Shown piece after piece: positions 1 through 64,000 of a DNA stretch of 64,000 nucleotides; the first letter of the stretch is position 1, and every line of letters begins with the position of its first letter. Made by a program: the position numbers and the translations under genes. The notes beneath the pieces are model-generated. The model had not been told where the DNA came from and made no database searches. It saw only the letters and a program-made list of their open reading frames with translations. This DNA comes from Bradyrhizobium sp. NP1. GTDB lineage: Bacteria; Pseudomonadota; Alphaproteobacteria; Rhizobiales; Xanthobacteraceae. The stretch spans positions 930,001 to 994,000 of the forward strand of contig NZ_CP127385.1 in the NCBI RefSeq assembly GCF_030378205.1, read 5' to 3'.

Positions 1-107
1 TCGCGATCTTGAATTTGGTGGGCCATAACGGGCAGACCGGCCGGCTTTTCGCCGTTCAGAATCCGGCCGGCGTAGATACCTACTTGACGATATCCGTCCA
101 AACATCA
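1..107 (-). pseudogene. Remnant of ABC transporter substrate-binding protein (ABC_sub_bind family), C-terminal part
   Basis: Read on the minus strand, this edge encodes GYRQVGIYAGRILNGEKPAG followed by LPVM, which matches the conserved region before the C-terminus of the ABC_sub_bind (PF04392) periplasmic binding proteins common in Bradyrhizobium. An in-frame TGA stands at 107-105, just upstream of the conserved block. Farther on, the family's TKF motif is present only in another frame, implying a net loss of 1-2 bases after LPVM. The fragment is therefore a decayed relic, not a working gene. Any further remains lie to the left of the window. The family assignment is from memory of the motif. 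Confidence 0.6.
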
Positions 108-257
108 GCCACCATTGCGCCCGATTGTCCCAAGCTCGGGGTGCTGGTCGAGCCGACACCCTGTCGGCGCATACAGCACCTGGTGCAAAGTCCCGAACCC
201 GCGCTCACTTTGGGTTGGTTGATCTGAGTTATGTGCCGCTAATAGCAAGGTTGCGCC

Positions 258-1541
258 ATGCTGAAACACTTGCTCAATAGTGTTATTGGTCACGTTGCCG
301 GTCTCAGCGATGCGCAACTTGAACAAATTGAGCAGTCATTGCCGGCGACCAAGGCGCTGATCGAGCTTCTCAGTAAGGCACATCCGATCATCGAACAGGC
401 ACAAACGCTCTATAACGAAGCGCAGCCACTGATCGAGCAAGCCGGGAAAGAGTGGCAAACGGTCGGCCCTGCCGCGCAAATCCTGATTGATGTGATCTCA
501 CATCATCTCAACAAAGGCAGTTCGACGGCGGAGGCCACGGAGGCAGTGCGCGCGGCGCTCGGCGGGTCAATAGAGAACGTCGCACGCGATCGTGGGATGG
601 ACCGAGCAATGAACCGCGTGACCGTGTTTGGGGGCACTGGCTTTGTTGGTCGTCGCATCGTGCGCCAGTTGAGCGGCTCCGCCGTTACGGTGCGCGCAGC
701 ATCACGGCGTCCCGCGGGGGTCGAGGGCGATAACGTGGAACACTTCGTCGCCGATGCGCATGACGAGCGCTCGGTAGAGGCCGCTGTTGCCGGTGCCGAC
801 GGCGTCGTCAACGCGATCAGCCTATACGTCGAGCATCGAGGCGACACATTTCACTCGGTGCACGTCGAAGCGGCCGCCAGCATCGCTAGGGTGGCGCGGC
901 GGGCCGGGATCAAACGGTTTGTGCACCTATCAGGAATAGGCGCCGACGCGGCCTCGCCCTCGCCCTATATTCGCAGTCGCGGCCAAGGAGAAGCAGCCGT
1001 GCAAGCCGCATTCCCTGGCGCAGTCGTTATCCGCTCGGCGGTAATGTTCGCGCCGGACGACGCCTTTCTCACGACAATTCTTGGGCTGCTTCGAACCTTG
1101 CCGGCTTATCCGCTATTCGGCGACGGCAGAACGAGGCTTCAGCCGGTGTATGTGGGCGACGTCGCCGCAGCGATCGCAAAAGTCCTGCAGCAAACACAGA
1201 GACCCTATCCTATCTACGAATTGGGTGGTCCCCGCGTTTACTCATACGAGGAGTTGCTGCGGACGATTGCGCGTGCCGCAGGATTACGGCCGATGCTGGT
1301 GCGAATACCCTTTGCTTTCTGGAATGCCGTCGCTGGTTTCGCTGAGATCCTGCCGCACCCGCCGCTCACGCGCAATCAGGTCGAGCTTATGCAGATCGAC
1401 ACAACGGCCTCGGACAACCGGCCGGGATTTGGCCTGCTCGGAATTTCACCGCGATCGCTCGAACAAGAACTCGAAGCGATGCTCAAGCATACGAACGAGG
1501 AAACTCAAAACGCAAAAGAGGTTCGCGCCAAGCAGAGGTGA
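258..1541 (+). CDS. NAD(P)-binding NDUFA9/atypical-SDR-like protein with extra helical N-terminal domain
   Basis: A 427-residue protein in two parts. Residues 1 to about 113 are a hydrophilic, helix-rich segment with repeated IIEQA/LIEQA heptad-like stretches and no obvious signal. From about residue 118 comes a Rossmann fold with the glycine motif VFGGTGFVG. Its following sequence resembles the complex I NDUFA9/YfcH-type atypical short-chain dehydrogenases, which bind NAD(P) and often act as redox or quinone-linked accessory proteins. An internal ATG at 598 or 610 would give a normal-sized family member of about 310 residues, so the N-terminal part looks like a small separate protein fused in frame. 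AAGG lies 9 nt before the ATG at 258. The substrate is unknown. Confidence 0.75.
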   Translation: MLKHLLNSVIGHVAGLSDAQLEQIEQSLPATKALIELLSKAHPIIEQAQTLYNEAQPLIEQAGKEWQTVGPAAQILIDVISHHLNKGSSTAEATEAVRAALGGSIENVARDRGMDRAMNRVTVFGGTGFVGRRIVRQLSGSAVTVRAASRRPAGVEGDNVEHFVADAHDERSVEAAVAGADGVVNAISLYVEHRGDTFHSVHVEAAASIARVARRAGIKRFVHLSGIGADAASPSPYIRSRGQGEAAVQAAFPGAVVIRSAVMFAPDDAFLTTILGLLRTLPAYPLFGDGRTRLQPVYVGDVAAAIAKVLQQTQRPYPIYELGGPRVYSYEELLRTIARAAGLRPMLVRIPFAFWNAVAGFAEILPHPPLTRNQVELMQIDTTASDNRPGFGLLGISPRSLEQELEAMLKHTNEETQNAKEVRAKQR

Positions 1542-1844
1542 TGAGACTTCGGTGCCGCGACACCCGCGACAGTATCAACGATGTGCCGGAACTCGCCGGT
1601 AAGCCACCGCGGTTATGGCCGGTTTGGGTCATTCGCTGCAGGAGCAAGCCAGCGGCAAGTTCAGCTATGTCCGCTGCGACGCCGAAAGCGGAGGTCCATG
1701 AATTTGGCTGCGCGCTAATGAGGTCCACACTGCTCGCCGCCGTCCCTTTAGGCACAAAAACGTCCGAAATCGAGGCCAATGCGCCGTTTCGAAGCGCCCG
1801 CGGATATGCGAGTCTCGCGCAGGCAAGTCCGGAGGCGGATCGAC
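1542..1844. other. Intergenic region, no gene seen
   Basis: About 300 bases without a supportable gene. It has scattered short open frames in all phases but no recognisable protein. An imperfect inverted repeat (TCCGCT...AGCGGA, about 1671-1692) is the only structure I see. The right end holds the ribosome binding site GGAGG (1831-1835) of the next gene. Confidence 0.4.
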
Positions 1845-2414
1845 ATGGCGGATTCATCGCGCACGGCTCTCATCGTCGTGGATGTGCAGCGCGCGTTCGA
1901 CGAGTGGGAGGCGGCCGGAAAGCGTCGCAACAATCCCGATGCGGTGATGCGGATCGCCGATCTGCTCGGGGCGTTCAGGCATCGTGCCGCGCCGATCTTC
2001 CACATCCGTCATGAAGGCACCAAGCCGAACTCGTCCTTTTTGCCCGACCGCAGCGGCTATGCGGTCAGGGACGAGGCCCGCGAGCGCGCAGGCGAACCCG
2101 TCATCGTCAAACGGGTCAACAGCGCCTTCATCGGCACCGATCTCGAGGCGCGGCTGCGCGCGGCCGATATCACGCGGCTCGTGATCTGCGGCGCCACCAC
2201 CAATCACTGCGTCGAGACCACGACGCGGATGGCCGGCAATCTCGGCTTCGACGCGCGTCTCGTGCGCGACGCCACCTGGACTTTCGACCGTATCGGCCCC
2301 GACGGTGACGCGCATGCGGCCGAGGCCATCCACGCCATGACGCTCGCGAACCTCAACGGCGAGTTCGCCACCATCGTGACGTCGGCGGAGGCGATCGCGG
2401 CGCTTGCCGGCTAG
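1845..2414 (+). CDS. Isochorismatase-family cysteine hydrolase
   Basis: A 189-residue cytosolic hydrolase of the isochorismatase-like superfamily. The Asp-Lys-Cys triad is visible: Asp in LIVVDVQRAF, Lys in VIVKRVNSAF and the nucleophile Cys in CGATTNHCVETT. Relatives hydrolyse isochorismate, nicotinamide, carbamoyl or ureido compounds; the sequence does not decide which. The start at 1845 is preferred over an in-frame ATG at 1779 because GGAGG lies 9 nt upstream and the first residues lead straight into the first beta strand. The gene converges on the small minus-strand gene to its right; their stop codons overlap in a CTAG. Confidence 0.85.
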   Translation: MADSSRTALIVVDVQRAFDEWEAAGKRRNNPDAVMRIADLLGAFRHRAAPIFHIRHEGTKPNSSFLPDRSGYAVRDEARERAGEPVIVKRVNSAFIGTDLEARLRAADITRLVICGATTNHCVETTTRMAGNLGFDARLVRDATWTFDRIGPDGDAHAAEAIHAMTLANLNGEFATIVTSAEAIAALAG

Positions 2415-2629
2415 CGCGCACGCACGTAAACGCGCTCGCCGCTTGCCGGATGAAACCAGACCACAAGCGTCTCGCCGGAGGTCGGATCGACGAAGCGCTC
2501 GTCGGTCTTGACCCATTCCGGCCCCGGCGGAGCATCGAGTGGCGTGCGCTTGTAGCCGCCCTTCCGGAACAGGAGCCAGATCAATACGACGAATGCAATG
2601 CCGCCGAGCCAGATGGCGAGCCCGGTCAT
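2411..2629 (-). CDS. Small single-pass membrane protein, unknown function
   Basis: A 72-residue protein with one N-terminal membrane helix (about residues 4-20, GLAIWLGGIAFVVLIWLLF), followed by a short basic stretch and a soluble tail of about 45 residues. I do not recognise a named family. Its ATG overlaps the stop of the upstream YbjQ gene (ATGA), which indicates a two-gene operon with translational coupling. Its own stop overlaps that of the hydrolase on the other strand. Confidence 0.65.
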   Translation of the reverse strand: MTGLAIWLGGIAFVVLIWLLFRKGGYKRTPLDAPPGPEWVKTDERFVDPTSGETLVVWFHPASGERVYVRAR

Positions 2630-2949
2630 GCCACAGGCTCAATCACCGCGGCTGTGCCATAGGCCACGATCTCGCTCATCGTGTTGCCGATCTCGGCGCT
2701 GTCGAAGCGCATCATCAGGATGGCATTGGCGCCCATGGCGCTGGCGTTCTGCACCAGCCGATCCAGCGCATGGCGGCGCGCTTCCTCCAGCATCTGGGTA
2801 TATTCGTGTATCTCGCCTCCCACGATCGAGCGAAGCCCTGCCACGAGGTTACCGCCGATTCCTCTGCTGCGGACGACCACGCCGAAGCATTGCCCCAGCA
2901 TCCGGATCGTTCGGTGCCCGGTCACGTTCTCCGTTGTTACCACGATCAA
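2626..2949 (-). CDS. YbjQ family (UPF0145, heavy-metal-binding-domain) protein
   Basis: A 107-residue protein matching the YbjQ/UPF0145 family by length and by its typical pattern: IVVTTENVTGHRTIRMLG at the N-terminus, then GGEIHEYTQMLEEARRHAL and ASAMGANAILMMRFDSAE. Family members form ring-shaped pentamers or decamers; the biochemical role is not established despite the metal-binding name. It is first in a coupled pair with the small membrane protein that follows. Confidence 0.85.
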   Translation of the reverse strand: MIVVTTENVTGHRTIRMLGQCFGVVVRSRGIGGNLVAGLRSIVGGEIHEYTQMLEEARRHALDRLVQNASAMGANAILMMRFDSAEIGNTMSEIVAYGTAAVIEPVA

Positions 2950-3099
2950 TTGCGCCTCCCGCTCAGATTGATTTCTCGTTTGGTATAACCCTAGCTCAAG
3001 ACCGTTCGATGCGGGTAGGACCCGCGCGTCCCCGTCTGATCAGTGGGCCGATCAATTTGATTTTGACATGGCGCTGATCTTGCCATCTCGAATTGCGGC

Positions 3100-3640
3100 T
3101 AAATCACATGCGCCGAAAAACCAATTTCGCGAGGCGATTCAACGTGATTTGGGTCGTCCAGTCCTTGCGCGAAAAATATTCCGCTTGGTTTGTCGGGCAA
3201 ATCAGTGGCTTCAATCGGCGCGTCCCGCCTCCGCCAGGAGGGGCGTTTCGCGATCGTCACGAACGTTGGGTGCGGGATGCGATGGACGCGATGATGCCAC
3301 GAGACGAACGGCATCACGCGGACGGCGAAGTCGTGTGGTCCTGATCCCCCGACGCTGGGATCAAGTTTGTGAAACGACAATTCGCAAATGACGGTGGCAA
3401 GAAAGCCCGGTCACCGGGGAGAGCACGAAGGAAACCGTTAAAACCACTCGCGCAGGGGATGCCGGTGATTGCGGCTGTACCTGTGGTGACTAACTCGTGT
3501 GCTTTTCTTTGCTGCACGCGAGGCTGCGGGTGCGCCAAGACACCCGGCATTCCCTGCGCCCTCCGTTTTCGAGGACGCGATGTGAGGCAAAACCCGGACG
3601 CGATCCGCCGCGGGAATGTGCAGTCATATCTCACGGTCAT
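3100..3640. repeat. Degenerate multicopy intergenic repeat of Bradyrhizobiaceae type
   Basis: A 540-base stretch full of short broken open frames. I recognise its phrases (for example GGTGGCAAGAAAGCCCGGTC and GACGGCGAAGTCGTGTGGTC) as part of a long sequence that recurs many times between genes in Bradyrhizobium genomes. Frames such as 3093-3344 are open by chance within it. No protein or RNA function is known to me. With the palindromes that follow, it forms the long leader region ahead of thrC. The family assignment is from memory. Confidence 0.5.
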
Positions 3641-3740
3641 GCCCGGCGCATGCGGGGCATCCAGTACGCCGCGGCCACTCACGGACGTCTCTGGAATACT
3701 GGGTCGCCCGGTCGAGCCGGGCGACGACAGCTGCGAGGAA
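3636..3740. repeat. Palindromic repeats of the GTCATGCCCGGC / CGCCCGG type
   Basis: Two short dyad units. The first reads GTCATGCCCGGCGCATG then CGGGGCATCCAG. The second, around 3708-3732, pairs GTCGCCCGG with CCGGGCGAC. These are common intergenic palindromes in Bradyrhizobium; another unit of the first type lies at 58757-58843. Confidence 0.55.
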
Positions 3741-3868
3741 GCCAGAACAAGCCCTTTCCCCTCGATGGCAAAACGCTCTATGGTGCCGCCCTTGGGCTCC
3801 GTTGCGTCGGAGCAAAGAGATCAATCAAATCAAGGGCTTGGATCGTTGGCCGGCCTTTGGAGGGCGGC

Positions 3869-5296
3869 TTGGCGCGGTATGTTTCCACACGGGGCGAGGC
3901 TCCGGAACTCTCGTTCTGCGACGTGATGCTGACCGGGCTCGCGCGCGACGGCGGCCTTTACGTGCCGCAGGCCTGGCCGAAGCTTGCGCCCGAAACCATC
4001 GCCGGCTTCTTCGGCCGGCCGTACTGGGAGGTCGCGGTCGACATCATCAGGCCCTTCGTCGGTGGCGAGATTTCCGACGCCGATCTCGGACGCATGGCGA
4101 ACGAGGCCTATGCCACCTTCCGCCATCCCGCCGTTGTGCCGCTGCGCCAGGTCGGCCCGCACCAGTTCCTGCTCGAGCTGTTTCATGGGCCGACGCTCGC
4201 CTTCAAGGACGTGGCGATGCAGCTGTTGTCGCGCCTGATGGACCACGTGCTGGAAAAGCGCGGCGAGCGCACCACCATCGTGGTCGCAACCTCGGGCGAC
4301 ACCGGCGGCGCCGCGGTGGAAGCCTTCGCGGGCCTTTCCAATGTCGACCTCATCGTGCTGTTCCCGCATGGACGCATCTCCGACGTGCAGCGGCGGATGA
4401 TGACGACGACGGCCGCCGGCAATGTCCACGCGCTCGCGATCGAAGGCACCTTCGACGACTGCCAGGCGATCGTGAAGGCAATGTTCAATCACCACGCCTT
4501 CCGCGACGAGGTTTCACTGTCCGGCGTCAACTCCATCAACTGGGCGCGCATTGTCGCGCAAGTGGTCTATTACTTCACCTCCGCAGTCGCGCTCGGCGCG
4601 CCGGCCCGTCCGGTCGACTTCACCGTGCCGACGGGCAATTTCGGCGACATCTTCGCCGGCTATGTCGCCAAGCGCATGGGCCTGGCCGTGCGCTGGCTGC
4701 GCATCGCGGCCAACGTCAACGACATCCTGCCGCGCACGCTGAAGACCGGCATCTACGAGGTGCGCGAGGTGCACGCGACCACCTCGCCCTCGATGGACAT
4801 CCAGGTCTCCTCGAATTTCGAGCGCCTGCTGTTCGAGGCGTCAGGCCGCGACGCCGCCGCGATCCGCCGGCTGATGGGATCGTTGAAGCAGTCCGGCCGC
4901 TTCGTGCTGCCGGATGCGATGCTGGCTGCGATCCGCGAGGAGTTCGATGCCGGCCGCGCCGACGAGACCGAGACGGCGGCCGCGATCCGTGCCGCCTGGC
5001 GCGAGGCCGGCGATCTCGTCGATCCGCACACGGCGGTCGCGCTTGCGGTCGCCGACCGCGACTACCCGGATTCGAGGATCCCCAACATCGTGCTGTCGAC
5101 TGCGCATGCCGCCAAATTCCCCGATGCGGTGGAAGCCGCCTGCGGCGTGCGGCCGCCGCTGCCGGCGTGGCTCGACGGGCTGATGACCAGGCAGGAACAG
5201 CTCACAGTGATGAAGAACGACCAGGGCGAGGTCGAGCGCTACGTCAAATCGGTCAGTCGGGCTGCGAAGCAGGCCAAGCAGGGAGTTGCCGGATGA
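3869..5296 (+). CDS. thrC: Threonine synthase
   Basis: A 475-residue pyridoxal-phosphate enzyme converting O-phosphohomoserine to threonine. The fold-type II hallmarks are clear: the PLP lysine in GPTLAFKDVAMQL (about residue 113), SGDTGGAA, and the phosphate-binding PTGNFGD. The length fits the long alphaproteobacterial ThrC. The chosen start is TTG at 3869, 5 nt after a GGAGGG, because it gives the usual N-terminus (RYVSTRGEAPELSF). Upstream in-frame ATGs would translate the repetitive leader. Its TGA overlaps the ATG of the following peptidase gene, implying translational coupling. Confidence 0.95.
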   Translation: MARYVSTRGEAPELSFCDVMLTGLARDGGLYVPQAWPKLAPETIAGFFGRPYWEVAVDIIRPFVGGEISDADLGRMANEAYATFRHPAVVPLRQVGPHQFLLELFHGPTLAFKDVAMQLLSRLMDHVLEKRGERTTIVVATSGDTGGAAVEAFAGLSNVDLIVLFPHGRISDVQRRMMTTTAAGNVHALAIEGTFDDCQAIVKAMFNHHAFRDEVSLSGVNSINWARIVAQVVYYFTSAVALGAPARPVDFTVPTGNFGDIFAGYVAKRMGLAVRWLRIAANVNDILPRTLKTGIYEVREVHATTSPSMDIQVSSNFERLLFEASGRDAAAIRRLMGSLKQSGRFVLPDAMLAAIREEFDAGRADETETAAAIRAAWREAGDLVDPHTAVALAVADRDYPDSRIPNIVLSTAHAAKFPDAVEAACGVRPPLPAWLDGLMTRQEQLTVMKNDQGEVERYVKSVSRAAKQAKQGVAG

Positions 5297-6582
5297 GCGT
5301 CGAAATCACGAAGCTGCCGTCCGGACTCACGATCGTCACCGACACCATGCCGCATCTGGAAACCGCCTCGCTCGGGGTGTGGACCGGCGTCGGCGGCCGC
5401 GACGAGAAGCCGAACGAGCACGGCATCTCGCACCTCCTGGAGCACATGGCATTCAAGGGCACGGCCAACCGCTCGTCACGCGAGATCGTCGAGGAGATCG
5501 AGGCGGTCGGCGGCGACCTCAATGCCGGCACCTCGACCGAGACCACCGCCTATTATGCGCGGGTGCTGAAGGCGGACGTGCCGCTCGCGCTCGACGTGCT
5601 CTCCGACATCCTCGCCAACCCCTCCTTCGTGCCCGACGAGCTCGAGCGCGAGAAGAACGTCATCGTGCAGGAGATTGGCGCTGCGCAGGACACGCCCGAC
5701 GACGTGGTGTTCGAGCATCTCAACGAGCTCTGCTATCCCGACCAGCCGATGGGCCGTTCGCTGCTCGGCACGCCGAAGACCTTGAAGCGGTTCGACCGCG
5801 ACATGCTGCGCGGCTATCTCGCCATGCATTACCGCGGGCCCGAGATGGTGGTGGCGGCGGCCGGCGCCGTCGACCACAGGCGCGTGGTCGAGGAGGCGGC
5901 GCAGCGCTTTTCGAGCTTCGACGCGCAGCCGGCGCCGAAGCCGCAGGCGGCCCGGTTCGGCAAGGGCGGCTCGCGCGTGGTGCATCGCGAGCTCGAGCAG
6001 GCGCATCTGACGCTGGCGCTGGAGGGCGTGCCGCAGACCGACCCGTCGCTGTTCTCGCTGCAGGTGTTCACCAACACGCTCGGCGGCGGCATGTCCTCGC
6101 GGCTGTTCCAGGAGGTGCGCGAGAAGCGCGGCCTGTGCTACTCGATCTATGCGTTTCACGCGCCCTACACCGACACCGGCTTCTTCGGCCTCTACACCGG
6201 CACCGATCCGGCGGACGCGCCCGAGATGATGGAAGTCGTGGTCGACGTCATCAATGATGCCGTGGAGACCCTCACCGAGGCCGAGATCGCGCGCGCCAAG
6301 GCGCAGATGAAGGCGGGGCTGTTGATGGCGCTGGAAAGCTGCTCGTCGCGGGCCGAACAGCTCGCGCGCCATGTGCTCGCCTATGGAAGGCCGCAGACGG
6401 TGGAGGAACTGGTGGCGCGGATCGACGCGGTGAGCGTCGAATCGACGCGCAGCGCGGCGCGCGCGCTTTTGGCCCGCAGCCATCCCGCGGTGGTCGCACT
6501 CGGCAGCGGAAGAGGGCTGGACACCGCGGTCGCTTTTGCGGAAGGATTGACGCGGCCGACCGTCAGGTCGCGGTTGCATTAG
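5293..6582 (+). CDS. M16 family zinc peptidase (processing-peptidase-like)
   Basis: A 429-residue M16 metalloprotease. The inverted zinc motif HxxEH appears as HLLEH at residues 47-51, and the distal glutamate lies in the segment EREKNVIVQEI. The C-terminal half keeps the R/Y substrate-binding pattern (SSRLFQEVREKRGLCYSIYAF). The protein resembles bacterial relatives of mitochondrial processing peptidase beta (PqqL/YmxG type). There is no signal peptide, so it is probably cytosolic. It is coupled to thrC by an ATGA overlap, a pairing often seen in Rhizobiales. Its TAG stop lies inside a 19-bp tandem duplication. Confidence 0.9.
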   Translation: MSVEITKLPSGLTIVTDTMPHLETASLGVWTGVGGRDEKPNEHGISHLLEHMAFKGTANRSSREIVEEIEAVGGDLNAGTSTETTAYYARVLKADVPLALDVLSDILANPSFVPDELEREKNVIVQEIGAAQDTPDDVVFEHLNELCYPDQPMGRSLLGTPKTLKRFDRDMLRGYLAMHYRGPEMVVAAAGAVDHRRVVEEAAQRFSSFDAQPAPKPQAARFGKGGSRVVHRELEQAHLTLALEGVPQTDPSLFSLQVFTNTLGGGMSSRLFQEVREKRGLCYSIYAFHAPYTDTGFFGLYTGTDPADAPEMMEVVVDVINDAVETLTEAEIARAKAQMKAGLLMALESCSSRAEQLARHVLAYGRPQTVEELVARIDAVSVESTRSAARALLARSHPAVVALGSGRGLDTAVAFAEGLTRPTVRSRLH

Positions 6583-6605
6583 GATGTCGCGGTTGTACTA
6601 GGATC
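6568..6605 (+). repeat. 19-bp imperfect tandem duplication across a stop codon
   Basis: Two adjacent units, TCGCGGTTGCATTAGGATG and TCGCGGTTGTACTAGGATC. They differ at three positions. The first contains the TAG stop of the M16 peptidase gene. This is probably a replication-slippage product. Confidence 0.7.
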
Positions 6606-6632
6606 GCGGCAAGGAGCCCCGGGGAGCATCTC

Positions 6633-7220
6633 ATGGCCCTGTTTCGTTTGCCATCCGCTGGCCCCGCCGCGCTCGCGCCGCGCGGCAACGGCCTGCTGCT
6701 GCGCTCTCCATTGATGTCCGACTACCTGCAATGGGCGCATTTGCGGGATTCGAGCCGCGACTACCTGACGCCGTGGGAGCCGATCTGGCCGTCGGACGAT
6801 CTCACCCGCTCCGGGTTCCGGCGCCGGCTGCGCCGCTATGCCGAGGACATCGCCGCCGACCGCTCCTATCCGTTCATCATCTTCCGCGAGGCCGACGGGG
6901 TCATGATCGGCGGCATCACGCTCGCCAATGTCCGTCGCGGCATCGTGCAGGCCGGCACCATCGGCTACTGGATCGGCGAGCCGCATGCCAGCCGCGGCTA
7001 CATGACCGCGGCGCTGCGGGTGCTGCTGCCGACCCTGTTCGGCGAGCTCAATTTGCATCGCATCGAGGCGGCCTGCATCCCCTCCAATTCGCCCTCGATC
7101 CGGGTGCTGGAGAAATGCGGTTTCACGCGTGAGGGGCTGGCGCGGCGCTATCTCTGCATCAATGGCGTCTGGCAGGACCACCTGCTGTTTGGCCTGCTGC
7201 ACGAGGATTTTCGCGGCTGA
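6633..7220 (+). CDS. GNAT family N-acetyltransferase (RimJ/RimL type)
   Basis: A 195-residue acetyl-CoA-dependent acetyltransferase. The RimJ-like acetyltransf_3 pattern is visible: an N-terminal LLLRSPLMSDYLQWAHLRDS, the mid-protein IGYWIGEPHASRGYMTAAL (acetyl-CoA pyrophosphate loop) and the C-terminal NSPSIRVLEKCGFTREG. RimJ-type enzymes acetylate N-terminal amines of ribosomal or other proteins; the target here is unknown. AAGGAG and GGGAG stand upstream of the ATG. It lies downstream of thrC and the M16 peptidase in the same direction, 50 bp away, and may share their transcript. Confidence 0.88.
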   Translation: MALFRLPSAGPAALAPRGNGLLLRSPLMSDYLQWAHLRDSSRDYLTPWEPIWPSDDLTRSGFRRRLRRYAEDIAADRSYPFIIFREADGVMIGGITLANVRRGIVQAGTIGYWIGEPHASRGYMTAALRVLLPTLFGELNLHRIEAACIPSNSPSIRVLEKCGFTREGLARRYLCINGVWQDHLLFGLLHEDFRG

Positions 7221-7254
7221 TGAACACAGGAAGATGCCTTGTCTGGTGTCTTGC

Positions 7255-7293
7255 CAAGGGGCTCTTTGGCAAGGGGCTCTTTGGCAAGGGGCT
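7255..7293 (+). repeat. 15-bp tandem repeat, about 2.6 copies
   Basis: CAAGGGGCTCTTTGG occurs at 7255-7269 and 7270-7284, followed by a partial third copy (CAAGGGGCT). It lies in the gap between the acetyltransferase and the next gene. No function is evident. Confidence 0.8.
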
Positions 7294-7389
7294 TGCCGGC
7301 GCCTTGGGTTCGCCGTCATCGGCCTGTTATAAGGCCGGGAACTGGCGGTCGGCTTGAGCAGGTCAAGGACGATGGGTGACAAGGCGCAT

Positions 7390-8016
7390 ATGAAAATCGT
7401 GGGCGTAGCCGCCCTCTCGCTGGCGTTGGCGGGCGGCCTCGCGGCCCCTCCGGCGGCGGCGCAGTCGCTCACCGACCGTTTCAAGAGCCTGTTCGGCGGC
7501 AAGTCGGACGAGCCGCCGCCGCAGGCGCCGGCGGTTTCGTCCGAGCCGCAGGCGGAAGACAACTGCCCGCCGGTCTCGATCCGCGCCGGCGCCTCGACCT
7601 ATGCGGTGGGCGCGCAGGGCAAGGCCGCGGTCGGCAACGACTTGCGCTACCAGGCCTCGATCGCCAAGACCGCGCGCGACTGCACCAAGGCCAATGGCGA
7701 GATTACCGCCCGAATCGGCATCCAGGGCCGGGTCATTGCCGGGCCGGCCGGCGCGCCGGCCTCGGTCGAGATCCCCCTGCGCGTCGCCGTGGTGCAGGGC
7801 GGCGTGACGGAGAAGGTGATCGCCACCAAGGCCTACCGCACCACGGTCGAGATGTCGGAGGACGGCAGCGTGCCGTTCACGATGGTGATCGACGATCTGG
7901 TCTATCCCGCCCCGGCGGGCGCGGTTGCCGATTCCTACATCTTCTATCTCGGCTTCGACCCGCAGGCGCTGGCGCCCGAGCCCAAGGCCAAGCCCTCGAA
8001 AAAGAAGAAGCCGTGA
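7390..8016 (+). CDS. Secreted protein of unknown function
   Basis: A 208-residue exported protein. MKIVGVAALSLALAGGLAAP plus PAAAQS is a standard Sec signal peptide with cleavage after AAAQ or nearby. The mature part begins with SLTDRFKSLFGG, has a Pro-rich spacer, then a domain with two cysteines and beta-rich sequence (ISARIGIQGRVIAGPAGAP-like), and ends in a Lys-rich tail. The start at 7390 is chosen over ATG 7372 and TTG 7354 because it directly begins the signal peptide and has AAGG 5 nt upstream. It is followed by a strong shared terminator. I do not recognise a named family. Confidence 0.75.
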   Translation: MKIVGVAALSLALAGGLAAPPAAAQSLTDRFKSLFGGKSDEPPPQAPAVSSEPQAEDNCPPVSIRAGASTYAVGAQGKAAVGNDLRYQASIAKTARDCTKANGEITARIGIQGRVIAGPAGAPASVEIPLRVAVVQGGVTEKVIATKAYRTTVEMSEDGSVPFTMVIDDLVYPAPAGAVADSYIFYLGFDPQALAPEPKAKPSKKKKP

Positions 8017-8053
8017 GGCTGTCGCGGCTTTGCCGGCGCCGCCGGCGGCCATG

Positions 8054-8090
8054 AAAAAAACCCGGCGCGGAAGCCTGCGCCGGGTTTTTT
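8054..8090. terminator. Bidirectional rho-independent terminator
   Basis: An A-tract (8054-8060), then CCCGGCGC (8061-8068), an 8-nt loop, GCGCCGGG (8077-8084), then six T (8085-8090). Because A and T tracts flank a GC stem, it can end both the secreted-protein gene on the plus strand and the F0 ATP synthase operon arriving on the minus strand. Confidence 0.9.
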
Positions 8091-8119
8091 GGAGAGGGAG
8101 TCGGCCCTGGTCGAGCTTC

Positions 8120-8605
8120 TCAGTTCAGCTTGGCCTTGACCTCGTCGATGCCCCTGGCAAGCAGCTTGTCGGCCACCTCGCCTTTCACCGACTGCGACAG
8201 GATGGTGGAAGCGGCCTGGATCGCCGCCTCCGCCGCCGCGGCGCGGACATCGGCGAGCGCCTGGGCCTCGGCCAGCGCGATCTTGCCCTCGGCGGTCTTG
8301 GTGCGGCGGGCGACGAAGTCTTCCATCCGCGCCTTGGCCTCCGTGGCGATGCGCTCGGCATCGGCCCTGGCGTTGGTGATGATGTCCTGCGCTTCGCGCT
8401 CGGCGCTGGCGCGCCGGTCCTTGTACTCGGCGAGCAGCTTGGCGGCCTCTTCCTTTATCCGCTTCGCGTCGTCGAGCTCGGCCTTGATCCGCGCGCTGCG
8501 ATGATCGAGCGCGGTCAGCATCGTGCGATGGACACCGAGATAGGCGAACACGCCCATCAGGATGACGAATGCAACCGCAACCCAAAACTCCGGCTCGGCG
8601 AACAT
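8120..8605 (-). CDS. atpF: F0F1 ATP synthase subunit b
   Basis: A 161-residue peripheral-stalk subunit. It has one N-terminal membrane helix (about residues 5-25, [19 protein letters not shown]) and then a long charged Ala/Lys/Glu coiled coil that dimerises with b' and reaches up to F1. It is the last gene of the atpI-B-E-F'-F operon. The ATG overlaps the TGA of the b' gene by one base (TGATG), so the two stalk subunits are translationally coupled and made in equal amounts. Confidence 0.95.
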
Positions 8606-9174
8606 CAGACCTGTCCCTTCAAGGAAGCGTCGACCGCCGCGTCGACGGACTTGCCGTCCGGCGCGATCCCGACCAGCCGCTGCACGATCGTGCCGGCGGC
8701 GTCGGCGGCGATGCCGCGGACATTGCTCATTGCCGCGCTGCGGGTCGCCGCGATGGATTTCTCGGCGTCCGCAAGCTTGGCCGCGAGCTTCTGTTCCAGC
8801 GACTTGCGCTCGGCTTCGGCGGCCGCGTTGAGCTTTTCACGGGTCTCGCTGCCGATGGCCTGCGCCCGCGAGCGCGCCGCGGCGAGCTCGCTTTCATAGG
8901 CCTTCAGCGCTGCGTCGGACTCGTCCTTCAGCTTCTGCGCCTGCGCGAGGTCGCCGTCGATCGCGTTTTGGCGCGCATCGATGATGCCGCCGACCCGCGG
9001 CAACGCGATCCGCGAGACGATCAGATAGAGCGCGACAAAGGCGACCGCCAGCGACACCAGCTGGGAGGCGAAGGTGGACGAATCGAACGGCGGAAATCCG
9101 CCGCCGTGGCCACCATCGGCCTCGGTGTGGGCGCCCGTCTTCGGGCCCTTTGCTGCGCCATGACTCTCAGCCAT
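8605..9174 (-). CDS. atpF2: F0F1 ATP synthase subunit b'
   Basis: A 189-residue second stalk subunit, typical of alphaproteobacteria and photosynthetic bacteria that use a b/b' heterodimer. It has a hydrophilic Gly/His-rich N-terminus (residues 1-30), a membrane helix at about 38-57 ([20 protein letters not shown]), and then an Ala/Lys/Glu coiled coil. Some annotations call it atpG or atpX. It lies between the c-subunit gene and atpF, in one operon. Confidence 0.93.
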
Positions 9175-9234
9175 GGGTTTCTCCTGTTGCTGTCAGGCGC
9201 GCCGCCTCGGCTCGAGGCGGCGCGAAGGGGCAGC

Positions 9235-9465
9235 TCAGAGCGGAACGAACAGCAGGAGCAGCGCGATCAGCAGCGAGAAGATGCCGAGCGCTTCGGTCAC
9301 GGCGAAGCCGAAGATCAGGTTGCCGAACTGACCCTGCGCGGCGGACGGATTGCGTACCGCCGCGGCAAGGTAGTTGCCGAAAATGACGCCCACGCCGACG
9401 CCCGCACCGCCCATGCCGATGCACGCGATGCCCGCGCCGATAAGTTTTGCTGCTGCCGGTTCCAT
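9235..9465 (-). CDS. atpE: F0F1 ATP synthase subunit c
   Basis: A 76-residue proteolipid with two membrane helices joined by the polar loop [12 protein letters not shown]. The proton-carrying acidic residue is Glu58 in [12 protein letters not shown], the usual site on the second helix. The first helix has the Gly-rich packing pattern [12 protein letters not shown]. The ring of c subunits turns with proton flow through subunit a. RBS AAGGAG precedes the ATG. Confidence 0.97.
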
Positions 9466-9516
9466 TTTAGCTCCTTAGGAAAAAGACGAAGGGTGGGTGG
9501 AAATTCCCCGGACCGC

Positions 9517-10266
9517 TTAGTGTCCCGGATGAATGGCGTCGTTGAGGTAGATGCAGGTCAGGATCGCGAACACATAGGCCTGCAGGAACGCGACCAGGAT
9601 CTCGAGCGCGTAGATCGCGACGGTGAGCGCGAGCGGCATCACCCCTCCGACCCAGCCGATGGCGCCGAGCGAGACGCCGAGCATCGCGACGAACCCCGCG
9701 AACACTTTCAGCGCGATGTGGCCGGCCAGCATGTTGGCGAACAGACGCACGCTGTGCGAGACCGGCCGCAGGAAGAACGACAGGATCTCGATGAACATGA
9801 CCAGCGGCAGGATGTAGATCGGAACGCCCGACGGCACGAAGATGCCGAAAAACTTCAGGCCGTTCTTGTAGAGGCCGTAGATCAGGACGGTGAAGAACAC
9901 CAGCAGCGCCAAGGCCGCGGTGACGATGATGTGGCTCGAAACCGTGAAGGTGTAGGGAATGATGCCGACCAGGTTCGAAACGCAGATGAACATGAACAGC
10001 GAGAATACCAGCGGGAAGAACTTCATGCCTTCCGCGCCGGCGGTGCTGCGGATCGTCGAGGCGACGAATTCATAGGTGATTTCGGCGACCGACTGCAGCC
10101 GCCCGGGAACCAGTTGCCGACCGCTCGCCAGCATCAGCGCGCCGATCAGACCGACGGCCACGAACATGTAGAGCGAGGCATTGGTGAAGGCGATCGTGTG
10201 ATTGCCGATATGGCCGATCGTGAAGAGGGGCTCGATGTTGAACTGATGAATCGGGTCGATTTTCAT
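9517..10266 (-). CDS. atpB: F0F1 ATP synthase subunit a
   Basis: A 249-residue, multi-spanning membrane subunit forming the two proton half-channels next to the c ring. The essential arginine lies in [14 protein letters not shown], followed by the Glu/Gln-containing last helices ([26 protein letters not shown]). Length and order match alphaproteobacterial AtpB. It follows atpI at 69 bp and precedes atpE. Confidence 0.96.
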
Positions 10267-10335
10267 CCGCGCGGCCTTGGTTCGCCGGCCTTTGCCGGCA
10301 ATCGAATTGCAAACGTCTCTACTTCCCGCCAGCGC

Positions 10336-10701
10336 TCAGTGCCTGCCTCGAGCCACGCCCGCAGACCTCACCACGTTGACCACGCCGGCGACGAAGCCGA
10401 GCAGAAAAAACACGATGAGTCCCCACGGCGACGTCGACAGCCAATGGTCGATGCCCCAGCCGATCACTCCCCCGACAACGACGCCGGCGATCAACTCCGA
10501 GGAAAGCTGGAAACCGCGCGCCATGGCCGATGCCCTGGCAGCCCCGTTTCCGCTTTCATGGGCGGTTTGATCAGTCCTGAGCTGGCGGCTGCCGCGAATT
10601 TCGGACAACCGCTGGTCGAGACTTCCGAGCCTTGCGGAAAGCGCAGCTTCGTCGGACTTGTCGCGATCCCCATTCTCACTATCGTCCGTGCCTTCAGCCA
10701 T
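10336..10701 (-). CDS. atpI: ATP synthase accessory protein I (AtpI)
   Basis: A 121-residue small membrane protein opening the F0 operon. A charged N-terminal half (about 60 residues) is followed by two helices, SSELIAGVVVGGVIGWGID and GLIVFFLLGFVAGVVNVVRS. AtpI helps c-ring assembly and has been linked to magnesium handling; it is not part of the finished enzyme. F1 genes are not in this window, matching the usual split of F0 and F1 operons in alphaproteobacteria. Confidence 0.88.
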   Translation of the reverse strand: MAEGTDDSENGDRDKSDEAALSARLGSLDQRLSEIRGSRQLRTDQTAHESGNGAARASAMARGFQLSSELIAGVVVGGVIGWGIDHWLSTSPWGLIVFFLLGFVAGVVNVVRSAGVARGRH

Positions 10702-10767
10702 GCTGCAGAGCCCCGAAACGAAGCGGGTGAATGAAAATAACGCCCGTCGCCCTTAAAAGCCGCGCGG

Positions 10768-10796
10768 ACCATACTGACCACGTCCAACCAAGTCAA
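10768..10796 (-). promoter_or_regulatory. Candidate sigma-70 promoter of the F0 operon
   Basis: On the minus strand TTGACT is followed after exactly 17 nt by TATGGT, about 67 bp before the atpI ATG. This is a good housekeeping-type -35/-10 pair in the right place. It rests on sequence match only. Confidence 0.45.
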
Positions 10797-11159
10797 GATT
10801 GCGGCTCTACTACCTAAAACCTTGACCTGATTGCGAAAATTGTGCGCGCCGGCAGCTGGCCGCGATGCTGCCGCCGCATCGCACAGCGCAGCGGCATGGA
10901 ATCGATCCGGTCACCTGCCGACGGCCGTTCCGGCCGTGTCGCGGCCGGCCCCGGTGCGGTCCGTCGCGAGCGAGGACAGCGGCGATTTTTCGCACCGGGT
11001 GGTCCCATCGCAAGGCGGGACGCGCGGCTTTCCGTCGCGTCGGCAGTCTGTGGCAGGGCCGCTGCCGGATCGAACGTCCGCTTTCATGCGTTGAAGGTGA
11101 GCCGTGCGCCGCAGGGAGCGCAGGTATAGGATCGGGGAAGGGTTTTGCGGAGCAACGTC
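10797..11159. other. Intergenic region, no gene seen
   Basis: About 360 GC-rich bases between the F0 operon promoter and the next plus-strand gene. Open frames here run antisense or out of frame and have no recognisable protein content. I see no repeat or RNA gene. The right end carries GGAG ahead of the ATG at 11160. Confidence 0.4.
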
Positions 11160-11684
11160 ATGAGCACACCGTCCTCGAAGTTTCCCGCCGCTCTCGTCGC
11201 GGTGGTCGCGGTGGCCTGCTGTGTGACGGCGAGCGCGATGCGCGCCGAAGAGGGGCTGCCGGACAATGAGAACGGCCGCTATACGCTGTCGCTCGTGACC
11301 GGCGGCGTGATGCGGCTCGATACCCGCACCGGCGCGGTGTCGAGTTGCACCAATTCCGAGCAGGGGTGGGCCTGCTATGTGGTGCCGGACGAGCGCGCGG
11401 CGTTCGATGCCGAGATCGGCCGGCTGCAGGCGGAAAACCAAAAGCTGAAGGCGCGGCTCGCGGAGCACGATTCCACGGTAACCGGCAAGATCGACGAGCC
11501 GCTGCCGAAATCCGACCCGCTGAACAAGGCCGAGCCGAAGGTAGCCGACGGCGCGCGCAAGATCGAGATTCCGTTGCCGAGCGACCAGGATGTCGACCGC
11601 GTGATGTCGTTCCTGGAACGCGCGTGGCGGCGGCTGATGGAGATGGCCAACCGGGTGCAGAAGGATGTCTCCGGCAAGATTTGA
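11160..11684 (+). CDS. Exported or membrane-anchored protein with coiled coil, unknown function
   Basis: A 174-residue protein. MSTPSSKFPAALVAVVAVAC is a signal peptide or N-terminal anchor. The next 50 residues (RYTLSLVTGGVMRLDTRTGA then VSSCTNSEQGWACYVVPDER) form a small beta domain with two Cys, probably a disulfide. A coiled coil of about 25 residues follows (ERAAFDAEIGRLQAENQKLK), then a linker and a C-terminal helix. The ATG at 11160 has GGAG 7 nt upstream and is preferred to TTG 11145. It lies 9 bp before yjbQ, suggesting cotranscription. Conserved in Rhizobiales to my recollection but unnamed. Confidence 0.72.
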   Translation: MSTPSSKFPAALVAVVAVACCVTASAMRAEEGLPDNENGRYTLSLVTGGVMRLDTRTGAVSSCTNSEQGWACYVVPDERAAFDAEIGRLQAENQKLKARLAEHDSTVTGKIDEPLPKSDPLNKAEPKVADGARKIEIPLPSDQDVDRVMSFLERAWRRLMEMANRVQKDVSGKI

Positions 11685-11693
11685 GACACGCTC

Positions 11694-12158
11694 GTGAATT
11701 CGATCTCGCGTTCCGCGCCCTCGATCGTCGGTGCGACCCGCATCGCCTCGTCGCAGCTCGTGGTCCAGACCCGCGGCCGCGGCTTTGCCGATCTGACAGG
11801 CGAGGTCACGGCTTTCGTGCGCGAGATCGGCGCGAAGGAGGGGGCGTTGACGCTGTTCATCCGCCATACCTCGGCGTCGCTGACGATCCAGGAAAATGCC
11901 GATCCGACCGTGCTTGAGGACCTCACGACGGCGCTGGCGCGGCTGGCGCCGGAAAATGCCGGGTGGCGCCATGACACCGAAGGTCCCGACGACATGCCGG
12001 CGCATGTCAAAACGATGCTGACGGCGACCTCGCTGCACGTGCCTGTCATCGGCGGCAGGCTCGCGCTCGGCACCTGGCAGGCGATCTACCTGATCGAGCA
12101 CCGCGCCCGCCCGCACCGGCGCGAAATCGTCTTGCAGTTCACGGGCGGCACTGAATGA
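11694..12158 (+). CDS. yjbQ: YjbQ family (UPF0047) protein
   Basis: A 154-residue protein with the UPF0047 signature: LTLFIRHTSASLTIQENADP, then DLTTALARLAPE and HVKTMLTATSLHVPVIGGRL. Some family members have a weak thiamine-phosphate synthase activity, so the product is often annotated as a secondary thiamine-phosphate synthase; the real role is uncertain. The start is GTG at 11694. A perfect hairpin follows the stop. Confidence 0.9.
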   Translation: MNSISRSAPSIVGATRIASSQLVVQTRGRGFADLTGEVTAFVREIGAKEGALTLFIRHTSASLTIQENADPTVLEDLTTALARLAPENAGWRHDTEGPDDMPAHVKTMLTATSLHVPVIGGRLALGTWQAIYLIEHRARPHRREIVLQFTGGTE

Positions 12159-12160
12159 CA

Positions 12161-12190
12161 AACCGGCCGCGGATTGCTCCGCGGCCGGTT
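12161..12190 (+). terminator. Hairpin terminator after yjbQ
   Basis: A perfect 13-bp stem, AACCGGCCGCGGA with TCCGCGGCCGGTT, around a TTGC loop, starting 2 bp after the yjbQ stop. The following T-run is weak (GTGTTG). It may also slow transcription coming from the convergent transporter gene. Confidence 0.75.
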
Positions 12191-12237
12191 GTGTTGCGAG
12201 AAGCGTTTGCGCCGGGCGGCGGCCGCCCGGCGATTCC

Positions 12238-13902
12238 TCAGGTCGACTTGATGTCGACGTCCTTGGTTTCCGGCAGGAAGAAGAAGCCGACCACCGCGGT
12301 GATCGCGGCGAAGATGATCGGATACCAGAGACCGGAATAGATATCGCCGGTCGAGGCCACGATCGCGAAGGCGGTTGCCGGCAGCAATCCGCCGAACCAT
12401 CCGTTGCCGATGTGATAGGGCAGCGACATCGAGGTATAGCGGATCTTGGTCGGGAACAGTTCGACCAGCATCGCCGCGATCGGCCCGTACACCATGGTGA
12501 CGAAGATCACCAGGATGAAGAGCAGTCCGATGATCGCAGCCACTTGTGGACGGAAGATGTCGAATGGGTTGGACATCTTCACGATGCCGGCGTCTCCCGC
12601 CTTCGGATAGCCGGCGGCGGCAACGGCCGCAGCGACGGCCGGGTTGCCGGCCTTGGCGTCGGTGTACGGCACTTCCTTGCCGTTCACCGTCACCTTGACC
12701 CCTGAACCTGCAGGTGCTGCGACGGTCGAATACTTGACCGACGACTGCGCCAGGAAGGCACGGGCGGTGTCGCAGGGCGCGGTGAACACGCGGGTGCCGA
12801 CCGGGTTGAACAGGTCGCCGCAGCCTGCGGGATCGGCCACCACCTCCACCTTGGTCGCTTCGATCGCCTTCTCCAGCGCCGGGTTGGCGTTGGTGGTGAT
12901 CATGCGGAAGATCGGGAAGAAGGTCAGCGCCGCGATCAGGCAGCCGCCAAGGATGATCGGCTTGCGTCCGATCTTGTCCGACAAGATGCCGAACACGATG
13001 AAGAAGCCGGTGCCGAACAATAGCGACCACGCGATCAGGAGGTTGGCGGTATAGCCGTCGACCTTCAGGATCGATTGCAGGAAGAACAGCGCGTAGAACT
13101 GGCCGGTGTACCAGACCACGCCCTGGCCCATGGTGCCGCCGAGCAGCGCCAGCAGCACGAGCTTGCCATTGCTCCAGTTGGCGAAGGCTTCGGTCAGCGG
13201 CGCTTTCGAACTCTTGCCCTCATCCTTCATCTTCTGGAAGATCGGCGATTCATTGAGGCGGAGCCGGATCCACACCGAAATGCCGAGCAGCAGCACCGAT
13301 ACCAGGAACGGAATGCGCCAGCCCCACACCGCGAAGTCGGCTTCGCCGATCGCGGTGCGGGTGAACAGGATCACCAGCAGCGACAGGAACAGGCCGAGCG
13401 TCGCGGTGGTCTGGATGAACGAGGTGTAGTAGCCGCGCTTGCCGTTCGGCGCGTGTTCGGCGACATAGGTCGCCGCTCCGCCATATTCGCCGCCGAGCGC
13501 CAGGCCCTGCGCCAGGCGCAAGGCGATCAGGATCACCGGCGCGGCAAAGCCGATCGTGGCCGCGTTCGGCAACAGGCCGACGATGAAGGTCGATAGACCC
13601 ATGATCAGGATGGTGACGAGGAAGGTGTATTTGCGGCCAACGATGTCGCCGATCCGGCCGAACACGATGGCGCCAAACGGGCGGACCAGGAAGCCGGCGG
13701 CGAAGGCGAGCAGCGCGAAGATATCGCGGGTTGCCGGCGGATAGGCCGAGAAGAATTGCGCGCCGATGATTCCGGCGAGCGAGCCGTAGAGGTAGAAGTC
13801 ATACCATTCGAAGACGGTACCTAGTGACGAAGCGAGGATCACGAAGCGTTCGTCCTTCGTCATCCCTCCCGCACCGGTATGAGTTGCAACCATCGTAGAC
13901 AT
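12238..13902 (-). CDS. MFS transporter, metabolite:H+ symporter (MHS) type with periplasmic insert
   Basis: A 554-residue, 12-helix transporter. The MHS-type entry ASSLGTVFEWYDFYLYG, the first cytoplasmic loop (FGRIGDIVGRKYTFL) and the RLAQGLALGGEYGGAATYVAEHAP motif place it with ShiA/ProP-like proton symporters of organic acids or betaines. Between the helices GGCLIAALTFFPIFRM and PQVAAIIGLLFILVIF lies an insert of about 110 residues with two Cys (PAGCGDLF and APCDTA), a VTVNGKEV beta segment and Ala-rich stretches. The start at 13902 is preferred to upstream ATGs because of GGGGAG and family N-termini. The substrate is unknown. Confidence 0.85.
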   Translation of the reverse strand: MSTMVATHTGAGGMTKDERFVILASSLGTVFEWYDFYLYGSLAGIIGAQFFSAYPPATRDIFALLAFAAGFLVRPFGAIVFGRIGDIVGRKYTFLVTILIMGLSTFIVGLLPNAATIGFAAPVILIALRLAQGLALGGEYGGAATYVAEHAPNGKRGYYTSFIQTTATLGLFLSLLVILFTRTAIGEADFAVWGWRIPFLVSVLLLGISVWIRLRLNESPIFQKMKDEGKSSKAPLTEAFANWSNGKLVLLALLGGTMGQGVVWYTGQFYALFFLQSILKVDGYTANLLIAWSLLFGTGFFIVFGILSDKIGRKPIILGGCLIAALTFFPIFRMITTNANPALEKAIEATKVEVVADPAGCGDLFNPVGTRVFTAPCDTARAFLAQSSVKYSTVAAPAGSGVKVTVNGKEVPYTDAKAGNPAVAAAVAAAGYPKAGDAGIVKMSNPFDIFRPQVAAIIGLLFILVIFVTMVYGPIAAMLVELFPTKIRYTSMSLPYHIGNGWFGGLLPATAFAIVASTGDIYSGLWYPIIFAAITAVVGFFFLPETKDVDIKST

Positions 13903-14245
13903 CTGGATTTCGCTCCCCGAAAACGTTGATGCAAAGCAATCCCCATCCGGACTCTGCCGGATCCACCCTGGGGTTCGCCCCAAGGTAACATCGCTGTGAA
14001 GGCCCGCCATATAAGACTTTTGGCCTTTTCCGCACGCGTCGCGTGCAATTGGTAGCGATCAACCGCAGGCCGGCGGCGCCGTGCTATTGCGGCGCACAAG
14101 GCGTTGGATTAACTGCGTTTTTGCAAACATACGCAAACATACATTGTGTGCTTGCATGCCACGTTTCGGAAGGGGAGAATCCAATTCCCTTTGGGCTCGT
14201 GAGTTGCGCGATCCTGCCGGCCGTCACAGCATTCAGAAGGAATAA
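13903..14245. promoter_or_regulatory. Divergent intergenic region with tandem and palindromic operator-like sites
   Basis: This gap feeds the transporter (leftward) and the NarL-type regulator (rightward). It contains a direct repeat GCAAACATAC/GCAAACATAC (about 14123-14142). Overlapping that is an imperfect palindrome at 14133-14155, where GCAAACATACA pairs with TGTGTGCTTGC at 9 of 11 positions. Such a site could bind the adjacent LuxR-type regulator, but this is inference. No open frame here is convincing. Confidence 0.4.
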
Positions 14246-14917
14246 ATGACTGCAGCCAGCACCCGTCTCGTAATCGCCGACGACCACCCGCTGTTCCGCG
14301 ACGCTCTGCGGCAGGCCGTCACCGGAGTCGTGCCCCAGGCGAAGATCGATGAGGCCGGTTCGTTCCAGGACCTGACGGCGCTGCTCGAGCAGGATTCCGA
14401 CGTCGACCTGATCCTGCTCGACCTTTCGATGCCGGGCATCTCGGGCTTCTCGGGGCTGATCTATCTGCGCGCGCAATATCCGGCCGTGCCGGTGGTGATC
14501 GTGTCCGCGAGCGATGACAGCGGCACGATCCGCCGCTCGCTCGACTTCGGCGCTTCCGGCTTCATCCCAAAACGCTTCGGCGTCGAAACGCTGCGCGATG
14601 CGATCCTCAAGGTGATGGAGGGTGACGTCTGGGTGCCGCCGGACACCGACCTGTCGTCGGCCGCCGATCCCGAAATGACGCGGCTGCGCGACCGCCTGGT
14701 GACGCTGACCCCGCAGCAGGTGCGGGTCCTGATGATGCTGTCGGAGGGCCTGCTCAACAAGCAGATCGCCTATGAGCTCGGCGTCTCCGAGGCGACCATC
14801 AAGGCGCACGTCTCGGCGATCCTGCAGAAGCTCGGCGTCGAGAGCCGGACGCAGGCGGTGATCGCCGCCGCCAAGATCGCCGGCGGCCAGTGGCGCCAGG
14901 CCACGCCGACGACCTGA
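14246..14917 (+). CDS. NarL/FixJ-family response regulator
   Basis: A 223-residue two-component regulator. The receiver domain (residues about 6-125) has the acidic pair Asp12/Asp13 in IADDHPLFRDAL, the phosphoacceptor Asp59 in LILLDLSMPG, and the conserved Lys in FIPKRFG. The C-terminal LuxR helix-turn-helix (about 148-210) reads LTPQQVRVLMMLSEGLLNKQ then IAYELGVSEATIKAHVSAIL. No kinase gene is adjacent in the same direction; a large hybrid kinase lies 2 kb away on the other strand. The gene converges with the SufR-like regulator, stops 2 bp apart. Confidence 0.9.
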   Translation: MTAASTRLVIADDHPLFRDALRQAVTGVVPQAKIDEAGSFQDLTALLEQDSDVDLILLDLSMPGISGFSGLIYLRAQYPAVPVVIVSASDDSGTIRRSLDFGASGFIPKRFGVETLRDAILKVMEGDVWVPPDTDLSSAADPEMTRLRDRLVTLTPQQVRVLMMLSEGLLNKQIAYELGVSEATIKAHVSAILQKLGVESRTQAVIAAAKIAGGQWRQATPTT

Positions 14918-14919
14918 CC

Positions 14920-15561
14920 TCAGGCGGCCGGCGTGATTCGGTACGCGCAGCGCCGCGCACCGGCAAGGATGTGATCGACGCGCTCGATCATGACGTCGGT
15001 GCCCAGCACAGCGCGAAACACGGCAAGCTCGGAACGGCAAAGGCCCTGACAGGCCGCCGCCGCCGCGCAGATCGGGCAGTGGTTCTCCACCAGAAGAAAG
15101 CCGTCTGCGTCCTTGACCACGCTCGCCATGTAGCCTTCCTGGCTCCGGATCCGGGCGAGCGCTGAGAGTTTCTGTCGAAGCGAGCCCCGCGTTCCGACCG
15201 CCTTGCGGTAGTCGGCAATGCTGGCGCGTTCGCGATGCGCGATCAGCGTTTCCAGACCGCGCTCGCCAAACACCTCGTGCATCGACCGCAGCAGATCCAG
15301 CGTGAGGTCGGAATGGCGGTCGGGGAAGCGCCCGTGGCCGCGCGCTGTCAAACGCCAATACTTCCGCGGCCGTCCGCGCCCTTCACGCTGATCGTCGCTC
15401 TCGACGAGGCCCGCCGCTTCGAGCTTGAGGAGGTGCTGACGCGCGCCGGCAGGGGTGATGTCGAGGCGCGCGCCGACACCGGCGGCGGTCTGTGGGCCGC
15501 GCGCCTTCAGTTGGAACAGGATGCGATCCTGGCTGCGGGTGTCGTCTTGACTCACGGGCAT
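14920..15561 (-). CDS. SufR-like (COG2345) winged-helix regulator with Cys cluster
   Basis: A 213-residue repressor-type protein. The N-terminal winged helix (about residues 10-75) contains LDITPAGARQHLLKLEAAGL and the GRGRPRKYWRLT wing. The C-terminal half has the SufR/COG2345 pattern with three expected cysteines: C162 in VENHCPI, C175 in GLCRSE and C205 in ARRCAYRI. SufR uses such cysteines to hold an iron-sulfur cluster that senses redox or iron state. Two additional cysteines (C165, C171) sit in the same loop. It is transcribed divergently from an MFS exporter, which it probably controls. Confidence 0.82.
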   Translation of the reverse strand: MPVSQDDTRSQDRILFQLKARGPQTAAGVGARLDITPAGARQHLLKLEAAGLVESDDQREGRGRPRKYWRLTARGHGRFPDRHSDLTLDLLRSMHEVFGERGLETLIAHRERASIADYRKAVGTRGSLRQKLSALARIRSQEGYMASVVKDADGFLLVENHCPICAAAAACQGLCRSELAVFRAVLGTDVMIERVDHILAGARRCAYRITPAA

Positions 15562-15590
15562 ATTTTAGAAACAAGATGCTATTTAAAATA
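15561..15590. promoter_or_regulatory. AT-rich inverted repeat, candidate operator
   Basis: TATTTTA (15561-15567) and its exact inverse TAAAATA (15584-15590) are separated by 16 nt, so their centres are 23 bp apart, in an AT-rich pocket within otherwise GC-rich DNA. It overlaps the regulator's ATG and lies upstream of the exporter gene. Position and symmetry fit autorepression plus control of the exporter by the SufR-like protein. Confidence 0.5.
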
Positions 15591-15647
15591 ACATGATTTC
15601 TGTCGCGGGCAACTGCCGGAGCGTCAGTCCGGAAGGAGGCTTCCGCC

Positions 15648-17069
15648 ATGAAGCAGGATGTGGTCCGGGAGGGGTGGCGGTCGCTCCTCAAGCGGGAATG
15701 GATTCCGACGCTCACCATCCTGCTCGGCGGCGTGCTGCTGCAATCCATGAACGTGCTGATGTTGACAACGGTGTTGCCGTCAATCGTCGGCGAACTCGGC
15801 GGCGTCACAATGCTGAGTTGGCCGACCACCGCCTACCTGGCTTCCTCCATTGTTGCGGCAAGCTGTGTCGGCGTCCTCTCGACTGCGCTTGGCGCTCGGC
15901 GGGTCTATTGCGTGGGGGTTGCGATCTTCGGTATGGGCGCTGCGCTGTGTTCGCTGGCGCCGGCGATGGGTTGGATCGCGGCCGGCCGGCTGATCCAGGG
16001 ATTCGGCGGCGGTCTGGAGGCCGCCGTCGCCTATGTGCTGGTCCGGGGCACGTTCCCGGAGCACATGTGGTCGCGAACGATCGCGCTGATGTCGACGAGC
16101 TGGAGCATGTCGGTGCTGATCGGCCCGCTGGTCGGCGGGACGTTTGCCCATTTCGCCAGCTGGCGTGGTGCCTTTGTCGCCAGCGCCGCGACCGCCGTGG
16201 TGCTGGCGACCGCAGCCTTCTTCGTCCTCTCGCCGGTCACGGCGGCGCGGCCCGCTTCGTCGGCGCGCGTGCCTCTCGGCCGTGTTGCGCTGATCTGCCT
16301 TGCTATCGCCGCGACGTCGGTCACCTCTGCTGTCGGATCGTCATTCTTGAAGCTTGGCCTGATCGTCACGGCGATCGCCTCGTTTGTCGCGATGCTGCGG
16401 CTTGATCGTCTGGCATCGCCCCGGCTGCTGCCAAGCGACGCGTTCTCCTGGCGCACGAGCACCGGCGTCGGTCTGTGGCTCGCGCTGCTGCTCTGCATCA
16501 ACTTCAGTCCGCTGCAGATCTACGTGCCGATGTTCCTGCAGCAATTGCATGGCTTCGATCCGCTCTCGGCCGGCTTCACCGTCGCGAGTGCCTCGCTGGG
16601 CTGGAGCGCCGCCTCGCTTCTGACGGCCGGAGTGTCGGCCCGCTGGGCGGACCGCCTGATGTTGATCGGTCCTGCGATCATGGGGGCGAGTCTTGCCGCG
16701 ATCGGGCTGCTCGGTCCGAACGGCGCGGCGCCCGTTGTGCTGCTGGTCGTGGCGATCGCTATGCTGGGTGCCGGTATCGGCCAGTGCTGGCCGCTCGTCG
16801 CGCATCGCATCATGGACAGCGCCAAGGCGGGCGATGAAGTGGTTGCGGCCTCATCGGTGCCGACCATCCAGCAAATGGGCTTTGCGTTTGGCGCCGCGAT
16901 CGCGGGATTGATCGCAAGTGCCAGCGGCCTGTCAGCCGCGACCGCGGATGCAACGATGGTGCAGGCCGCCTTCTGGGTGTCCGCGAGCTTCGTGGTGTCG
17001 GCCATGCTCGCCCTTGCGGCCGGGCTCCGCCTGCGTGCGCTGCGCAAGGCTCAAGCCGGCCTGTCGTAA
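15648..17069 (+). CDS. MFS transporter, probable drug/metabolite exporter
   Basis: A 473-residue membrane protein with 12-14 predicted helices, DHA2/EmrB-like in the N-terminal half: VLMLTTVLPSIVGELGG on helix 1, ALGARRVYCVG in loop 2-3 and AAGRLIQGFGGGLEAAVAYV on helix 4. It probably exports small hydrophobic compounds by proton antiport. AGGAGG stands upstream of the ATG. It is divergent from the SufR-like regulator. Its stop is 3 bp from that of the convergent kinase gene. Confidence 0.87.
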   Translation: MKQDVVREGWRSLLKREWIPTLTILLGGVLLQSMNVLMLTTVLPSIVGELGGVTMLSWPTTAYLASSIVAASCVGVLSTALGARRVYCVGVAIFGMGAALCSLAPAMGWIAAGRLIQGFGGGLEAAVAYVLVRGTFPEHMWSRTIALMSTSWSMSVLIGPLVGGTFAHFASWRGAFVASAATAVVLATAAFFVLSPVTAARPASSARVPLGRVALICLAIAATSVTSAVGSSFLKLGLIVTAIASFVAMLRLDRLASPRLLPSDAFSWRTSTGVGLWLALLLCINFSPLQIYVPMFLQQLHGFDPLSAGFTVASASLGWSAASLLTAGVSARWADRLMLIGPAIMGASLAAIGLLGPNGAAPVVLLVVAIAMLGAGIGQCWPLVAHRIMDSAKAGDEVVAASSVPTIQQMGFAFGAAIAGLIASASGLSAATADATMVQAAFWVSASFVVSAMLALAAGLRLRALRKAQAGLS

Positions 17070-17072
17070 GGC

Positions 17073-20000
17073 TTATTCCGCCGCGACCATCTGCTGGCTG
17101 CGCCATTGTCCGATCAGCGCGCGCAGCGAGGCCGGTTTGACCGGCTTGTTGAGCACGGCGATCTTCTCGTCACGCGCGGCAAGGCGCACATGCGGGCTGC
17201 GGTCGGCCGTGATCAGGATTGCCGGGATCGTCTCGCCGAACCGGCGGCGGATTTCGCGGATCGCGGCGACCCCATTGCCGCGGTCGAGATGATAATCGAC
17301 CAGCAGTCCCGTGACCCGTCCGCCGGCGGCCTCGATCGCCTCCATCGCGGCCTCGGGCTCGCTGACCGCGATCACCTCGGCGTCCCAGGCCGTGAGCAGC
17401 GTCCGCATGCCGTCGAGGATCGCCGCGTCGTTCTCGATGCATACGATCAGCGCGCCGCTCATCGGCGCGCGCGCCAAGGGCGTCGCGCTGGTGACGGCGG
17501 CGGTGTGATTGACGCCCTTCGCGGTCGGCACGGTCACCGAGAACACCGAGCCGCCCCCTGAATTGGCGTCGATCGCGATGCCGTGGTTGAGCACGCGTGC
17601 CAGCCGCTCGACGATGGACAGACCGAGCCCCAGCCCGCGCGCGATCCGCGCGCCCTGCTCGAGGCGATGGAACTCCTTGAAGATCTCGCCGCGCTTGAGG
17701 ATCGGAATGCCGACGCCGGTATCGTAGACGCCGATCTGCAAGGACTGGCCGCGCCGCCGGCAGCCGACCAGGACGCGGCCCTGCGGGGTGTATTTGATGG
17801 CGTTGGAGATGAAGTTCTGCAGCAGCCTGCGCAGCAGCGAGCGATCGGATTTGACCGGCAGCGAGCAGGGCACGAAGGTGAGCGCAAGGCCCTTGGCGCG
17901 CGCGATCGGCGCGAACTCGATCTCGAGCGAGCGCATCAGGTCGCCGATCTTGAAGCTGGAGATCGACGGCGTCATGGCGCCGGCATCGAGCCTGGAAATG
18001 TCGAGCAGCGCGCCAAGGATCTCCTCGATCGCCTCCAGCGAATCGTCGATGTTCTCGACCAGGCGCGAATCCTCGCCGCCCTTCTGCCGCTCGACCAGGC
18101 TCGTGACATAGAGCCGCGCCGCGTTGAGCGGCTGCAGGATGTCGTGGCTCGCCGCCGCGAGGAAGCGCGTCTTTGAGATGTTGGCGTCCTCGGCGGCGCT
18201 CTTCGCCAGCGCAAGCTCGGTGTTGAGGCGGGTCAGCTCCTCGGTGCGGTCGCGGACGCGCTTCTCCAGCGTCGCGTTCGCCCGCTCCAGCGCCTCGGCT
18301 GCCTCGAAGCTCGGCGTCACGTCGGAGAAGGTGATGACGAGGCTGCCGCCGGGCATGCGGTTGGCGCGCACCTCGATGACGAGATGGCGGTCCGGCAGGC
18401 GCTCCAGATAGGGCTCGCCCTCGGTGGTGTAGGCGGCGAGGCGCCGCTCCAGCACGGCTTCGCCGTCGCCGGGATCGGCGTTCCTCACCGCCATGAATTC
18501 CAGGATCTCCTGCAACGGCATGCCGAGCTGCACCAGTTGTGGCGGCAGTCCCAGCAATTCACCGAACTGCCGGTTGGAGCAGATCAGCTGCAGGTCGGCG
18601 TCGAACACGACGATGCCCTGGCGGACGTGGTTGAGCGCCGTCTGCAGGATTTCGCGGTTGAAGTGCAGCGCGGCGTGGGAATCGTCGAGCAGCTTCAGCG
18701 CGGCCTTGGCCGAGACGGTGCGCTTGCGCAACAGCAGCGACATCACGAGCCGCGAGGAGGCCGCGCCGATCGAGGACGCGATCAGGTGTTCGGCATGCTG
18801 CAGCAGCTCGAAATCGGCGGGCGCGGCCGGATCGAGCCGGATATGGCGGCTGGTCGCAAACGCCTCGAAGGACTGCCGTGCGCGGTCGGGACCGAGATAT
18901 TGCGCGACCGTGGTCTGGATGTCCTGCACGGTGACCGTGGTGCGCCAGCGGCGGAAGGTCGGCGCGATCGGCGCCAGCGTGTTCGGCACGAACAGGTCGG
19001 CCTGCACCAGCTCGATCGAGGACGGCCGGCGCGACAGCGAGAGCAGCACATAGGTCACGAGGTTGAGCGCGAGCGACCACAGGACGCCGTGCAACAGCGG
19101 CGACAGGTCGGCGCCGAACAGCGCCTGCGGCCGCAGCGCCTCGATGCCGAACGGGCCGTGCTGGAGCAGCATCAGCCCTTCCGTGCTGCTGTCGAGGAAG
19201 CTCGGCAGGAACAGCGTGTAGACCCACACGGCGAAGCCGACCAGCATGCCGCCCATCGCGCCGCGCGCGGTGGCGCGGCGCCAGAACAGCCCCCCGAAGA
19301 AGGCCGGCGCGAGCTGCGCGATCGCCGCGAACGACAACAGGCCGATCGCCGCGAGCTGGGTGTTGCCGAGCGCGCGGTAGTAGAAATAGGCCATCACCAT
19401 GATGGCGAAGATCGCGACCCGGCGGGACTTCAGCAGGAAGTCGCCGAAATCGGCGCCCTCATGCGCGTTGCCGCCGCGCTGCAGCACCAGCGGCACCACG
19501 ATGTCGTTGGAGACCATCACCGAGAGCGCGACGCATTCCACCATCACCATGGCGGTCGCAGCCGACAGGCCGCCGACGAACACGGCAAGGCTGAGCCAGG
19601 TGGCGTCGACCTCGATCGGCAGCGCCAGCACATACATGTCGCTGTCGACGGCGCCGAACGGGAAGGTGACGAGGCCTGCCAGCGCAATCGGGATCACGAA
19701 CAGGTTGATGGCGACGAGATAGAGCGGAAACAGCCAGCGCGCGCGGCTGATCTCGGCGTCGCTGGAATTCTCCACCGCACTGACGTGGAACTGCCGCGGC
19801 AAGAGCACGATGGCGAAGAACGCGAGCGCCACCATGCACAGGAAGTTGCCGACCGAAGGCGAGTAGTCGAGCACACGGACCGCCTCGGGGGTCTTCAGCG
19901 CGCGCTGGATCAGTTCGTGCGGATCGAACATCCAGAAGGTGACGAAGGCGCCGGCAGCGAGGAAGGCCACGAGCTTCACGATCGATTCGGTGGCGACCGC

Positions 20001-20576
20001 GAGCATCAGGCCGTGCTGATGCTCGGTGGCGTCGGTATGCCGGGTTCCGAACAGCACGGCGAAGGCGGCCATCGCCAGCGTCACCATCAGCGCGATGTCG
20101 CCGACGATCGGGATGTGGGAGACCGCCTGGTCCTCGCTCAGGATGGTTTCGAGCGACGAGGCCGCCGCCTTGAGCTGCAGCGCGATATAGGGCACCGAGC
20201 CAATGATCGCGATCAGCGCCACGGTGGCGGCGACCGCCTGGCTCTTGCCGTAGCGCGCCGCGATGAAGTCGGCGATCGAGGTGATGCGCTGCGACTTGGC
20301 GAGCTGGATCACGCGGCGGAACAGCGGCGTGCACAGCCCGATCATCACGATCGGGCCGATATAGATGGCGAGGAAGTCGACGGAGGTGCGGCTGGCGAAT
20401 CCGACCGAGCCGAAGAAGGTCCAGGACGTGCAGTAGATCGCGAGCGACAGCGGGTAGATCCAGCCGCTCGCGCGCTCGCGCTGGACCTGCGAGCGGCGGT
20501 CGCCATGGCTCGCAACCAGGAACAGGAACCCGATGTAGCCGAACGCGGCTGCGATCACGCCCCAATCATGCAGCAT
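17073..20576 (-). CDS. SSS-domain hybrid sensor histidine kinase/response regulator (CbrA/NahK-like)
   Basis: An 1167-residue membrane kinase. Residues 1 to about 500 form a sodium:solute symporter-like (SLC5) module of about 12-13 helices. Then come a linker, a PAS-like domain (about 640-760), a coiled coil, HisKA with the phosphorylated His811 in AAASHDILQPLNAAR, HATPase (about 920-1035, with GVGIPILKRGEIFKEFHR and GLGLGLSIVERL), and a C-terminal receiver with Asp1094 in LLVDYHLDRGNG and Lys in LNKPVKP. CbrA of Pseudomonas, with the same SSS-kinase layout, handles carbon/nitrogen and histidine sensing. The ligand here is unknown. AAGGAG lies 10 nt before the ATG. Confidence 0.9.
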   Translation of the reverse strand: MLHDWGVIAAAFGYIGFLFLVASHGDRRSQVQRERASGWIYPLSLAIYCTSWTFFGSVGFASRTSVDFLAIYIGPIVMIGLCTPLFRRVIQLAKSQRITSIADFIAARYGKSQAVAATVALIAIIGSVPYIALQLKAAASSLETILSEDQAVSHIPIVGDIALMVTLAMAAFAVLFGTRHTDATEHQHGLMLAVATESIVKLVAFLAAGAFVTFWMFDPHELIQRALKTPEAVRVLDYSPSVGNFLCMVALAFFAIVLLPRQFHVSAVENSSDAEISRARWLFPLYLVAINLFVIPIALAGLVTFPFGAVDSDMYVLALPIEVDATWLSLAVFVGGLSAATAMVMVECVALSVMVSNDIVVPLVLQRGGNAHEGADFGDFLLKSRRVAIFAIMVMAYFYYRALGNTQLAAIGLLSFAAIAQLAPAFFGGLFWRRATARGAMGGMLVGFAVWVYTLFLPSFLDSSTEGLMLLQHGPFGIEALRPQALFGADLSPLLHGVLWSLALNLVTYVLLSLSRRPSSIELVQADLFVPNTLAPIAPTFRRWRTTVTVQDIQTTVAQYLGPDRARQSFEAFATSRHIRLDPAAPADFELLQHAEHLIASSIGAASSRLVMSLLLRKRTVSAKAALKLLDDSHAALHFNREILQTALNHVRQGIVVFDADLQLICSNRQFGELLGLPPQLVQLGMPLQEILEFMAVRNADPGDGEAVLERRLAAYTTEGEPYLERLPDRHLVIEVRANRMPGGSLVITFSDVTPSFEAAEALERANATLEKRVRDRTEELTRLNTELALAKSAAEDANISKTRFLAAASHDILQPLNAARLYVTSLVERQKGGEDSRLVENIDDSLEAIEEILGALLDISRLDAGAMTPSISSFKIGDLMRSLEIEFAPIARAKGLALTFVPCSLPVKSDRSLLRRLLQNFISNAIKYTPQGRVLVGCRRRGQSLQIGVYDTGVGIPILKRGEIFKEFHRLEQGARIARGLGLGLSIVERLARVLNHGIAIDANSGGGSVFSVTVPTAKGVNHTAAVTSATPLARAPMSGALIVCIENDAAILDGMRTLLTAWDAEVIAVSEPEAAMEAIEAAGGRVTGLLVDYHLDRGNGVAAIREIRRRFGETIPAILITADRSPHVRLAARDEKIAVLNKPVKPASLRALIGQWRSQQMVAAE

Positions 20577-20655
20577 CGCTGCCTGGCTCCTTGTGCCGCC
20601 GCCCCGAAAAACTCCGTTTGGCTGAAATCTAACGCCTCGCGCGCGCAGGCAACAG

Positions 20656-20685
20656 CCAAATTCCCGTTTATTTTCGGGAATTTGG
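20656..20685. terminator. Perfect 11-bp inverted repeat between hemA and the kinase
   Basis: CCAAATTCCCG (20656-20666) and CGGGAATTTGG (20675-20685) flank an 8-nt T-rich loop. It is 30 bp after the hemA stop and 80 bp before the kinase start, both on the minus strand. It may act as a terminator/attenuator for hemA or as an operator for the kinase; the lack of a clear T-tract leaves this open. Confidence 0.5.
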
Positions 20686-20714
20686 ATCGTCGTTAAGGCG
20701 GTGTGGGAGCGCGC

Positions 20715-21944
20715 CTATTCGGCTGCCAGCGACTTGCGCTTCAGGGGCAGGCCAAGCTGTTCCCAGACCTGCAGCAGCGCCTCGGCGAGGCCGTCGATCA
20801 GGCCGTCGTCATGGTAGGGCGAGGGCGTGATGCGCAGCCGCTCGGTACCCTTGGCGACCGTCGGATAGTTGATCGGCTGGATGTAGATGCCGTGCTGCTC
20901 GAGCAGCAGGTCGGAAGCGCGCTTGCACTTCTCGGGGTCGCCGACGAACAGCGGCACGATATGGGTTTCGCTCGACATCACCGGCAGGCCGGCCGAAGTC
21001 AGGATCGCCTTGACGCGGGCGGCGCGATCCTGGTGGCGCTCGCGCTCCCAGTTCGAGGTCTTCAGGTGACGGATCGCGGCGGTTGCGGCCGAGCAGATCG
21101 GCGGCGGCAGCGCGGTGGTGAAGATGAAGCCCGGCGCGTAGGATCGCACGGCGTCGATGATCTCGGCGCTGGCCGCGATATAGCCGCCGAGGCAGCCAAA
21201 GGCTTTCGCGAGCGTGCCTTCGAGCACGTCGATGCGGTGCATCACCCCGTCGCGCTCGGCGACGCCGCCGCCGCGCGGGCCGTACATGCCGACCGCGTGA
21301 ACCTCGTCGACATAGGTCATGGCGCCGTAGCGCTCGGCAAGGTCGCAGATCTTCGCCAGCGGCGCGATGTCGCCGTCCATGGAATAGAGGCTTTCGCAGG
21401 CGATCAGCTTCGGCCGGTCGGCCGGAATGGCGCGCAGCAGCTCCTCCAGGTGAGCCATGTCGCTGTGGCGGAAAATGATCCGCTCGCAGCCGGCCTGGCG
21501 GACGCCCTCGATCATCGAATTGTGGTTGAGCGCATCCGACAGGATGACGCAGTTCGGAATGAGTTTTGCGATGGTCGCGATGCCGGTCTGGTTCGAGACA
21601 TAACCCGAGGTGAACAGCAGGGCTGCTTCCTTGCCGTGCAGGTCGGCGAGTTCGGCTTCGAGCTGCACCAGCGGATGATGGGTGCCGGCGATGTTGCGGG
21701 TGCCGCCGGCGCCGGTGCCGACGCGGGTCGCGGTCTCGACCATGGCGCCGACCACCTTGGGGTGCTGGCCCATGCCGAGATAGTCGTTGGAGCACCAGAT
21801 CACGACATCGCGGCGCCCTTGCGGGGAATGCCATAACGCATGGGGAAAGCGGCCTGCGATCCGCTCCAGGTCGGCGAAGACGCGATAGCGCCGCTCGTCA
21901 TGCAGGCGGTTGAGGGCATTGTGAAAAAAGCTGCTGTAATCCAT
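20715..21944 (-). CDS. hemA: 5-aminolevulinate synthase
   Basis: A 409-residue PLP enzyme condensing glycine and succinyl-CoA to 5-aminolevulinate, the first step of heme synthesis in alphaproteobacteria. Seen in sequence: the N-terminal [20 protein letters not shown], the glycine-rich [15 protein letters not shown], the PLP-contacting [11 protein letters not shown] and the Schiff-base Lys247 in [15 protein letters not shown]. Length equals that known for rhizobial HemA. An FNR/FixK-type box upstream suggests induction under low oxygen, as reported for Bradyrhizobium japonicum hemA. Confidence 0.97.
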
Positions 21945-22076
21945 CGCGGAACCCAGGGAACCCCTTAAGCGGCGGGTCCCTTTTTAGAGCCTTTCCAGCT
22001 TTGCTGTCGAGCCGGAATCCCAACCCCGCTAAGCCGTTGACGGATGAAAGGGATACCCGAAACGAGGGGCTGCGGG

Positions 22077-22090
22077 TTGACAAGGATCAA
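22077..22090 (-). promoter_or_regulatory. FNR/FixK-type box upstream of hemA
   Basis: The 14-mer TTGATCCTTGTCAA (minus strand) has both half-sites TTGA-N6-TCAA of the FNR/FixK family. It is centred about 139 bp before the hemA ATG. About 29-34 nt after its centre lies TATCCC, a possible -10, which would put the box near -41.5, as in class II activated promoters. Oxygen-controlled hemA with an FNR-like box is established in B. japonicum; use of this exact site is inferred. Confidence 0.7.
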
Positions 22091-22106
22091 CGGGCGAGAT
22101 GCGCGC

Positions 22107-22208
22107 TCACGTGGTCTTGAAGCGCAGCACGCCGTCCTGCTCGCTCGCGGTCAACCTGCCCTCGACCAGCATGTAGTTGACATGGGCGATCAGTTCGCCG
22201 GCCGCGAA
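22107..22208 (-). repeat. Orphaned 3' end of the MBL hydrolase gene (direct repeat copy A)
   Basis: Bases 22129-22208 are identical over 80 bp to 22891-22970, inside the hydrolase gene. Here the reading frame continues as TASEQDGVLRFKTT and a TGA at 22109-22107. This is evidently the original gene end, now cut off from the rest of the gene by a 762-bp insertion. Its right part also supplies the last codons of the HEAT-repeat frame. Confidence 0.85.
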
Positions 22209-22756
22209 AGCCCGCGGCCAATTACCATCTGCCTGGCGCGTGCGGCGGCCTTTCGGACGTGGCCATCGCAGTCATCTGCGAACGATGACAGGGCCGGTAG
22301 GATCTTAGGGCCGCCAAAGGCCTCGGCCAGTTCGCAGGCCCATGTACGATGCCGTGGAAGTGCGTCTACGCAAAGGGCATCGAAAAGCACCTGCCAATTG
22401 TCAGCATGGGGGTTCTGTCTTAGGGTCCAGGCGGCTTCCCTGCGAACGCCAATTTCGGGGTCTTCCTTGTAGATTTCGAAGACCAGCTGAAAATCAGCGT
22501 CAGTCCAAATCTTAGCCAAAGCGCGAAGTGCGCTCTCTCGCATGGACGCCGCTGGCTCTGCCAGCAATGGCCGCACCAGGTCGTGCGCTTCGACCAACTT
22601 CCATTGTTCGATGACCTCGCAAGCTGTACGCCTGACGTAGTCAGAAGGGTCACGAACGGTGTCCAAAACGCTTGCGATGAGCTCACGACCGCGTTTGTGC
22701 TTGCCGATGACTTCCAAAGCGGTTCGCCGTAGAAATTGATCGCTCGCTCCAGACAA
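22190..22756 (-). CDS. HEAT-repeat protein fragment (probably truncated at both ends)
   Basis: A 188-residue frame built of HEAT-like helical repeats (FLRRTALEVIGKHKRGRELI, YVRRTACEVIEQW, MRESALRALAKIW, VRREAAWTL, VRKAAARARQM). Such arrays are protein-interaction scaffolds. The start shown is TTG at 22756. Repeat-like sequence continues upstream in frame (EAIRRLVSRDDDEALDALRR) with no ATG/GTG before a stop in the flanking repeat, so the true N-terminus is probably lost. The last six residues come from the MBL-derived direct repeat read in another frame, so the C-terminus is also artificial. Base composition is about 55% GC by eye, below its neighbours. It is likely foreign DNA. Confidence 0.6.
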   Translation of the reverse strand: MSGASDQFLRRTALEVIGKHKRGRELIASVLDTVRDPSDYVRRTACEVIEQWKLVEAHDLVRPLLAEPAASMRESALRALAKIWTDADFQLVFEIYKEDPEIGVRREAAWTLRQNPHADNWQVLFDALCVDALPRHRTWACELAEAFGGPKILPALSSFADDCDGHVRKAAARARQMVIGRGLSRPAN

Positions 22757-22868
22757 CCTACGAAGAGCGTCCAGGGCCTCGTCATCGTCGCGCGAGACCA
22801 GTCTACGAATAGCCTCATGCGTTATTGGTGGTTCTGGTTTGGCGGACAGCTTGCTCGCCTCTTGGAAA

Positions 22869-23930
22869 TCAGGTGGTGCGAAATCGCAAAACGCCGTCCT
22901 GCTCGCTCGCGGTCAACCTGCCCTCGACCAGCATGTAGTTGACATGGGCGATCAGTTCGCCGGCCGCGAAGCCCATCTGGTGCGGGTCCAGCGCATGGCG
23001 GTGGAACACCACCGGCACGAGTTCCTTGGAGGTTTGCGCCGTATCGCGGCAGGCATCCGCGATCATCCGGCAACGCTCCTCGTGATGGTCGGCGAGCTGC
23101 TTGATGCGGGTCTTCAGCCCGTAGAACGGCACGCCATGGCCGGGCAGCACCAGCGCGTCATAGGGCAGCGTGGTGGTGAGGCTCGCGAGCGAGGCCAGAT
23201 ATTCGCCGAGCGAGTTCTGGTCGGGCTCGACCGCCCACACGCTGACATTGGGCGAGATCTTGCTCAGCACCTGGTCGGCGGAGAGGAACAGCTTGTCGGC
23301 CGCGCAGTACAGCATCACCTGGTCCAGTGCGTGGCCGCCGCCGGTGATGACCTTGAAGCGCCGCGTGCCGATCGAGATCTCGTCGCCATGCGAGATGCGC
23401 CGGTAGGACGCCGGCAGCACCGAGACCCGTTTCAGATAGTCCTGGCCGCGGCCGAGCAGCAGGTCGGTCAGGCCCTCGTCCATGCCGTGGCGACGGAAGA
23501 ACAGCCGCTGGGCGTCGAGGCGCTCCTCGGTGCCGCGGTTCTGGTGATAGACCGACTGCAGATATTCCACCTGCGACATGTGCAGCGCGCAGCCGAAGCG
23601 CTCGATCACCCAGCCCGCGAGGCCGACATGGTCGGGGTGCGAATGGGTGACGATCAGCCGGCTGACGTTCACGCCCTTGAGCGGACCGTCGAACAGCGCG
23701 GTCCAGGCGGCGATCGATTCCTCGTTGCCGAAGCCGGAATCGACCATGGTCCAGCCGTCGCCGTCGGCGAGCAGGTAGATGTTCACATGGTTGAGGCGGA
23801 ACGGCAGCTTCAGCCGCACCCACAGCACGCCCGGCATCACCTCGACGACCTGGTCGGGACCGGGATGGTTCTCCCAGGGGTATCGCAATGCCTCCGCCGA
23901 GGACTGCGCGCTGTCTGTCTTCGAATGCAT
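22869..23930 (-). CDS. MBL-fold metallo-hydrolase
   Basis: A 353-residue metallo-beta-lactamase-fold enzyme. The zinc motif HxHxDH is THSHPDHVG (about residues 95-103). Further ligands are in GGGHALDQVMLYC, SADQVL and LPGHGVPFYG. The architecture with a C-terminal helical domain resembles the LACTB2/glyoxalase-II-like group; the substrate is unknown. It has no signal peptide. The last eight codons (GVLRFRTT) differ in DNA from the orphan end at 22107-22128 (GVLRFKTT) but keep the protein, showing that the 3' end was replaced by an incoming homologous segment. Confidence 0.85.
   Translation of the reverse strand: MHSKTDSAQSSAEALRYPWENHPGPDQVVEVMPGVLWVRLKLPFRLNHVNIYLLADGDGWTMVDSGFGNEESIAAWTALFDGPLKGVNVSRLIVTHSHPDHVGLAGWVIERFGCALHMSQVEYLQSVYHQNRGTEERLDAQRLFFRRHGMDEGLTDLLLGRGQDYLKRVSVLPASYRRISHGDEISIGTRRFKVITGGGHALDQVMLYCAADKLFLSADQVLSKISPNVSVWAVEPDQNSLGEYLASLASLTTTLPYDALVLPGHGVPFYGLKTRIKQLADHHEERCRMIADACRDTAQTSKELVPVVFHRHALDPHQMGFAAGELIAHVNYMLVEGRLTASEQDGVLRFRTT
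22891..22970 (-). repeat. 80-bp direct repeat copy B, inside MBL hydrolase gene
   Basis: Identical to 22129-22208. It encodes the hydrolase residues around AGELIAHVNYMLVEGRLTAS. Together the copies bound the 762-bp inserted unit carrying the HEAT fragment. Confidence 0.9.
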
Positions 23931-24060
23931 GGTATCGGCTTAGCTGCACCGGCCGCGCAGCGCCAGCCGAAAAAGGCATGTCAGGGCATCATCCCCCGTT
24001 CACAGCGAATCGGACGGGAGCCGGAGGGGCGGATTTTCCGGGTCCCGGAACGGGACAGGA

Positions 24061-24187
24061 GCATGATCCGGAAAAGTGTGCACCGGTTTTCCCTCGCGAC
24101 CAACGCGGAACGCGTTTGCGCGGAGATCATGCTCAATCAAAAACCGAAAGCGCGATGACGATTCAACCTAATCTCATCGTGCTTTAG
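24061..24187. repeat. 127-bp intergenic repeat, copy 1
   Basis: It begins GCATGATCCGGAAAAGTGTG and ends CGTGCTTTAG, and contains three dyads: GCATGATC...GATCATGC; AAACGCG...CGCGTTT-like; and GCGCGATGA...TCATCGTGC. A second copy of equal length lies at 27465-27591. I recognise it as a common Bradyrhizobium intergenic sequence. Its last bases provide the TAA stop of the minus-strand chemotaxis gene. Confidence 0.8.
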
Positions 24188-26328
24188 GCCGCGCGGATGT
24201 TGGTGAGGAACGCGTCGATCTCCCCGCGCAGCGTGTCGGCCTCGCGGCGCAGCGCCTCGGAGGCGCCGAGCACGTCGGAGGCGGCGCGGCCGGCCTCGGA
24301 AGATGCCGCGGCAACGCCGACGATGTTGCTGGAGACGTCCTTGGTGCCGGCGGCGGCATGCTGGATGTTGCGGGCGATCTCGCGGGTCGCCGCGCTCTGC
24401 TCCTCGACCGCGGCGGCGATCGCCGTGGTCACCTGGTTGATCTCGCCGATGGTGCCGCCGATGTTCCTGATGGCGCCGACCGCCGACGTCGTCACCTGCT
24501 GCATGCTGGCGATCTGGGCGCGGATCTCGTCGGTCGCCTTGGCGGTCTGGTTGGCGAGGTTCTTCACCTCGGCCGCGACCACGGCAAAGCCGCGGCCGGC
24601 TTCGCCGGCGCGCGCCGCCTCGATGGTGGCGTTGAGCGCGAGCAGATTGGTCTGCGAGGCGATCACCTGGATCAGGTCGACCACGACCGAGATGCGGCCC
24701 GCATTGTCGGCCAGCCCCTGCACCGTGGTGTCGGTGGCGCTTGCCTCCTCCACCGCCTTGCCGGCGACCGCGGCCGAGGTGACGACCTGGCGGCCGATCT
24801 CTGCTATCGACGACGACAGCTCTTCGGTGCCGGTCGATACCGTCTGCACGTTGACCGAGGTCTCTTCCGCCGCGGACGCCACCGCGCTCACCAGGGCGCT
24901 CGACTGGTCGGCGGTCGCCGCCATGCTCTGCGCCGTGGTCTGCATCGAATCGGCGGACTGCTGCAGATTGTCGAGCGCGGCGCGCACGGTGCGCTCGAAC
25001 TCGACGATGCGCGCCTCCATGCGCGAGGCGCGCTCAGCCTTGGCGGCGCGGTCCTTGTCCTGCGCGGCGGAGAGCGCGCGGCCCTCGATCATGCTCTCGC
25101 GGAACACCTGCAGCGCGTTTGCCATCGAGGCGATCTCGTCGTGCTGGTGGCTCTGATAGATCTCCGATTCGAGGTCGCCGTCCGACAACAGCTGCATCGA
25201 GCGCTGCAGGCTCTTGATCCGCCGCAGGATGTTGCCGCCGACGTAGCGCCACACGAACAGGATCGAGCCGAGCAGGGTCGACGCCCCGAGCGCGATCATC
25301 ACCAGCGTCGCCAGGGAAATCTCCTTGCGCGCCTGGAAGGTCGAGGTGTTGGTGTCGCCCTGCACGCCGTCGACGAGCTGCTGCACGCTGATGCCGAGCC
25401 CGACGTTGAGCTTGCGCGTCTCCTCCAGCACGGTCTGGCCGTAGTCGCTGGCGTCGAGCTCCTTCTGGCGCACCTTGAAGATGCGGTTCTTGCCCTCGCC
25501 GAGCGCGAGCAGCTTCATCGCGGCCTCGCCGAGCGCGCGGTTGCTGCTGTTCTTCGGCAGCAGCTCGAGGTTCGACTTGACCTGCGCCTCGGTCTCCTTG
25601 AACTGCTTCTCGATCGCGTCCAGCGTGTCGCTGTTGTTGGCCGAGAGCGCCGCGGTCATGTCGGCTGCGGCCAGGTTGCCGTTCGCGATCACGTTGCCGA
25701 GCTGCTCGACCATGCGCGCCGCCTCCGTCGCGTCGTCGGCGGAAAGATTGGCGGAGCCGAGGATGGCGTTGAGCTGGGTCTGGACGTCGAGCATCGCGGG
25801 GCTCGCGGCGGCGACGAAGGCGGCCTGCGCCGCGCGCAGCGCCGCGTAGCGCCGGTCATGCTCGGCGGCGGCCTCCAGCCGCTCGCGGGCGGCCGACACC
25901 AGGCTTTTGGTCGCCTCGTCGATGCTCTTGACCGTTTCGCCGAGCGCCGCGGCGACGTTCCTGTCGGCGCCGAGCTCGATGATCTCGCCGAGCTTGTCCA
26001 GCGTGCCCTTCTGGATCTCCTCGATCTTCTTGACGCGCTCATTCAGCGCGTCCGCGCCCGGCGCGGCGAGCAGCGCCGGTCCCTGGGCGGCGAGGCCGGC
26101 GCTCTGCGCCGACAATTGCAGGCTGGCCGCAAGGCGGGGGATATCGCGCCCGGAGAGGTCGAGCATGGTCTCGCCGATATGGCGCAGCTCAAGGCCGGCG
26201 CCGGCGGAAATGATGATGGCCATGCCGGCGATGACGGCGAAGGCGGCGAACAGGCTGCCCCTGACGCCCCATTGCGGCCTCAGGAAGCCAAACCAGCCGG
26301 ATTTGCCCGCGCTCTTTCGTCCCGCCAT
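24184..26328 (-). CDS. Methyl-accepting chemotaxis protein
   Basis: A 714-residue transmembrane receptor. It has a basic N-terminus, TM1 at about 24-44, a helical periplasmic sensor of about 280 residues, TM2 ([20 protein letters not shown]), a HAMP domain ([20 protein letters not shown]), then the cytoplasmic signalling hairpin with the conserved tip [20 protein letters not shown]. No ligand-binding family is obvious in the sensor region. It signals to CheA/CheW, which are not in this window. The stop TAA lies within the adjoining 127-bp repeat. Two positions of the same kind occur in the window. Confidence 0.93.
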
Positions 26329-26427
26329 GGCCTTCTGCCTCCAAAGCTGCCGATCGTCCTGATCGGCCGGGCCGGCAGTATCGCGTTACCTGGTTAAAAA
26401 GTTGGGAAAGTGCCGGGCCTCCAAACA

Positions 26428-26456
26428 AAAAGGCCGGCGTGACGCCGGCCTTTCCG
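26428..26456 (-). terminator. Rho-independent terminator of the porin-like gene
   Basis: On the minus strand, GGCCGGCG and CGCCGGCC (8 bp, 3-nt loop) are followed by TTTTTG. It stands about 50 bp after the stop of the outer-membrane protein gene. Confidence 0.85.
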
Positions 26457-26505
26457 CAATTTTCTGGGTGATCGCGCCGATTAAGTGCTGCGATCGGTCT
26501 TTGTC

Positions 26506-27234
26506 TCAATACTTGGCGACGACCGGGCCACCCCAGTTGAAGCGGTAGTTGATGCCGGCCTTGATGGTGTGGTCGTCGGTGGTGAAGCGGCCGAACGGCG
26601 CCAGCGCGCCCGGAACGACGAAGTTCGAGTCGCCGAAGTTGTAGTACTGGTATTCGACCTTGGCCGACCAGTTCTGGGCGAACATGTATTCGAGGCCGGC
26701 GCCGACGGTGTAGCCGTCGCGATGGTTGCCGTTGATCGCGAACGCGGTCGGCGCACCGAGGAAGGTCACGGTCTCGTTGTTGTCGGAGAAGGCGTAGCCG
26801 CCCTTCACGTAGAGCAGGGCCGGACCCCAGGTGTAGCCGACGCGGCCGGTGACCGAGCCGATGCCACGCTGGTTGTTGTTGTAGGCGAAGCCGTTCGGGA
26901 AGATCGCGCCGACATTGCCGGAGAGCCAGCTGTACTGGCCTTCGACGCCGAGCACCCAGTTCGGGGCGAACTGCCAGTCGTAGCCGGCCTGCACGCCGCC
27001 GAGGAAGCGGCCGTTCGAGTTGCTGCCGGTGGTCAGGCCGTTGAAGTTGTTGCTCGACGAGAACGCGCCACCGAGATGGCCGCCGATATAGAAGCCGGTC
27101 CAGTTGTAGATCGGCGCCGCATAGGCGGGAGCCTTGTTGTAGTAGGGAGCGCGTGCGCCGAGGTCGGCAGCAAGTGCTGGCACGGTCGCGCCGAGAGCGA
27201 CGAGCGCCACAGTAGCGAGCAGAATCTTCTTCAT
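26506..27234 (-). CDS. Outer membrane beta-barrel protein, Omp25/RopB-like
   Basis: A 242-residue barrel. A signal peptide MKKILLATVALVALGATVPA with cleavage after LAA is followed by the short Tyr/Ala-rich linker typical of rhizobial Omp25/RopB proteins, then YNWTGFYIGGHLGGAF and alternating aromatic strands, ending HTIKAGINYRFNWGG. These proteins are abundant small eight-stranded barrels stabilising the envelope. ATG 27234 has GGAG 9 nt upstream and is preferred to an in-frame upstream ATG. Strong terminator downstream. Confidence 0.88.
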   Translation of the reverse strand: MKKILLATVALVALGATVPALAADLGARAPYYNKAPAYAAPIYNWTGFYIGGHLGGAFSSSNNFNGLTTGSNSNGRFLGGVQAGYDWQFAPNWVLGVEGQYSWLSGNVGAIFPNGFAYNNNQRGIGSVTGRVGYTWGPALLYVKGGYAFSDNNETVTFLGAPTAFAINGNHRDGYTVGAGLEYMFAQNWSAKVEYQYYNFGDSNFVVPGALAPFGRFTTDDHTIKAGINYRFNWGGPVVAKY

Positions 27235-27249
27235 TGGTCTTGTCTCCAA

Positions 27250-27464
27250 AGGATCATTCCAGAGGCGCCGCTTCCCGCGTGCCGTCCATGGCGCGCAATT
27301 AGACAGAATTTGAATAAAAAGCTGTCACCTCAGGGCCACACCAAGCCGTAACCCAACATATTGAGGAACAAGTATTTTCCGTGCTTAATGGGGCCTTAAT
27401 GAAAGCTAAAAGAAGCCTTAATTTGGAAAGGCCCGCACGGACGCCGCGGTAACATCGTCCTAGC
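27250..27464. other. Upstream region of the porin-like gene, no gene seen
   Basis: AT-richer intergenic DNA upstream of the outer-membrane gene. On the minus strand GTGACA and TCTAAT, about 19 nt apart, could be a weak promoter. No open frame is convincing. Confidence 0.3.
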
Positions 27465-27591
27465 GCATGATCCGGAAAAGTGTGCAGCGGCTTTCCCTCG
27501 CGACAAACGCGGAACGCGTTTGCGCGGAGATCATGCGCAAACGACAAGCTACAGCGCGATGGTGCTTCGACCTGATGCCGTTGCGCTTTAG
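27465..27591. repeat. 127-bp intergenic repeat, copy 2
   Basis: Same length and orientation as the copy at 24061-24187. The first about 75 bases are nearly identical; the second half is diverged but keeps a terminal dyad. Again the end (CGCTTTAG) supplies the TAA stop of the neighbouring minus-strand gene. Confidence 0.8.
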
Positions 27592-27908
27592 CCAAGCCGG
27601 CGGCGCACTTCGTCACGCATGTTCGCGCGAAACGCCGCGCGCCGCGCGGGGCGATCCTGCTCGCGCACGTCATGGCGGTCGAAGATGTTGAAATTGTCCA
27701 GGATCGGATAGCGCTCGCTCGCCATGGCGAGAATGCGGAGCAATTCCGCCGCCGTCCCGCTCGGGCCAGAGATTTCCCAGCGGCGAATGGTGTCGGGGCC
27801 GTCGGCCGCGGGCAGACCGCACAGCTTCGCCATGTCGGTGGCCGACAGGGTGCGGCCGATCGCCTCGCTCAAATCCAATCGAAGCTGCTTCAGTTCGGCG
27901 CCTGTCAT
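27588..27908 (-). CDS. Small HTH DNA-binding protein
   Basis: A 106-residue protein. Residues about 3-60 (ELKQLRLDLSEAIGRTLSAT then DMAKLCGLPAADGPDTIRRWEISGPSG) look like an XRE/helix-turn-helix module in which a recognition helix ends with the typical RRWE. A basic tail (RPARRAAFRANMRDEVRRRLG) follows. It could be a small repressor or the antidote of a toxin pair, but no toxin gene is adjacent. Its stop codon lies in the 127-bp repeat. Confidence 0.65.
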   Translation of the reverse strand: MTGAELKQLRLDLSEAIGRTLSATDMAKLCGLPAADGPDTIRRWEISGPSGTAAELLRILAMASERYPILDNFNIFDRHDVREQDRPARRAAFRANMRDEVRRRLG

Positions 27909-28124
27909 CCGAATCGGTTTCCGTTGTCGTGCAGCGACGAACTGTGAAGCTCCGCGACGGTTTCGCGGAGGATCACGCTCGCCTCATCATCTATTCCACT
28001 CTCTGCCATGCTTGCGCGAGAACGACCAGGAGTGGTTCGCTCGAGCAGGATGGCACGCCCGTCCTTGATGGAAAGTAATGATATTCTGCGACGTTACGAC
28101 AGCGACATTCGAGTTTCCATTCCG

Positions 28125-28967
28125 ATGACTGAAGAAGAGCAAATCGCTCGGACGAGCGCGCCTGTCACAGTGGGTAGCCTCGTCGAAGACTTATGCGCGT
28201 TGGGGCTTCGGGCCGGCGACCTCGTGCTCGTTCACGCGTCGCTCAGTTCGCTTGGTTGGGTCAACGGAGGTCCCGTCGCCGCCATCCAGGCCTTGCTCCG
28301 GATAGCAGGCGAGGGCGGTACCATCGTCATGCCGGCGCAGTCGGCTAACCTCACAAATCCCGACAATTGGAGGGCGCCATCCGTTCCCGAAGCGTGGCGG
28401 AACACGATCCGCGACACCATGCCAGTCTACGACCCGCATATTACGCCGACACGAGATATGGGATGCATCGCGGAGCTGTTTCGCTGCTGGCCTGGAGCTG
28501 TTCGCAGCGATCACCCCTCAACTTCGTTTGCAGCGGTTGGCCCGTTGGCGGCGCAGGTTGTGAGTGGTCACAAATTGGACGACCCGCTGGGCGCAAGCTC
28601 TCCCCTGGGCACGCTCTACAGGCTCGGGGCGAAGGTCCTTCTGATGGGTGTCGATTTCGACAAATGTACCGCGTTACACCTCGCGGAGCAGATGGTATGG
28701 GCAGACCGACCCAAACTGCAGGAAGGTGCGCCGCTTTTGATTGACGGCAAGAGGCAGTGGGTTTCGTTCGACGTTCCGCGTCTGATGGATAGCGAACACT
28801 TCGTTCCGGTCGGGGTCAGCGCGTTGCAGGCAGGGATGGCTGCGATCGGTCCGCTGGGTGAGGGCCGGGGTGTCCTCGTCGACATGCGGCGGCTCGTCGA
28901 GCATGCCGTCAGCATCTGGTCATCAAGGCCAGACCCCGCGTCAGCTAAAGACGGCGAGCGCGGCTAA
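28125..28967 (+). CDS. AAC(3)-family aminoglycoside N-acetyltransferase-like protein
   Basis: A protein of about 280 residues in the antibiotic N-acetyltransferase (AAC(3)) family, which transfers acetyl from acetyl-CoA to the 3-amino group of deoxystreptamine aminoglycosides or other amines. Family signatures are VLVHASLSSLGWVNGG, MPAQSANLTNP, RSDHPSTSFAAVGPLA and the Cys/His region MGVDFDKCTALHLAE. ATG 28125 gives the normal family length; the frame is open back to 28008, with ATGs at 28050 and 28068, and no start has a clear ribosome site. Whether it confers resistance cannot be told. It has slightly lower GC than neighbours and no partner genes. Confidence 0.8.
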   Translation: MTEEEQIARTSAPVTVGSLVEDLCALGLRAGDLVLVHASLSSLGWVNGGPVAAIQALLRIAGEGGTIVMPAQSANLTNPDNWRAPSVPEAWRNTIRDTMPVYDPHITPTRDMGCIAELFRCWPGAVRSDHPSTSFAAVGPLAAQVVSGHKLDDPLGASSPLGTLYRLGAKVLLMGVDFDKCTALHLAEQMVWADRPKLQEGAPLLIDGKRQWVSFDVPRLMDSEHFVPVGVSALQAGMAAIGPLGEGRGVLVDMRRLVEHAVSIWSSRPDPASAKDGERG

Positions 28968-29072
28968 GCGAACGTGACGCAGCAATGCTTTCGCCGCTTC
29001 GCGAGAATCGCCCTTGATGCCGGCGAAAGGCTCAACATGTTCAGTAAGTTGATGATGTCGCAGGGACATTGC

Positions 29073-29147
<75 letters not shown>

Positions 29148-29429
29148 AGACGTGAGGCTTCACGAGAATCGGGCCCAAAGGGGCTCCACACGGCGGCCGA
29201 TCCTTGCCACAAGGTGCTAGGCTGCGCAAGCAGGTAGCGGTCCCGGAAGGCGGCCGCAAATCAGGCCCCGACTGCAGCTGGGAGCCTCCATTTCCCGGGG
29301 GTCTGTTTTGCGAATTGGGTTCCGCACGGGCTTGGCGGCGAGCTGCCCGGATGGGCGATTGCCGGGTGCGTGGAACACGCGATGGCTGGCGCCCCCGGGC
29401 CGGGTCATCCTCCGCGGCAAAACGCGACG
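29148..29429. other. Intergenic region, no gene seen
   Basis: About 280 bases upstream of tRNA-Thr on one side and of the small basic protein on the other. Open frames on both strands have unnatural composition (Arg/Pro/Gly-rich shadow type). Nothing recognisable. Confidence 0.35.
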
Positions 29430-29639
29430 ATGATGGACAAGACACCAATGGGCAAGAACGACAACAACGAGGGTCAGTCACAGCGAAAGGACTCGCGACA
29501 GGACCGGTTGAAGCTGGCCTTGCGCGAGAACCTGAAGCGGCGAAAATCGCAGGCACGCGAACGCGAGCAAGGCGGCATGCCTTCGAACGATCACGAAACA
29601 CCCCTAGAAGGGAAGGCCGGCGACAAGCCAGGCCGATAG
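29430..29639 (+). CDS. Small, highly charged conserved protein
   Basis: A 69-residue, basic and probably disordered protein. Its core SRQDRLKLALRENLKRRKSQ is a pattern I recall as conserved in short Bradyrhizobiaceae proteins upstream of similar gene blocks. ATGs at 29430, 29433 and 29448 are all possible. No enzyme motif. A role in nucleic acid binding is conceivable from the charge but not shown. Confidence 0.55.
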   Translation: MMDKTPMGKNDNNEGQSQRKDSRQDRLKLALRENLKRRKSQAREREQGGMPSNDHETPLEGKAGDKPGR

Positions 29640-29672
29640 GGCGTGCGCCTGATCTAAAGACGAGAGGCGGGG

Positions 29673-31379
29673 ATGGCAGTCGAAAGCAGGACGGCAGGCG
29701 CGAGCGGCGCGGTTTCGGTGCGGGTTTTTTCGCGGCCCGAGCAGACATTTCCGACGCTGACGCCGGCTGAAATCGCGCGCATGCGCCGTTTCGGCGAGAT
29801 CAGGACGTTCAAGCACGGTGAATGCCTGTTCGAGACCGGAAAGCCCGGGCGCGGCATGTTCGTGGTACTGTCGGGCCACGTCGCGATCACCGAGCGCGAC
29901 GGCCTCGGCCATGTCACGCCCGTCGTCGATCAGGGGCCGGGCCAATTCATCGCCGAGAGCGGGCAGCTTTCGGGGCGCGTCGCGCTGGTCGACGGTCACG
30001 CCGAGGGCGACGTCGAGACGCTGCTGATTCCACCGGACAAGCTGCGTGCGCTGCTGGTTGCCGAGGCCGATCTCGGCGAGCGCATCATGCGCGCGCTGAT
30101 CCTGCGGCGGGTCAATTTGATCCAGGGTGGCGTCGGCGGCCCGGTCCTGATCGGCCCGTCCGATTCGACCGGCGTGGCGCGCCTGCAGAGCTTCCTCACC
30201 CGCAACGGCTTTCCACACCATCTGCTCGATCCCGAGCGCGACCGCGACGCGGCCGACCTGATCGCACGCTATTCGCCCGCGCCGTCGGATTGGCCGCTGG
30301 CGGTCATCGCCGACGGCACGGTGCTGCGCAATCCGAGCGAGGGCGAGCTCGCCCGCGCGCTCGGCATGATCGGACCGCGCGGCGACAAGACCTATGATGT
30401 CGCGATCGTGGGCTGTGGTCCGGCCGGGCTTGCCACCGCCGTCTATGCAGCTTCCGAAGGCCTTTCGGTCGCCGTCCTCGACACCCGCGCCTTCGGCGGC
30501 CAGGCCGGCGCCAGCGCGCGCATCGAGAACTATCTCGGCTTTCCCACCGGCATTTCCGGCCAGGCGCTGGCGGGGCGCGCCTTCACGCAGGCGCAGAAGT
30601 TCGGCGCCGACATCATGATCCCGATGAGCGTGAAATCGCTCGACTGCTCGCGCAACGACGGCGCCTTCGCGCTGACGCTGGATTGCGGCACGCCCTTGCG
30701 CTCGCGCTCGGTCGTGATCGCGAGCGGCGCGCGCTACCGGCGGCCCGACATCGAAAACCTCGACAGGTTCGAGGGCCGCGGCGTCTGGTACTGGGCCTCG
30801 CCGGTGGAGGCGCGGCTGTGCGCGCAGCAGGAGGTGGCGCTGGTGGGCGCCGGCAATTCCGCAGGGCAGGCGGCGGTGTTCCTGTCGGGGCATGCGCGCA
30901 AGGTCACCATGATCATCCGCGGCGGAGGCCTGGGCGCCAGCATGTCGCGCTACCTCATCGAGCGCATCGAGGCGACGCCGAACATCGAGCTGATCTTCAA
31001 CGCCGAGGTGGTGGCGCTGGAAGGCGGCGAGCAGGCTTCGCTCGAGCGCATCCGGTGGAAAAGCCGGCTGTCGCCCGAGCTATTCACGAGCGAGGTTCGC
31101 AACCTGTTCCTGTTCGTTGGCGCCGATCCCGCTACCGGCTGGCTCGACGGTTGCGGCGTTTCGGTCGATCGCGGCGGCTTTGTGCTGACCGGCATGGGTG
31201 ATGGCGTCAGCGCAGGGCGGCCGGCGGGATCGCTCGAGACGAGCGTGCCCGGCGTGTTTGCCGTGGGCGACGTCCGCTCGGGCTCGGTCAAGCGGGTTGG
31301 CGGCGCGATCGGCGAAGGCGCGCAGGTGGTGGCGGCGCTGCACGGCTTTCTCGGCGACGCCGCCAAGCCTGTGCTCTGA
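29673..31379 (+). CDS. cNMP-binding-domain fused TrxR-like FAD oxidoreductase without CxxC
   Basis: A 568-residue protein. Residues about 25-140 are a cyclic-nucleotide-binding-type beta barrel (FKHGECLFETGKPGRGMFVV). Residues about 150-230 look like a degenerate thioredoxin-fold spacer. From about 240 there is a thioredoxin-reductase-like two-nucleotide domain: FAD motif VGCGPAGLATAVYA, GGQAGASARIENYLGFP, NADPH motif VGAGNSAGQAA and the terminal VFAVGDVRSGSVKRVGGAIG. Where thioredoxin reductases carry CxxC, this protein reads GVWYWASPVEARL, so it cannot use the usual disulfide. The substrate is unknown. Runs in the same direction as the murA block. Confidence 0.85.
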   Translation: MAVESRTAGASGAVSVRVFSRPEQTFPTLTPAEIARMRRFGEIRTFKHGECLFETGKPGRGMFVVLSGHVAITERDGLGHVTPVVDQGPGQFIAESGQLSGRVALVDGHAEGDVETLLIPPDKLRALLVAEADLGERIMRALILRRVNLIQGGVGGPVLIGPSDSTGVARLQSFLTRNGFPHHLLDPERDRDAADLIARYSPAPSDWPLAVIADGTVLRNPSEGELARALGMIGPRGDKTYDVAIVGCGPAGLATAVYAASEGLSVAVLDTRAFGGQAGASARIENYLGFPTGISGQALAGRAFTQAQKFGADIMIPMSVKSLDCSRNDGAFALTLDCGTPLRSRSVVIASGARYRRPDIENLDRFEGRGVWYWASPVEARLCAQQEVALVGAGNSAGQAAVFLSGHARKVTMIIRGGGLGASMSRYLIERIEATPNIELIFNAEVVALEGGEQASLERIRWKSRLSPELFTSEVRNLFLFVGADPATGWLDGCGVSVDRGGFVLTGMGDGVSAGRPAGSLETSVPGVFAVGDVRSGSVKRVGGAIGEGAQVVAALHGFLGDAAKPVL

Positions 31380-31604
31380 CTGCCGCGGTCGAGGCGCTTG
31401 CCCGCTGCGCGCCACGCTTTTTCAAAGATGGTTCAACCCTTTATCGCACGAGGCTTGCAGGGGTGACGTCAAGGGTGACGTCCGCTCGAAAATTGCGCGT
31501 TCGGTTCGCCATGGTGTTTTCAACCAGTTCTGGCGCTTGCGCGCTGTGGCAATTTGCCGGGTCACGCCGTAGCATGCACGACGTCTCAATGGGGAGCGCA
31601 CACC

Positions 31605-32105
31605 ATGATCCTGGGTATGAGCCTGGCTACCTTCACGATGGTCCATGTGATCATCAGCCTGATCGCGATCGCCTCTGGCTTCATCGTCATGTTCGGCATG
31701 CTGGGTGGAAAATGGATGCCGGGACTGACCGCGATCTTCCTCCTGTTCACGATCCTGACCAGCGCCACCGGCTTCCTGTTTCCGTTCACCGAGCTACTGC
31801 CTTCGCACATGGTCGGTATCCTCTCGCTGGTGCTGCTCGCGATCGCCTGTCTCGCACTCTATGCGATGAAGCTCGCCGGTCCGTGGCTCTGGATCTATGT
31901 GCTGACGGCGCTGGTCTCGCTCTATCTCAACGTCTTCGTGCTGGTGATCCAGGCGTTCCTCAAGGTCCCGGCGCTGCATGCGCTGGCGCCCAGCGTGCCG
32001 CCGAGCGAGCCGCCCTTCGCCGTGGTGCAGGTCGTCGTGCTGGTATTCTTCGCGGTCGTGATCATCGGCGTGTGGCGGCGCTTTCGTCCTGCAATGCTCG
32101 CCTGA
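31605..32105 (+). CDS. Four-helix membrane protein, unknown function
   Basis: A 166-residue protein with four or five hydrophobic helices (for example MVHVIISLIAIASGFIVMFG and HMVGILSLVLLAIACLALYA) and a short basic C-terminus. No catalytic motif; no named family recognised. ATG 31605 has GGGGAG 9 nt upstream and is preferred to an earlier in-frame ATG. It is followed at once by the mirrored hairpin pair. Confidence 0.7.
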   Translation: MILGMSLATFTMVHVIISLIAIASGFIVMFGMLGGKWMPGLTAIFLLFTILTSATGFLFPFTELLPSHMVGILSLVLLAIACLALYAMKLAGPWLWIYVLTALVSLYLNVFVLVIQAFLKVPALHALAPSVPPSEPPFAVVQVVVLVFFAVVIIGVWRRFRPAMLA

Positions 32106-32162
32106 ACGGGCTCGCCGCGGACCGTCCCCAGGTTTGCGGTGCCGCTTGCCTGACGCAGACGG

Positions 32163-32238
32163 CTAGTGGAGCGGATTTGACGTTCGCTACCCTCGCCGCG
32201 ATTCCTTGATGCGAACGTCAAATCCAAAGCTCCACTAG
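32163..32238. repeat. Large hairpin H1 of mirrored pair (right-arm AAA bulge)
   Basis: The left arm 32163-32187 and right arm 32211-32238 are exact complements over 25 bp (outer CTAGTGGAGC, inner GGATTTGACGTTCGC), interrupted only by an unpaired AAA on the right arm between the two blocks. The loop is 23 nt. The outer end is CTAG and the inner end GTTCGC. Confidence 0.9.
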
Positions 32239-32250
32239 AAGCGACAATCT

Positions 32251-32329
32251 GGTAGTGGTCCTTTTGATTCTAACATTCGCAAAAGAGCCAGCCGCAATGG
32301 GATGCGAATGTTAGAATCGGGCCACTACC
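32251..32329. repeat. Large hairpin H2 of mirrored pair (left-arm TTTT bulge)
   Basis: Outer block GTAGTGGTCC pairs with GGGCCACTAC (one G-T), inner block GATTCTAACATTCGCA pairs exactly with TGCGAATGTTAGAATC, and TTTT is unpaired on the left arm. The loop is 21 nt. It starts 12 nt after hairpin H1. The bulge is on the opposite arm from H1, so H2 is the mirror orientation of the same design. Confidence 0.9.
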
Positions 32330-32406
32330 CCATCAAATAGCCGCAAAGTTGCCGGCTTCTGCCGCCAACCCGACCTCTTCTGCCTGCCCAGTTTCAGGAA
32401 TCCGCA

Positions 32407-33696
32407 ATGGATCGCATTCGCATCACCGGCGGCCACAAGCTCAACGGCACCATCCCGATTTCCGGTGCCAAGAATGCCGCGCTTCCCCTGATGATCGCGG
32501 GCCTGCTCACGGAAGAGACGCTCATCCTCGACAACGTGCCGCGGCTCGCCGACGTCGCGCAGTTGCAGCGCATCCTCGGCAATCACGGCGTCGACATCAC
32601 CGCGCAGGGCAAGCGCGTCGGTGACCGCGCATATCAGGGCCAGACCCTGCATATCTCCGCTGCCGACGTCATCGATACCACGGCCCCCTACGAGCTGGTG
32701 TCGCGCATGCGCGCGAGTTTCTGGGTGATCGCGCCGCTGCTGGCGCGGATGCATGAGGCGCGGGTGTCGCTGCCGGGCGGCTGCGCCATCGGCACGCGGC
32801 CGGTGGATCTGCTCATCATGGCGCTGGAGCAGCTCGGCGCCGACATCTCGATCGATGCCGGCTATGTGGTTGCCAAGGCGCCCGGCGGGCTCAAGGGCAA
32901 CGCGATCGATTTTCCCAAGGTGACGGTCAGCGGCACCCATGTCGCCCTGATGGCAGCGACCCTCGCCAGGGGCACGACCGTGATCGACAATGCCGCCTGC
33001 GAGCCGGAGGTCGCCGACGTCGCCGCGTGCCTCAACAAGATGGGCGCCCGGATATCGGGCGCGGGCACGCCGCGCATCGTGGTCGAGGGTGTCGATCAGC
33101 TCCATGGCGCCCGTCACACCGTGCTGCCGGACCGCATCGAGGCCGGCACCTATGCGATGGCGGTGGCGATGACCGGTGGCGACGTGCAGCTCTTGGGAGC
33201 GCGCTCCGAGCTTTTGCAATCGGCGCTCGACGTGCTGACGCAGGCCGGCGTCGAGATCGCCGTGAATGGCGATGGCATCCGGGTCGCCCGCAACGGCGCA
33301 GGGCTGCGCCCGGTCACGGTTTCGACCGCGCCATTCCCGGGCTTTCCCACCGACCTGCAGGCGCAGCTCATGGCGCTGATGGTCAATGCAGAGGGTTCCT
33401 CGCGGATCACCGAGACGATCTTCGAGAACCGCTTCATGCATGTGCAGGAACTGGCGCGGTTCGGCGCCAGGATATCGCTCGACGGCGAGACCGCCACCAT
33501 CCACGGCGTCGACAGGCTGCGCGGCGCTCCGGTCATGGCGACCGACCTGCGCGCCTCGGTTTCGCTCGTCATCGCCGGGCTTGCGGCCGAGGGCGAGACC
33601 ATGGTCAACCGCGTCTATCATCTCGACCGCGGGTTCGAGCGTCTGGAGGAAAAACTGTCGGCGTGCGGGGCGTCGATCCAGCGCATCAGCGACTGA
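32407..33696 (+). CDS. murA: UDP-N-acetylglucosamine 1-carboxyvinyltransferase
   Basis: A 429-residue EPSP-synthase-fold enzyme performing the first committed step of peptidoglycan synthesis in the cytosol. Lys22 in [10 protein letters not shown] and the catalytic Cys126 in [14 protein letters not shown] are present; the Cys predicts fosfomycin-sensitive chemistry. The C-terminal RAGAALVIA-type motif reads [22 protein letters not shown] lies 6 nt upstream of the ATG. It leads the conserved block murA, DUF2948, hisD, UPF0262, phosphatase, maf, yacG. Confidence 0.97.
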
Positions 33697-33715
33697 ACGT
33701 GCCATCGAGCCTGTC

Positions 33716-34162
33716 ATGCCGGATCCCGCTCCCCTCAAGCTGATCGCGCTCGATGCCGACGATCTCGCCATCGTCTCGGCGCATGTGCAGGATGCGCGGG
33801 TGCAGACCCGCGACATCATCTGGCGGCAGGCCGAGAAGCGGCTGGTGGTCGGCATGAACCGGCTCGACTGGGAGCAGACGCTGACCGGGGAAACCACGCC
33901 GCGCCGCCTGGTGTCGGCGTTGCGGTTCGACCGGGTGCTCGCCTGCAAGGCGCGCAACATCGACCTCAAATCGCCGGAAACCGTGCTCGACCTGATCGGG
34001 ATCGAATTCCATGAGGAGGATGCGCCGGGCGGCAGCGCGCTGCTCCTGTTCGCGCAGGGCGGGGCGCTGCGGCTTGATGTCGAATGCCTGGAATGCGAGC
34101 TGACGGACCTCGGGCCGGACGATCTCGGTACCGCCGATCCGGATGACGGGCTGGACGATTAA
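33716..34162 (+). CDS. DUF2948 family protein
   Basis: A 148-residue protein with the DUF2948 pattern PLKLIALDADDLAIVSAHVQ, then DIIWRQAEKRLVVGMNRLDW and an acidic C-terminus. The family is restricted largely to alphaproteobacteria and nearly always lies between murA and hisD; the function is unknown. ATG 33716 matches family N-termini. Confidence 0.88.
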   Translation: MPDPAPLKLIALDADDLAIVSAHVQDARVQTRDIIWRQAEKRLVVGMNRLDWEQTLTGETTPRRLVSALRFDRVLACKARNIDLKSPETVLDLIGIEFHEEDAPGGSALLLFAQGGALRLDVECLECELTDLGPDDLGTADPDDGLDD

Positions 34163-34354
34163 CCATCCGCTTCGTCCCGGCGAATGCCGGGGCGGTGGCG
34201 CCTCGCCGGGCCGGCGCAGTTCCGAGGGTTGACGACGACTGGCCGGCGCGCCATGCAGGAGGAAACGATTTCGGCCGGGCGCGGGTTCTGTCCGCAAGGC
34301 TGGTGACCGCCTCTCGCCGAACAGGCGTTACGCATTTTCAACAAGAAGCCGCCA

Positions 34355-35650
34355 ATGCCCCTTCGACTGGACCGCAGCAGCGCCGATTTCGACGAGCGAT
34401 TCGGACAATTTCTCGCGGCAAAGCGGGAAGTCTCCGCCGACGTCGAGGCGGCCGTGCGCACGATCGTCGATGACGTTGCCCGGCGCGGCGACGCGGCGCT
34501 GATCGAGGCAACCAGGCGGTTCGACCGGCTGGCGCTCGAGGCCGGCGGCTTGCGGGTGTCGGCAGCCGAGATCGAGGCGGCGGTCAAGGCCTGCGATCCC
34601 AAGACCCTGGAGGCGCTCGAATTCGCGCGCGATCGCATCGAGAGCTTCCACGTCAGGCAAATGCCGAAGGATGAGCGGTTCACCGACTCCCTCGGGGTCG
34701 AGCTCGGCTGGCGCTGGAGCGCGATCGATGCGGTCGGGCTCTACGTTCCCGGTGGCACCGCGGCCTATCCGTCCTCGGTGCTGATGAACGCGGTGCCGGC
34801 CAGGGTCGCCGGCGTCGCGCGGGTGGTGATGGTGGTGCCGGCGCCCGACGGCAGGCTCAATCCGCTGGTGCTGGCGGCGGCGCATCTCGCCGGCGTTTCC
34901 GAGATCTATCGCGTCGGCGGCGCGCAGGCGGTGGCCGCGCTCGCCTACGGCACCGCGACGATCGCGCCGGTGGCCAAGATCGTCGGACCCGGCAATGCCT
35001 ATGTCGCCGCCGCCAAGCGGCTGGTGTTCGGCAAGGTCGGCATCGACATGATCGCCGGCCCCTCCGAGGTGCTGGTCGTTGCCGACGACACCGGCAATGC
35101 TGGCTGGATCGCCGCCGATCTTCTGGCGCAGGCCGAGCATGATGCGAGCGCGCAGTCGATCCTGATCACCGATTCGGAGCGCCTCGCTTCCGAGGTCGAG
35201 CGCGCGGTCACGGCGCAACTCGCGACGCTGCCGCGCGCCGAGATCGCCGCCGCCTCCTGGAACGATTTCGGCGCCATCATCCTGGTCGAGAAGCTCGCGG
35301 ATGCGGTGCCGCTCGCGAACGCCATCGCCGCCGAGCATCTGGAGATCATGACGCGCGATCCGGATCGGCTGGCGGCGCAAATCCGCAACGCCGGCGCGAT
35401 CTTCCTGGGCCCCCATACGCCGGAGGCGATCGGCGACTATGTCGGCGGCTCCAACCACGTGCTGCCGACGGCGCGCTCGGCGCGGTTCTCCTCGGGGCTC
35501 GGCGTGCTCGACTTCATGAAGCGGACCTCGATCCTGAAATGCGGCCCCGACCAGTTGCGTGCGCTCGGACCTTCGGCGATGACGTTGGGCAAGGCCGAGG
35601 GACTGGAAGCCCATTCGCGCTCGGTTGGAATGCGCCTCAATCTCCCATGA
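34355..35650 (+). CDS. hisD: Histidinol dehydrogenase
   Basis: A 431-residue zinc enzyme performing the last two NAD-dependent oxidations of histidine synthesis. Visible hallmarks are [20 protein letters not shown], the signature [15 protein letters not shown], the zinc/catalytic segment [15 protein letters not shown] and, near the end, AEHLEIM and [20 protein letters not shown]. Complete in length. The stop TGA overlaps the ATG of the next gene (ATGA). Confidence 0.97.
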
Positions 35651-36144
35651 GCAAGCCGCCCGCACCGGATGACTCCAGCAATCGCATCGTCGCGGTGACG
35701 CTCGACGAGGAGTCGATCGGCCGTTCCGGGCCCGACATCGAGCATGAGCGCGCGATCGCGATCTACGACCTGATCGAGCAGAACCTGTTCGCGCCCGACG
35801 CGGCCGATGGCATCGGTCCCTTCACGCTGCATCTCGGCATCACCGGCAACCGGCTGATGTTCGACATCCGCCGCGAGGACGGCACGCCAGTGGTGGCGCA
35901 TCTTTTGTCGCTGACGCCGTTTCGCCGCATCGTCAAAGACTATTTCATGATCTGCGACAGCTACTACCAGGCGATCCGCACCGCGACGCCCGACAAGATC
36001 GAGGCGATCGACATGGGCCGGCGCGGCATCCATGACGAGGGATCGCGCACGCTGCAGGAACGGCTGAAGGGCAAGGTGCGGGTCGATTTCGAGACCGCGC
36101 GGCGCCTGTTCACGCTGATCACCGTGCTGCACTGGAAGGGCTGA
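35647..36144 (+). CDS. UPF0262 family protein
   Basis: A 165-residue protein of the alphaproteobacterial UPF0262 family, recognised by [37 protein letters not shown] and the C-terminal [17 protein letters not shown]. Function unknown. Translationally coupled to hisD and 6 bp from the phosphatase gene. Confidence 0.9.
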
Positions 36145-36150
36145 CCTTCG

Positions 36151-36618
36151 ATGGATGCGCCTCACCGCGCGCGCAATCCTCAAGCCGTGTTGTTCGCCTG
36201 CGGCATGAACAGCGTCCGTTCGCCGATGGCGGAAAGCCTGCTGCAGCATATGTTCCCGCATGCGCTCTACGTCAAATCAGCAGGCGTCAGGAAGGGCGAG
36301 CTCGATCCGTTCGCGGTCGCGGTCATGGCCGAGCTCGGCCAGGACATATCCGGCCACAAGCCGACCACCTTCGAGGAACTGGAGGACTGGGAGGGGCTGA
36401 ATTTCGACCTCATCATCACGCTGTCGCCGGAGGCGCACCACAAGGCGCTGGATCTGACGCGAACGGTCGCCGCCGATGTCGAATACTGGCCGACGCATGA
36501 TCCGACCGGCACGGAAGGCACCCGCGAGCAGAAGCTTGCCGCCTATCGCGAGGTCTGCGACGGGCTGTTGCTGCGCATCCGCCGCCGCTTTGCCAAGGTC
36601 GTGGCCGCGGGCGGGTAA
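36151..36618 (+). CDS. Low-molecular-weight protein tyrosine phosphatase family protein
   Basis: A 155-residue cytosolic protein. The phosphatase P-loop Cx5R appears as FACGMNSVRSPMAE near the N-terminus, and the general acid as HDPTGTEG near residue 118. The fold is shared by tyrosine phosphatases and arsenate reductases (ArsC); genes at this locus are usually annotated as LMW phosphatase, and no extra arsenate-reductase cysteines are seen. Same operon as hisD. Confidence 0.87.
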   Translation: MDAPHRARNPQAVLFACGMNSVRSPMAESLLQHMFPHALYVKSAGVRKGELDPFAVAVMAELGQDISGHKPTTFEELEDWEGLNFDLIITLSPEAHHKALDLTRTVAADVEYWPTHDPTGTEGTREQKLAAYREVCDGLLLRIRRRFAKVVAAGG

Positions 36619-36670
36619 CGCGCTCTCGTCTGTGCCGAGAGACTGAGTTGGTGCCGCGGCCTCACCTGTG

Positions 36671-36807
36671 CTCCCTCCCCCTGAAGGGGGCAGGGACGGG
36701 GAGGGGGTCAGCTTCACGCTGACCGTTTCCACGAGTGTCGGTTCGATCCCCTCCCGCTTTGCGCCTCGCAGCGCAAAGCGACCTACCCTTTTCAAGGGGA
36801 GGTTGGA
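36671..36807. repeat. Cluster of palindromic repeats in the gap before maf
   Basis: Consecutive dyads: CTCCCTCCCC...GGGGAGGGGG; GGTCAGC TTCAC GCTGACC; GCTTTGCGC CTCGCA GCGCAAAGC; and CCTACCCTTTTCAAGGGGAGG. The first and last belong to a CCCTCCCC/GGGGAGGG family also seen at 54276-54300 and 56414-56436. No open frame for a protein is convincing in 36619-36958. Confidence 0.7.
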
Positions 36808-36958
36808 AGCGTCGAATCCAACGCGATAGCGGCGGTCCAGTTGACATAATCCTGTAACACCCGCGCCTCGAAAGCGGCCACAACGGGTTGTGGAACGGGG
36901 TGCCATCCGATACGTTCCGCGCGCCGCTCACCCCGCCGATTCTTCACCCAAATTCCCC

Positions 36959-37591
36959 ATGCTTGGCCGCCCCAAATTCGTTCTTGCTTCCGGTTCGCCA
37001 CGGCGCCTGGCGCTGCTCAACCAGGCTGGGATCGAGCCGGATGCGCTGCGCCCGGCCGACGTCGACGAGACGCCGCGGCGGGGCGAGCTGCCGCGGGCCT
37101 GCGCCAACCGCCTGGCGCGGGCGAAGGCGGATGCCGCGCTGAAATCGGTGCAGCTCGACGACGAGCTGCGCGGCGCCTACATCCTCGCCGCCGACACCGT
37201 GGTCGCGGTCGGCCGGCGTATCCTGCCCAAGGCCAATCTGGTCGACGAGGCCTCGCAATGTCTGCGGCTGCTCTCGGGCCGCAACCATCGCGTCTACACC
37301 GCGATCTGCGTGGTGACGCCAAAGGAAAGCTTTCGCCAGCGCCTGGTGGAAACCCGCGTGCGCTTCAAGCGCCTCTCCGAGGACGACATTCAGGCCTATG
37401 TCGGCTCCGGCGAATGGCGCGGCAAGGCCGGTGGCTACGCCGTGCAGGGCATCGCCGGTTCCTTCGTGGTGAAGATGGTCGGCTCCTACACCAACGTCGT
37501 GGGGCTGCCCCTCTATGAATCCACCGCGCTGCTGTCAGGCGAAGGTTTTCCGATCCGCTTCGGCTGGCTCAGCGCCGTCAATGCCGGCTGA
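36959..37591 (+). CDS. maf: Maf-like nucleotide pyrophosphatase
   Basis: A 210-residue house-cleaning enzyme hydrolysing non-canonical or UTP/dTTP-type nucleoside triphosphates. The start [19 protein letters not shown], the catalytic Asp in [20 protein letters not shown] and the C-terminal [20 protein letters not shown] and VVGLPLYE motif are all present. ATG 36959 gives the usual N-terminus; the frame is open further upstream through repeat sequence. Confidence 0.93.
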
Positions 37592-37625
37592 GCCGGGCCC
37601 GGCATTGGTGTAGGCTCGGGACAAG

Positions 37626-37838
37626 ATGGCTGACGATCCAGGCAAGCATGTCCCGGCCGCACCCGGCCCGCGCAATAAGAGCCCGACGGCAAAATCCTGC
37701 CCGATCTGCGGCAAGCCGGCGTCGCATGCGACACGCCCGTTCTGTTCCGCGCGCTGCCGCAGCGTCGACCTGAATCGCTGGCTTTCCGGCTCCTATGTCG
37801 TGCCGGGCGCCCCCGATGACGCCGACGACGTGGAATAG
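37626..37838 (+). CDS. yacG: DNA gyrase inhibitor YacG
   Basis: A 70-residue zinc-ribbon protein with SCPICGKP and FCSARCRSVDLNRWL, i.e. CxxC-x14-CxxxC. YacG binds GyrB and blocks DNA binding by gyrase. Placement after maf and before tRNA-Phe is standard in Rhizobiales. Confidence 0.93.
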   Translation: MADDPGKHVPAAPGPRNKSPTAKSCPICGKPASHATRPFCSARCRSVDLNRWLSGSYVVPGAPDDADDVE

Positions 37839-37965
37839 GCGTGGTTTTCGAATGGCTTGGGATATCGGCTGCGCCGGTGCGCCGCGGTGGCCTTAGGCCA
37901 TGGACAGCGCCGCTTGGGGCCACTATAAACCGCCCGCTCGGTTGGGCCTTGGGCTCAGGCGGGAT

Positions 37966-38041
37966 GCCCAGGTAGCTCAGTTGGTAGAGCATGCGACTGA
38001 AAATCGCAGTGTCGGTGGTTCGATTCCGCCCCTGGGCACCA
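37966..38041 (+). tRNA. tRNA-Phe (GAA)
   Basis: Complete cloverleaf: acceptor GCCCAGG/CCTGGGC with encoded CCA, D-arm AGCTCAGTTGGTAGAGC, anticodon loop CTGAAAA in a TGCGA/TCGCA stem (anticodon GAA) and T-arm with GTTCGATTCC. Confidence 0.96.
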
Positions 38042-38129
38042 TGCCGGCTTTTGCGAGCCTCGTTTTCGACCTGAAGTGACGTCCGGGCCGGCCCGCGGAT
38101 CAGCGAGAGGCCGCCGGAAACCTGTCCAG

Positions 38130-39704
38130 TTATGCCGCGGCAGGAGGCCCGAACGATCTGGTCAGCGCGTCAGCGAGTCCGAGCCGGGTTGCATCCCCCA
38201 CCCAAGCCACATAGCCGTCGGGCCGAATTAACACCGCGGTCGGAGCAGCAACCGTCCCGATTGCCGGAAGCTCCCACGCGCCGACGTATTTGGCGTCGAT
38301 CATTTGGACCCGGTCCGCCCATGGAGCGATGTCGAAGCCTCCGGGCTCACCGAGGTTGAGCAGCACCGGCCGGGCATCGTGCAGCAGGGCGAACACTCGC
38401 CGCGGGCCGTTGGCGGTGTCGAGGTCGAGATCGGGCATGCGGCGCCCGAGCAGCGGGTGTCCCTCGCCAAGGTCGTAGTGAATGTCCAGCCCGGACAGCA
38501 TCGCAGCAAATCGCTTGCGAGGCTCCTGCATGCCGAGGAGCTCGGCCATTGTGTCGCGCAATGCCCTGGTGTGTTCGTCTTCGCGGCGAAGCGCGACGGC
38601 GGCCATCGTGTTGCGCAACACCCGGGCAGCGACCGGGTGACGCTCGGCGTGATAGGTGTCCAGCAGGCTCTCCGGCGCTGTCCGCTTGACCACCTGGGCC
38701 AGCTTCCATCCCAGATTCACCGCATCCTGCACACCGGTCTGAAGGCCCTGTCCACCGTCGGGCGGATGTATGTGCGCGGCGTCCCCGGCCACCAGCACCC
38801 GTCCCTTGCGGTAGGCTTCGGCCTGCCGGGTGGCATCGGTAAACCGGGAGATCCAGGTGGGACTGTGTATCCCGTAATCGGTTCCGTAGACGGCGATCAG
38901 CGCCTCGCTGAGATCGGCCAAGGTGGGCTCGCCGGTGGCTCCGACCTGCCGCTCGGTCACCAGAATTCCCACCGGTCCCCGATCCGCGTAGACCACCTTG
39001 CCGTCGCGAATCTCGTATTCCACCCTACCCAGGGAATGAATGCCGAGGGCGTCACGGTGGATGCCCCATTCCGCCGGCGTCTCGGCCAGCTCGGCCTCGG
39101 CGATCAGGCTGCTGGTGGTCGGATCCGATCCCGGGAACGCGATGCCGGCTACTTTACGGATCAGACTGCGTCCGCCGTCGCAACCGACGAGATATTGCGC
39201 CCGCAGCGACCCGCCGTCACCGAGCGCGACGTCGACGCCGGAGTCATCCTGTGCGAAGCCCGTCACCTCGATGCCGCGATAGATGGGCACCGCCAGTTCA
39301 CCGATCCACCCGGCGAGGATGCGCTCGATATGGTTTTGCCGCAGCCCGAGCCCGTAAGGGTGCCGGGTCGGAAAGTCGCTGATGTCCAGCCGATTCCCCG
39401 CGAACCCGGCAACCTGCGCCTTCTGCCCCTCAGAGAGGAAGCGATCGGCAATTCCGCGCTGATCGAGGACCTCGATGGTCCGCGAGTGCAGACCGCCTGC
39501 GCGCGAGCCGGCAAGGTCCTGGCTGGTGCGCCGCTCGACAATGGCAACGTCGACCTTCGCCAACGCCAACTCGCCTGCCAACACCAATCCGGTGGGACCT
39601 GCTCCGACGATCAATACTGCATGGTCGGCCGCACTTCCCGTCGTTTCCGCGGCGGCGACCAACTCGGCCGCGCGCGAACCGCACGTCGACAACAGCACGG
39701 ACAT
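38130..39704 (-). CDS. FAD-dependent aromatic-compound monooxygenase (PheA/TfdB-like)
   Basis: A 524-residue flavoprotein hydroxylase using NAD(P)H and O2. It has the FAD motif VLIVGAGPTGLVLAGELA, the DG motif LVGCDGGRSLIRK and the GD motif GRVLVAGDAAHIHPPDGGQG followed by LQTGVQDAVNLGWKLA. The C-terminal thioredoxin-like domain (HDARPVLLNLGEPG onward) places it with polyketide or rifampicin-type and phenol hydroxylases. The N-terminus has about 28 extra residues (VLLSTCGSRAAELVAAAETT) before the first strand. GGAG lies 9 nt upstream. No pathway partners lie nearby; its position just after tRNA-Phe suggests an acquired gene. Confidence 0.85.
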   Translation of the reverse strand: MSVLLSTCGSRAAELVAAAETTGSAADHAVLIVGAGPTGLVLAGELALAKVDVAIVERRTSQDLAGSRAGGLHSRTIEVLDQRGIADRFLSEGQKAQVAGFAGNRLDISDFPTRHPYGLGLRQNHIERILAGWIGELAVPIYRGIEVTGFAQDDSGVDVALGDGGSLRAQYLVGCDGGRSLIRKVAGIAFPGSDPTTSSLIAEAELAETPAEWGIHRDALGIHSLGRVEYEIRDGKVVYADRGPVGILVTERQVGATGEPTLADLSEALIAVYGTDYGIHSPTWISRFTDATRQAEAYRKGRVLVAGDAAHIHPPDGGQGLQTGVQDAVNLGWKLAQVVKRTAPESLLDTYHAERHPVAARVLRNTMAAVALRREDEHTRALRDTMAELLGMQEPRKRFAAMLSGLDIHYDLGEGHPLLGRRMPDLDLDTANGPRRVFALLHDARPVLLNLGEPGGFDIAPWADRVQMIDAKYVGAWELPAIGTVAAPTAVLIRPDGYVAWVGDATRLGLADALTRSFGPPAAA

Positions 39705-40325
39705 TTCTTGTCACTCCGTAGGTTTCTCGCTTCGGTCGGCTTTTCTACGGGATGACGCGGGTCTTGAAGCAAGCCCGTTGCGCGCCACATATTAGAGTGG
39801 GGAGAGACGGGTATTCTTTTCTCGGCCCCGGTGCCGTTCGTCCTTTCTGAGGCGATTCCGCCGCAGCTTCAATGAAGCTGTCCCCTCACGTTCCTGCCGA
39901 AGCTATGCGCTGCTCGCGCTCTCGATCGCACGCAACGACCGATCGATCCGGCGCGGCTGCGACGGAGCGCGAGCTGAATACGACACGCGCGCCATATCGA
40001 CGGCGGCCGCTCGCGGGAAGGCGCGTGTTCAAGATCTGATCGCGATGCATGGTTCGAGGTCGCGCGTCGCGCTGCGCGTGCATGCTGCTGCGCACTGCCG
40101 TGGTTTGCGCATACCGGGCCGACGCAGGCGCGAGGCTGCGAGAACAGGTCCAACCTGTAAGGCAGGTGTAAGGGCAGTGGGCTAGGAAAGCTCGATCGTG
40201 ACCGACGAGAAGATCGCCGGCCCCGCGGCAAGCTGCATGACCTTCGCGTGCAGCATCTGCCCCATCGATCGCGCCGCTCAAGCCAGGCTTCGCCCGGGAC
40301 GCCACAATCATGCAAGCTCAGTCGC
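39705..40325. other. 621-bp gap before the RND pump; no gene proven
   Basis: There is no adaptor protein gene here, though RND pumps usually have one. Near the right end CCTGTAAGGCAGG (about 40153-40165) is a small dyad. A GTG at 40198 opens a 43-codon frame (VTDEKIAGPAASCMTFACSI, then CPIDRAAQ...) whose TGA overlaps the probable TTG start of the pump. This short Cys-rich peptide could be a leader or chance. The rest shows nothing recognisable. Confidence 0.4.
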
Positions 40326-43300
40326 TTGATTAAGTCGCTCCTCGCCTTTGGACTGACGCGCAGCGCCATCGTCGTGCTCGGCGTTATCGTGTTCTGCGCG
40401 GCCGGGCTCGTGGCTTTCACGAAGCTCAACATCGAGGCCTATCCGAACCCGGCGCCCGTGATCCTCGAGATCACCGCGCAGGCGCCCGGCCTTTCCGCCG
40501 AGGAGATGGAGAAGTACTACACCATCCCGATGGAGGTCGGCCTCTATCCGACGCCCGGCGTCGTCAACATCCGCTCCACCTCGTTCTATGGCCTGTCGTT
40601 CGTCCGCGTCACCTTCAAATACGGCACCGACTATTTCTTTGCCCTCACCCAGGCCTCGATCAGCCTGCAGCAGAACGTCAACCTGCCCGGCAATCTGGTG
40701 CCGACGATCCAGTCGTCGAGCCTGGTCGGCGAGATCTACCGCTACCAGATCGTCGGTCCGCCGCATTTCGGCCTGACCAATCTGCGGACGGTGCAGGACT
40801 ATATCGTCACCCGCCGCCTGCTCACGATTCCCGGCGTGGCCCAGATCAACTCCTGGGGCGGCACCACCAAGCAGTTCAACGTCGATGCCGACCTTGAGAA
40901 GCTCGAGGCCTACAACATCACGGGGCCTCAGCTCATCAGCGCGCTCGGCAACGCCAACATCAATGTCGGCGGTCGCGAGATTTCGATCGGCCAGCAGTCG
41001 GTCAACATCCGCGGCATCGGCCTCGTCGACTCCGGCGGCGCGGACGACGCCACCAAGGGCTATCGCGTGCGGGACGTCGAGAACGTTGTCCTCACGCAGT
41101 CGAACGGCCTTCCGATCCAGGTCAAGGATGTTGCGACCGTCTCGGTGGGCTACGTGCCGCGGCTCGGCATTGCCGGCCGCGACAACCAGGACGATATCGT
41201 GGCGGCCATCGTCGTGATGCGGCGCACCGAGCACACCAACGACATCATTCCGCGCGTCGAGGCCGAGGTCGAAAGGCTCAACAGCGACGGCAGCCTGCCG
41301 CCCGGGGTCAGGATCGTGCCGTATTACGACCGCAGCTCGCTGGTCGGCGTGACCACCCGCACGGTGCTGCACAACCTGATCTTCGGCTGCCTGCTGGTGT
41401 TCCTGATCCAGTGGGTCTTTCTCGGCGACCTGCGCAGCGCCGTGATCGTGAGCGCCAACATTCCGCTCGCCCTGTTCTTCGCCATCATCCTTCTGGTGCT
41501 GCAGGGTGAGGACGCCAACCTGCTGTCGCTCGGCGCGGTCGATTTCGGCATCATCGTCGATTCCGCCGTGATCATGATGGAGAACATCTACCGCAATTTC
41601 CAGTCGACGCCCGAGCACCGGCGGACGCTGCTGCAGCAGCTCGGCGAAGGCTATTGGGGTCCCGATCCGACCTCCGCCGTCGGGCCCAACGCCCCACGCT
41701 GGCCGACGCGGCTGCGCATTATCTTCGCGAGCGCCATGCAGGTTGACAAGGCGGTCTTCTTCACGGCGGCGATCACGGTGACCGCGTTCGTGCCGCTGTT
41801 CACGATGCAGGGCGTCGAGGGTCAGATCTTCGGGCCGATGGCGCGCACCTACGGCTATGCACTCGCCGGGGCGCTGTTGTCGACCTTCACCGTCACGCCA
41901 GTGCTGGCGTCGCTGCTGCTTCCGAAGGAAGTGCAGGAAGTGGAAACGCGGATCGTCCGCTCGCTCCGCGCGGCCTACACGCCGGTGCTGCGCTGGGCGC
42001 TCGCCAATCTGCGCGCCGCCGTCATCCTCGGGATTGTCTTCCTTGCCCTCAGCGTGGGCGCGGCAACCCGGCTCGGCAGCGAATTCCTCCCCGCGCTCGA
42101 GGAAGGCAATTTCTGGATCAGGGCCTCGCTTCCGCCCACCGTCTCGCTGGACGCGGGCACCGATGCCACGCGCAAGATGCGCGAAATCCTGCTGCGGCAT
42201 CCCGAGGTCATCACCGTGGTGTCGCAGCACGGCCGTCCCGACAATGGCAGCGACGCCTCGCCCTTCTCCAATGTCGAGCTGTTCGCGCCGCTCAAGCCGT
42301 TCGACGAATGGCCCGCCAATTTGACGAAGGAGAAGCTCACCGAGGAGCTCCAGCGCGAACTCACCGACGAGCTGCCCGGCGTCAACTTCAACTTCTCGCA
42401 ATATATCCAGGACAATGTCGAGGAGGCGCTGTCGGGTGTGAAGGGCGCCAACTCTGTCAAGATCGTCGGCCCCAACCTCGACGTGCTGGAGCGGCTTGCG
42501 AGCCAGGCGATGGCCGAGATGACCAGGATCCGCGGCGTCGCCGACCTCGGCATTTTCCATCTGGAGGGCCAGCCCAACCTCAACATCAGGATCGACCGCG
42601 AGAAGGCCGCGCGCTACGGCCTCAACACCGGCGACATCAACGCGGTGGTGCAGGCGGCGCTGGGCGGCACCAACGCCACCACCATTCTCGAAGGCGACCG
42701 GCAGTTTGCGCTGGCGGTCCGGCTCGAGCCCAAATACCGCAGCAGCATCGACGCGATCCGTACCGTCAAGGTCGCCTACCAGACGCCGTCCGGCATCAAT
42801 GCCTACATTCCCTTGAGCGAGCTCGCCGACATCTCGCTCGATACCGGCGCCTCCTTCATCTATCGCGAGCGCAGCCAGCGCTACATCCCGATCAAGTTCA
42901 GCGTCCGCGGTCGCGACCTCGGCAGCACGGTCGCCGAGGCCCAGGAGCGCGTGGCGAACGCGGTGAAGCTGCCCAACGGCTACCAGATCATCTGGGCCGG
43001 CGAGTTCGACAATCTGCAAGCCGCGAAGAAGCGCCTGATGGTGGTGGTGCCGATCACGTTGCTGCTGATCCTCGTGCTGCTATACGGCCTGTTCAACTCC
43101 TGGCGCGACAGCCTGCTCGCGGTTGCCGGCATTCCGTTTGCGATCGGCGGCGGCCTGATCGCGCTTTATTTCGCCGGGCTCGACTTCAGCGTCTCCGCCG
43201 CGATCGGCTTCATCTCGCTGTTCGGCGTCGCCGTCATGGATGGCATCCTCAACATCACCTATTTCCGCGAGCTCAGGGCGCAGGGCATGACGGTCGCCGA

Positions 43301-43589
43301 AGCGGTGTTTCGCGGTGCCGAGCAGCGCATGCGACCGATGTTGATGACGGCTCTTTCCGCAGGCGTGGGACTGTTCCCGGCAGCCATCTCGCACGGCATC
43401 GGCAGCCAGGTGCAGCGGCCGCTGGCGACGGTGGTGGTCGGAGGTATGTTCATCGGTCCGCTGCTCCTCCTGGTGGTTGCGCCTGCGCTGCGCCGAATTT
43501 TCCTTGCACGAGACGCAACCCCAGTCGCAGACGATACCGAAGCGCCTGCTCCGGCCGATGGGCAAGGCGAAGCCGGGACAACGCCGTGA
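40326..43589 (+). CDS. RND efflux permease, heavy-metal (HME/CzcA-like) type
   Basis: A protein of about 1087 residues with the standard RND layout: TM1 near the N-terminus (IVVLGVIVFCAAGLVAFTKL), a large periplasmic loop, six helices including VDFGIIVDSAVIMMENIYRN on TM4, a second loop, then six more helices (FGVAVMDGILNITYFRELRA on TM10). The metal-pump-like TM4 motif and overall pattern suggest export of metal ions or related cations by proton antiport, but the usual DFG-x3-DGAVVMVEN is altered, so the substrate is open. The start is probably TTG 40326, giving the family beginning LIKSLLAFGLTRSAIVVLG; earlier codons encode an unlikely tail. No adaptor or outer-membrane gene is adjacent. 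Confidence 0.87.
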   Translation: MIKSLLAFGLTRSAIVVLGVIVFCAAGLVAFTKLNIEAYPNPAPVILEITAQAPGLSAEEMEKYYTIPMEVGLYPTPGVVNIRSTSFYGLSFVRVTFKYGTDYFFALTQASISLQQNVNLPGNLVPTIQSSSLVGEIYRYQIVGPPHFGLTNLRTVQDYIVTRRLLTIPGVAQINSWGGTTKQFNVDADLEKLEAYNITGPQLISALGNANINVGGREISIGQQSVNIRGIGLVDSGGADDATKGYRVRDVENVVLTQSNGLPIQVKDVATVSVGYVPRLGIAGRDNQDDIVAAIVVMRRTEHTNDIIPRVEAEVERLNSDGSLPPGVRIVPYYDRSSLVGVTTRTVLHNLIFGCLLVFLIQWVFLGDLRSAVIVSANIPLALFFAIILLVLQGEDANLLSLGAVDFGIIVDSAVIMMENIYRNFQSTPEHRRTLLQQLGEGYWGPDPTSAVGPNAPRWPTRLRIIFASAMQVDKAVFFTAAITVTAFVPLFTMQGVEGQIFGPMARTYGYALAGALLSTFTVTPVLASLLLPKEVQEVETRIVRSLRAAYTPVLRWALANLRAAVILGIVFLALSVGAATRLGSEFLPALEEGNFWIRASLPPTVSLDAGTDATRKMREILLRHPEVITVVSQHGRPDNGSDASPFSNVELFAPLKPFDEWPANLTKEKLTEELQRELTDELPGVNFNFSQYIQDNVEEALSGVKGANSVKIVGPNLDVLERLASQAMAEMTRIRGVADLGIFHLEGQPNLNIRIDREKAARYGLNTGDINAVVQAALGGTNATTILEGDRQFALAVRLEPKYRSSIDAIRTVKVAYQTPSGINAYIPLSELADISLDTGASFIYRERSQRYIPIKFSVRGRDLGSTVAEAQERVANAVKLPNGYQIIWAGEFDNLQAAKKRLMVVVPITLLLILVLLYGLFNSWRDSLLAVAGIPFAIGGGLIALYFAGLDFSVSAAIGFISLFGVAVMDGILNITYFRELRAQGMTVAEAVFRGAEQRMRPMLMTALSAGVGLFPAAISHGIGSQVQRPLATVVVGGMFIGPLLLLVVAPALRRIFLARDATPVADDTEAPAPADGQGEAGTTP

Positions 43590-43736
43590 AGGTCTGACGT
43601 GTTGCGCCCGGTGCCCGATGGCTGGGGCGCCGATCGATTCCGCCGTCGAGCGCTGCAACCCAGAGCGACAGAGGCGATATCTGGTTGTGAGAGCACAACG
43701 GGCTCGGGCACGCGCGCAGCGCGCCAGACCCGTGCG

Positions 43737-45632
43737 TCAGGTGGGCAAGCCGATACGGCGCAAAAGGTCCTTGAATCGCGTATCGGTCCGGATCGGGTCG
43801 AATGCGGGCCGCAGCAGGATCGATGGATTGAATCCGGCGCCATAGGCCTTGTTGAGCCAGGCGAATGCCGTGTCGCGATCTCCAAGCCCGACATGGACAA
43901 GGGCAATGTGTGCCTCCGGCGACGGGTAGGTTGCGCTCTGTGCCTCCATGTCCCGCGCGATCCTGGCGGCCTCTGCCTTGCGGCCGGAAGCCGCATAGGC
44001 GTAGGCGAGGTTGGAATCGAGCACGCTGCTGTGCCCGGAGATGTCGATGGCCTTCTGGAATTCCGCAATCGCCTGGTCGAATTGATGCAATTGCGCCAGC
44101 GCCTGCCCGAGCTCGAAATGGCCGACGGCAAATCGCGGATCAAGCTCGAGCGTCCTGCCGATCAATTCGATCGCGGCGTCGAAGTCGTGGTTGATGCACA
44201 GGGCATCCGCGATATCGGCGCCGACGATCAGCGAGAGCGGATCGAGGCTTTGCGCGCGCCTGAGCTCCGCGATCGCTTCCGCGTTCTTGCCCATCAGCAT
44301 GAGATGCCATGCGTACCAGTGGTGCGCCGTGGCATAACCGGGATTGAGATGGATGGCGGTTTCGAACTCGGAGCCGGCGACATCCCAATTCCAGCCGTAG
44401 AGATCGAGCGCGAAGGCGAGCGAGGCGTGCGCTTCGCCGAGCGTGTTGTCGAGCTCCAGCGCCCGCGTCGCAGCCTCGACAGCCTTGGGAAAGGCCTCCC
44501 GGCTGGAGAGAACGCCATACTCCCAGTCGCCCGCCAGCGCATAGGCATCGGCGAGACCCGAATAGGCCTCGGCATAGCTCCGATCGGTTTCGATGGCCTG
44601 GCGGAAATATCGAATGGCCGTTCTGAGGTCGTCTCCGGTGCGCTTGTTGAGGAAAAAACGTCCCTTGAGATAGTTCTCGTAGGCGAGGGGATCGACGACG
44701 CCAGCGCGATCGAGCGCGGCCTGTTCGCCGTGGCTCAAGGTGGCCTGCACCTCGTGCGCGACGGCGCGGGCAACCTGAGCCTGGAGCGTCAGCGAGTCGC
44801 GAACGTCTCCCTCATAACTGTTTGCCCAGATATGCTTGTCGTCGGGCACGTGGACCAGCTCGGCCGATATTCGCACGTGCGTGCCGGAACGCGTCACGGT
44901 GCCTTCGACGACGGCGTCGACGTCAAGCTCGCGGGCAATCGTGGCGAGCGACTTGCTGGCGCCCTTGTAGGCCATCGCGGAGGTGCGCGAGATCACCCGG
45001 AGCGAACTGACCTTCCCGAGCTGCGTGATCAGCTCCGCCGTCATTCCGTCCGCCAGGAAGTCCTGCGAGCCATCGTCCGACATGTTGACGAGCGGCAAGA
45101 CCGCGAGTGAATGCGCGGCCTGCGCTCTCGGTGACCAGAGATGGAGACAGGCCAGGAGTGCGGCCATCGACAGCAGCGTCAATCCCATCCACGCGGCCGG
45201 CTTTCGCAGGGTGCCGCCGGCGCCGGGCGCATGATCGGGGGCCGGCGCAGCGTTGGTCGCGGGATCTGCCACGAACGCCCTGGCCGCGCGATCGTCGATC
45301 ACGGCGACGTCGGCAAGGAAGCGATAGCCGCGGCGCGCGACGGTTTCGACAAAGCGCGGGTTTTCCGCGGAATCGCCAAGTGCCTCGCGGATCTTGCTGA
45401 CGGCCTTGTTGAGCCCGTGGTCGTAGTCGACAATCGTCCGCGGCCAGAGCAGGCCCTGAAGCTCCTCGCGCGTCACGACTTCGCCGGGCCGCTGCAGCAG
45501 GGCCGAGAGCAACTGGAACGGCTGCTCCTGCAGGCGCACCCGCCGGCCGTTCTTGGTCAGCTCACCGCTCCTCGGATCGGCTTCGAAGACCCCAAACCTC
45601 GCGCGTCTGGCGAGTAGCGAGGCGTGGGTCAT
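43737..45632 (-). CDS. CadC-like winged-helix/TPR transmembrane regulator
   Basis: A 631-residue protein. An OmpR/CadC-type winged helix (about residues 12-105, with LLSALLQRPGEVVTREELQG then LWP and FVETVARRGYRFL) is followed by a linker, one membrane helix (about 148-166, AWMGLTLLSMAALLACLHLW), a TolB-N/FlgO-like domain (VLPLVNMSDDGSQDFLADGM) and about eight TPR repeats to the end. Such proteins bind DNA from the membrane and sense periplasmic input directly. It may control the adjacent RND pump, which converges with it, or the divergent sigma factor gene. Confidence 0.85.
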   Translation of the reverse strand: MTHASLLARRARFGVFEADPRSGELTKNGRRVRLQEQPFQLLSALLQRPGEVVTREELQGLLWPRTIVDYDHGLNKAVSKIREALGDSAENPRFVETVARRGYRFLADVAVIDDRAARAFVADPATNAAPAPDHAPGAGGTLRKPAAWMGLTLLSMAALLACLHLWSPRAQAAHSLAVLPLVNMSDDGSQDFLADGMTAELITQLGKVSSLRVISRTSAMAYKGASKSLATIARELDVDAVVEGTVTRSGTHVRISAELVHVPDDKHIWANSYEGDVRDSLTLQAQVARAVAHEVQATLSHGEQAALDRAGVVDPLAYENYLKGRFFLNKRTGDDLRTAIRYFRQAIETDRSYAEAYSGLADAYALAGDWEYGVLSSREAFPKAVEAATRALELDNTLGEAHASLAFALDLYGWNWDVAGSEFETAIHLNPGYATAHHWYAWHLMLMGKNAEAIAELRRAQSLDPLSLIVGADIADALCINHDFDAAIELIGRTLELDPRFAVGHFELGQALAQLHQFDQAIAEFQKAIDISGHSSVLDSNLAYAYAASGRKAEAARIARDMEAQSATYPSPEAHIALVHVGLGDRDTAFAWLNKAYGAGFNPSILLRPAFDPIRTDTRFKDLLRRIGLPT

Positions 45633-45876
45633 GGCGCATCATTCCTCTCGAACCGGCGGGTGCAGCCGCGCCCGCGCGCCGACGGGCGGGGGAGTTCTCG
45701 TCGTAAGCCGCTCATTTCGTTTTGCATTTCAGGGGACCGCGATTCCAGCAAAACGGCATCCGCGTTCCATTGAAGCGTGCGCCGCCTTGGTCCAGACGAT
45801 CCGCGCGTCCGGGGCTTCGGACGATCGCTCCGGCAATCGGGATAAGACAATCGCATCGGGTAGCGCGAGGCTGCGA

Positions 45877-46488
45877 ATGCATAACGGTATCAATTCGGGA
45901 AATGGGCACGTGCACATGCTCGATGCGGCCTACAATTTTGCGCGGTTTCTGAGCCGTGATGCCGGTACGGCACAAGACATCGTCCACGCGGCATTCCTTC
46001 ACTGCCGGCGCGGATCCGACGCCGGCCGAAACGGTCGGGCCCGGCTGCTCAAAATCGTGCGCGATTGCTACCGGACGTGGCTGACCGCCCGCCGGCGAAC
46101 GCATCGGCAGAACTGTGGACCCGCGGGGAAGCCGTTATCAGTTGCCGTTGCGTCATCCATCCTCCGTTCGGATGACGACAGGGGCGGGGCCGCCGGCCTA
46201 GCCGATTCGGATCCGGGCGCGGTGCGCCTGGCCATCGAAACGATGCCGCGACGGCTCCGCGAGGTTCTGGTGCTGCGCGAGATCGAGGCGCTGTCCTACA
46301 GGGAGATCGCCGAGGTGACGTCGCTGCAGACGAGCGAAATCATGTCGCGGCTGGTTCGCGCGCGGCGGATGCTGGCGCGGTCGCTCGATCGCGGCCCATC
46401 CGCCCGCAGCCGAAGCACGCGGGCGAGCTACTCGGCGGCAAGCAGCGGGCTCGAAAATCCAGCGGCAAGCTTGACGAGGTCCGCCTGA
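45877..46488 (+). CDS. ECF-like sigma-70 family factor
   Basis: A 203-residue protein. A region 2-like segment (MLDAAYNFARFLSRDAGTAQ then DIVHAAFLHCRRG and ARLLKIVRDCYRTWL) and a region 4 helix-turn-helix (TMPRRLREVLVLREIEALSY then REIAEVTSLQTSEIMSRLVR) identify an extracytoplasmic-function sigma factor. No anti-sigma gene is adjacent. The C-terminal about 20 residues are coded in DNA antisense to the end of the LuxR gene opposite, suggesting that the natural stop has moved. The ATG at 45877 is the most sensible start; the frame is open farther upstream. Confidence 0.8.
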   Translation: MHNGINSGNGHVHMLDAAYNFARFLSRDAGTAQDIVHAAFLHCRRGSDAGRNGRARLLKIVRDCYRTWLTARRRTHRQNCGPAGKPLSVAVASSILRSDDDRGGAAGLADSDPGAVRLAIETMPRRLREVLVLREIEALSYREIAEVTSLQTSEIMSRLVRARRMLARSLDRGPSARSRSTRASYSAASSGLENPAASLTRSA

Positions 46489-47560
46489 CGACTGGTGCCG
46501 GTCTTGGCGAACACCCGTTTCAAATGGGTCTTGACCGTCGTCTCGGCGATGCCGAGGGATTGCGCGACTTCCGAAACGCCGGTGAACTCGACGATCGCGA
46601 AGAGGACCCGGGTCTCGCTCGGCGTCAGGCCGAAGGTGCGCGCGAGCAGATCATGGGAGGATGGCACGGCCAGCGCTGCCTTCTGCACGAACAGCGCCGC
46701 AACCGCCCCGGATGGCCGCTGCATGCCGTCCCGCATCACGGACGCTAGCGGAAGCACATGGCCGACGTAGCGTTCGCCGTCATGGGCGGCCAGCAGCAGG
46801 GAACGGTCCCTGGCGGCGGCCGCCGCGCGGCTGCCGTCCGCGAAAATTCCACGCAACACATTATTGAGCTGGACGTCCCTGGTGCTCAGCCGGCCGCCGA
46901 GCCTGCGCAGGAAATCGTCTGTCTCCAACATTCGGTGACCGGCCGCATTGGCGTGGACGATACGGCAGGCTGCGTCGAGAAGGAAAATGCCGGCGGCAAG
47001 ACCGTTCAGCGTTTCGGCGAACTCGGCCGCCTCCGCAAGTCTTGCTTCGATCGCCCTGTTGATCATCAGCGCGCGATTGGCGTGAGGCACGATGAGCGCG
47101 ATGCGCGGCGCATTTCCTTGTCGACCATCCGCTTGCCCGAGAGGACGGTCATGAGGACCGGGCGGCTGGACGGTGACTTTTCCAGCACGACGTTGGCCGC
47201 ATCGATGCTGCCCTGAGGCTTCAGCCATTCCTGGTAAAATCGTCCGTGCCGGTACTCGTCGTAATCGACCAGATCCGGAATGCTGGCAACCTTTCCGTAG
47301 CCTGGCAGCGTGGAGAGAGGATCGAACCGGCAATAGGTCTCCGAATAGCGGCTGATATAATCGGGATCGGCGCCGCAATAGTAATGCGTCAGGCCGAACT
47401 TGCTGATCGAATCCTTCGAAAACAGCCCGCAGGCATTGCCGCCGACGAAATCCCTGATCTTGACGACGACGTCATTCCACAAGGCGGGCTCCATGCCCGC
47501 GTCGTAGATGGTCTCGATGACATCCGAAAGCGCGCTCATTGCGGGCATGAACCCATCCAT
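46428..47560 (-). pseudogene. LuxR-family regulator with a frameshift
   Basis: Two open frames together make one protein. The N-terminal frame (47560 to about 47105) reads MSALSDVIETIYDAGMEPAL and so on to SGKRMVDKEMRR. The C-terminal frame resumes with IALIVPHANRALMINRAIEA and ends in a LuxR helix-turn-helix (FGLTPSETRVLFAIVEFTGV then AQSLGIAETTVKTHLKRVFA). At the junction the minus strand reads ATGCGCCGCGCATCGCG; removing two bases (GC) restores a continuous frame of about 375 codons. This may be a true mutation, slippage in a CG-rich run, or a sequencing error. Family members are standalone LuxR regulators with an N-terminal sensor. Confidence 0.82.
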
Positions 47561-47591
47561 CAGGCAGCTGTTGCACGTCGGCCGCAGGCTA

Positions 47592-47771
47592 TCATTCTAT
47601 AGAAACCCCGCGGGCAAGAAAATTCCCGCCTCGGGTCATTCCCGAAGCCCGCGACCCCCTGCTTTTCCGCAAGCGTCGACATGATCCCGCCGATGATCGC
47701 ATTGGTCAGCGCGCCGGCATCGACGACGATCGCGTCGCCGGGTGAGGCGTGCGAGCCGCGAAATGCCGATT
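47592..47771 (-). pseudogene. Remnant of RraA/HMG-aldolase family gene
   Basis: The minus strand encodes SHASPGDAIVVDAGALTNAI and GGIMSTLAEKQGVAGFG, the core of the RraA-like (demethylmenaquinone methyltransferase/4-hydroxy-4-methyl-2-oxoglutarate aldolase) family. After about 17 bases another frame gives NFLARGVSIE, the family's FxxFARGVS motif, and then a stop. The catalytic DGAIRD block between them is missing. No start or N-terminal half remains; the TPR gene begins where it would be. Confidence 0.7.
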
Positions 47772-49097
47772 TCAGGTTGGTGAGGCCGGCATCGCGTCGC
47801 GCCAGCTTCGATCGCGCATCGAGGGGCGGCGGTGCAGGCGCTGGTCGAGCAGGCCGCGCGCCCGGGCAAGGTCGCCACTCTTCATCAGGGCGACGATGAA
47901 GGTGTCCTCGATCAGCTCGCGCTGCGCATGGCTGCCGCCGATCCGCGCCACCTCGTTGAGAACAGGGGCGAGCGAGCCGACGCAAGCCGCGAAATCCGCA
48001 TCCGCGAAGGCGCGCATGGCACGGCAGATCGCCGGCACCACGGCGCCTGCGGCGAGCCTGCCATCGGCGAGCCGCTGCTCGATCACGGCCAGCCGCGCCT
48101 GCAGCGCCGCGTGGTTATGCGTTGCGGCTGACAACAGCGCCATGTGCACGTCGGCAAAGGGCAGGCTCGATTTCGGAAAGCTGTTCTGCGCCGATGCGTC
48201 GGCCTCGCGCCACAGCTCGCCGGGAACGGCATGGCCGTAAGCCGAAAGCCGCCACAAGAGCGAAGCGCCGTCGGTGACAGCATTGAGCGGCGGCGCCTGG
48301 GTTGCCGCGGGCTGCAGCACGTCGGCATAGATCGCGAGCGCGCTTTGCGCGTCGCCGCGCTCCAGCGCGCCGAGCGCCTGGTGCCAGCGGATGTGGCCGT
48401 GCAGGATCCCCGAGCGCGGATAGATCGGAATCCATTCCTCGACCAGCGCGTCGGCGTCCGCAATCGAGCCGTCCTCGAACATCGCGTGCAGCAGCGCATG
48501 CGCGCCATGCGCATTCTCGCGGCGCAAGCCCAGCGCGCGCTCGGTCAGCGCGCGGCCCTTGGCGACGGCGCCGTTCTCGGTCAGCGACCAGCCGTGATAG
48601 GTGAGGAACCACCAGTCCTCGCCATAGTGATGCGCGAGGTGGTCGCACAGGTCCTGCCGTGCCCGGTCGTGATCGGCCATGCCGGAAAAGGCGAACAGCC
48701 CGAAGGCGCCGAGCGGCAGCGACATCACCACCGCATCGCGCGGCCAGGCGTCGAGATGTTTCAGCGCGCAAGCAAGTGCCGCGGGGACCTGTCCCTCGAT
48801 CGCGAGCGCCAGCGTCTCGACATGGCTCCTCTCACGCGCCTCGCCGAGCCGCGCGACCACCTCGCGCGCCAGCGCTGCCTTCGCCCGTGCCGCATCGCCC
48901 TGCTGGTAGAACGAATGGATGCGTCCGCGGCCGATATGAGCGAGCGCGAAATCGGGATCGGCGGTGGCAGCGCGATCGAATGCTTCCGCCGCGCCCGGCC
49001 AGCCCGCGAGCATCCGGTCGACGCCGTCGCGATAGGCTGCCGCGGCATCGAACGACGTGGTGGAAATTGGAAGCCCGTACCGATCCTGGTGTGACAT
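47772..49097 (-). CDS. TPR-repeat protein (TTC38-like)
   Basis: A 441-residue soluble protein composed of TPR-like helical pairs, resembling bacterial members of the TTC38 family: YGLPISTTSFDAAAAYRDGV at the start, DPDFALAHIGRGRIHSFYQQ, FLTYHGWSLTENGAVAKGRA and HAHGAHALLHAMFEDG-like His-rich segments. Function unknown, probably protein-protein contact. ATG 49097 is preferred; the frame extends upstream to 49193 with a less likely Arg-rich tail. The 3' end abuts the rraA remnant. Confidence 0.8.
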   Translation of the reverse strand: MSHQDRYGLPISTTSFDAAAAYRDGVDRMLAGWPGAAEAFDRAATADPDFALAHIGRGRIHSFYQQGDAARAKAALAREVVARLGEARERSHVETLALAIEGQVPAALACALKHLDAWPRDAVVMSLPLGAFGLFAFSGMADHDRARQDLCDHLAHHYGEDWWFLTYHGWSLTENGAVAKGRALTERALGLRRENAHGAHALLHAMFEDGSIADADALVEEWIPIYPRSGILHGHIRWHQALGALERGDAQSALAIYADVLQPAATQAPPLNAVTDGASLLWRLSAYGHAVPGELWREADASAQNSFPKSSLPFADVHMALLSAATHNHAALQARLAVIEQRLADGRLAAGAVVPAICRAMRAFADADFAACVGSLAPVLNEVARIGGSHAQRELIEDTFIVALMKSGDLARARGLLDQRLHRRPSMRDRSWRDAMPASPT

Positions 49098-49529
49098 CGC
49101 TGTCCCGGCCGCTGTCTGGATTTTACGAGTGGCGTTGCCAGGGGCGGATCGTAACCGGGTCGCCGGAAGGTTGAAACACGCACGAAGGCGCAATTCTCGG
49201 CCTTGGCCCCAGCTGGGGACAAGCCGAGGGCGCGGCGAGCGGCCTTTTTCGGAGATCTTCGGACACGCCGATCAACCCGCGCGCGTTGGCGAAACGCGCG
49301 CAGCGCCCCTCTTCGGTCATGATTCCATATTCAACCATTGGATGCAAATAAAAATAATGTCGCTTTCCCCGCTTGCCATTCGCGGGGCGGCCCGCTTGGA
49401 TCGCTGCGGGGAATGCCGCGCAGGGCGGAGCCGCGAGCGTCGCCGAGCTTGCGAGCTTCAAGTCGAAGGGCATCACCTCAAACTGATCTCTTCTTTTTTG
49501 AGCAAGTCATTTTTCATCGGGAGGTTCTT
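49098..49529. other. Intergenic region upstream of the GH19 gene, no gene seen
   Basis: Mixed composition. A GC-rich left part with dyads (GCGCGCGTTGGCGAAACGCGCGC near 49280-49302) is followed by an AT-rich patch (AATAAAAATAATG near 49346). The pump-side half shows no open frame of protein character. GGGAGG lies 8 nt before the ATG at 49530. Confidence 0.4.
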
Positions 49530-50681
49530 ATGGCCGATCCTGTCGCTTCCGGAGATATTCTGGGTGCTGTGCTGCTGTCGGGGTTGATGGGGGTGCTGGG
49601 CCAGGGCATCAGGGCCGCGGTCGGCCTGAAGAGCGCCGGGCGGCTTTCCGGACAGCCGGACCAGCAGACCTCGTTCAGCACGGCTTACTTCTTCCTGAGC
49701 CTGATGATCGGATTCATCGCCGGCATCCTCGCCGGTCTCGCGGTGGGACTGAACAACCTGCTCAAGATCGATCCTGACAACGTGAAGGTCCTGCTCGGCA
49801 TTGCGCTATCGGGCTATGCCGGCGCGGACTTCATCGAGAATTCGATGTCGATCGTCATTCCGGCAGGCGGGGCGCCTGCCGCTCCTGCGCCAGTCCAGCC
49901 GGCAGCGCCGCCGGCGGTCGCTCCGCCGCCGCCCGCCGCGGCGCCCGAGGTGGCCGCGCTCAACACCCATGCGCTGGCCTTGTCGAATGCCGTGCAGCAA
50001 CTGTCGGCCATCTCCCAGCATGTCGCCGCCGTTCCCGCGCCCGCGATCATCACCGGCACGGTCCCGAACTTCGGACCCGCGCTGGCCCGCGTGGCGGCGG
50101 GGATCGACCGGGCGAAGTGGGAGCCGGCGCTGACCCAGGCTTTCCAGAAATTTTCCCTGACCAACAACCAGCGCGTGGCTGCCGCGATCGGGCAGTTCAT
50201 GGTGGAGGCCGGCGAAACGTTCAATGAGGTGATCGAAAACATGAACTACAGCGCTGCGCGCATGATGCAGGTCTGGCCCTCGACCTTCAAGACGGAGGCG
50301 GACGCGGCGCCCTATGCCCATCAGCCGGAGAAGCTCGGCAACTTCATCTATGCCAACAAGCTCGGCAACGGGAACGAGGCGTCGGGCGACGGCTATCGAT
50401 TCCGCGGCCGTGGCCTGATCCAGCTCACCGGTCGGGACGAGTACAACCAGTTCGGCGCGGCGATCGGCATGACCGCGGAGCAGGTTTCCACCTATTGCGA
50501 AACGGCCGAGGGCGCCGCGATGTCCGGCTGCTGGTATCTCTCATCGCGCGGGTGCCTGCCCTTCGCCGACAGATGGAATCTGGCGGAGATCACCCTCCGG
50601 GTAAACGGGCGCAAGATGCAGGATCACGCACGGCGGGTGAAATACTCGAACGCCATGCTGGCCGCGCTCAACAATCAATAG
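49530..50681 (+). CDS. Membrane-anchored GH19 (chitinase/lysozyme-like) protein
   Basis: A 383-residue protein. Two hydrophobic helices lie in the N-terminal third (about 8-28 and 50-75, FLSLMIGFIAGILAGLAVGL). A Pro/Ala-rich linker follows (about 112-145). The C-terminal about 200 residues are a GH19 glycoside hydrolase domain of the phage-endolysin type: AIGQFMVEAGETFNEVIENM (with the likely acid Glu in VEAGE), NYSAARMMQVWPSTF, FIYANKLGNGNEASGDGYRF, RGRGLIQLTGRDEYNQFG and a Cys-containing SGCWYLSSRGC. It probably cuts peptidoglycan while held in the membrane. No phage genes are adjacent. A good ribosome site precedes it. Confidence 0.85.
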   Translation: MADPVASGDILGAVLLSGLMGVLGQGIRAAVGLKSAGRLSGQPDQQTSFSTAYFFLSLMIGFIAGILAGLAVGLNNLLKIDPDNVKVLLGIALSGYAGADFIENSMSIVIPAGGAPAAPAPVQPAAPPAVAPPPPAAAPEVAALNTHALALSNAVQQLSAISQHVAAVPAPAIITGTVPNFGPALARVAAGIDRAKWEPALTQAFQKFSLTNNQRVAAAIGQFMVEAGETFNEVIENMNYSAARMMQVWPSTFKTEADAAPYAHQPEKLGNFIYANKLGNGNEASGDGYRFRGRGLIQLTGRDEYNQFGAAIGMTAEQVSTYCETAEGAAMSGCWYLSSRGCLPFADRWNLAEITLRVNGRKMQDHARRVKYSNAMLAALNNQ

Positions 50682-50756
50682 CGGTTCGCGCTCCGCCTGC
50701 TGTCGGCCGGACCCGCGGTGCGCTGCCGCGGCGCGTCGCGCGGGAGGTGACGGCCG

Positions 50757-51767
50757 TCATCCCGTCCGCGCTTTCCGTCCCTCGATCGGATAGGCCGGGT
50801 CGTTGAAGCCCGGGGTCGAGGGATGGCCCGACACCACGAGGCGGTCGATCAGCGCCTCGTCGTCGGCGGTGAAGCGATAGTCGAGCGCGCGGACATAATC
50901 GTCCCATTGCGCCTCGGTGCGGGGGCCGGCAATCACGGAACTGACGAAGGACGAGTTCAGCACCCATGACACCGCGAACTGGCCGGCCGTGATGCCCTTC
51001 GCTTCCGCGTGGTGCTTGATCACCTCGGCGAGTTTCAGCGATTCCGGCCGCCATTCCGTCTGCATCATCCGCGTGTCGTTGCGGCCGGCGCGGCTGTCCT
51101 TGTCGGGTGCGGCATCGACCTTGTATTTGCCGGTGAGCACGCCGCGCGCCAAGGGGCTGTAGGGCACGATGCCGAGCCCGTAATAGCCGCAGGCGGGAAA
51201 GTGCTCGACCTCCGGCATCCGGTTCATCGCGTTGTAGTAGGGCTGGCTTGCGACCGGGCGATCGATGCCGAGCCGGTCGCAGATATTGCAGATCTCGGCG
51301 ACGCGCCAGGCGCGGTAGTTGGAGACGCCGAAATAGCGCACCTTGCCGGCGCGGATCAGCTCGCCGATGGCGCGCACCGTCTCCTCCAGCGGCGTCGCAT
51401 GATCTTCCTTGTGCAGGTAGTAGATGTCGATGAAGTCGGTGCCGAGGCGCTTGAGGCTTTCATCGGCAGCGGCGAGCACCCAGCGCCGCGACAGCCCGCC
51501 GCGGTTGGGGTCGTCGCCCATCGGGTTGGCAAGCTTGGTGGCAAGCACCCAGGCCTGTCGGTTGTTGGCGATCGCGCGCCCGACCGCCTGCTCGGACTTG
51601 CCGCCATTGTAGACGTCGGCGGTGTCGATGAAGTTGATGCCGGCCTCACGCGCTTTCGCGATGATCCGCGTTGCGGTCGCTTCATCGGTCGGGCCGCCGA
51701 ACATCATGGTGCCCAGGCAGATCGGCGAAACCTTCAGGCCGCTGCGGCCGAGCTGGCGATATTGCAT
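50757..51767 (-). CDS. Aldo/keto reductase
   Basis: A 336-residue NADPH-dependent TIM-barrel oxidoreductase. Signatures are GLKVSPICLGTMMFGG, the Asp/Tyr of FIDTADVYNGGKSEQAVG, the Lys in ATKLANPMG, the His in YYLHKEDHATP, and the C-terminal cofactor loop VIAGPRTEAQWDDY. The substrate is unknown; it is related to the YajO/YghZ-type general reductases. ATG 51767 is used because upstream codons would run through an interspersed repeat. Confidence 0.9.
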   Translation of the reverse strand: MQYRQLGRSGLKVSPICLGTMMFGGPTDEATATRIIAKAREAGINFIDTADVYNGGKSEQAVGRAIANNRQAWVLATKLANPMGDDPNRGGLSRRWVLAAADESLKRLGTDFIDIYYLHKEDHATPLEETVRAIGELIRAGKVRYFGVSNYRAWRVAEICNICDRLGIDRPVASQPYYNAMNRMPEVEHFPACGYYGLGIVPYSPLARGVLTGKYKVDAAPDKDSRAGRNDTRMMQTEWRPESLKLAEVIKHHAEAKGITAGQFAVSWVLNSSFVSSVIAGPRTEAQWDDYVRALDYRFTADDEALIDRLVVSGHPSTPGFNDPAYPIEGRKARTG

Positions 51768-51813
51768 CGAAATCCCCGAGGATGTGGTGGCGTCACCATA
51801 GCGATTGGCCGCC

Positions 51814-51897
51814 GTCATTGCGAGCGCCAGCGAAGCAATCCAGAAAAAGTGAGCAGGAAGGCTGGATTGCTTCGGAGCTATCGCTCCTCGCAATGAC
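51814..51897. repeat. Interspersed palindromic repeat (GTCATTGCGAG...CTCGCAATGAC)
   Basis: Outer arms GTCATTGCGAGCG and CGCTCCTCGCAATGAC, with an inner pair GCGAAGCAATCCAG / CTGGATTGCTTCG. I recognise this as a widespread alphaproteobacterial intergenic palindrome. It separates the reductase from the thioesterase gene. Confidence 0.75.
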
Positions 51898-51902
51898 TGT
51901 GG

Positions 51903-52325
51903 CTACTCGCTCTTGAGGATCTTGAACACGCCGTTCGCCATGGCGATGCAGCGGGCCTCCACCGTGATCTCGGTGGTCATGAAGATCAGGCTGCGGGTCG
52001 AGCGCACCACGCGCGGCCGCGAGATCAGGATTTCGCCGATCTTGCCCGCCTCGACGAAATGCATGTCGAGCTGCACGGTGGCCAGCATCGGTTTTCCCGT
52101 GACGAAGCGTGCGGTCATGCCACAGGTGCGGTCGGCGAAGGTCATCAGCACGCCGCCCTGCACCAGCCCGCGGCGGTTGTGATGCTTGTGCTCGGTCGGC
52201 AACGCAAACTCATGGCCGCCGTCGCGCTCGCGCTGCCACAGCGGCCCGACCAGCTCGATGAAGCCGGTCCCCTCGACGATCTTCCAGCCGTCGGATTTGA
52301 GCCGTGCCGCAGCCTTGTCGATCAT
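51903..52325 (-). CDS. PaaI-type hotdog thioesterase
   Basis: A 140-residue single hotdog domain. The family pattern HHNRRGLVQGGVLMTFADRT holds the catalytic Asp on the long helix; the following strands (LATVQLDMHFVEAGKIGEIL) are typical. It likely hydrolyses an acyl-CoA ester; the acyl group is unknown. Confidence 0.88.
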   Translation of the reverse strand: MIDKAAARLKSDGWKIVEGTGFIELVGPLWQRERDGGHEFALPTEHKHHNRRGLVQGGVLMTFADRTCGMTARFVTGKPMLATVQLDMHFVEAGKIGEILISRPRVVRSTRSLIFMTTEITVEARCIAMANGVFKILKSE

Positions 52326-52390
52326 TCTGCGCTTCCCATTGCAGGCTTCTCGTCATTTCATCAAGTGCCGAGATCGTGTAGTCAAGCACC

Positions 52391-53020
52391 ATGAGGCGGT
52401 TCGACGATGCCACGAGGCGGAATATCGCCGCGCGCTGCGCGGCGTTTGCACGCGCGTCCGCCGATCCTGCGCTGGCCGCGCTGAAACCTGCCGCGGTCGC
52501 GATCGCGCTCACCGCCTCCAGGGAGGGTCTCGATGAGACCGCACTGCTCCTGACGCTGCGCGCCGCGTCCTTGCGCGCCCATCGCGGGCAGTGGGCGCTG
52601 CCGGGCGGCCGCTGCGACGTCGGCGAGACGCCGGTCGATGCGGCGCTGCGCGAGCTGGAGGAAGAGTTGGGGCTGAAGCTCGCGGCCAATGCCGTGCTCG
52701 GCCTGCTCGACGCCTATCCGACCCGCTCCGGCTATCTCGTCACGCCCGTCGTGGTGTGGGCGGCGGCCGGCGCGCCGGTGCGGCCGAATCCGGCGGAAGT
52801 CGCGTCGGTGCATGCCGTCGGGCTTGATGCGATCGAGCGCGCCGACGCGTTCGATTTCGTCTCGATTCCGGAAAGCACGCGGCGGGTGATCCGCTTTCAC
52901 CATGACGGGCATTTGATCCACGCGCCCACCGCGGCGATGATCTACCAGTTCCGCGAGGTGCTGGCGGGCCGCGATACCCGCGTTGCCGAGCTGGAGCAGC
53001 CGGTATTTGCCTGGAAATAG
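52391..53020 (+). CDS. NUDIX hydrolase, CoA pyrophosphatase-like
   Basis: A 209-residue NUDIX protein. The box GX5EX7REXXEEXG is GGRCDVGETPVDAALRELEE followed by ELG. The preceding LLTLRAASLRAHRGQWALPG fits the coenzyme A diphosphatase (YeaB/NUDT7) subgroup, which cleaves CoA to 3',5'-ADP and phosphopantetheine. Divergent from the thioesterase gene by 65 bp, which makes a shared acyl-CoA role plausible. Confidence 0.88.
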   Translation: MRRFDDATRRNIAARCAAFARASADPALAALKPAAVAIALTASREGLDETALLLTLRAASLRAHRGQWALPGGRCDVGETPVDAALRELEEELGLKLAANAVLGLLDAYPTRSGYLVTPVVVWAAAGAPVRPNPAEVASVHAVGLDAIERADAFDFVSIPESTRRVIRFHHDGHLIHAPTAAMIYQFREVLAGRDTRVAELEQPVFAWK

Positions 53021-53069
53021 CGGCATTCTGCGGGGCTGACTTGCGCGCTGCGCTTGCTAAAACAAGCGC

Positions 53070-54254
53070 ATGTCCAGCCCATCGATTCGCCTCAGGTTCC
53101 CGATCGTCGCGCTCGCCTGGCTGCTCGCCGCGCCATGCGCGCATGCGCAAGTTGCACGGGAACCGCCGCGCGCGACATTTGATGCGATGGCGCAAGCGGC
53201 CTCGCCGCAGGCGATCGCGGAATACCGCCGCAAGCTCGCCGAATACCAGGAAGTGCGCGGCGCCTTCGAGGCGGAAGCCGGCGCCTACTGGAATGCCGTC
53301 GCCGAGAAGCGGCGCGGCCGCAACGCCAAGCGGCGCGAGCGGGCGCCGATCACGCTCGATGACTACGTCTTGACGCAACCGCCGGTCTATACCGGGCCGA
53401 GGCGGCCGGTGAACCCGGAGCCGGAGGAAGGCAAGCCGCGCCCGCGCAAAACCATTCCCGTCGTCGCCGATTTGCTGCAGGCGGCCCAGCAGCATTTCCA
53501 GTGGACGCCGCAGAAGCCTTCGAGCGAGATCGAGTTCAAGCGCGTCTATGCGCGCTACGCCGCGGCCGCCGGGCTGACACGCGAGCAGGCGGTGCGGGTC
53601 TATTCGTTCGAGACCGGGGGCAACGGCAATTATGACATGCAGTCGGGCCTGCGCAGCGGCCGCGCGATCTCGACCGCGATCGGCTACAACCAGCTCCTGA
53701 CCACCAACAGCGTCGAGCTGCTCGCCGAAATGGGCCCCGAATTCATCCGCGCGCTGACCGATCGGGCGGCGCAGTTTTCGGGCCCGCAGCGCAAGGCGAT
53801 GGACTACAAGCTCGCGGTGCTGAAGAAGATGGTCGCCTATGCGCGCTCCGTGCCGGACGACTGGTCGGCGCACGAGAAGCTTGCGGACACCGAGCAGGGC
53901 TGGGCGCTGCACGCCATGGTGCTCGACATCGACGTCGGTCCGATGCTGCAGACCCACAAGCTGCTGACGTCGGTCTTGTTTGCGCGCGCCAAGGGCTATA
54001 CGCGCCCGCTGACCGCGGCCGAGCTCGAGATGATGAACCTCACCGGAGACGGCACCGGGCTCGACATGGTGACGATGCCGCAAGCGATGCGCGAGCAGGT
54101 GCCGACCTCGAATTTCTTCCAGCGCGGCGGCTACGAGCGCAACCCGGTCGCAAGCCGCCACAACACGGTGGCGAAGCTGCTCGCGGTCACCGACAGCCGG
54201 ATGGATTCAAACTCAAGCCTGCCGGGCGCCCGGGACCTGGCGGCGTCGTTTTAG
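53070..54254 (+). CDS. Exported lysozyme-fold-like protein
   Basis: A 394-residue secreted protein. Signal peptide: SIRLRFPIVALAWLLAAPCA then HAQ. A charged region with a coiled coil (residues about 45-85) and a Pro-rich linker lead to a domain with AAGLTREQAVRVYSFETGGN, then AISTAIGYNQLLTTNSVELL. The Glu in FETGG and the GYNQLL motif recall soluble lytic transglycosylases, but the rest is diverged. Function is therefore only suggested. Confidence 0.72.
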   Translation: MSSPSIRLRFPIVALAWLLAAPCAHAQVAREPPRATFDAMAQAASPQAIAEYRRKLAEYQEVRGAFEAEAGAYWNAVAEKRRGRNAKRRERAPITLDDYVLTQPPVYTGPRRPVNPEPEEGKPRPRKTIPVVADLLQAAQQHFQWTPQKPSSEIEFKRVYARYAAAAGLTREQAVRVYSFETGGNGNYDMQSGLRSGRAISTAIGYNQLLTTNSVELLAEMGPEFIRALTDRAAQFSGPQRKAMDYKLAVLKKMVAYARSVPDDWSAHEKLADTEQGWALHAMVLDIDVGPMLQTHKLLTSVLFARAKGYTRPLTAAELEMMNLTGDGTGLDMVTMPQAMREQVPTSNFFQRGGYERNPVASRHNTVAKLLAVTDSRMDSNSSLPGARDLAASF

Positions 54255-54275
54255 ATTTCAGCCATTGACTCGATC

Positions 54276-54300
54276 ACCCTCTCCCATAAGGGGAGAGGGT
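54276..54300. repeat. CCCTCTCCC/GGGAGAGGG hairpin
   Basis: ACCCTCTCCC and GGGAGAGGGT form a 10-bp stem around a 5-nt loop, between two convergent genes. It could stop transcription from both sides, but no T-run follows. Similar dyads occur at 36671 and 56414. Confidence 0.7.
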
Positions 54301-54329
54301 ACATCGGCGTAAGCGTGGGCCGCGGAAGC

Positions 54330-54632
54330 TCAATTCGAGCCGAACATGAACTTGCCGTTGCCCTCGAGATAGGGGCCGCTGCGCATATAGAGCTGGCCGT
54401 TCTGGCCGATGAAGAACAGCGTGCCCTTCGGCACCTTCTTGGCGCCCTTCAGGAGCAGCCCGGCATTGTTGGTCCCCATCTTGTAGGCGAAGGTCTTGCC
54501 CTCCTTGTCATAGGCATAGCCCATGTCGGAGTTGAGCTCCCACGGCGTGGGCGCTGCGGCTTGCGCCAGCGCCGGCGTGGCCAGCACGCTCAGCGCGGCT
54601 GCGATCAAAAAGTGCCTGTAAAATCCCGTCAT
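54330..54632 (-). CDS. Small secreted protein, unknown function
   Basis: A 100-residue protein with a clear signal peptide (HFLIAAALSVLATPALAQAA). The mature region of about 75 residues is beta-rich (GYAYDKEGKTFAYKMGTNNA) with repeated Gly turns and no Cys. I do not recognise the family; it looks conserved-hypothetical in Bradyrhizobium. Confidence 0.68.
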   Translation of the reverse strand: MTGFYRHFLIAAALSVLATPALAQAAAPTPWELNSDMGYAYDKEGKTFAYKMGTNNAGLLLKGAKKVPKGTLFFIGQNGQLYMRSGPYLEGNGKFMFGSN

Positions 54633-54778
54633 CTCATCCTCCCCAATGACATCTTGAACAAATCACGAACGCCGCGTCAATCGATTAGCCCCCGGTTGCG
54701 ATCAGGCGGCCGGACGCGGGCAGCATAAGACTTTGTGATTTCCCGCGTCCACCGTCGCGACTATGTTCCGGATTCGGT

Positions 54779-54855
54779 CTAGTGTGGTGGTTCAGAAATT
54801 CGCTTCATTTTATCGGCGAGTGCGTCAAGCGAATTTCTGAACCAAACCACACTGG
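54779..54855. repeat. Large hairpin H3 of second mirrored pair (right-arm AAA bulge)
   Basis: The outer block CTAGTGTGG pairs with CCACACTGG (one mismatch). The inner block GGTTCAGAAATTCGCTT pairs exactly with AAGCGAATTTCTGAACC. Between them the left arm has T and the right arm AAA. The loop is 21 nt. Same plan as H1 at 32163, but the stem sequence is unrelated. Confidence 0.88.
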
Positions 54856-54868
54856 AATTTCAAGATTC

Positions 54869-54943
54869 CTAGTGTCCTTCGAATCCGAAGTTCGCCTAAG
54901 AGGTTGCTGCGAAATAATGCGAACTTCGGATTCGGGACACTAG
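54869..54943. repeat. Large hairpin H4 of second mirrored pair (left-arm TT bulge)
   Basis: The outer block CTAGTGTCC pairs exactly with GGACACTAG and the inner CGAATCCGAAGTTCGC with GCGAACTTCGGATTCG. TT is unpaired on the left arm. The loop is 23 nt. It starts 13 nt after H3 and has the opposite bulge side, as H2 has relative to H1. Confidence 0.92.
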
Positions 54944-54980
54944 AGCTCGGGGCTTATAACAAGTCATGGGGATGATTCGG

Positions 54981-55460
54981 ATGAACCACGTCATTAAAAT
55001 CTGTTCAGGTGCTGCGTTTGCGCTGGTGACGCTGGCCTCCGTTGTCCATGCCGACGAGTTCAGGCTCTCCAACAACCAGCGGATTTCCTGCAGCCGCGGC
55101 CTTTCCGCCGGCAAGCTTAACACCGCGACCTGCAAATCCTACGCCTACCTGTTCAACGCCAAGACGTCGGAATATTTCCGCTGCCAGGTCTCGCTGGCGC
55201 TGACCCGTGACAACAAGGAAGTCATCAACGTGCAGGCCGACGGCGGCTGCAGCAAGAAGCCACGTATCTTCGATAATGATTCCAGCTACGCTTTCGATGC
55301 CGCCGAGACCGAGCCGCCGAACACCAACTCCTTCTTCGGCCAGGGCGGCTATTCGATCTGGGCGGCCGACACGACCGCGCAGAAGGTGCGCGGCTGCATC
55401 ACGATCTCCTCGGGGCTCGGCTCCGACATCTCCAAATGCATTGACATGAACTTCCAGTGA
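54981..55460 (+). CDS. Small secreted Cys-containing protein, unknown function
   Basis: A protein of about 159 residues with signal peptide MNHVIKICSGAAFALVTLAS then VVHA, and a mature domain of about 135 residues containing six Cys (ISCSRG, TCKSY, FRCQV, GGCSK, RGCITI, KCIDM), suggesting three disulfides. ATG 54981 is preferred because GGGGA lies 8 nt upstream; in-frame ATGs also occur at 54966 and 54972. Its TGA overlaps the GTG start of the next gene (GTGA). Family unknown. Confidence 0.68.
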   Translation: MNHVIKICSGAAFALVTLASVVHADEFRLSNNQRISCSRGLSAGKLNTATCKSYAYLFNAKTSEYFRCQVSLALTRDNKEVINVQADGGCSKKPRIFDNDSSYAFDAAETEPPNTNSFFGQGGYSIWAADTTAQKVRGCITISSGLGSDISKCIDMNFQ

Positions 55461-56464
55461 CGGCGCCGGCGGCAGCAGGCGCCGAGGGGGCGCGGCTGCG
55501 TCCGGCGGCGCTGTGCCGCTCCTGGCTGTTCCTCGAAGGCGCCAACGAGCGCGTGCTGATTGATGCCCCGGCGTCCGGCGCCGACGTCCTGATCCAGGAG
55601 CTCGAGGATTTCACGCCGCCGGCATTGCGTGCGCAGGCGCGGCAGATCGCAACCGAGCTTTATGCTGCCTGGCGCGCGGCGGGAGCGGTTGCTGCGGTGC
55701 GCGTCAACCCGCTCGACGGCGACGGCATGGACGATCTCGCCGCGGTCATGCGCGGCCGGCCCGACATCGTTGCGCTGCCCAAGGTCGCCGAGCCCTGCCA
55801 CATCGTCCGCCTCGACGAGGCGGTGACGCGGTTCGAGCGCGACTATGGCATTCCGCAAGGCGCGACCGCGCTGCTGCCGAACATCGAATTCGCGCGCGGC
55901 CTGGTTCAGACGGACGGGATCGCGAAAGCCAGCCCGCGCGTGACCGCGTGCCTCCTGGCCGCCGAAGACCTCGCCGCCGATCTCGGTGCGGAGCGCGCGC
56001 CGGATGGCGTTGAGCTGGCCTATTGCCGGCAGCGTTTCGTCGTCGAATGCGTGGCAAGCGGCGTGGTCGCGGTGGATTGTCCCTATACCTGGAGCGACGC
56101 CGAGGGCGTGGCGTGCGACACGCGCTGGGCGCGGCGGCTCGGCTATGTCGCCAAAAGTCTGGTCGACCCCGGCCATGCCGGCATCGTCAACGGCATTCTC
56201 TCGCCTGACGACGAGGAGCTCGATCGCGCGCGAAAGATCGTCACGGCCTTCGAGACGGCGCGGGCGAGAGGCGAGGCCCGGGTCGAGTTCGACGGCTCGC
56301 TGGTCGAGGTGCCGACCTATGCCAACGCCAGGCGCCTTATCGCACGCGGCGAGGCGATACGGGCGTGGGCGCAGGGGTCCTGTGAGTCGCGATCGTCACC
56401 GCGGCAGGGTGAGCCCCTCCCCGCAAGGGGGAGGGGAGACGACAGAGTTCGCTCGTCGATTTGA
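55457..56464 (+). CDS. HpcH/HpaI (CitE-like) CoA-ester lyase
   Basis: A 335-residue TIM-barrel lyase. Family pattern: CRSWLFLEGANERVLIDAPA, then ASGADVLIQELEDFTPPA (metal/acid Glu-Glu), VRVNPLDGDGMDDL, VALPKVAEPCHIVRL and CLLAAEDLAADLG. Relatives split malyl-CoA, citramalyl-CoA or citryl-CoA. It starts at GTG 55457, overlapping the previous stop. The last about 28 residues (from SCESRSSPRQG) are coded by an interspersed hairpin repeat, so the natural end was probably near residue 307. Confidence 0.83.
   Translation: MTAPAAAGAEGARLRPAALCRSWLFLEGANERVLIDAPASGADVLIQELEDFTPPALRAQARQIATELYAAWRAAGAVAAVRVNPLDGDGMDDLAAVMRGRPDIVALPKVAEPCHIVRLDEAVTRFERDYGIPQGATALLPNIEFARGLVQTDGIAKASPRVTACLLAAEDLAADLGAERAPDGVELAYCRQRFVVECVASGVVAVDCPYTWSDAEGVACDTRWARRLGYVAKSLVDPGHAGIVNGILSPDDEELDRARKIVTAFETARARGEARVEFDGSLVEVPTYANARRLIARGEAIRAWAQGSCESRSSPRQGEPLPARGRGDDRVRSSI
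56414..56436. repeat. CCCCTCCCC/GGGGAGGGG hairpin inside a coding end
   Basis: CCCCTCCCC and GGGGAGGGG around a short GCAAG loop, located within the 3' end of the CoA-lyase frame. Member of the same dyad family as 36671 and 54276. Confidence 0.75.
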
Positions 56465-56480
56465 GCAAAATCGTCGCGCC

Positions 56481-57653
56481 TCAGTGCCCCATCCGCGCCG
56501 AGGCCGGATGGCCCGGCACCTTGAAGCGCTTGCCGGTGTCGGTGACCTTGCCGCCATTCACCTTCAGGATCGAGAAGTCCTGGCTGAGGAAGTTGCCGAC
56601 CAGGATGTACTTGCCGTCGGGCGTGAACACCGCTGCTTCCGGCAGACCGCCGACCTCGATGTCCTGGGTCTTCGTCACCTTCTTGCCGTCGATCTTCAAC
56701 ACCGAGATGCTGCCGTTCTTCTGGTAGAAGAACGCGTTCTTCATGTTGGAGCCGCGCAGGATCACGGAGACCGCGAGGTCGCCCTTCGGGCTGATCGCAA
56801 GACCCTCCGGCCCGTCGCCGACCACCACACGGTCGATGATGCGCGGCGGATTGGCCTCGAGGTCGATCACGCTTGCGGTATCGACGCTGCCGTCGGATGA
56901 GCCGGCGCCGCCATTGTCCGAGGTCAGCGCGATCTTTCCGTTGGGCGCGACCACGATGTTGTAGGGCCATTGACCCGTCGGCAGATCGATCTTGTTGTAG
57001 GTCACCTTGCCGCCGGCGACGTCGAGCATCGAGACCTTGTGCGCAGGGAAGCGCGCCGCGAGCGCGCGCTTGCCGTCCGGCGTGAACACCACATGCGCGA
57101 CGCTGTCGGGCATCGATACCGTATCGGTGATCTTGACGTCGGTGCCGTTGACCGAAAGCACGCTGATCGAGTTGTCGGCGCGGTTGGCGACCAGCGCCAT
57201 CTTGCCGTCGGGGCTGAAGCTCAGGCCCGAGGGCTGCTTGCCGCCGGTGATCGTTGCCGCCAGCTTCGGCGGGTTGGCCTTCATGTCGATGACATAGATC
57301 TTGCTGTCGGGCACCTGCTTCAGGGCATCGCCGTCCTTGGTGGCATCGACGGAATCGGCGACCAGCGCCACCGTGCCGCTCGGATCGATGTCGACGTTGA
57401 CCGGCGGGCCGACCACCGAGTTCTTCAGGGGCAGGGTGGCGACGGTCTTGGGGTTTTCCGGGTCGGCGAGATCGACGATCAGAACCTGGTCCTTGCCGGG
57501 TGCGGCAAGAACGGTCTTGCCGTCGGCATCCCAAGAGACCTTTTCGTCGAGCCCGACGATCATGAACGGCTTGGCTGCGGCCGAATGAAGCAGGCCGGAG
57601 CCGGCGAGCATGACCGCTCCCAGCGACAATCCAACGAGACGGTTGACAAGCAT
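56481..57653 (-). CDS. Exported YVTN/lactonase-type beta-propeller protein
   Basis: A 390-residue secreted protein. Signal peptide: MLVNRLVGLSLGAVMLAGSG then LLHSAAA. The rest repeats a blade pattern with FSPDGKMALVANRADNSISV, FTPDGKRALAARF and FTPDGKYILVGNFLSQDFSI, typical of seven-bladed YVTN or 6-phosphogluconolactonase-like propellers. The function may be binding or lactone hydrolysis; no catalytic set is clear. ATG 57653 has GGGAG upstream. Divergent from the TRAP operon. Confidence 0.85.
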   Translation of the reverse strand: MLVNRLVGLSLGAVMLAGSGLLHSAAAKPFMIVGLDEKVSWDADGKTVLAAPGKDQVLIVDLADPENPKTVATLPLKNSVVGPPVNVDIDPSGTVALVADSVDATKDGDALKQVPDSKIYVIDMKANPPKLAATITGGKQPSGLSFSPDGKMALVANRADNSISVLSVNGTDVKITDTVSMPDSVAHVVFTPDGKRALAARFPAHKVSMLDVAGGKVTYNKIDLPTGQWPYNIVVAPNGKIALTSDNGGAGSSDGSVDTASVIDLEANPPRIIDRVVVGDGPEGLAISPKGDLAVSVILRGSNMKNAFFYQKNGSISVLKIDGKKVTKTQDIEVGGLPEAAVFTPDGKYILVGNFLSQDFSILKVNGGKVTDTGKRFKVPGHPASARMGH

Positions 57654-57804
57654 GTGAGGCGTTCTCCCGATAGTGCCGGCTTCCGGGGCCGGCTTCGCGG
57701 GTACCAGATTACGCACAGAAGCAGGGTCTTACCAGTAAGGATGGGTTGACCGGGGAGCTCGGTCCGGACAATTTCGCCGGCTAAATTTGGGGAGTATCTG
57801 GCGC

Positions 57805-58752
57805 ATGATTTCGAAAATGGTTGCCGCTGCCGTTGCAGCGGCGGCGATGGCTTTTTCCGCACCCGCGCAGGCCGAAGGCTTCATCAACGTGCTGACCGGC
57901 GGAACGTCGGGGGTCTATTATCCGCTCGGAGTCGCGATCGGCAAAATCTACGGCGACAAGATCGCAGGCGTGAAGACGCAGGTGCAGGCGACCAAGGCGT
58001 CGGTCGAGAACCTGATCCTGCTGCAGCAGGGCCGCGGCGAACTCGCCTTCACGCTCGGCGATTCCCTGAAATCGGCATGGGAAGGCGACGAGGAGGCGGG
58101 CTTCAAGAAGAAGCTCGACAAGCTGCGCACCATCGCTGCGATCTATCCGAACTACATCCAGATCGTGGCGACATCAGACAGCGGCATCAAGACGCTCGCC
58201 GACCTCAAGGGCAAGAGCCTTTCCGTCGGCGCCCCGAAGTCGGGCACCGAGCTCAATTCGCGCGCGATCCTCGCCGCCGCCGGCATGACCTACAAGGACA
58301 TCGGCAAGGTCGAATATCTGCCGTTCGCCGAATCCGTCGACCTGATGAAGAACCGGCAGCTCAACGCCACCCTGCAATCGGCAGGGCTCGGCGTCGCCTC
58401 GCTGAAGGACCTCTCGACCGCGACCGACATCACCGTGGTCTCGGTGCCGAAGCCGATCGTCGACAAGATCGGGCCGCCCTTCATCGCAGTGACGATCCCC
58501 GCCAACACCTATAATGGCCAGGACAAGGACGTTCCGACCGCAGCCGTCGTGAACTACCTCGTCTCGAGCTCCGACGTCTCCGACGATCTCGCCTATCAGA
58601 TGACCAAGCTGATCTTCGAATCGCTGCCGGAGCTCGCCAACGCGCATGCCGCCGGCAAGGAGATCAAGCTGGAGACGGCGGCGTCCGGCAGCCCGGTGCC
58701 GCTGCATCCCGGCGCGATCCGCTATTACAAGGAAAAGGGCTTGGTGAAGTAG
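57805..58752 (+). CDS. TAXI-family TRAP transporter solute-binding protein
   Basis: A 315-residue periplasmic receptor. Signal peptide: MISKMVAAAVAAAAMAFSAP then AQA. The TAXI signature reads FINVLTGGTSGVYYPLGVAI, with later ELAFTLGDSLKSAWEG and SGSPVPLHPGAIRYYKEKG. It delivers its ligand (often glutamate, carboxylates or unknown) to the fused permease downstream. GGGGAG precedes ATG 57805. An interspersed palindrome separates it from the permease gene. Confidence 0.93.
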   Translation: MISKMVAAAVAAAAMAFSAPAQAEGFINVLTGGTSGVYYPLGVAIGKIYGDKIAGVKTQVQATKASVENLILLQQGRGELAFTLGDSLKSAWEGDEEAGFKKKLDKLRTIAAIYPNYIQIVATSDSGIKTLADLKGKSLSVGAPKSGTELNSRAILAAAGMTYKDIGKVEYLPFAESVDLMKNRQLNATLQSAGLGVASLKDLSTATDITVVSVPKPIVDKIGPPFIAVTIPANTYNGQDKDVPTAAVVNYLVSSSDVSDDLAYQMTKLIFESLPELANAHAAGKEIKLETAASGSPVPLHPGAIRYYKEKGLVK

Positions 58753-58756
58753 CGCC

Positions 58757-58843
58757 GTCATGCCCGGGCCTGTCCCGGGCATCCACGCCTTGAATTTCGC
58801 ATGGATCAAAGACGTGGATGGCAGGGACAAACCCGGCCATGAC
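58757..58843. repeat. Palindromic repeat (GTCATGCCCGGG...CCCGGCCATGAC) inside TRAP operon
   Basis: Outer arms GTCATGCCCGGG and ACCCGGCCATGAC, inner arms TGTCCCGG/..GGGACA and ATCCACG/CGTGGAT. A common Bradyrhizobium dyad, here between two genes of one transport operon, where it could lower or stabilise expression of the downstream gene. Confidence 0.75.
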
Positions 58844-58901
58844 GTATCTCCAGGAATTGCGCCGGTGATATATAACGCCGCGGGCACGGGGAAACGAGTC
58901 G

Positions 58902-61007
58902 ATGCAGCAAAGCGGGAGCGAGACGCCGATCAAGGTCGAGTTCGACAATTTCGAGCACGGCTTTCCGGAAGGTTTTGGCCCCGGATGGTGGGGGCGTCTC
59001 GCCTACGCGATCGGCATCCTGTTTGCGGCCTTCCAGCTCGTGGTCGCCGCCTGGAACGTGCTGCCGAGCCAGGTCGTGCGCGGCGTCCATGTCGGCTTCC
59101 TGATCCTTCTGACCTTCGGCCTGATCGGCAACTTCACCGCGAAGAGCAATGTCGGCCGCGCCGCGGGCTGGCTGATCGGCGCCGCCGGCTTTGCCTGCGG
59201 CATCTACCAATGGATCTTCTATGCCGACCTGATCGCGCGTGACGGCGATCCGACCACGCTCGACCTTGCCGTCGGCACGCTGCTCGCGATCCTGATCTTC
59301 GAGGGCACGCGGCGGCTGATGGGCCTCGCGCTGCCCCTGATGTGCGGCGCCTGCCTGCTCTACTGGTTCTTCGGCCAGTATCTGCCGGCGCCGCTCAATC
59401 ACCGCGGCTATGATTTCGACCAGGTGATCAGCCATCTCTCCTACGGCACCGAGGGCTTCTACGGCGTGCCGATCTATGTGTCGGCGACCTACATCTTCCT
59501 GTTCATCCTGTTCGGCTCGTTCCTCGAACGCGCCGGCATGATCCAGCTTTTCACCGACGTTTCGCTCGGCCTGTTCGGCCGCACCCGCGGCGGCCCGGCC
59601 AAGGTCGCGGTGTTCGCCTCGGGCATGATGGGCACGATCTCCGGCTCCGGCGTCGCCAATGTGGTCACCGTCGGCCAGTTCACGATTCCCCTGATGATCA
59701 GGTTCGGCTACCGCCGCGCCTTTGCCGCCGGCGTCGAGGCCACCGCCTCGATGGGCGGCCAGATCATGCCGCCTGTGATGGGCGCGGTCGCCTTCATCAT
59801 GGCCGAGACGCTCGGGGTCGATTACTCCGTGATCGTCAAGGCGGCGGTGATCCCGGCGATCCTCTATTTCGCCTCCGCTTTCTGGATGGTGCATCTGGAG
59901 GCCGGCAAGCACGGCCTCGTCGGCATGAAGCGGTCGGAAATCCCGAGCGCCTGGAAGGCGCTGGTGGCGCGCTGGTATCTCGTCCTGCCGCTCGCCGCGC
60001 TGGTCTACATGCTGTTCGAGGGGTTCACGCCGCTTTATGCAGGCAGCATGGGGCTTGCGCTCACGGTGGCGCTGATCCTCGGCGCCAGCATCACGCTCGG
60101 CTTCCCCTCCAACGCGCTGCGCTACCTGTTCTGGCTCGGCCTTGCGCTCGTGGTCGGCGCGCTCTCCCGCAACGGGCTCGAGATCATGCCGGTCGCCGGC
60201 GTCGTGTTCGCGCTGGTGCTGCTCGCCGCGATCACGCGGGGCGGCCGCGCCACCTTGAAGGCCTGTCGCGATTCGCTTGCCGACAGCGCGAAATCCGCGC
60301 TGACCGTCGGCATGGCCTGTGCCATCGTCGGCGTCATCATCGGCATGATGACGCAGACTGGCGTCGGCACCATCTTCGGCAGCTGGGTGATCGGGCTCGG
60401 CGAGAAGAGCCTGTTCCTCGCGCTGGTCATGACCATGGTGCTGTCGATCCTGCTCGGCACCGGCATCCCGACGATACCGACCTACATCATCACCGCCGCG
60501 CTCGCCGCGCCTGCGCTGGCCAAGCTCGGCGTGCCCCTGATCGAAAGCCACATGTTCGCGTTCTACTACGGCATCATGGCCGATCTCTCGCCGCCGGTCG
60601 CGCTCGCAGCACTTGCCGCGGCCCCGATCGCCAGGGAGAATCCCGACAAGATCGGCTGGGAGGCGATGCGGATCGCGCTCGCCGGCTATGTCATTCCCTT
60701 CATCTTCGTCTACTCACCAGCGCTGATGCTGCAGCCCGGCGATCCGATGGCGGCGACGCTCGGCTTCTACGGCGCGGTCGCGCTCGCGACCTTCAAGGCG
60801 CTGGTTGCGATCGGCCTGTTCGGCATGGTCGCGATCGGCTTCCTGTTCGCGCGGATGACATGGGCGGAGCGCGCGGTTGGGCTCGCGTCAGCGCTCTGCC
60901 TGCTCGGCGATTTCGCCTTCAGCGATACGGTCGGATTCGCGCTGACCGCGGCGCTGGTGCTGTGGCAATGGCGCCAGCGCGCGCGGCTTGCGGTGGCTGC
61001 GGCTTGA
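58902..61007 (+). CDS. TRAP transporter permease, fused small and large subunits
   Basis: A 701-residue membrane protein joining the four-helix DctQ-like and the 12-plus-helix DctM-like subunits, the arrangement of TAXI-TRAP systems. The N-terminal about 30 residues are cytosolic. Signature segments are MMGTISGSGVANVVTVGQFT, EATASMGGQIMPPVMGAVAF, GTGIPTIPTYIITAALAAPA and FAFYYGIMADLSPPVALAAL. It uses a sodium or proton gradient with the binding protein upstream. Its stop overlaps the probable TTG start of the DUF1850 gene. Confidence 0.94.
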   Translation: MQQSGSETPIKVEFDNFEHGFPEGFGPGWWGRLAYAIGILFAAFQLVVAAWNVLPSQVVRGVHVGFLILLTFGLIGNFTAKSNVGRAAGWLIGAAGFACGIYQWIFYADLIARDGDPTTLDLAVGTLLAILIFEGTRRLMGLALPLMCGACLLYWFFGQYLPAPLNHRGYDFDQVISHLSYGTEGFYGVPIYVSATYIFLFILFGSFLERAGMIQLFTDVSLGLFGRTRGGPAKVAVFASGMMGTISGSGVANVVTVGQFTIPLMIRFGYRRAFAAGVEATASMGGQIMPPVMGAVAFIMAETLGVDYSVIVKAAVIPAILYFASAFWMVHLEAGKHGLVGMKRSEIPSAWKALVARWYLVLPLAALVYMLFEGFTPLYAGSMGLALTVALILGASITLGFPSNALRYLFWLGLALVVGALSRNGLEIMPVAGVVFALVLLAAITRGGRATLKACRDSLADSAKSALTVGMACAIVGVIIGMMTQTGVGTIFGSWVIGLGEKSLFLALVMTMVLSILLGTGIPTIPTYIITAALAAPALAKLGVPLIESHMFAFYYGIMADLSPPVALAALAAAPIARENPDKIGWEAMRIALAGYVIPFIFVYSPALMLQPGDPMAATLGFYGAVALATFKALVAIGLFGMVAIGFLFARMTWAERAVGLASALCLLGDFAFSDTVGFALTAALVLWQWRQRARLAVAAA

Positions 61008-61381
61008 GCCTGTGCCTCGTCTCCAGCGGCGTCGTCAAGGCGCTGTCGGTTGCGGCTTTCACGCTGGCCTGGACGCATTCGATCGAGAAGACCGCGTGGC
61101 AGGAAGACTGGCAGGTCACGCCTTCGGGGCTCGAACTGGTCACAGCCCGCATCAAGGGCTTTGGTGCCGGCATGGAGCCGCCGGCCGACGCGCGTCTCGT
61201 CGACGGCTGGTTTGAATGGCACCCGAAGCCGGCAGTGATGCCGCAGGTGGTGCTCGGCAATTCCGGCGCCGCCGGCGAATGGCGGCTATGCGTCGATGGC
61301 GGTTGCCGCACGCTTTCGCAACTTTTCGAACATCCGATCGGTGCTAACGTCACCGTCATGAGCGCGTGCAACGATCCCTAA
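61004..61381 (+). CDS. DUF1850 domain protein
   Basis: A 125-residue protein with DUF1850 pattern AAFTLAWTHSIEKTAWQEDW, then ITARIKGFGAGMEPP-like and DGWFEWHP, usually found next to TAXI-TRAP genes and so probably a transport accessory. The likely start is TTG 61004, overlapping the permease stop in TTGA; no ATG fits. The N-terminus (LSLCLVSSGVVKALSVAAFT) could be a signal or anchor. Confidence 0.8.
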   Translation: MSLCLVSSGVVKALSVAAFTLAWTHSIEKTAWQEDWQVTPSGLELVTARIKGFGAGMEPPADARLVDGWFEWHPKPAVMPQVVLGNSGAAGEWRLCVDGGCRTLSQLFEHPIGANVTVMSACNDP

Positions 61382-61430
61382 CTTGTCCCGAGCGACGCGC
61401 GATCGGGAACGCGGTCGGAAGGTATAACAT

Positions 61431-61901
61431 ATGCCTCCAAAAACTTGGCCTACATCTGTCAATGAGCTTGCTCAGTTGTTTCACGCTGCTCTGATTGCCT
61501 TGGTGCCAATTGCTGACAAGGCCCATATGCAATGGAGAGAGCCAAATAACTACGACGATTGGGATACAATCGCCGCTGCGATATATGAGTCCATTGTGTC
61601 TCGTTCGCTTGAGGCGTCGTCTGAATGGAAGGAATTTCTTCCAATCCCTGAGTACGATATGAGAATCGATGGCTATTCAGATAACAGCTTTCTAACACCG
61701 AAGGACGAGCCCGGCGCGTGTGCCTTCATTTGCTATATGACAGCGTCTTCTCCATTCGATACCTGTCTCTTTGGGCGACTAAACGCATCCGGTGCGGCGG
61801 TTAGCTTTGAACATCGAAGAGCTGACCTTGTGGAATTTGTCCTCGCAGGGCGGTCCGCCGATAAGCTCTTGATAGTGGATTCGCTTCGAGTTCTTCTTTG
61901 A
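61431..61901 (+). CDS. Low-GC orphan protein, unknown function
   Basis: A 156-residue soluble, acidic protein (WREPNNYDDWDTIAAAIYES, SEWKEFLPIPEYDMRIDGYS). GC is near 47% by eye, far below the surrounding DNA, and codon use is unlike neighbours (many AAT, TTT, TCT), which points to recent transfer. Size and composition resemble immunity or orphan phage-type proteins, but no family is recognised and no toxin gene is adjacent. Confidence 0.65.
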   Translation: MPPKTWPTSVNELAQLFHAALIALVPIADKAHMQWREPNNYDDWDTIAAAIYESIVSRSLEASSEWKEFLPIPEYDMRIDGYSDNSFLTPKDEPGACAFICYMTASSPFDTCLFGRLNASGAAVSFEHRRADLVEFVLAGRSADKLLIVDSLRVLL

Positions 61902-61997
61902 GAACGAACGAGTTAGCAAATCCATGGGTACTCTGCTCAAGCTACTTCCACTCTGGTCCGCTGAACAGACTGCAGTGCAAAACAGAGGGAGAACGCG

Positions 61998-62801
61998 ATG
62001 GATCGGCTCAAGGGAAAGGTCGCGATGGTGGTCGGCGGCGGCTCGATCGGGCCGGGCTGGGGCAACGGCAAGGCGACCGCGGTGACCTTTGCGCGCGAGG
62101 GCGCGAGCGTGTTCTGCGTCGACCGCAATGGCGCTGCCGCCGAGGAGACGGTGAAGATCATCACCGGCGAAGGCGGCAAGGCGACCGCGTTCACGGCCGA
62201 CGTCGCGCGCGCCGCCGAGGTCGAGGCGATGGTGGCGGCCTGCGTGAAGGCCCATGGCCGTATCGACGTGCTCGACAACAATGTCGGGATCGCCGAGATG
62301 GGCAGCGTCGTCGACGTCAGTGAGGCGGAATGGGACCGCGTGTTCGCGGTCAACCTGAAGAGCGCCTATCTCGCGATGAAGCACGTGATCCCGATCATGG
62401 CGAAGCAGGGCGGCGGCTCGATCATCAACATCTCCTCGATCGCCTCGATCCGCCATCTCGGCATCTCCTACGTGTCCTACGGCACGACCAAGGCGGCGAT
62501 GAACCAGATGACGAAGACCACCGCGGTCGAGTTCGCCCCTCAAAATGTCCGCGTCAACGCGATCCTGCCCGGATTGATGAAGACCCCGATGGTCGAGCAT
62601 TCCGCGGGCCTGGCCGCGAGCTATGCCAAGGGCGACGTCGAGGCGATGTGGCGCGCCCGCGACGCCCAGGTGCCGCTGGGGCACATGGGCGATGCCTGGG
62701 ACGTCGCCAATGCAGCGCTGTTCCTTGCTTCCGACGAATCGAAATACGTCACCGGCATCGAGCTCGTGGTCGATGGCGGCATCACCTGCCGGGCGGTTTA
62801 G
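61998..62801 (+). CDS. SDR family oxidoreductase
   Basis: A 267-residue classical short-chain dehydrogenase with an enlarged glycine motif (VVGGGSIGPGWGNGKATAVT), NNVG, the catalytic Ser in IINISSIASI and YxxxK as SYVSYGTTKAAMNQM, and the C-terminal GIELVVDGGITCRA. NAD(P)-dependent; the substrate is unknown. The preceding GGGAG is a good ribosome site. Confidence 0.92.
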   Translation: MDRLKGKVAMVVGGGSIGPGWGNGKATAVTFAREGASVFCVDRNGAAAEETVKIITGEGGKATAFTADVARAAEVEAMVAACVKAHGRIDVLDNNVGIAEMGSVVDVSEAEWDRVFAVNLKSAYLAMKHVIPIMAKQGGGSIINISSIASIRHLGISYVSYGTTKAAMNQMTKTTAVEFAPQNVRVNAILPGLMKTPMVEHSAGLAASYAKGDVEAMWRARDAQVPLGHMGDAWDVANAALFLASDESKYVTGIELVVDGGITCRAV

Positions 62802-62828
62802 GTTTTGTCGCCCTGGGGCGACACTTGC

Positions 62829-63599
62829 CTACTGCGCCAGCGCGAAGATGCCGCCGGCGAACGTATGCCACGCCGCCGTCGTGCTGACCGGCCAGTTCAA
62901 GAGCTTGATCGCGACCAGCACCAGCCCGCCGACCACATAGACCGGATGCGGTTTGCCGCGCGCGCGCCAGTCGTGCACGATGGCAACCACCAGCAGAAGA
63001 TAGGCGACGAAGGCCGGCGCGATCGTCACGGCGACCGGCGGAGGACCGGGTGGTCCCGGCGGCGCCAGGAAGGTCAGGAACCAGCGCGCCACCGCCGCAT
63101 CCAGGATGGAGATGCCGGCAAGCAGCATCAGGCGCTTGTGCGTCTCGGGCCTGCGCGCATTGGCGACAGCAAGCGCAAAGACGACGGCGAAAAACGCGAT
63201 CCCGCTGAGCGGCACGATGGAAAAGGCGATGCCGGCGTCGGTCTGGCCGACGGCCGCCGACCGCTTCATCACATTGACCGAGACCAGGAAGCCCATGATG
63301 GTCATGGCGGTCGCAAGCGACACGCCGATCATGCCGATGTCGCGATGGCTGACGATGCGGCCCGAGGCCGCAAGCCAGCTCTGCAACACGAAGAACAGGC
63401 TCCAGGCGAAGAACAGCACCCCATGGGCATGGATCACGGGTGTTGCCGAGAACGAACGCTGGGCCAGGGGCAGCCAGTAGGTCGGGGCAAAGCCCAGGAA
63501 AGCGACGGCCGCGCAGGCCAGCGCCATATGGAAATAAAAATAGCGCGCAGCGGCAATGGCAGCGGCGCTCGTGCGACGGTCATCAGTCAAGGTCGTCAT
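62829..63599 (-). CDS. Seven-helix membrane protein, unknown function
   Basis: A 256-residue integral membrane protein with about seven helices (HMALACAAVAFLGFAPTYWL, GVLFFAWSLFFVLQSWLAAS, IGVSLATAMTIMGFLVSVNV and others) and a Pro/Gly-rich periplasmic or cytosolic loop (LAPPGPPGPPP). Several His in helices (VIHAHG, SHRD, THKRL) could bind metal or heme. No family name can be given. Confidence 0.7.
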   Translation of the reverse strand: MTTLTDDRRTSAAAIAAARYFYFHMALACAAVAFLGFAPTYWLPLAQRSFSATPVIHAHGVLFFAWSLFFVLQSWLAASGRIVSHRDIGMIGVSLATAMTIMGFLVSVNVMKRSAAVGQTDAGIAFSIVPLSGIAFFAVVFALAVANARRPETHKRLMLLAGISILDAAVARWFLTFLAPPGPPGPPPVAVTIAPAFVAYLLLVVAIVHDWRARGKPHPVYVVGGLVLVAIKLLNWPVSTTAAWHTFAGGIFALAQ

Positions 63600-63783
63600 G
63601 TCCTTTGAGTCTGCGCAGGCCGCGCCGGGTTCAATTCATTTTCCGGCCGATCCCGAGGTCCGATGCGGCCGTTCACGGTTATCCAGCGCAGCATCCGTTC
63701 TGCGTGTATGATTGCCGCAAAGATGCCGCCGTTGCCATGGCAGATCGGCGGCCTCGACTCAGGGACCTTGTCAACTCTGTCCG

Positions 63784-64000
63784 ATGCGCGTTGCTCCGAC
63801 GATCGTGATGCTGGGCGGCCTTTTGGCCGCGCTCGTGCCGCTGACGCGGCCGGAGGCGGTCCGCGCCACCGGCACCGAGCTGGTGAAGGAGCCGCTGGTC
63901 GATCCCGCACCCTGTACCGCCGCGGCGACGAGCCGCGACGACGAGCGGATCATCGCCGCCTGCGGAGTGCTGGTCGACAATGACCGGACCCAGCGCGCCG
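63784..64000 (+). CDS. Exported TPR-type protein, cut by window end
   Basis: The frame beginning ATG 63784 is open to the last base. It encodes a signal peptide (MRVAPTIVMLGGLLAALVPL) and then a mature start with two Cys and DDERIIAACGVLVDNDRTQR, a pattern that opens exported tetratricopeptide proteins of rhizobia. Only about 72 residues are visible, so domain content beyond this is unknown. Confidence 0.6.
   Translation, partial: MRVAPTIVMLGGLLAALVPLTRPEAVRATGTELVKEPLVDPAPCTAAATSRDDERIIAACGVLVDNDRTQRA

Follow-up and report, generated by a model that had tools for sequence, protein, structure and literature searches.

A CTAG-flanked two-hairpin repeat of Bradyrhizobium sp. NP1 and other Alphaproteobacteria: a probable non-autonomous transposable element

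Introduction

The stretch of 64,000 nucleotides from Bradyrhizobium sp. NP1 analysed here, hereafter the window, contains two long hairpins set side by side, each with a bulge on the arm that faces its partner. Such a mirrored arrangement raises the question of what the pair is: a product of chance, a structure selected in RNA or a unit that moves, and in the last case by which machinery. The initial annotation had seen in it a selected structure or a mobile palindrome family with co-varying arms, and had inferred either a BIME-like unit moved by a RAYT-type transposase or an RNA-processing or termination structure. It had also proposed a genome-wide search for the hairpins, counts of their spacing and bulge polarity, and a search for a RAYT-like gene flanked by the same unit. 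Most probably, the two hairpins form a non-autonomous transposable element (MITE) of about 165 bp, which targets CTAG, ends in unbulged inverted arms of 25 nt and resides mostly between genes.

Anatomy of the hairpin pair

The two bulged hairpins are present as first described, with AAA in the right arm of H1 and TTTT in the left arm of H2, and both carry an outer TAGTGG and an inner TTCGC. Besides an outer block, H1 pairs 32173-32187 with 32211-32225 around a loop of 23 nt, and H2 pairs 32266-32281 with 32303-32318 around a loop of 21 nt. They are indeed closely set, at a distance of 13 nt between a CTAG and a GTAG foot (32239-32251) rather than the 12 nt given earlier. Fold, motif and genome matching resolved the unit, copy 1, into the following parts:

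32163..32328, no strand: element copy 1, complete two-hairpin unit, 166 bp
32163..32187, plus strand: outer arm of the A hairpin, unbulged 25-nt end CTAGTGGAGCGGATTTGACGTTCGC
32188..32210, no strand: loop of the A hairpin, 23 nt, with GATTC at 32200
32211..32238, plus strand: inner arm of the A hairpin, AAA bulge at 32226-32228, inner CTAG foot at 32235-32238
32239..32251, no strand: spacer between the inner feet, 13 nt
32252..32280, plus strand: inner arm of the B hairpin, TTTT bulge at 32262-32265, GATTC at 32266, foot GTAG in place of CTAG
32281..32303, no strand: loop of the B hairpin as parsed for 25-nt arms (21 nt with one extra stem pair)
32304..32328, minus strand: outer arm of the B hairpin, unbulged, reading GTAGTGGCCCGATTCTAACATTCGC on the minus strand, GANTC at 32314

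Copy 1 is flanked by an ORF of hydrophobic appearance that matches nothing in Pfam (31554-32105) and by an ORF of the EPSP synthase/MurA family (32407-33696). H1 and H2 are the halves of one 166-bp repeat, which is beyond chance. Taken by themselves, the short motifs occur in the window at chance level, TTCGC..GCGAA 7 times (6.75 expected) and TAGTGG 6 times (5.25 expected); it is the long paired arms, together with the copy number in the genome, that place the hairpins beyond chance. The 186-nt stretch at copy 1 folds at -88.6 kcal/mol, compared with -47.9 +/- 4.1 kcal/mol for 200 shuffles, none of which folded as well (z = -9.99).

A fold of this strength would suit a selected RNA structure, for instance 3'-end protection, an RNase III site, a terminator or a small RNA, in which the hairpins are needed in the transcript and mobility is happenstance. 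Against such a role, the two strands of copy 1 fold about equally well, and Rfam returned no family at the gathering score at copy 1, only sub-threshold microRNA models. Elsewhere in the window, Rfam identified two tRNA genes (29076-29147 and 37966-38038).

The initial annotation had counted four hairpins in the window, and a second pair was indeed found. Its stem sequences differ from those of copy 1, and its layout is equal:

54779..54943, no strand: element copy 2, 165 bp
54779..54855, plus strand: A hairpin of copy 2, outer arm 54779-54803
54869..54943, minus strand: B hairpin of copy 2, outer arm 54919-54943, GANTC at 54881 and 54929

Copy number and structure of the family

The pattern CTAGTG..TTCGC..GCGAA matched the window's own genome (7.71 Mb, one contig) 145 times on the forward and 148 times on the reverse strand, compared with 6 and 8 times for a reversed control; a first-pass pattern search had given 96 and 104 matches, compared with 2 and 3 for the reversed control pattern. 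Since an intact hairpin may match on both strands, the genome can reasonably be credited with at least about 140 hairpins, well beyond the loci of the window. The whole pair gave at least 43 near-full-length matches in this genome, copy 1 itself included, with 40 of 183 first-look candidates scored. Tandem copies of the element have one CTAG in common. A bulge scan blind to the side recovered 82 hairpins from 55 stretches of the genome, 26 of them without a recovered partner; in all 28 adjacent pairs recovered whole the bulges lay on the inner arms, so that the mirrored polarity held throughout.

A wider element set, drawn from all 120 public loci described below as well, comprised 162 unique elements that had already passed arm-pairing thresholds, elements with poor arms thus being uncounted, and was reduced to 107 at 90% identity. 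Read from B to A, an element consists of a 25-nt outer arm, a loop of mostly 22-23 nt, an inner arm with an insertion, a spacer, a second inner arm with an insertion, a loop of mostly 24-25 nt and another 25-nt outer arm. The outer arms are unbulged inverted ends with the consensus CTAGTGNSNYSRNTYYRAARTTCGC. The insertion measures 2-4 nt, mostly A with AAA commonest, and separates a block of about 10 bp from one of about 15 bp. With a gap permitted on the inner arm only, it was missing from three B and four A inner arms and present in the rest (104 and 103 of 107, respectively); at one locus (L065) TTT/AAA occurs in both arms of one hairpin. The commonest spacer length is 13 nt, found in 54 of the 95 parsable spacers among the 107 elements.

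Arms within one hairpin match at 24.0 of 25 positions on average, compared with 19.5 (B) and 18.0 (A) when matched with those of elements having a different outer arm. In an alignment of 61 elements hand-picked from the 107, 97.9% of cells are paired and two-sided changes occur at 33 of 48 base pairs, with none of 500 shuffles as high, and sliding the partner columns by 1-3 lowers pairing to 26.5-39.9%. The A hairpin provides the cleaner evidence of covariation, since the structure derives from one row and the search pattern already fixes part of the B arms. Together with the inward bulges, this covariation supports the palindrome family that had been proposed, mobile and built of mirrored pairs with co-varying arms.

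Covariation may also come about without selection for hairpins, through template-switch correction of quasi-palindromes during replication, and the 370 two-sided changed cells of the alignment, far exceeding the one-sided departures (33 wobbles and 61 mismatches), are consistent with such a process. Free correction would be expected to erase the insertion, so its retention in almost all inner arms, and its inward position in every one of the 28 pairs, counts against correction as the sole cause, which is a conceivable but doubtful account. As regards a selected RNA, one-sided departures in the 2925 cells comprise 33 G.U, 32 A.C and 29 other mismatches; G.U is thus not above A.C on the aligned strand, a weak test because transcription may come from either side.

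Mobility and the CTAG target

Dispersed copies and empty sites bear on whether the element moves. The same-genus relative G010 contains seven 165-bp copies that differ at few bases and have unrelated flanks; at up to 3 mismatches, its ends occur as seven left and seven right only, i.e., as those seven pairs. The joined flanks of these sites were searched for in relatives, with six of the seven compared (site 4 left out), and a pre-existing CTAG was present in at least one relative at five of the six (sites 1, 2, 3, 5 and 6). At site 7, CTAG was absent in both relatives compared; it was not seen in L242 at site 5, nor in L250 and L251 at site 3 (GGGCTGAG), and two relatives have CTAA at site 6.

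Copy 2 of the window is absent from 35 of 35 same-genus relatives, in each of which the match runs across the junction uninterrupted by the 165 bp. An alignment of its junction in 14 relatives, in which the query line carried one CTAG entered by hand, showed an empty site in all 14; ten have one CTAG precisely there, and the other four TTAG, TTAC, TTAC and CTAC. The element now stands between two CTAG where those ten relatives have one. At copy 1, G015 alone aligns, without CTAG, and the ancestral site is unreadable there.

As judged from these sequence comparisons, insertion doubles CTAG, or the TA inside CTAG. The near-identical dispersed copies and the empty sites also indicate that the element is mobile, and from them we infer the movement itself. 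CTAG is strongly under-represented in the window (16 occurrences, 5 of them within the two elements, versus 68.5 by a Markov estimate), and hence the element targets a rare site. An open frame of 100+ codons runs into the CTAG of 31% of left (n = 112) and 38% of right element ends (n = 111), compared with 20% in the other frames (n = 528), which served as the control for stop-codon targeting; the excess is modest and no conclusion is built on it.

Only 3 of 55 element sites in the own genome fall within ORFs of at least 100 aa, compared with 770 of 876 random windows, and a rough longest-ORF rule gave 20 convergent and 27 co-directional contexts among 54. One plasmid copy has a substrate-binding-protein gene on one side and, on the other, ehuC of an ectoine-transport set. 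Intergenic positions, frequent placement between convergent or co-directional ORFs and the plasmid locus would all agree with a selected RNA structure, whereas sites that are empty in relatives argue against it. No positive evidence emerged for the processing or termination structure suggested earlier, and a selected RNA is considered an unlikely explanation.

Distribution and GANTC sites

A single end pattern, run against public genomes, matched at least 120 stretches, with Afipia, Bradyrhizobium, Nitrobacter, Rhodopseudomonas, Pseudolabrys, Rhodoplanes, Magnetospira, Rhodospira and Parvularculaceae among the groups represented; when 80 of the 120 loci were scanned, Acetobacteraceae and Terracidiphilus records had one end only. 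A covariance model, applied across the class with 9 candidates scored per genome and stricter filters, detected the element in 20 of 288 genomes and 16 of 220 genera, the own genome included. In a plasmid collection of 72,556 records the window copy was found in three and the G010 copy in none, and none of 50,697 records of a phage collection matched. A distribution so patchy, with bursts in places, is consistent with a mobile element. At L342 and L343 the element takes a distant form of 131-133 bp whose loops are short and stems long, possibly a separate lineage of the family.

Twenty-four of 28 covariance-model loci could be parsed, and 19 of these carry GANTC in at least one outer arm (18 in one alone and 1 in both, with 5 lacking it), the model having been built from arms that mostly carry it; GAATC and GATTC both serve. 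In the non-redundant set, 90 of 107 B arms and 4 of 107 A arms have the site, a count biased by a main pattern that favoured GAATC. These figures raise the idea of a chromosome-organising or methylation-timed element, in which the GANTC of one hairpin would be a CcrM/GcrA-linked site, as suggested for the CIR repeats. On the other side, 9 of 40 B arms of the own genome lack GANTC, and the make-up of the model weakens the first count. This function is rated as improbable, about on a par with that of a selected RNA.

Search for a mobilising partner

The RAYT-driven movement proposed in the initial annotation would make the pair a REP/BIME whose Y1 (HUH) transposase reads single-stranded hairpins. 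Palindromic form, intergenic location, high copy number, mirrored pairs and tandem clusters agree with it, and RAYT-like genes do exist in the genome. Both Y1 genes of the own genome were examined as possible partners and both adjoin GTAGGGTGGGCAAAGC-type repeats, with no CTAGTG within 3.3 kb, so that neither is flanked by the two-hairpin unit. Y1 transposases are not known to duplicate their target, whereas the element does. A duplicated target and RAYT-like genes that stand beside other repeats point to a MITE-like element instead of a RAYT-driven REP/BIME.

The anatomy also differs. In the available part of a REP survey (Di Nocera 2013, PMC3733652), GTAG- and CGTC-tagged REPs/BIMEs are 20-40 bp long with an unpaired tag at the foot, the GTAG types being tied to RAYT genes; like the present family they are palindromic, mostly intergenic, often oppositely paired and found in Bradyrhizobium, but here the hairpins are of about 75 bp and tagless, and the target is duplicated. 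Movement as a REP/BIME is therefore judged very unlikely, the least credible of the explanations considered. The two RAYT-like genes (L071, L072) resemble each other, each being near GTAGGGTGGGCAAAGC..GTGCCCACC repeats, and look like a GTAG-type REPtron. A further paired repeat of the window (51800-51911; CGTCATTGCGAG..CGAAGCAATCCAG and CTGGATTGCTTCG..CTCGCAATGAC) is presumably a CGTC-tagged REP dimer, to judge by its appearance.

Other transposase families were also tried as partners. IS630-type genes (DDE_3) had no match in the own genome (G000), and family ends were absent within about 1.5 kb of the examined loci of DDE_Tnp_1 (2 matches in G000) and of rve (44 matches in G000, G010 and G015, 30 of them covered). 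A scan for ends revealed no autonomous relative in G010 or in six other genomes. Wide end pairs (0.4-4.5 kb, up to 4 mismatches) numbered 16 in 197 loci, and a Pfam search of 27 long ORFs between them yielded no transposase, only housekeeping-type families or no match. The FAD-linked oxidase ORF between two halves at L204 spoke against a composite transposon there. When 1252 ORFs around 117 loci were clustered, no recurrent neighbour stood out among the 25 largest clusters: one, with three ABC transporter ATPases among its members, reaches 8 loci, and the others span at most 4.

The IS5/IS427 group, IS630 and IS481 are families with CTAG, YTAR or TA targets and are candidates by target only. 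IS711, which duplicates TA in YTAR according to the available text of PMC2266754 and PMC2267715, is likewise a candidate mobiliser by target type only (PMC2266754).

Half-size units and a possible origin

Several genomes contain half-size units of 71-75 bp with two unbulged outer-type ends (B+B or A+B), namely L385-L388 in G181, L389 and L390 in G142, and L141, L193 and L204, some of them dispersed as such. Three units of G181 have a common middle sequence and unrelated flanks; Magnetospira contigs contain two that resemble each other but differ in what surrounds them. As these units are bounded by two unbulged ends, the anatomy suggests that the unbulged 25-nt arm is the working end. In two viral-collection contigs, a weak end (5 mismatches) lies about 2.9 kb from a half-size unit (L404 5811-8718, L405 4851-7758), probably by chance.

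In the preferred MITE, each end leads through a loop into an inverted repeat of itself, which makes each half a long hairpin. For its origin and movement, a series of steps may be envisaged. The unit would have arisen when two half-size elements landed about 13 bp apart, leaving the inner CTAG feet as fossil target duplications. The bases inserted in the inner arms would spoil the spacing of the inner ends, and a transposase supplied in trans would then use the outer ends only, so that the whole pair would move as one. Either selection on the hairpins or fold-back correction may keep the arms complementary. A bolder version is put forward tentatively: a compound MITE of two back-to-back half elements, with inner ends kept but disabled by a conserved insertion of about AAA and with GANTC confined to one half, belonging to an alphaproteobacterial superfamily that hits the rare CTAG and is run by a possibly host-encoded transposase.

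Relation to known repeats

Short size, high copy number and terminal inverted repeats are all found in the family as in a MITE, and the empty sites reveal a target-site duplication, with which a doubling of either 2 or 4 bp is compatible. An autonomous element with the same ends, not demanded of every MITE, was absent from the loci searched. The closest known repeats are the CIR, RIME and Bru-RS repeats of alphaproteobacteria.

CIR1-CIR4 (Chen and Shapiro 2003, as summarised in the accessible part of the review PMC2229807) are alphaproteobacterial repeats of about 110 bp with two arms and a linker, GANTC being present in one arm. The presence of GANTC usually in one hairpin links the present family to them, and both are intergenic and have two long stem-loops with a linker between them, TA termini and, in one arm, the CcrM site GANTC (PMC2229807). 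By description, the present element is longer, at 165 bp. Its GANTC is in the stem of one hairpin, with another in the A loop of copy 1, in contrast to the terminal loop of CIR (PMC2229807). Target duplication, marked '?' for CIR in that review, is seen here for CTAG or TA. The Correia/NEMIS and RUP MITEs share small size, TA termini, terminal inverted repeats and target duplication with the family, but fold into one end-to-end stem-loop in the available account (PMC2229807), unlike the two separate hairpins with mirrored bulges described here.

In Bradyrhizobium pachyrhizi, the inner CTAG of a two-hairpin element is occupied by a 99-bp RIME-like element with TA on both sides (L119 3832-4097). 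The window holds a two-hairpin repeat of the same kind at 24060-24186, with GAATC in its first hairpin and GCATGATC..GATCATGC in the second. Both are taken to be of the RIME type, an assumption on our part. Two hairpins, a similar linker length and GAATC in the first hairpin are features that this type has in common with the present family, but its sequence differs, its arms are shorter and no comparable A insertion was seen.

Bru-RS1 and Bru-RS2, short palindromic alphaproteobacterial repeats of 103-105 bp, are preferred by IS711, and its YTAR target is of the same form as the one found here, the likeness to Bru-RS being one of description (PMC2266754 and PMC2267715, as far as their text was available). 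No IS711-like ends or transposase were tied to the two-hairpin family. A literature search and the consulted part of the REP survey (PMC3733652) gave no description of the family; coverage of subscription journals, the original CIR and RIME papers included, was thin, and an earlier description is possible.

Implications

The two-hairpin repeat provides a CIR-like family whose ends are defined and whose target is CTAG, with half-size derivatives, empty sites and recent dispersal within one species. Through this family, the class of unexplained two-armed alphaproteobacterial repeats becomes testable, and concrete questions can be asked about the mobilising transposase, about what the bulge does and about the presence of GANTC in a single arm.
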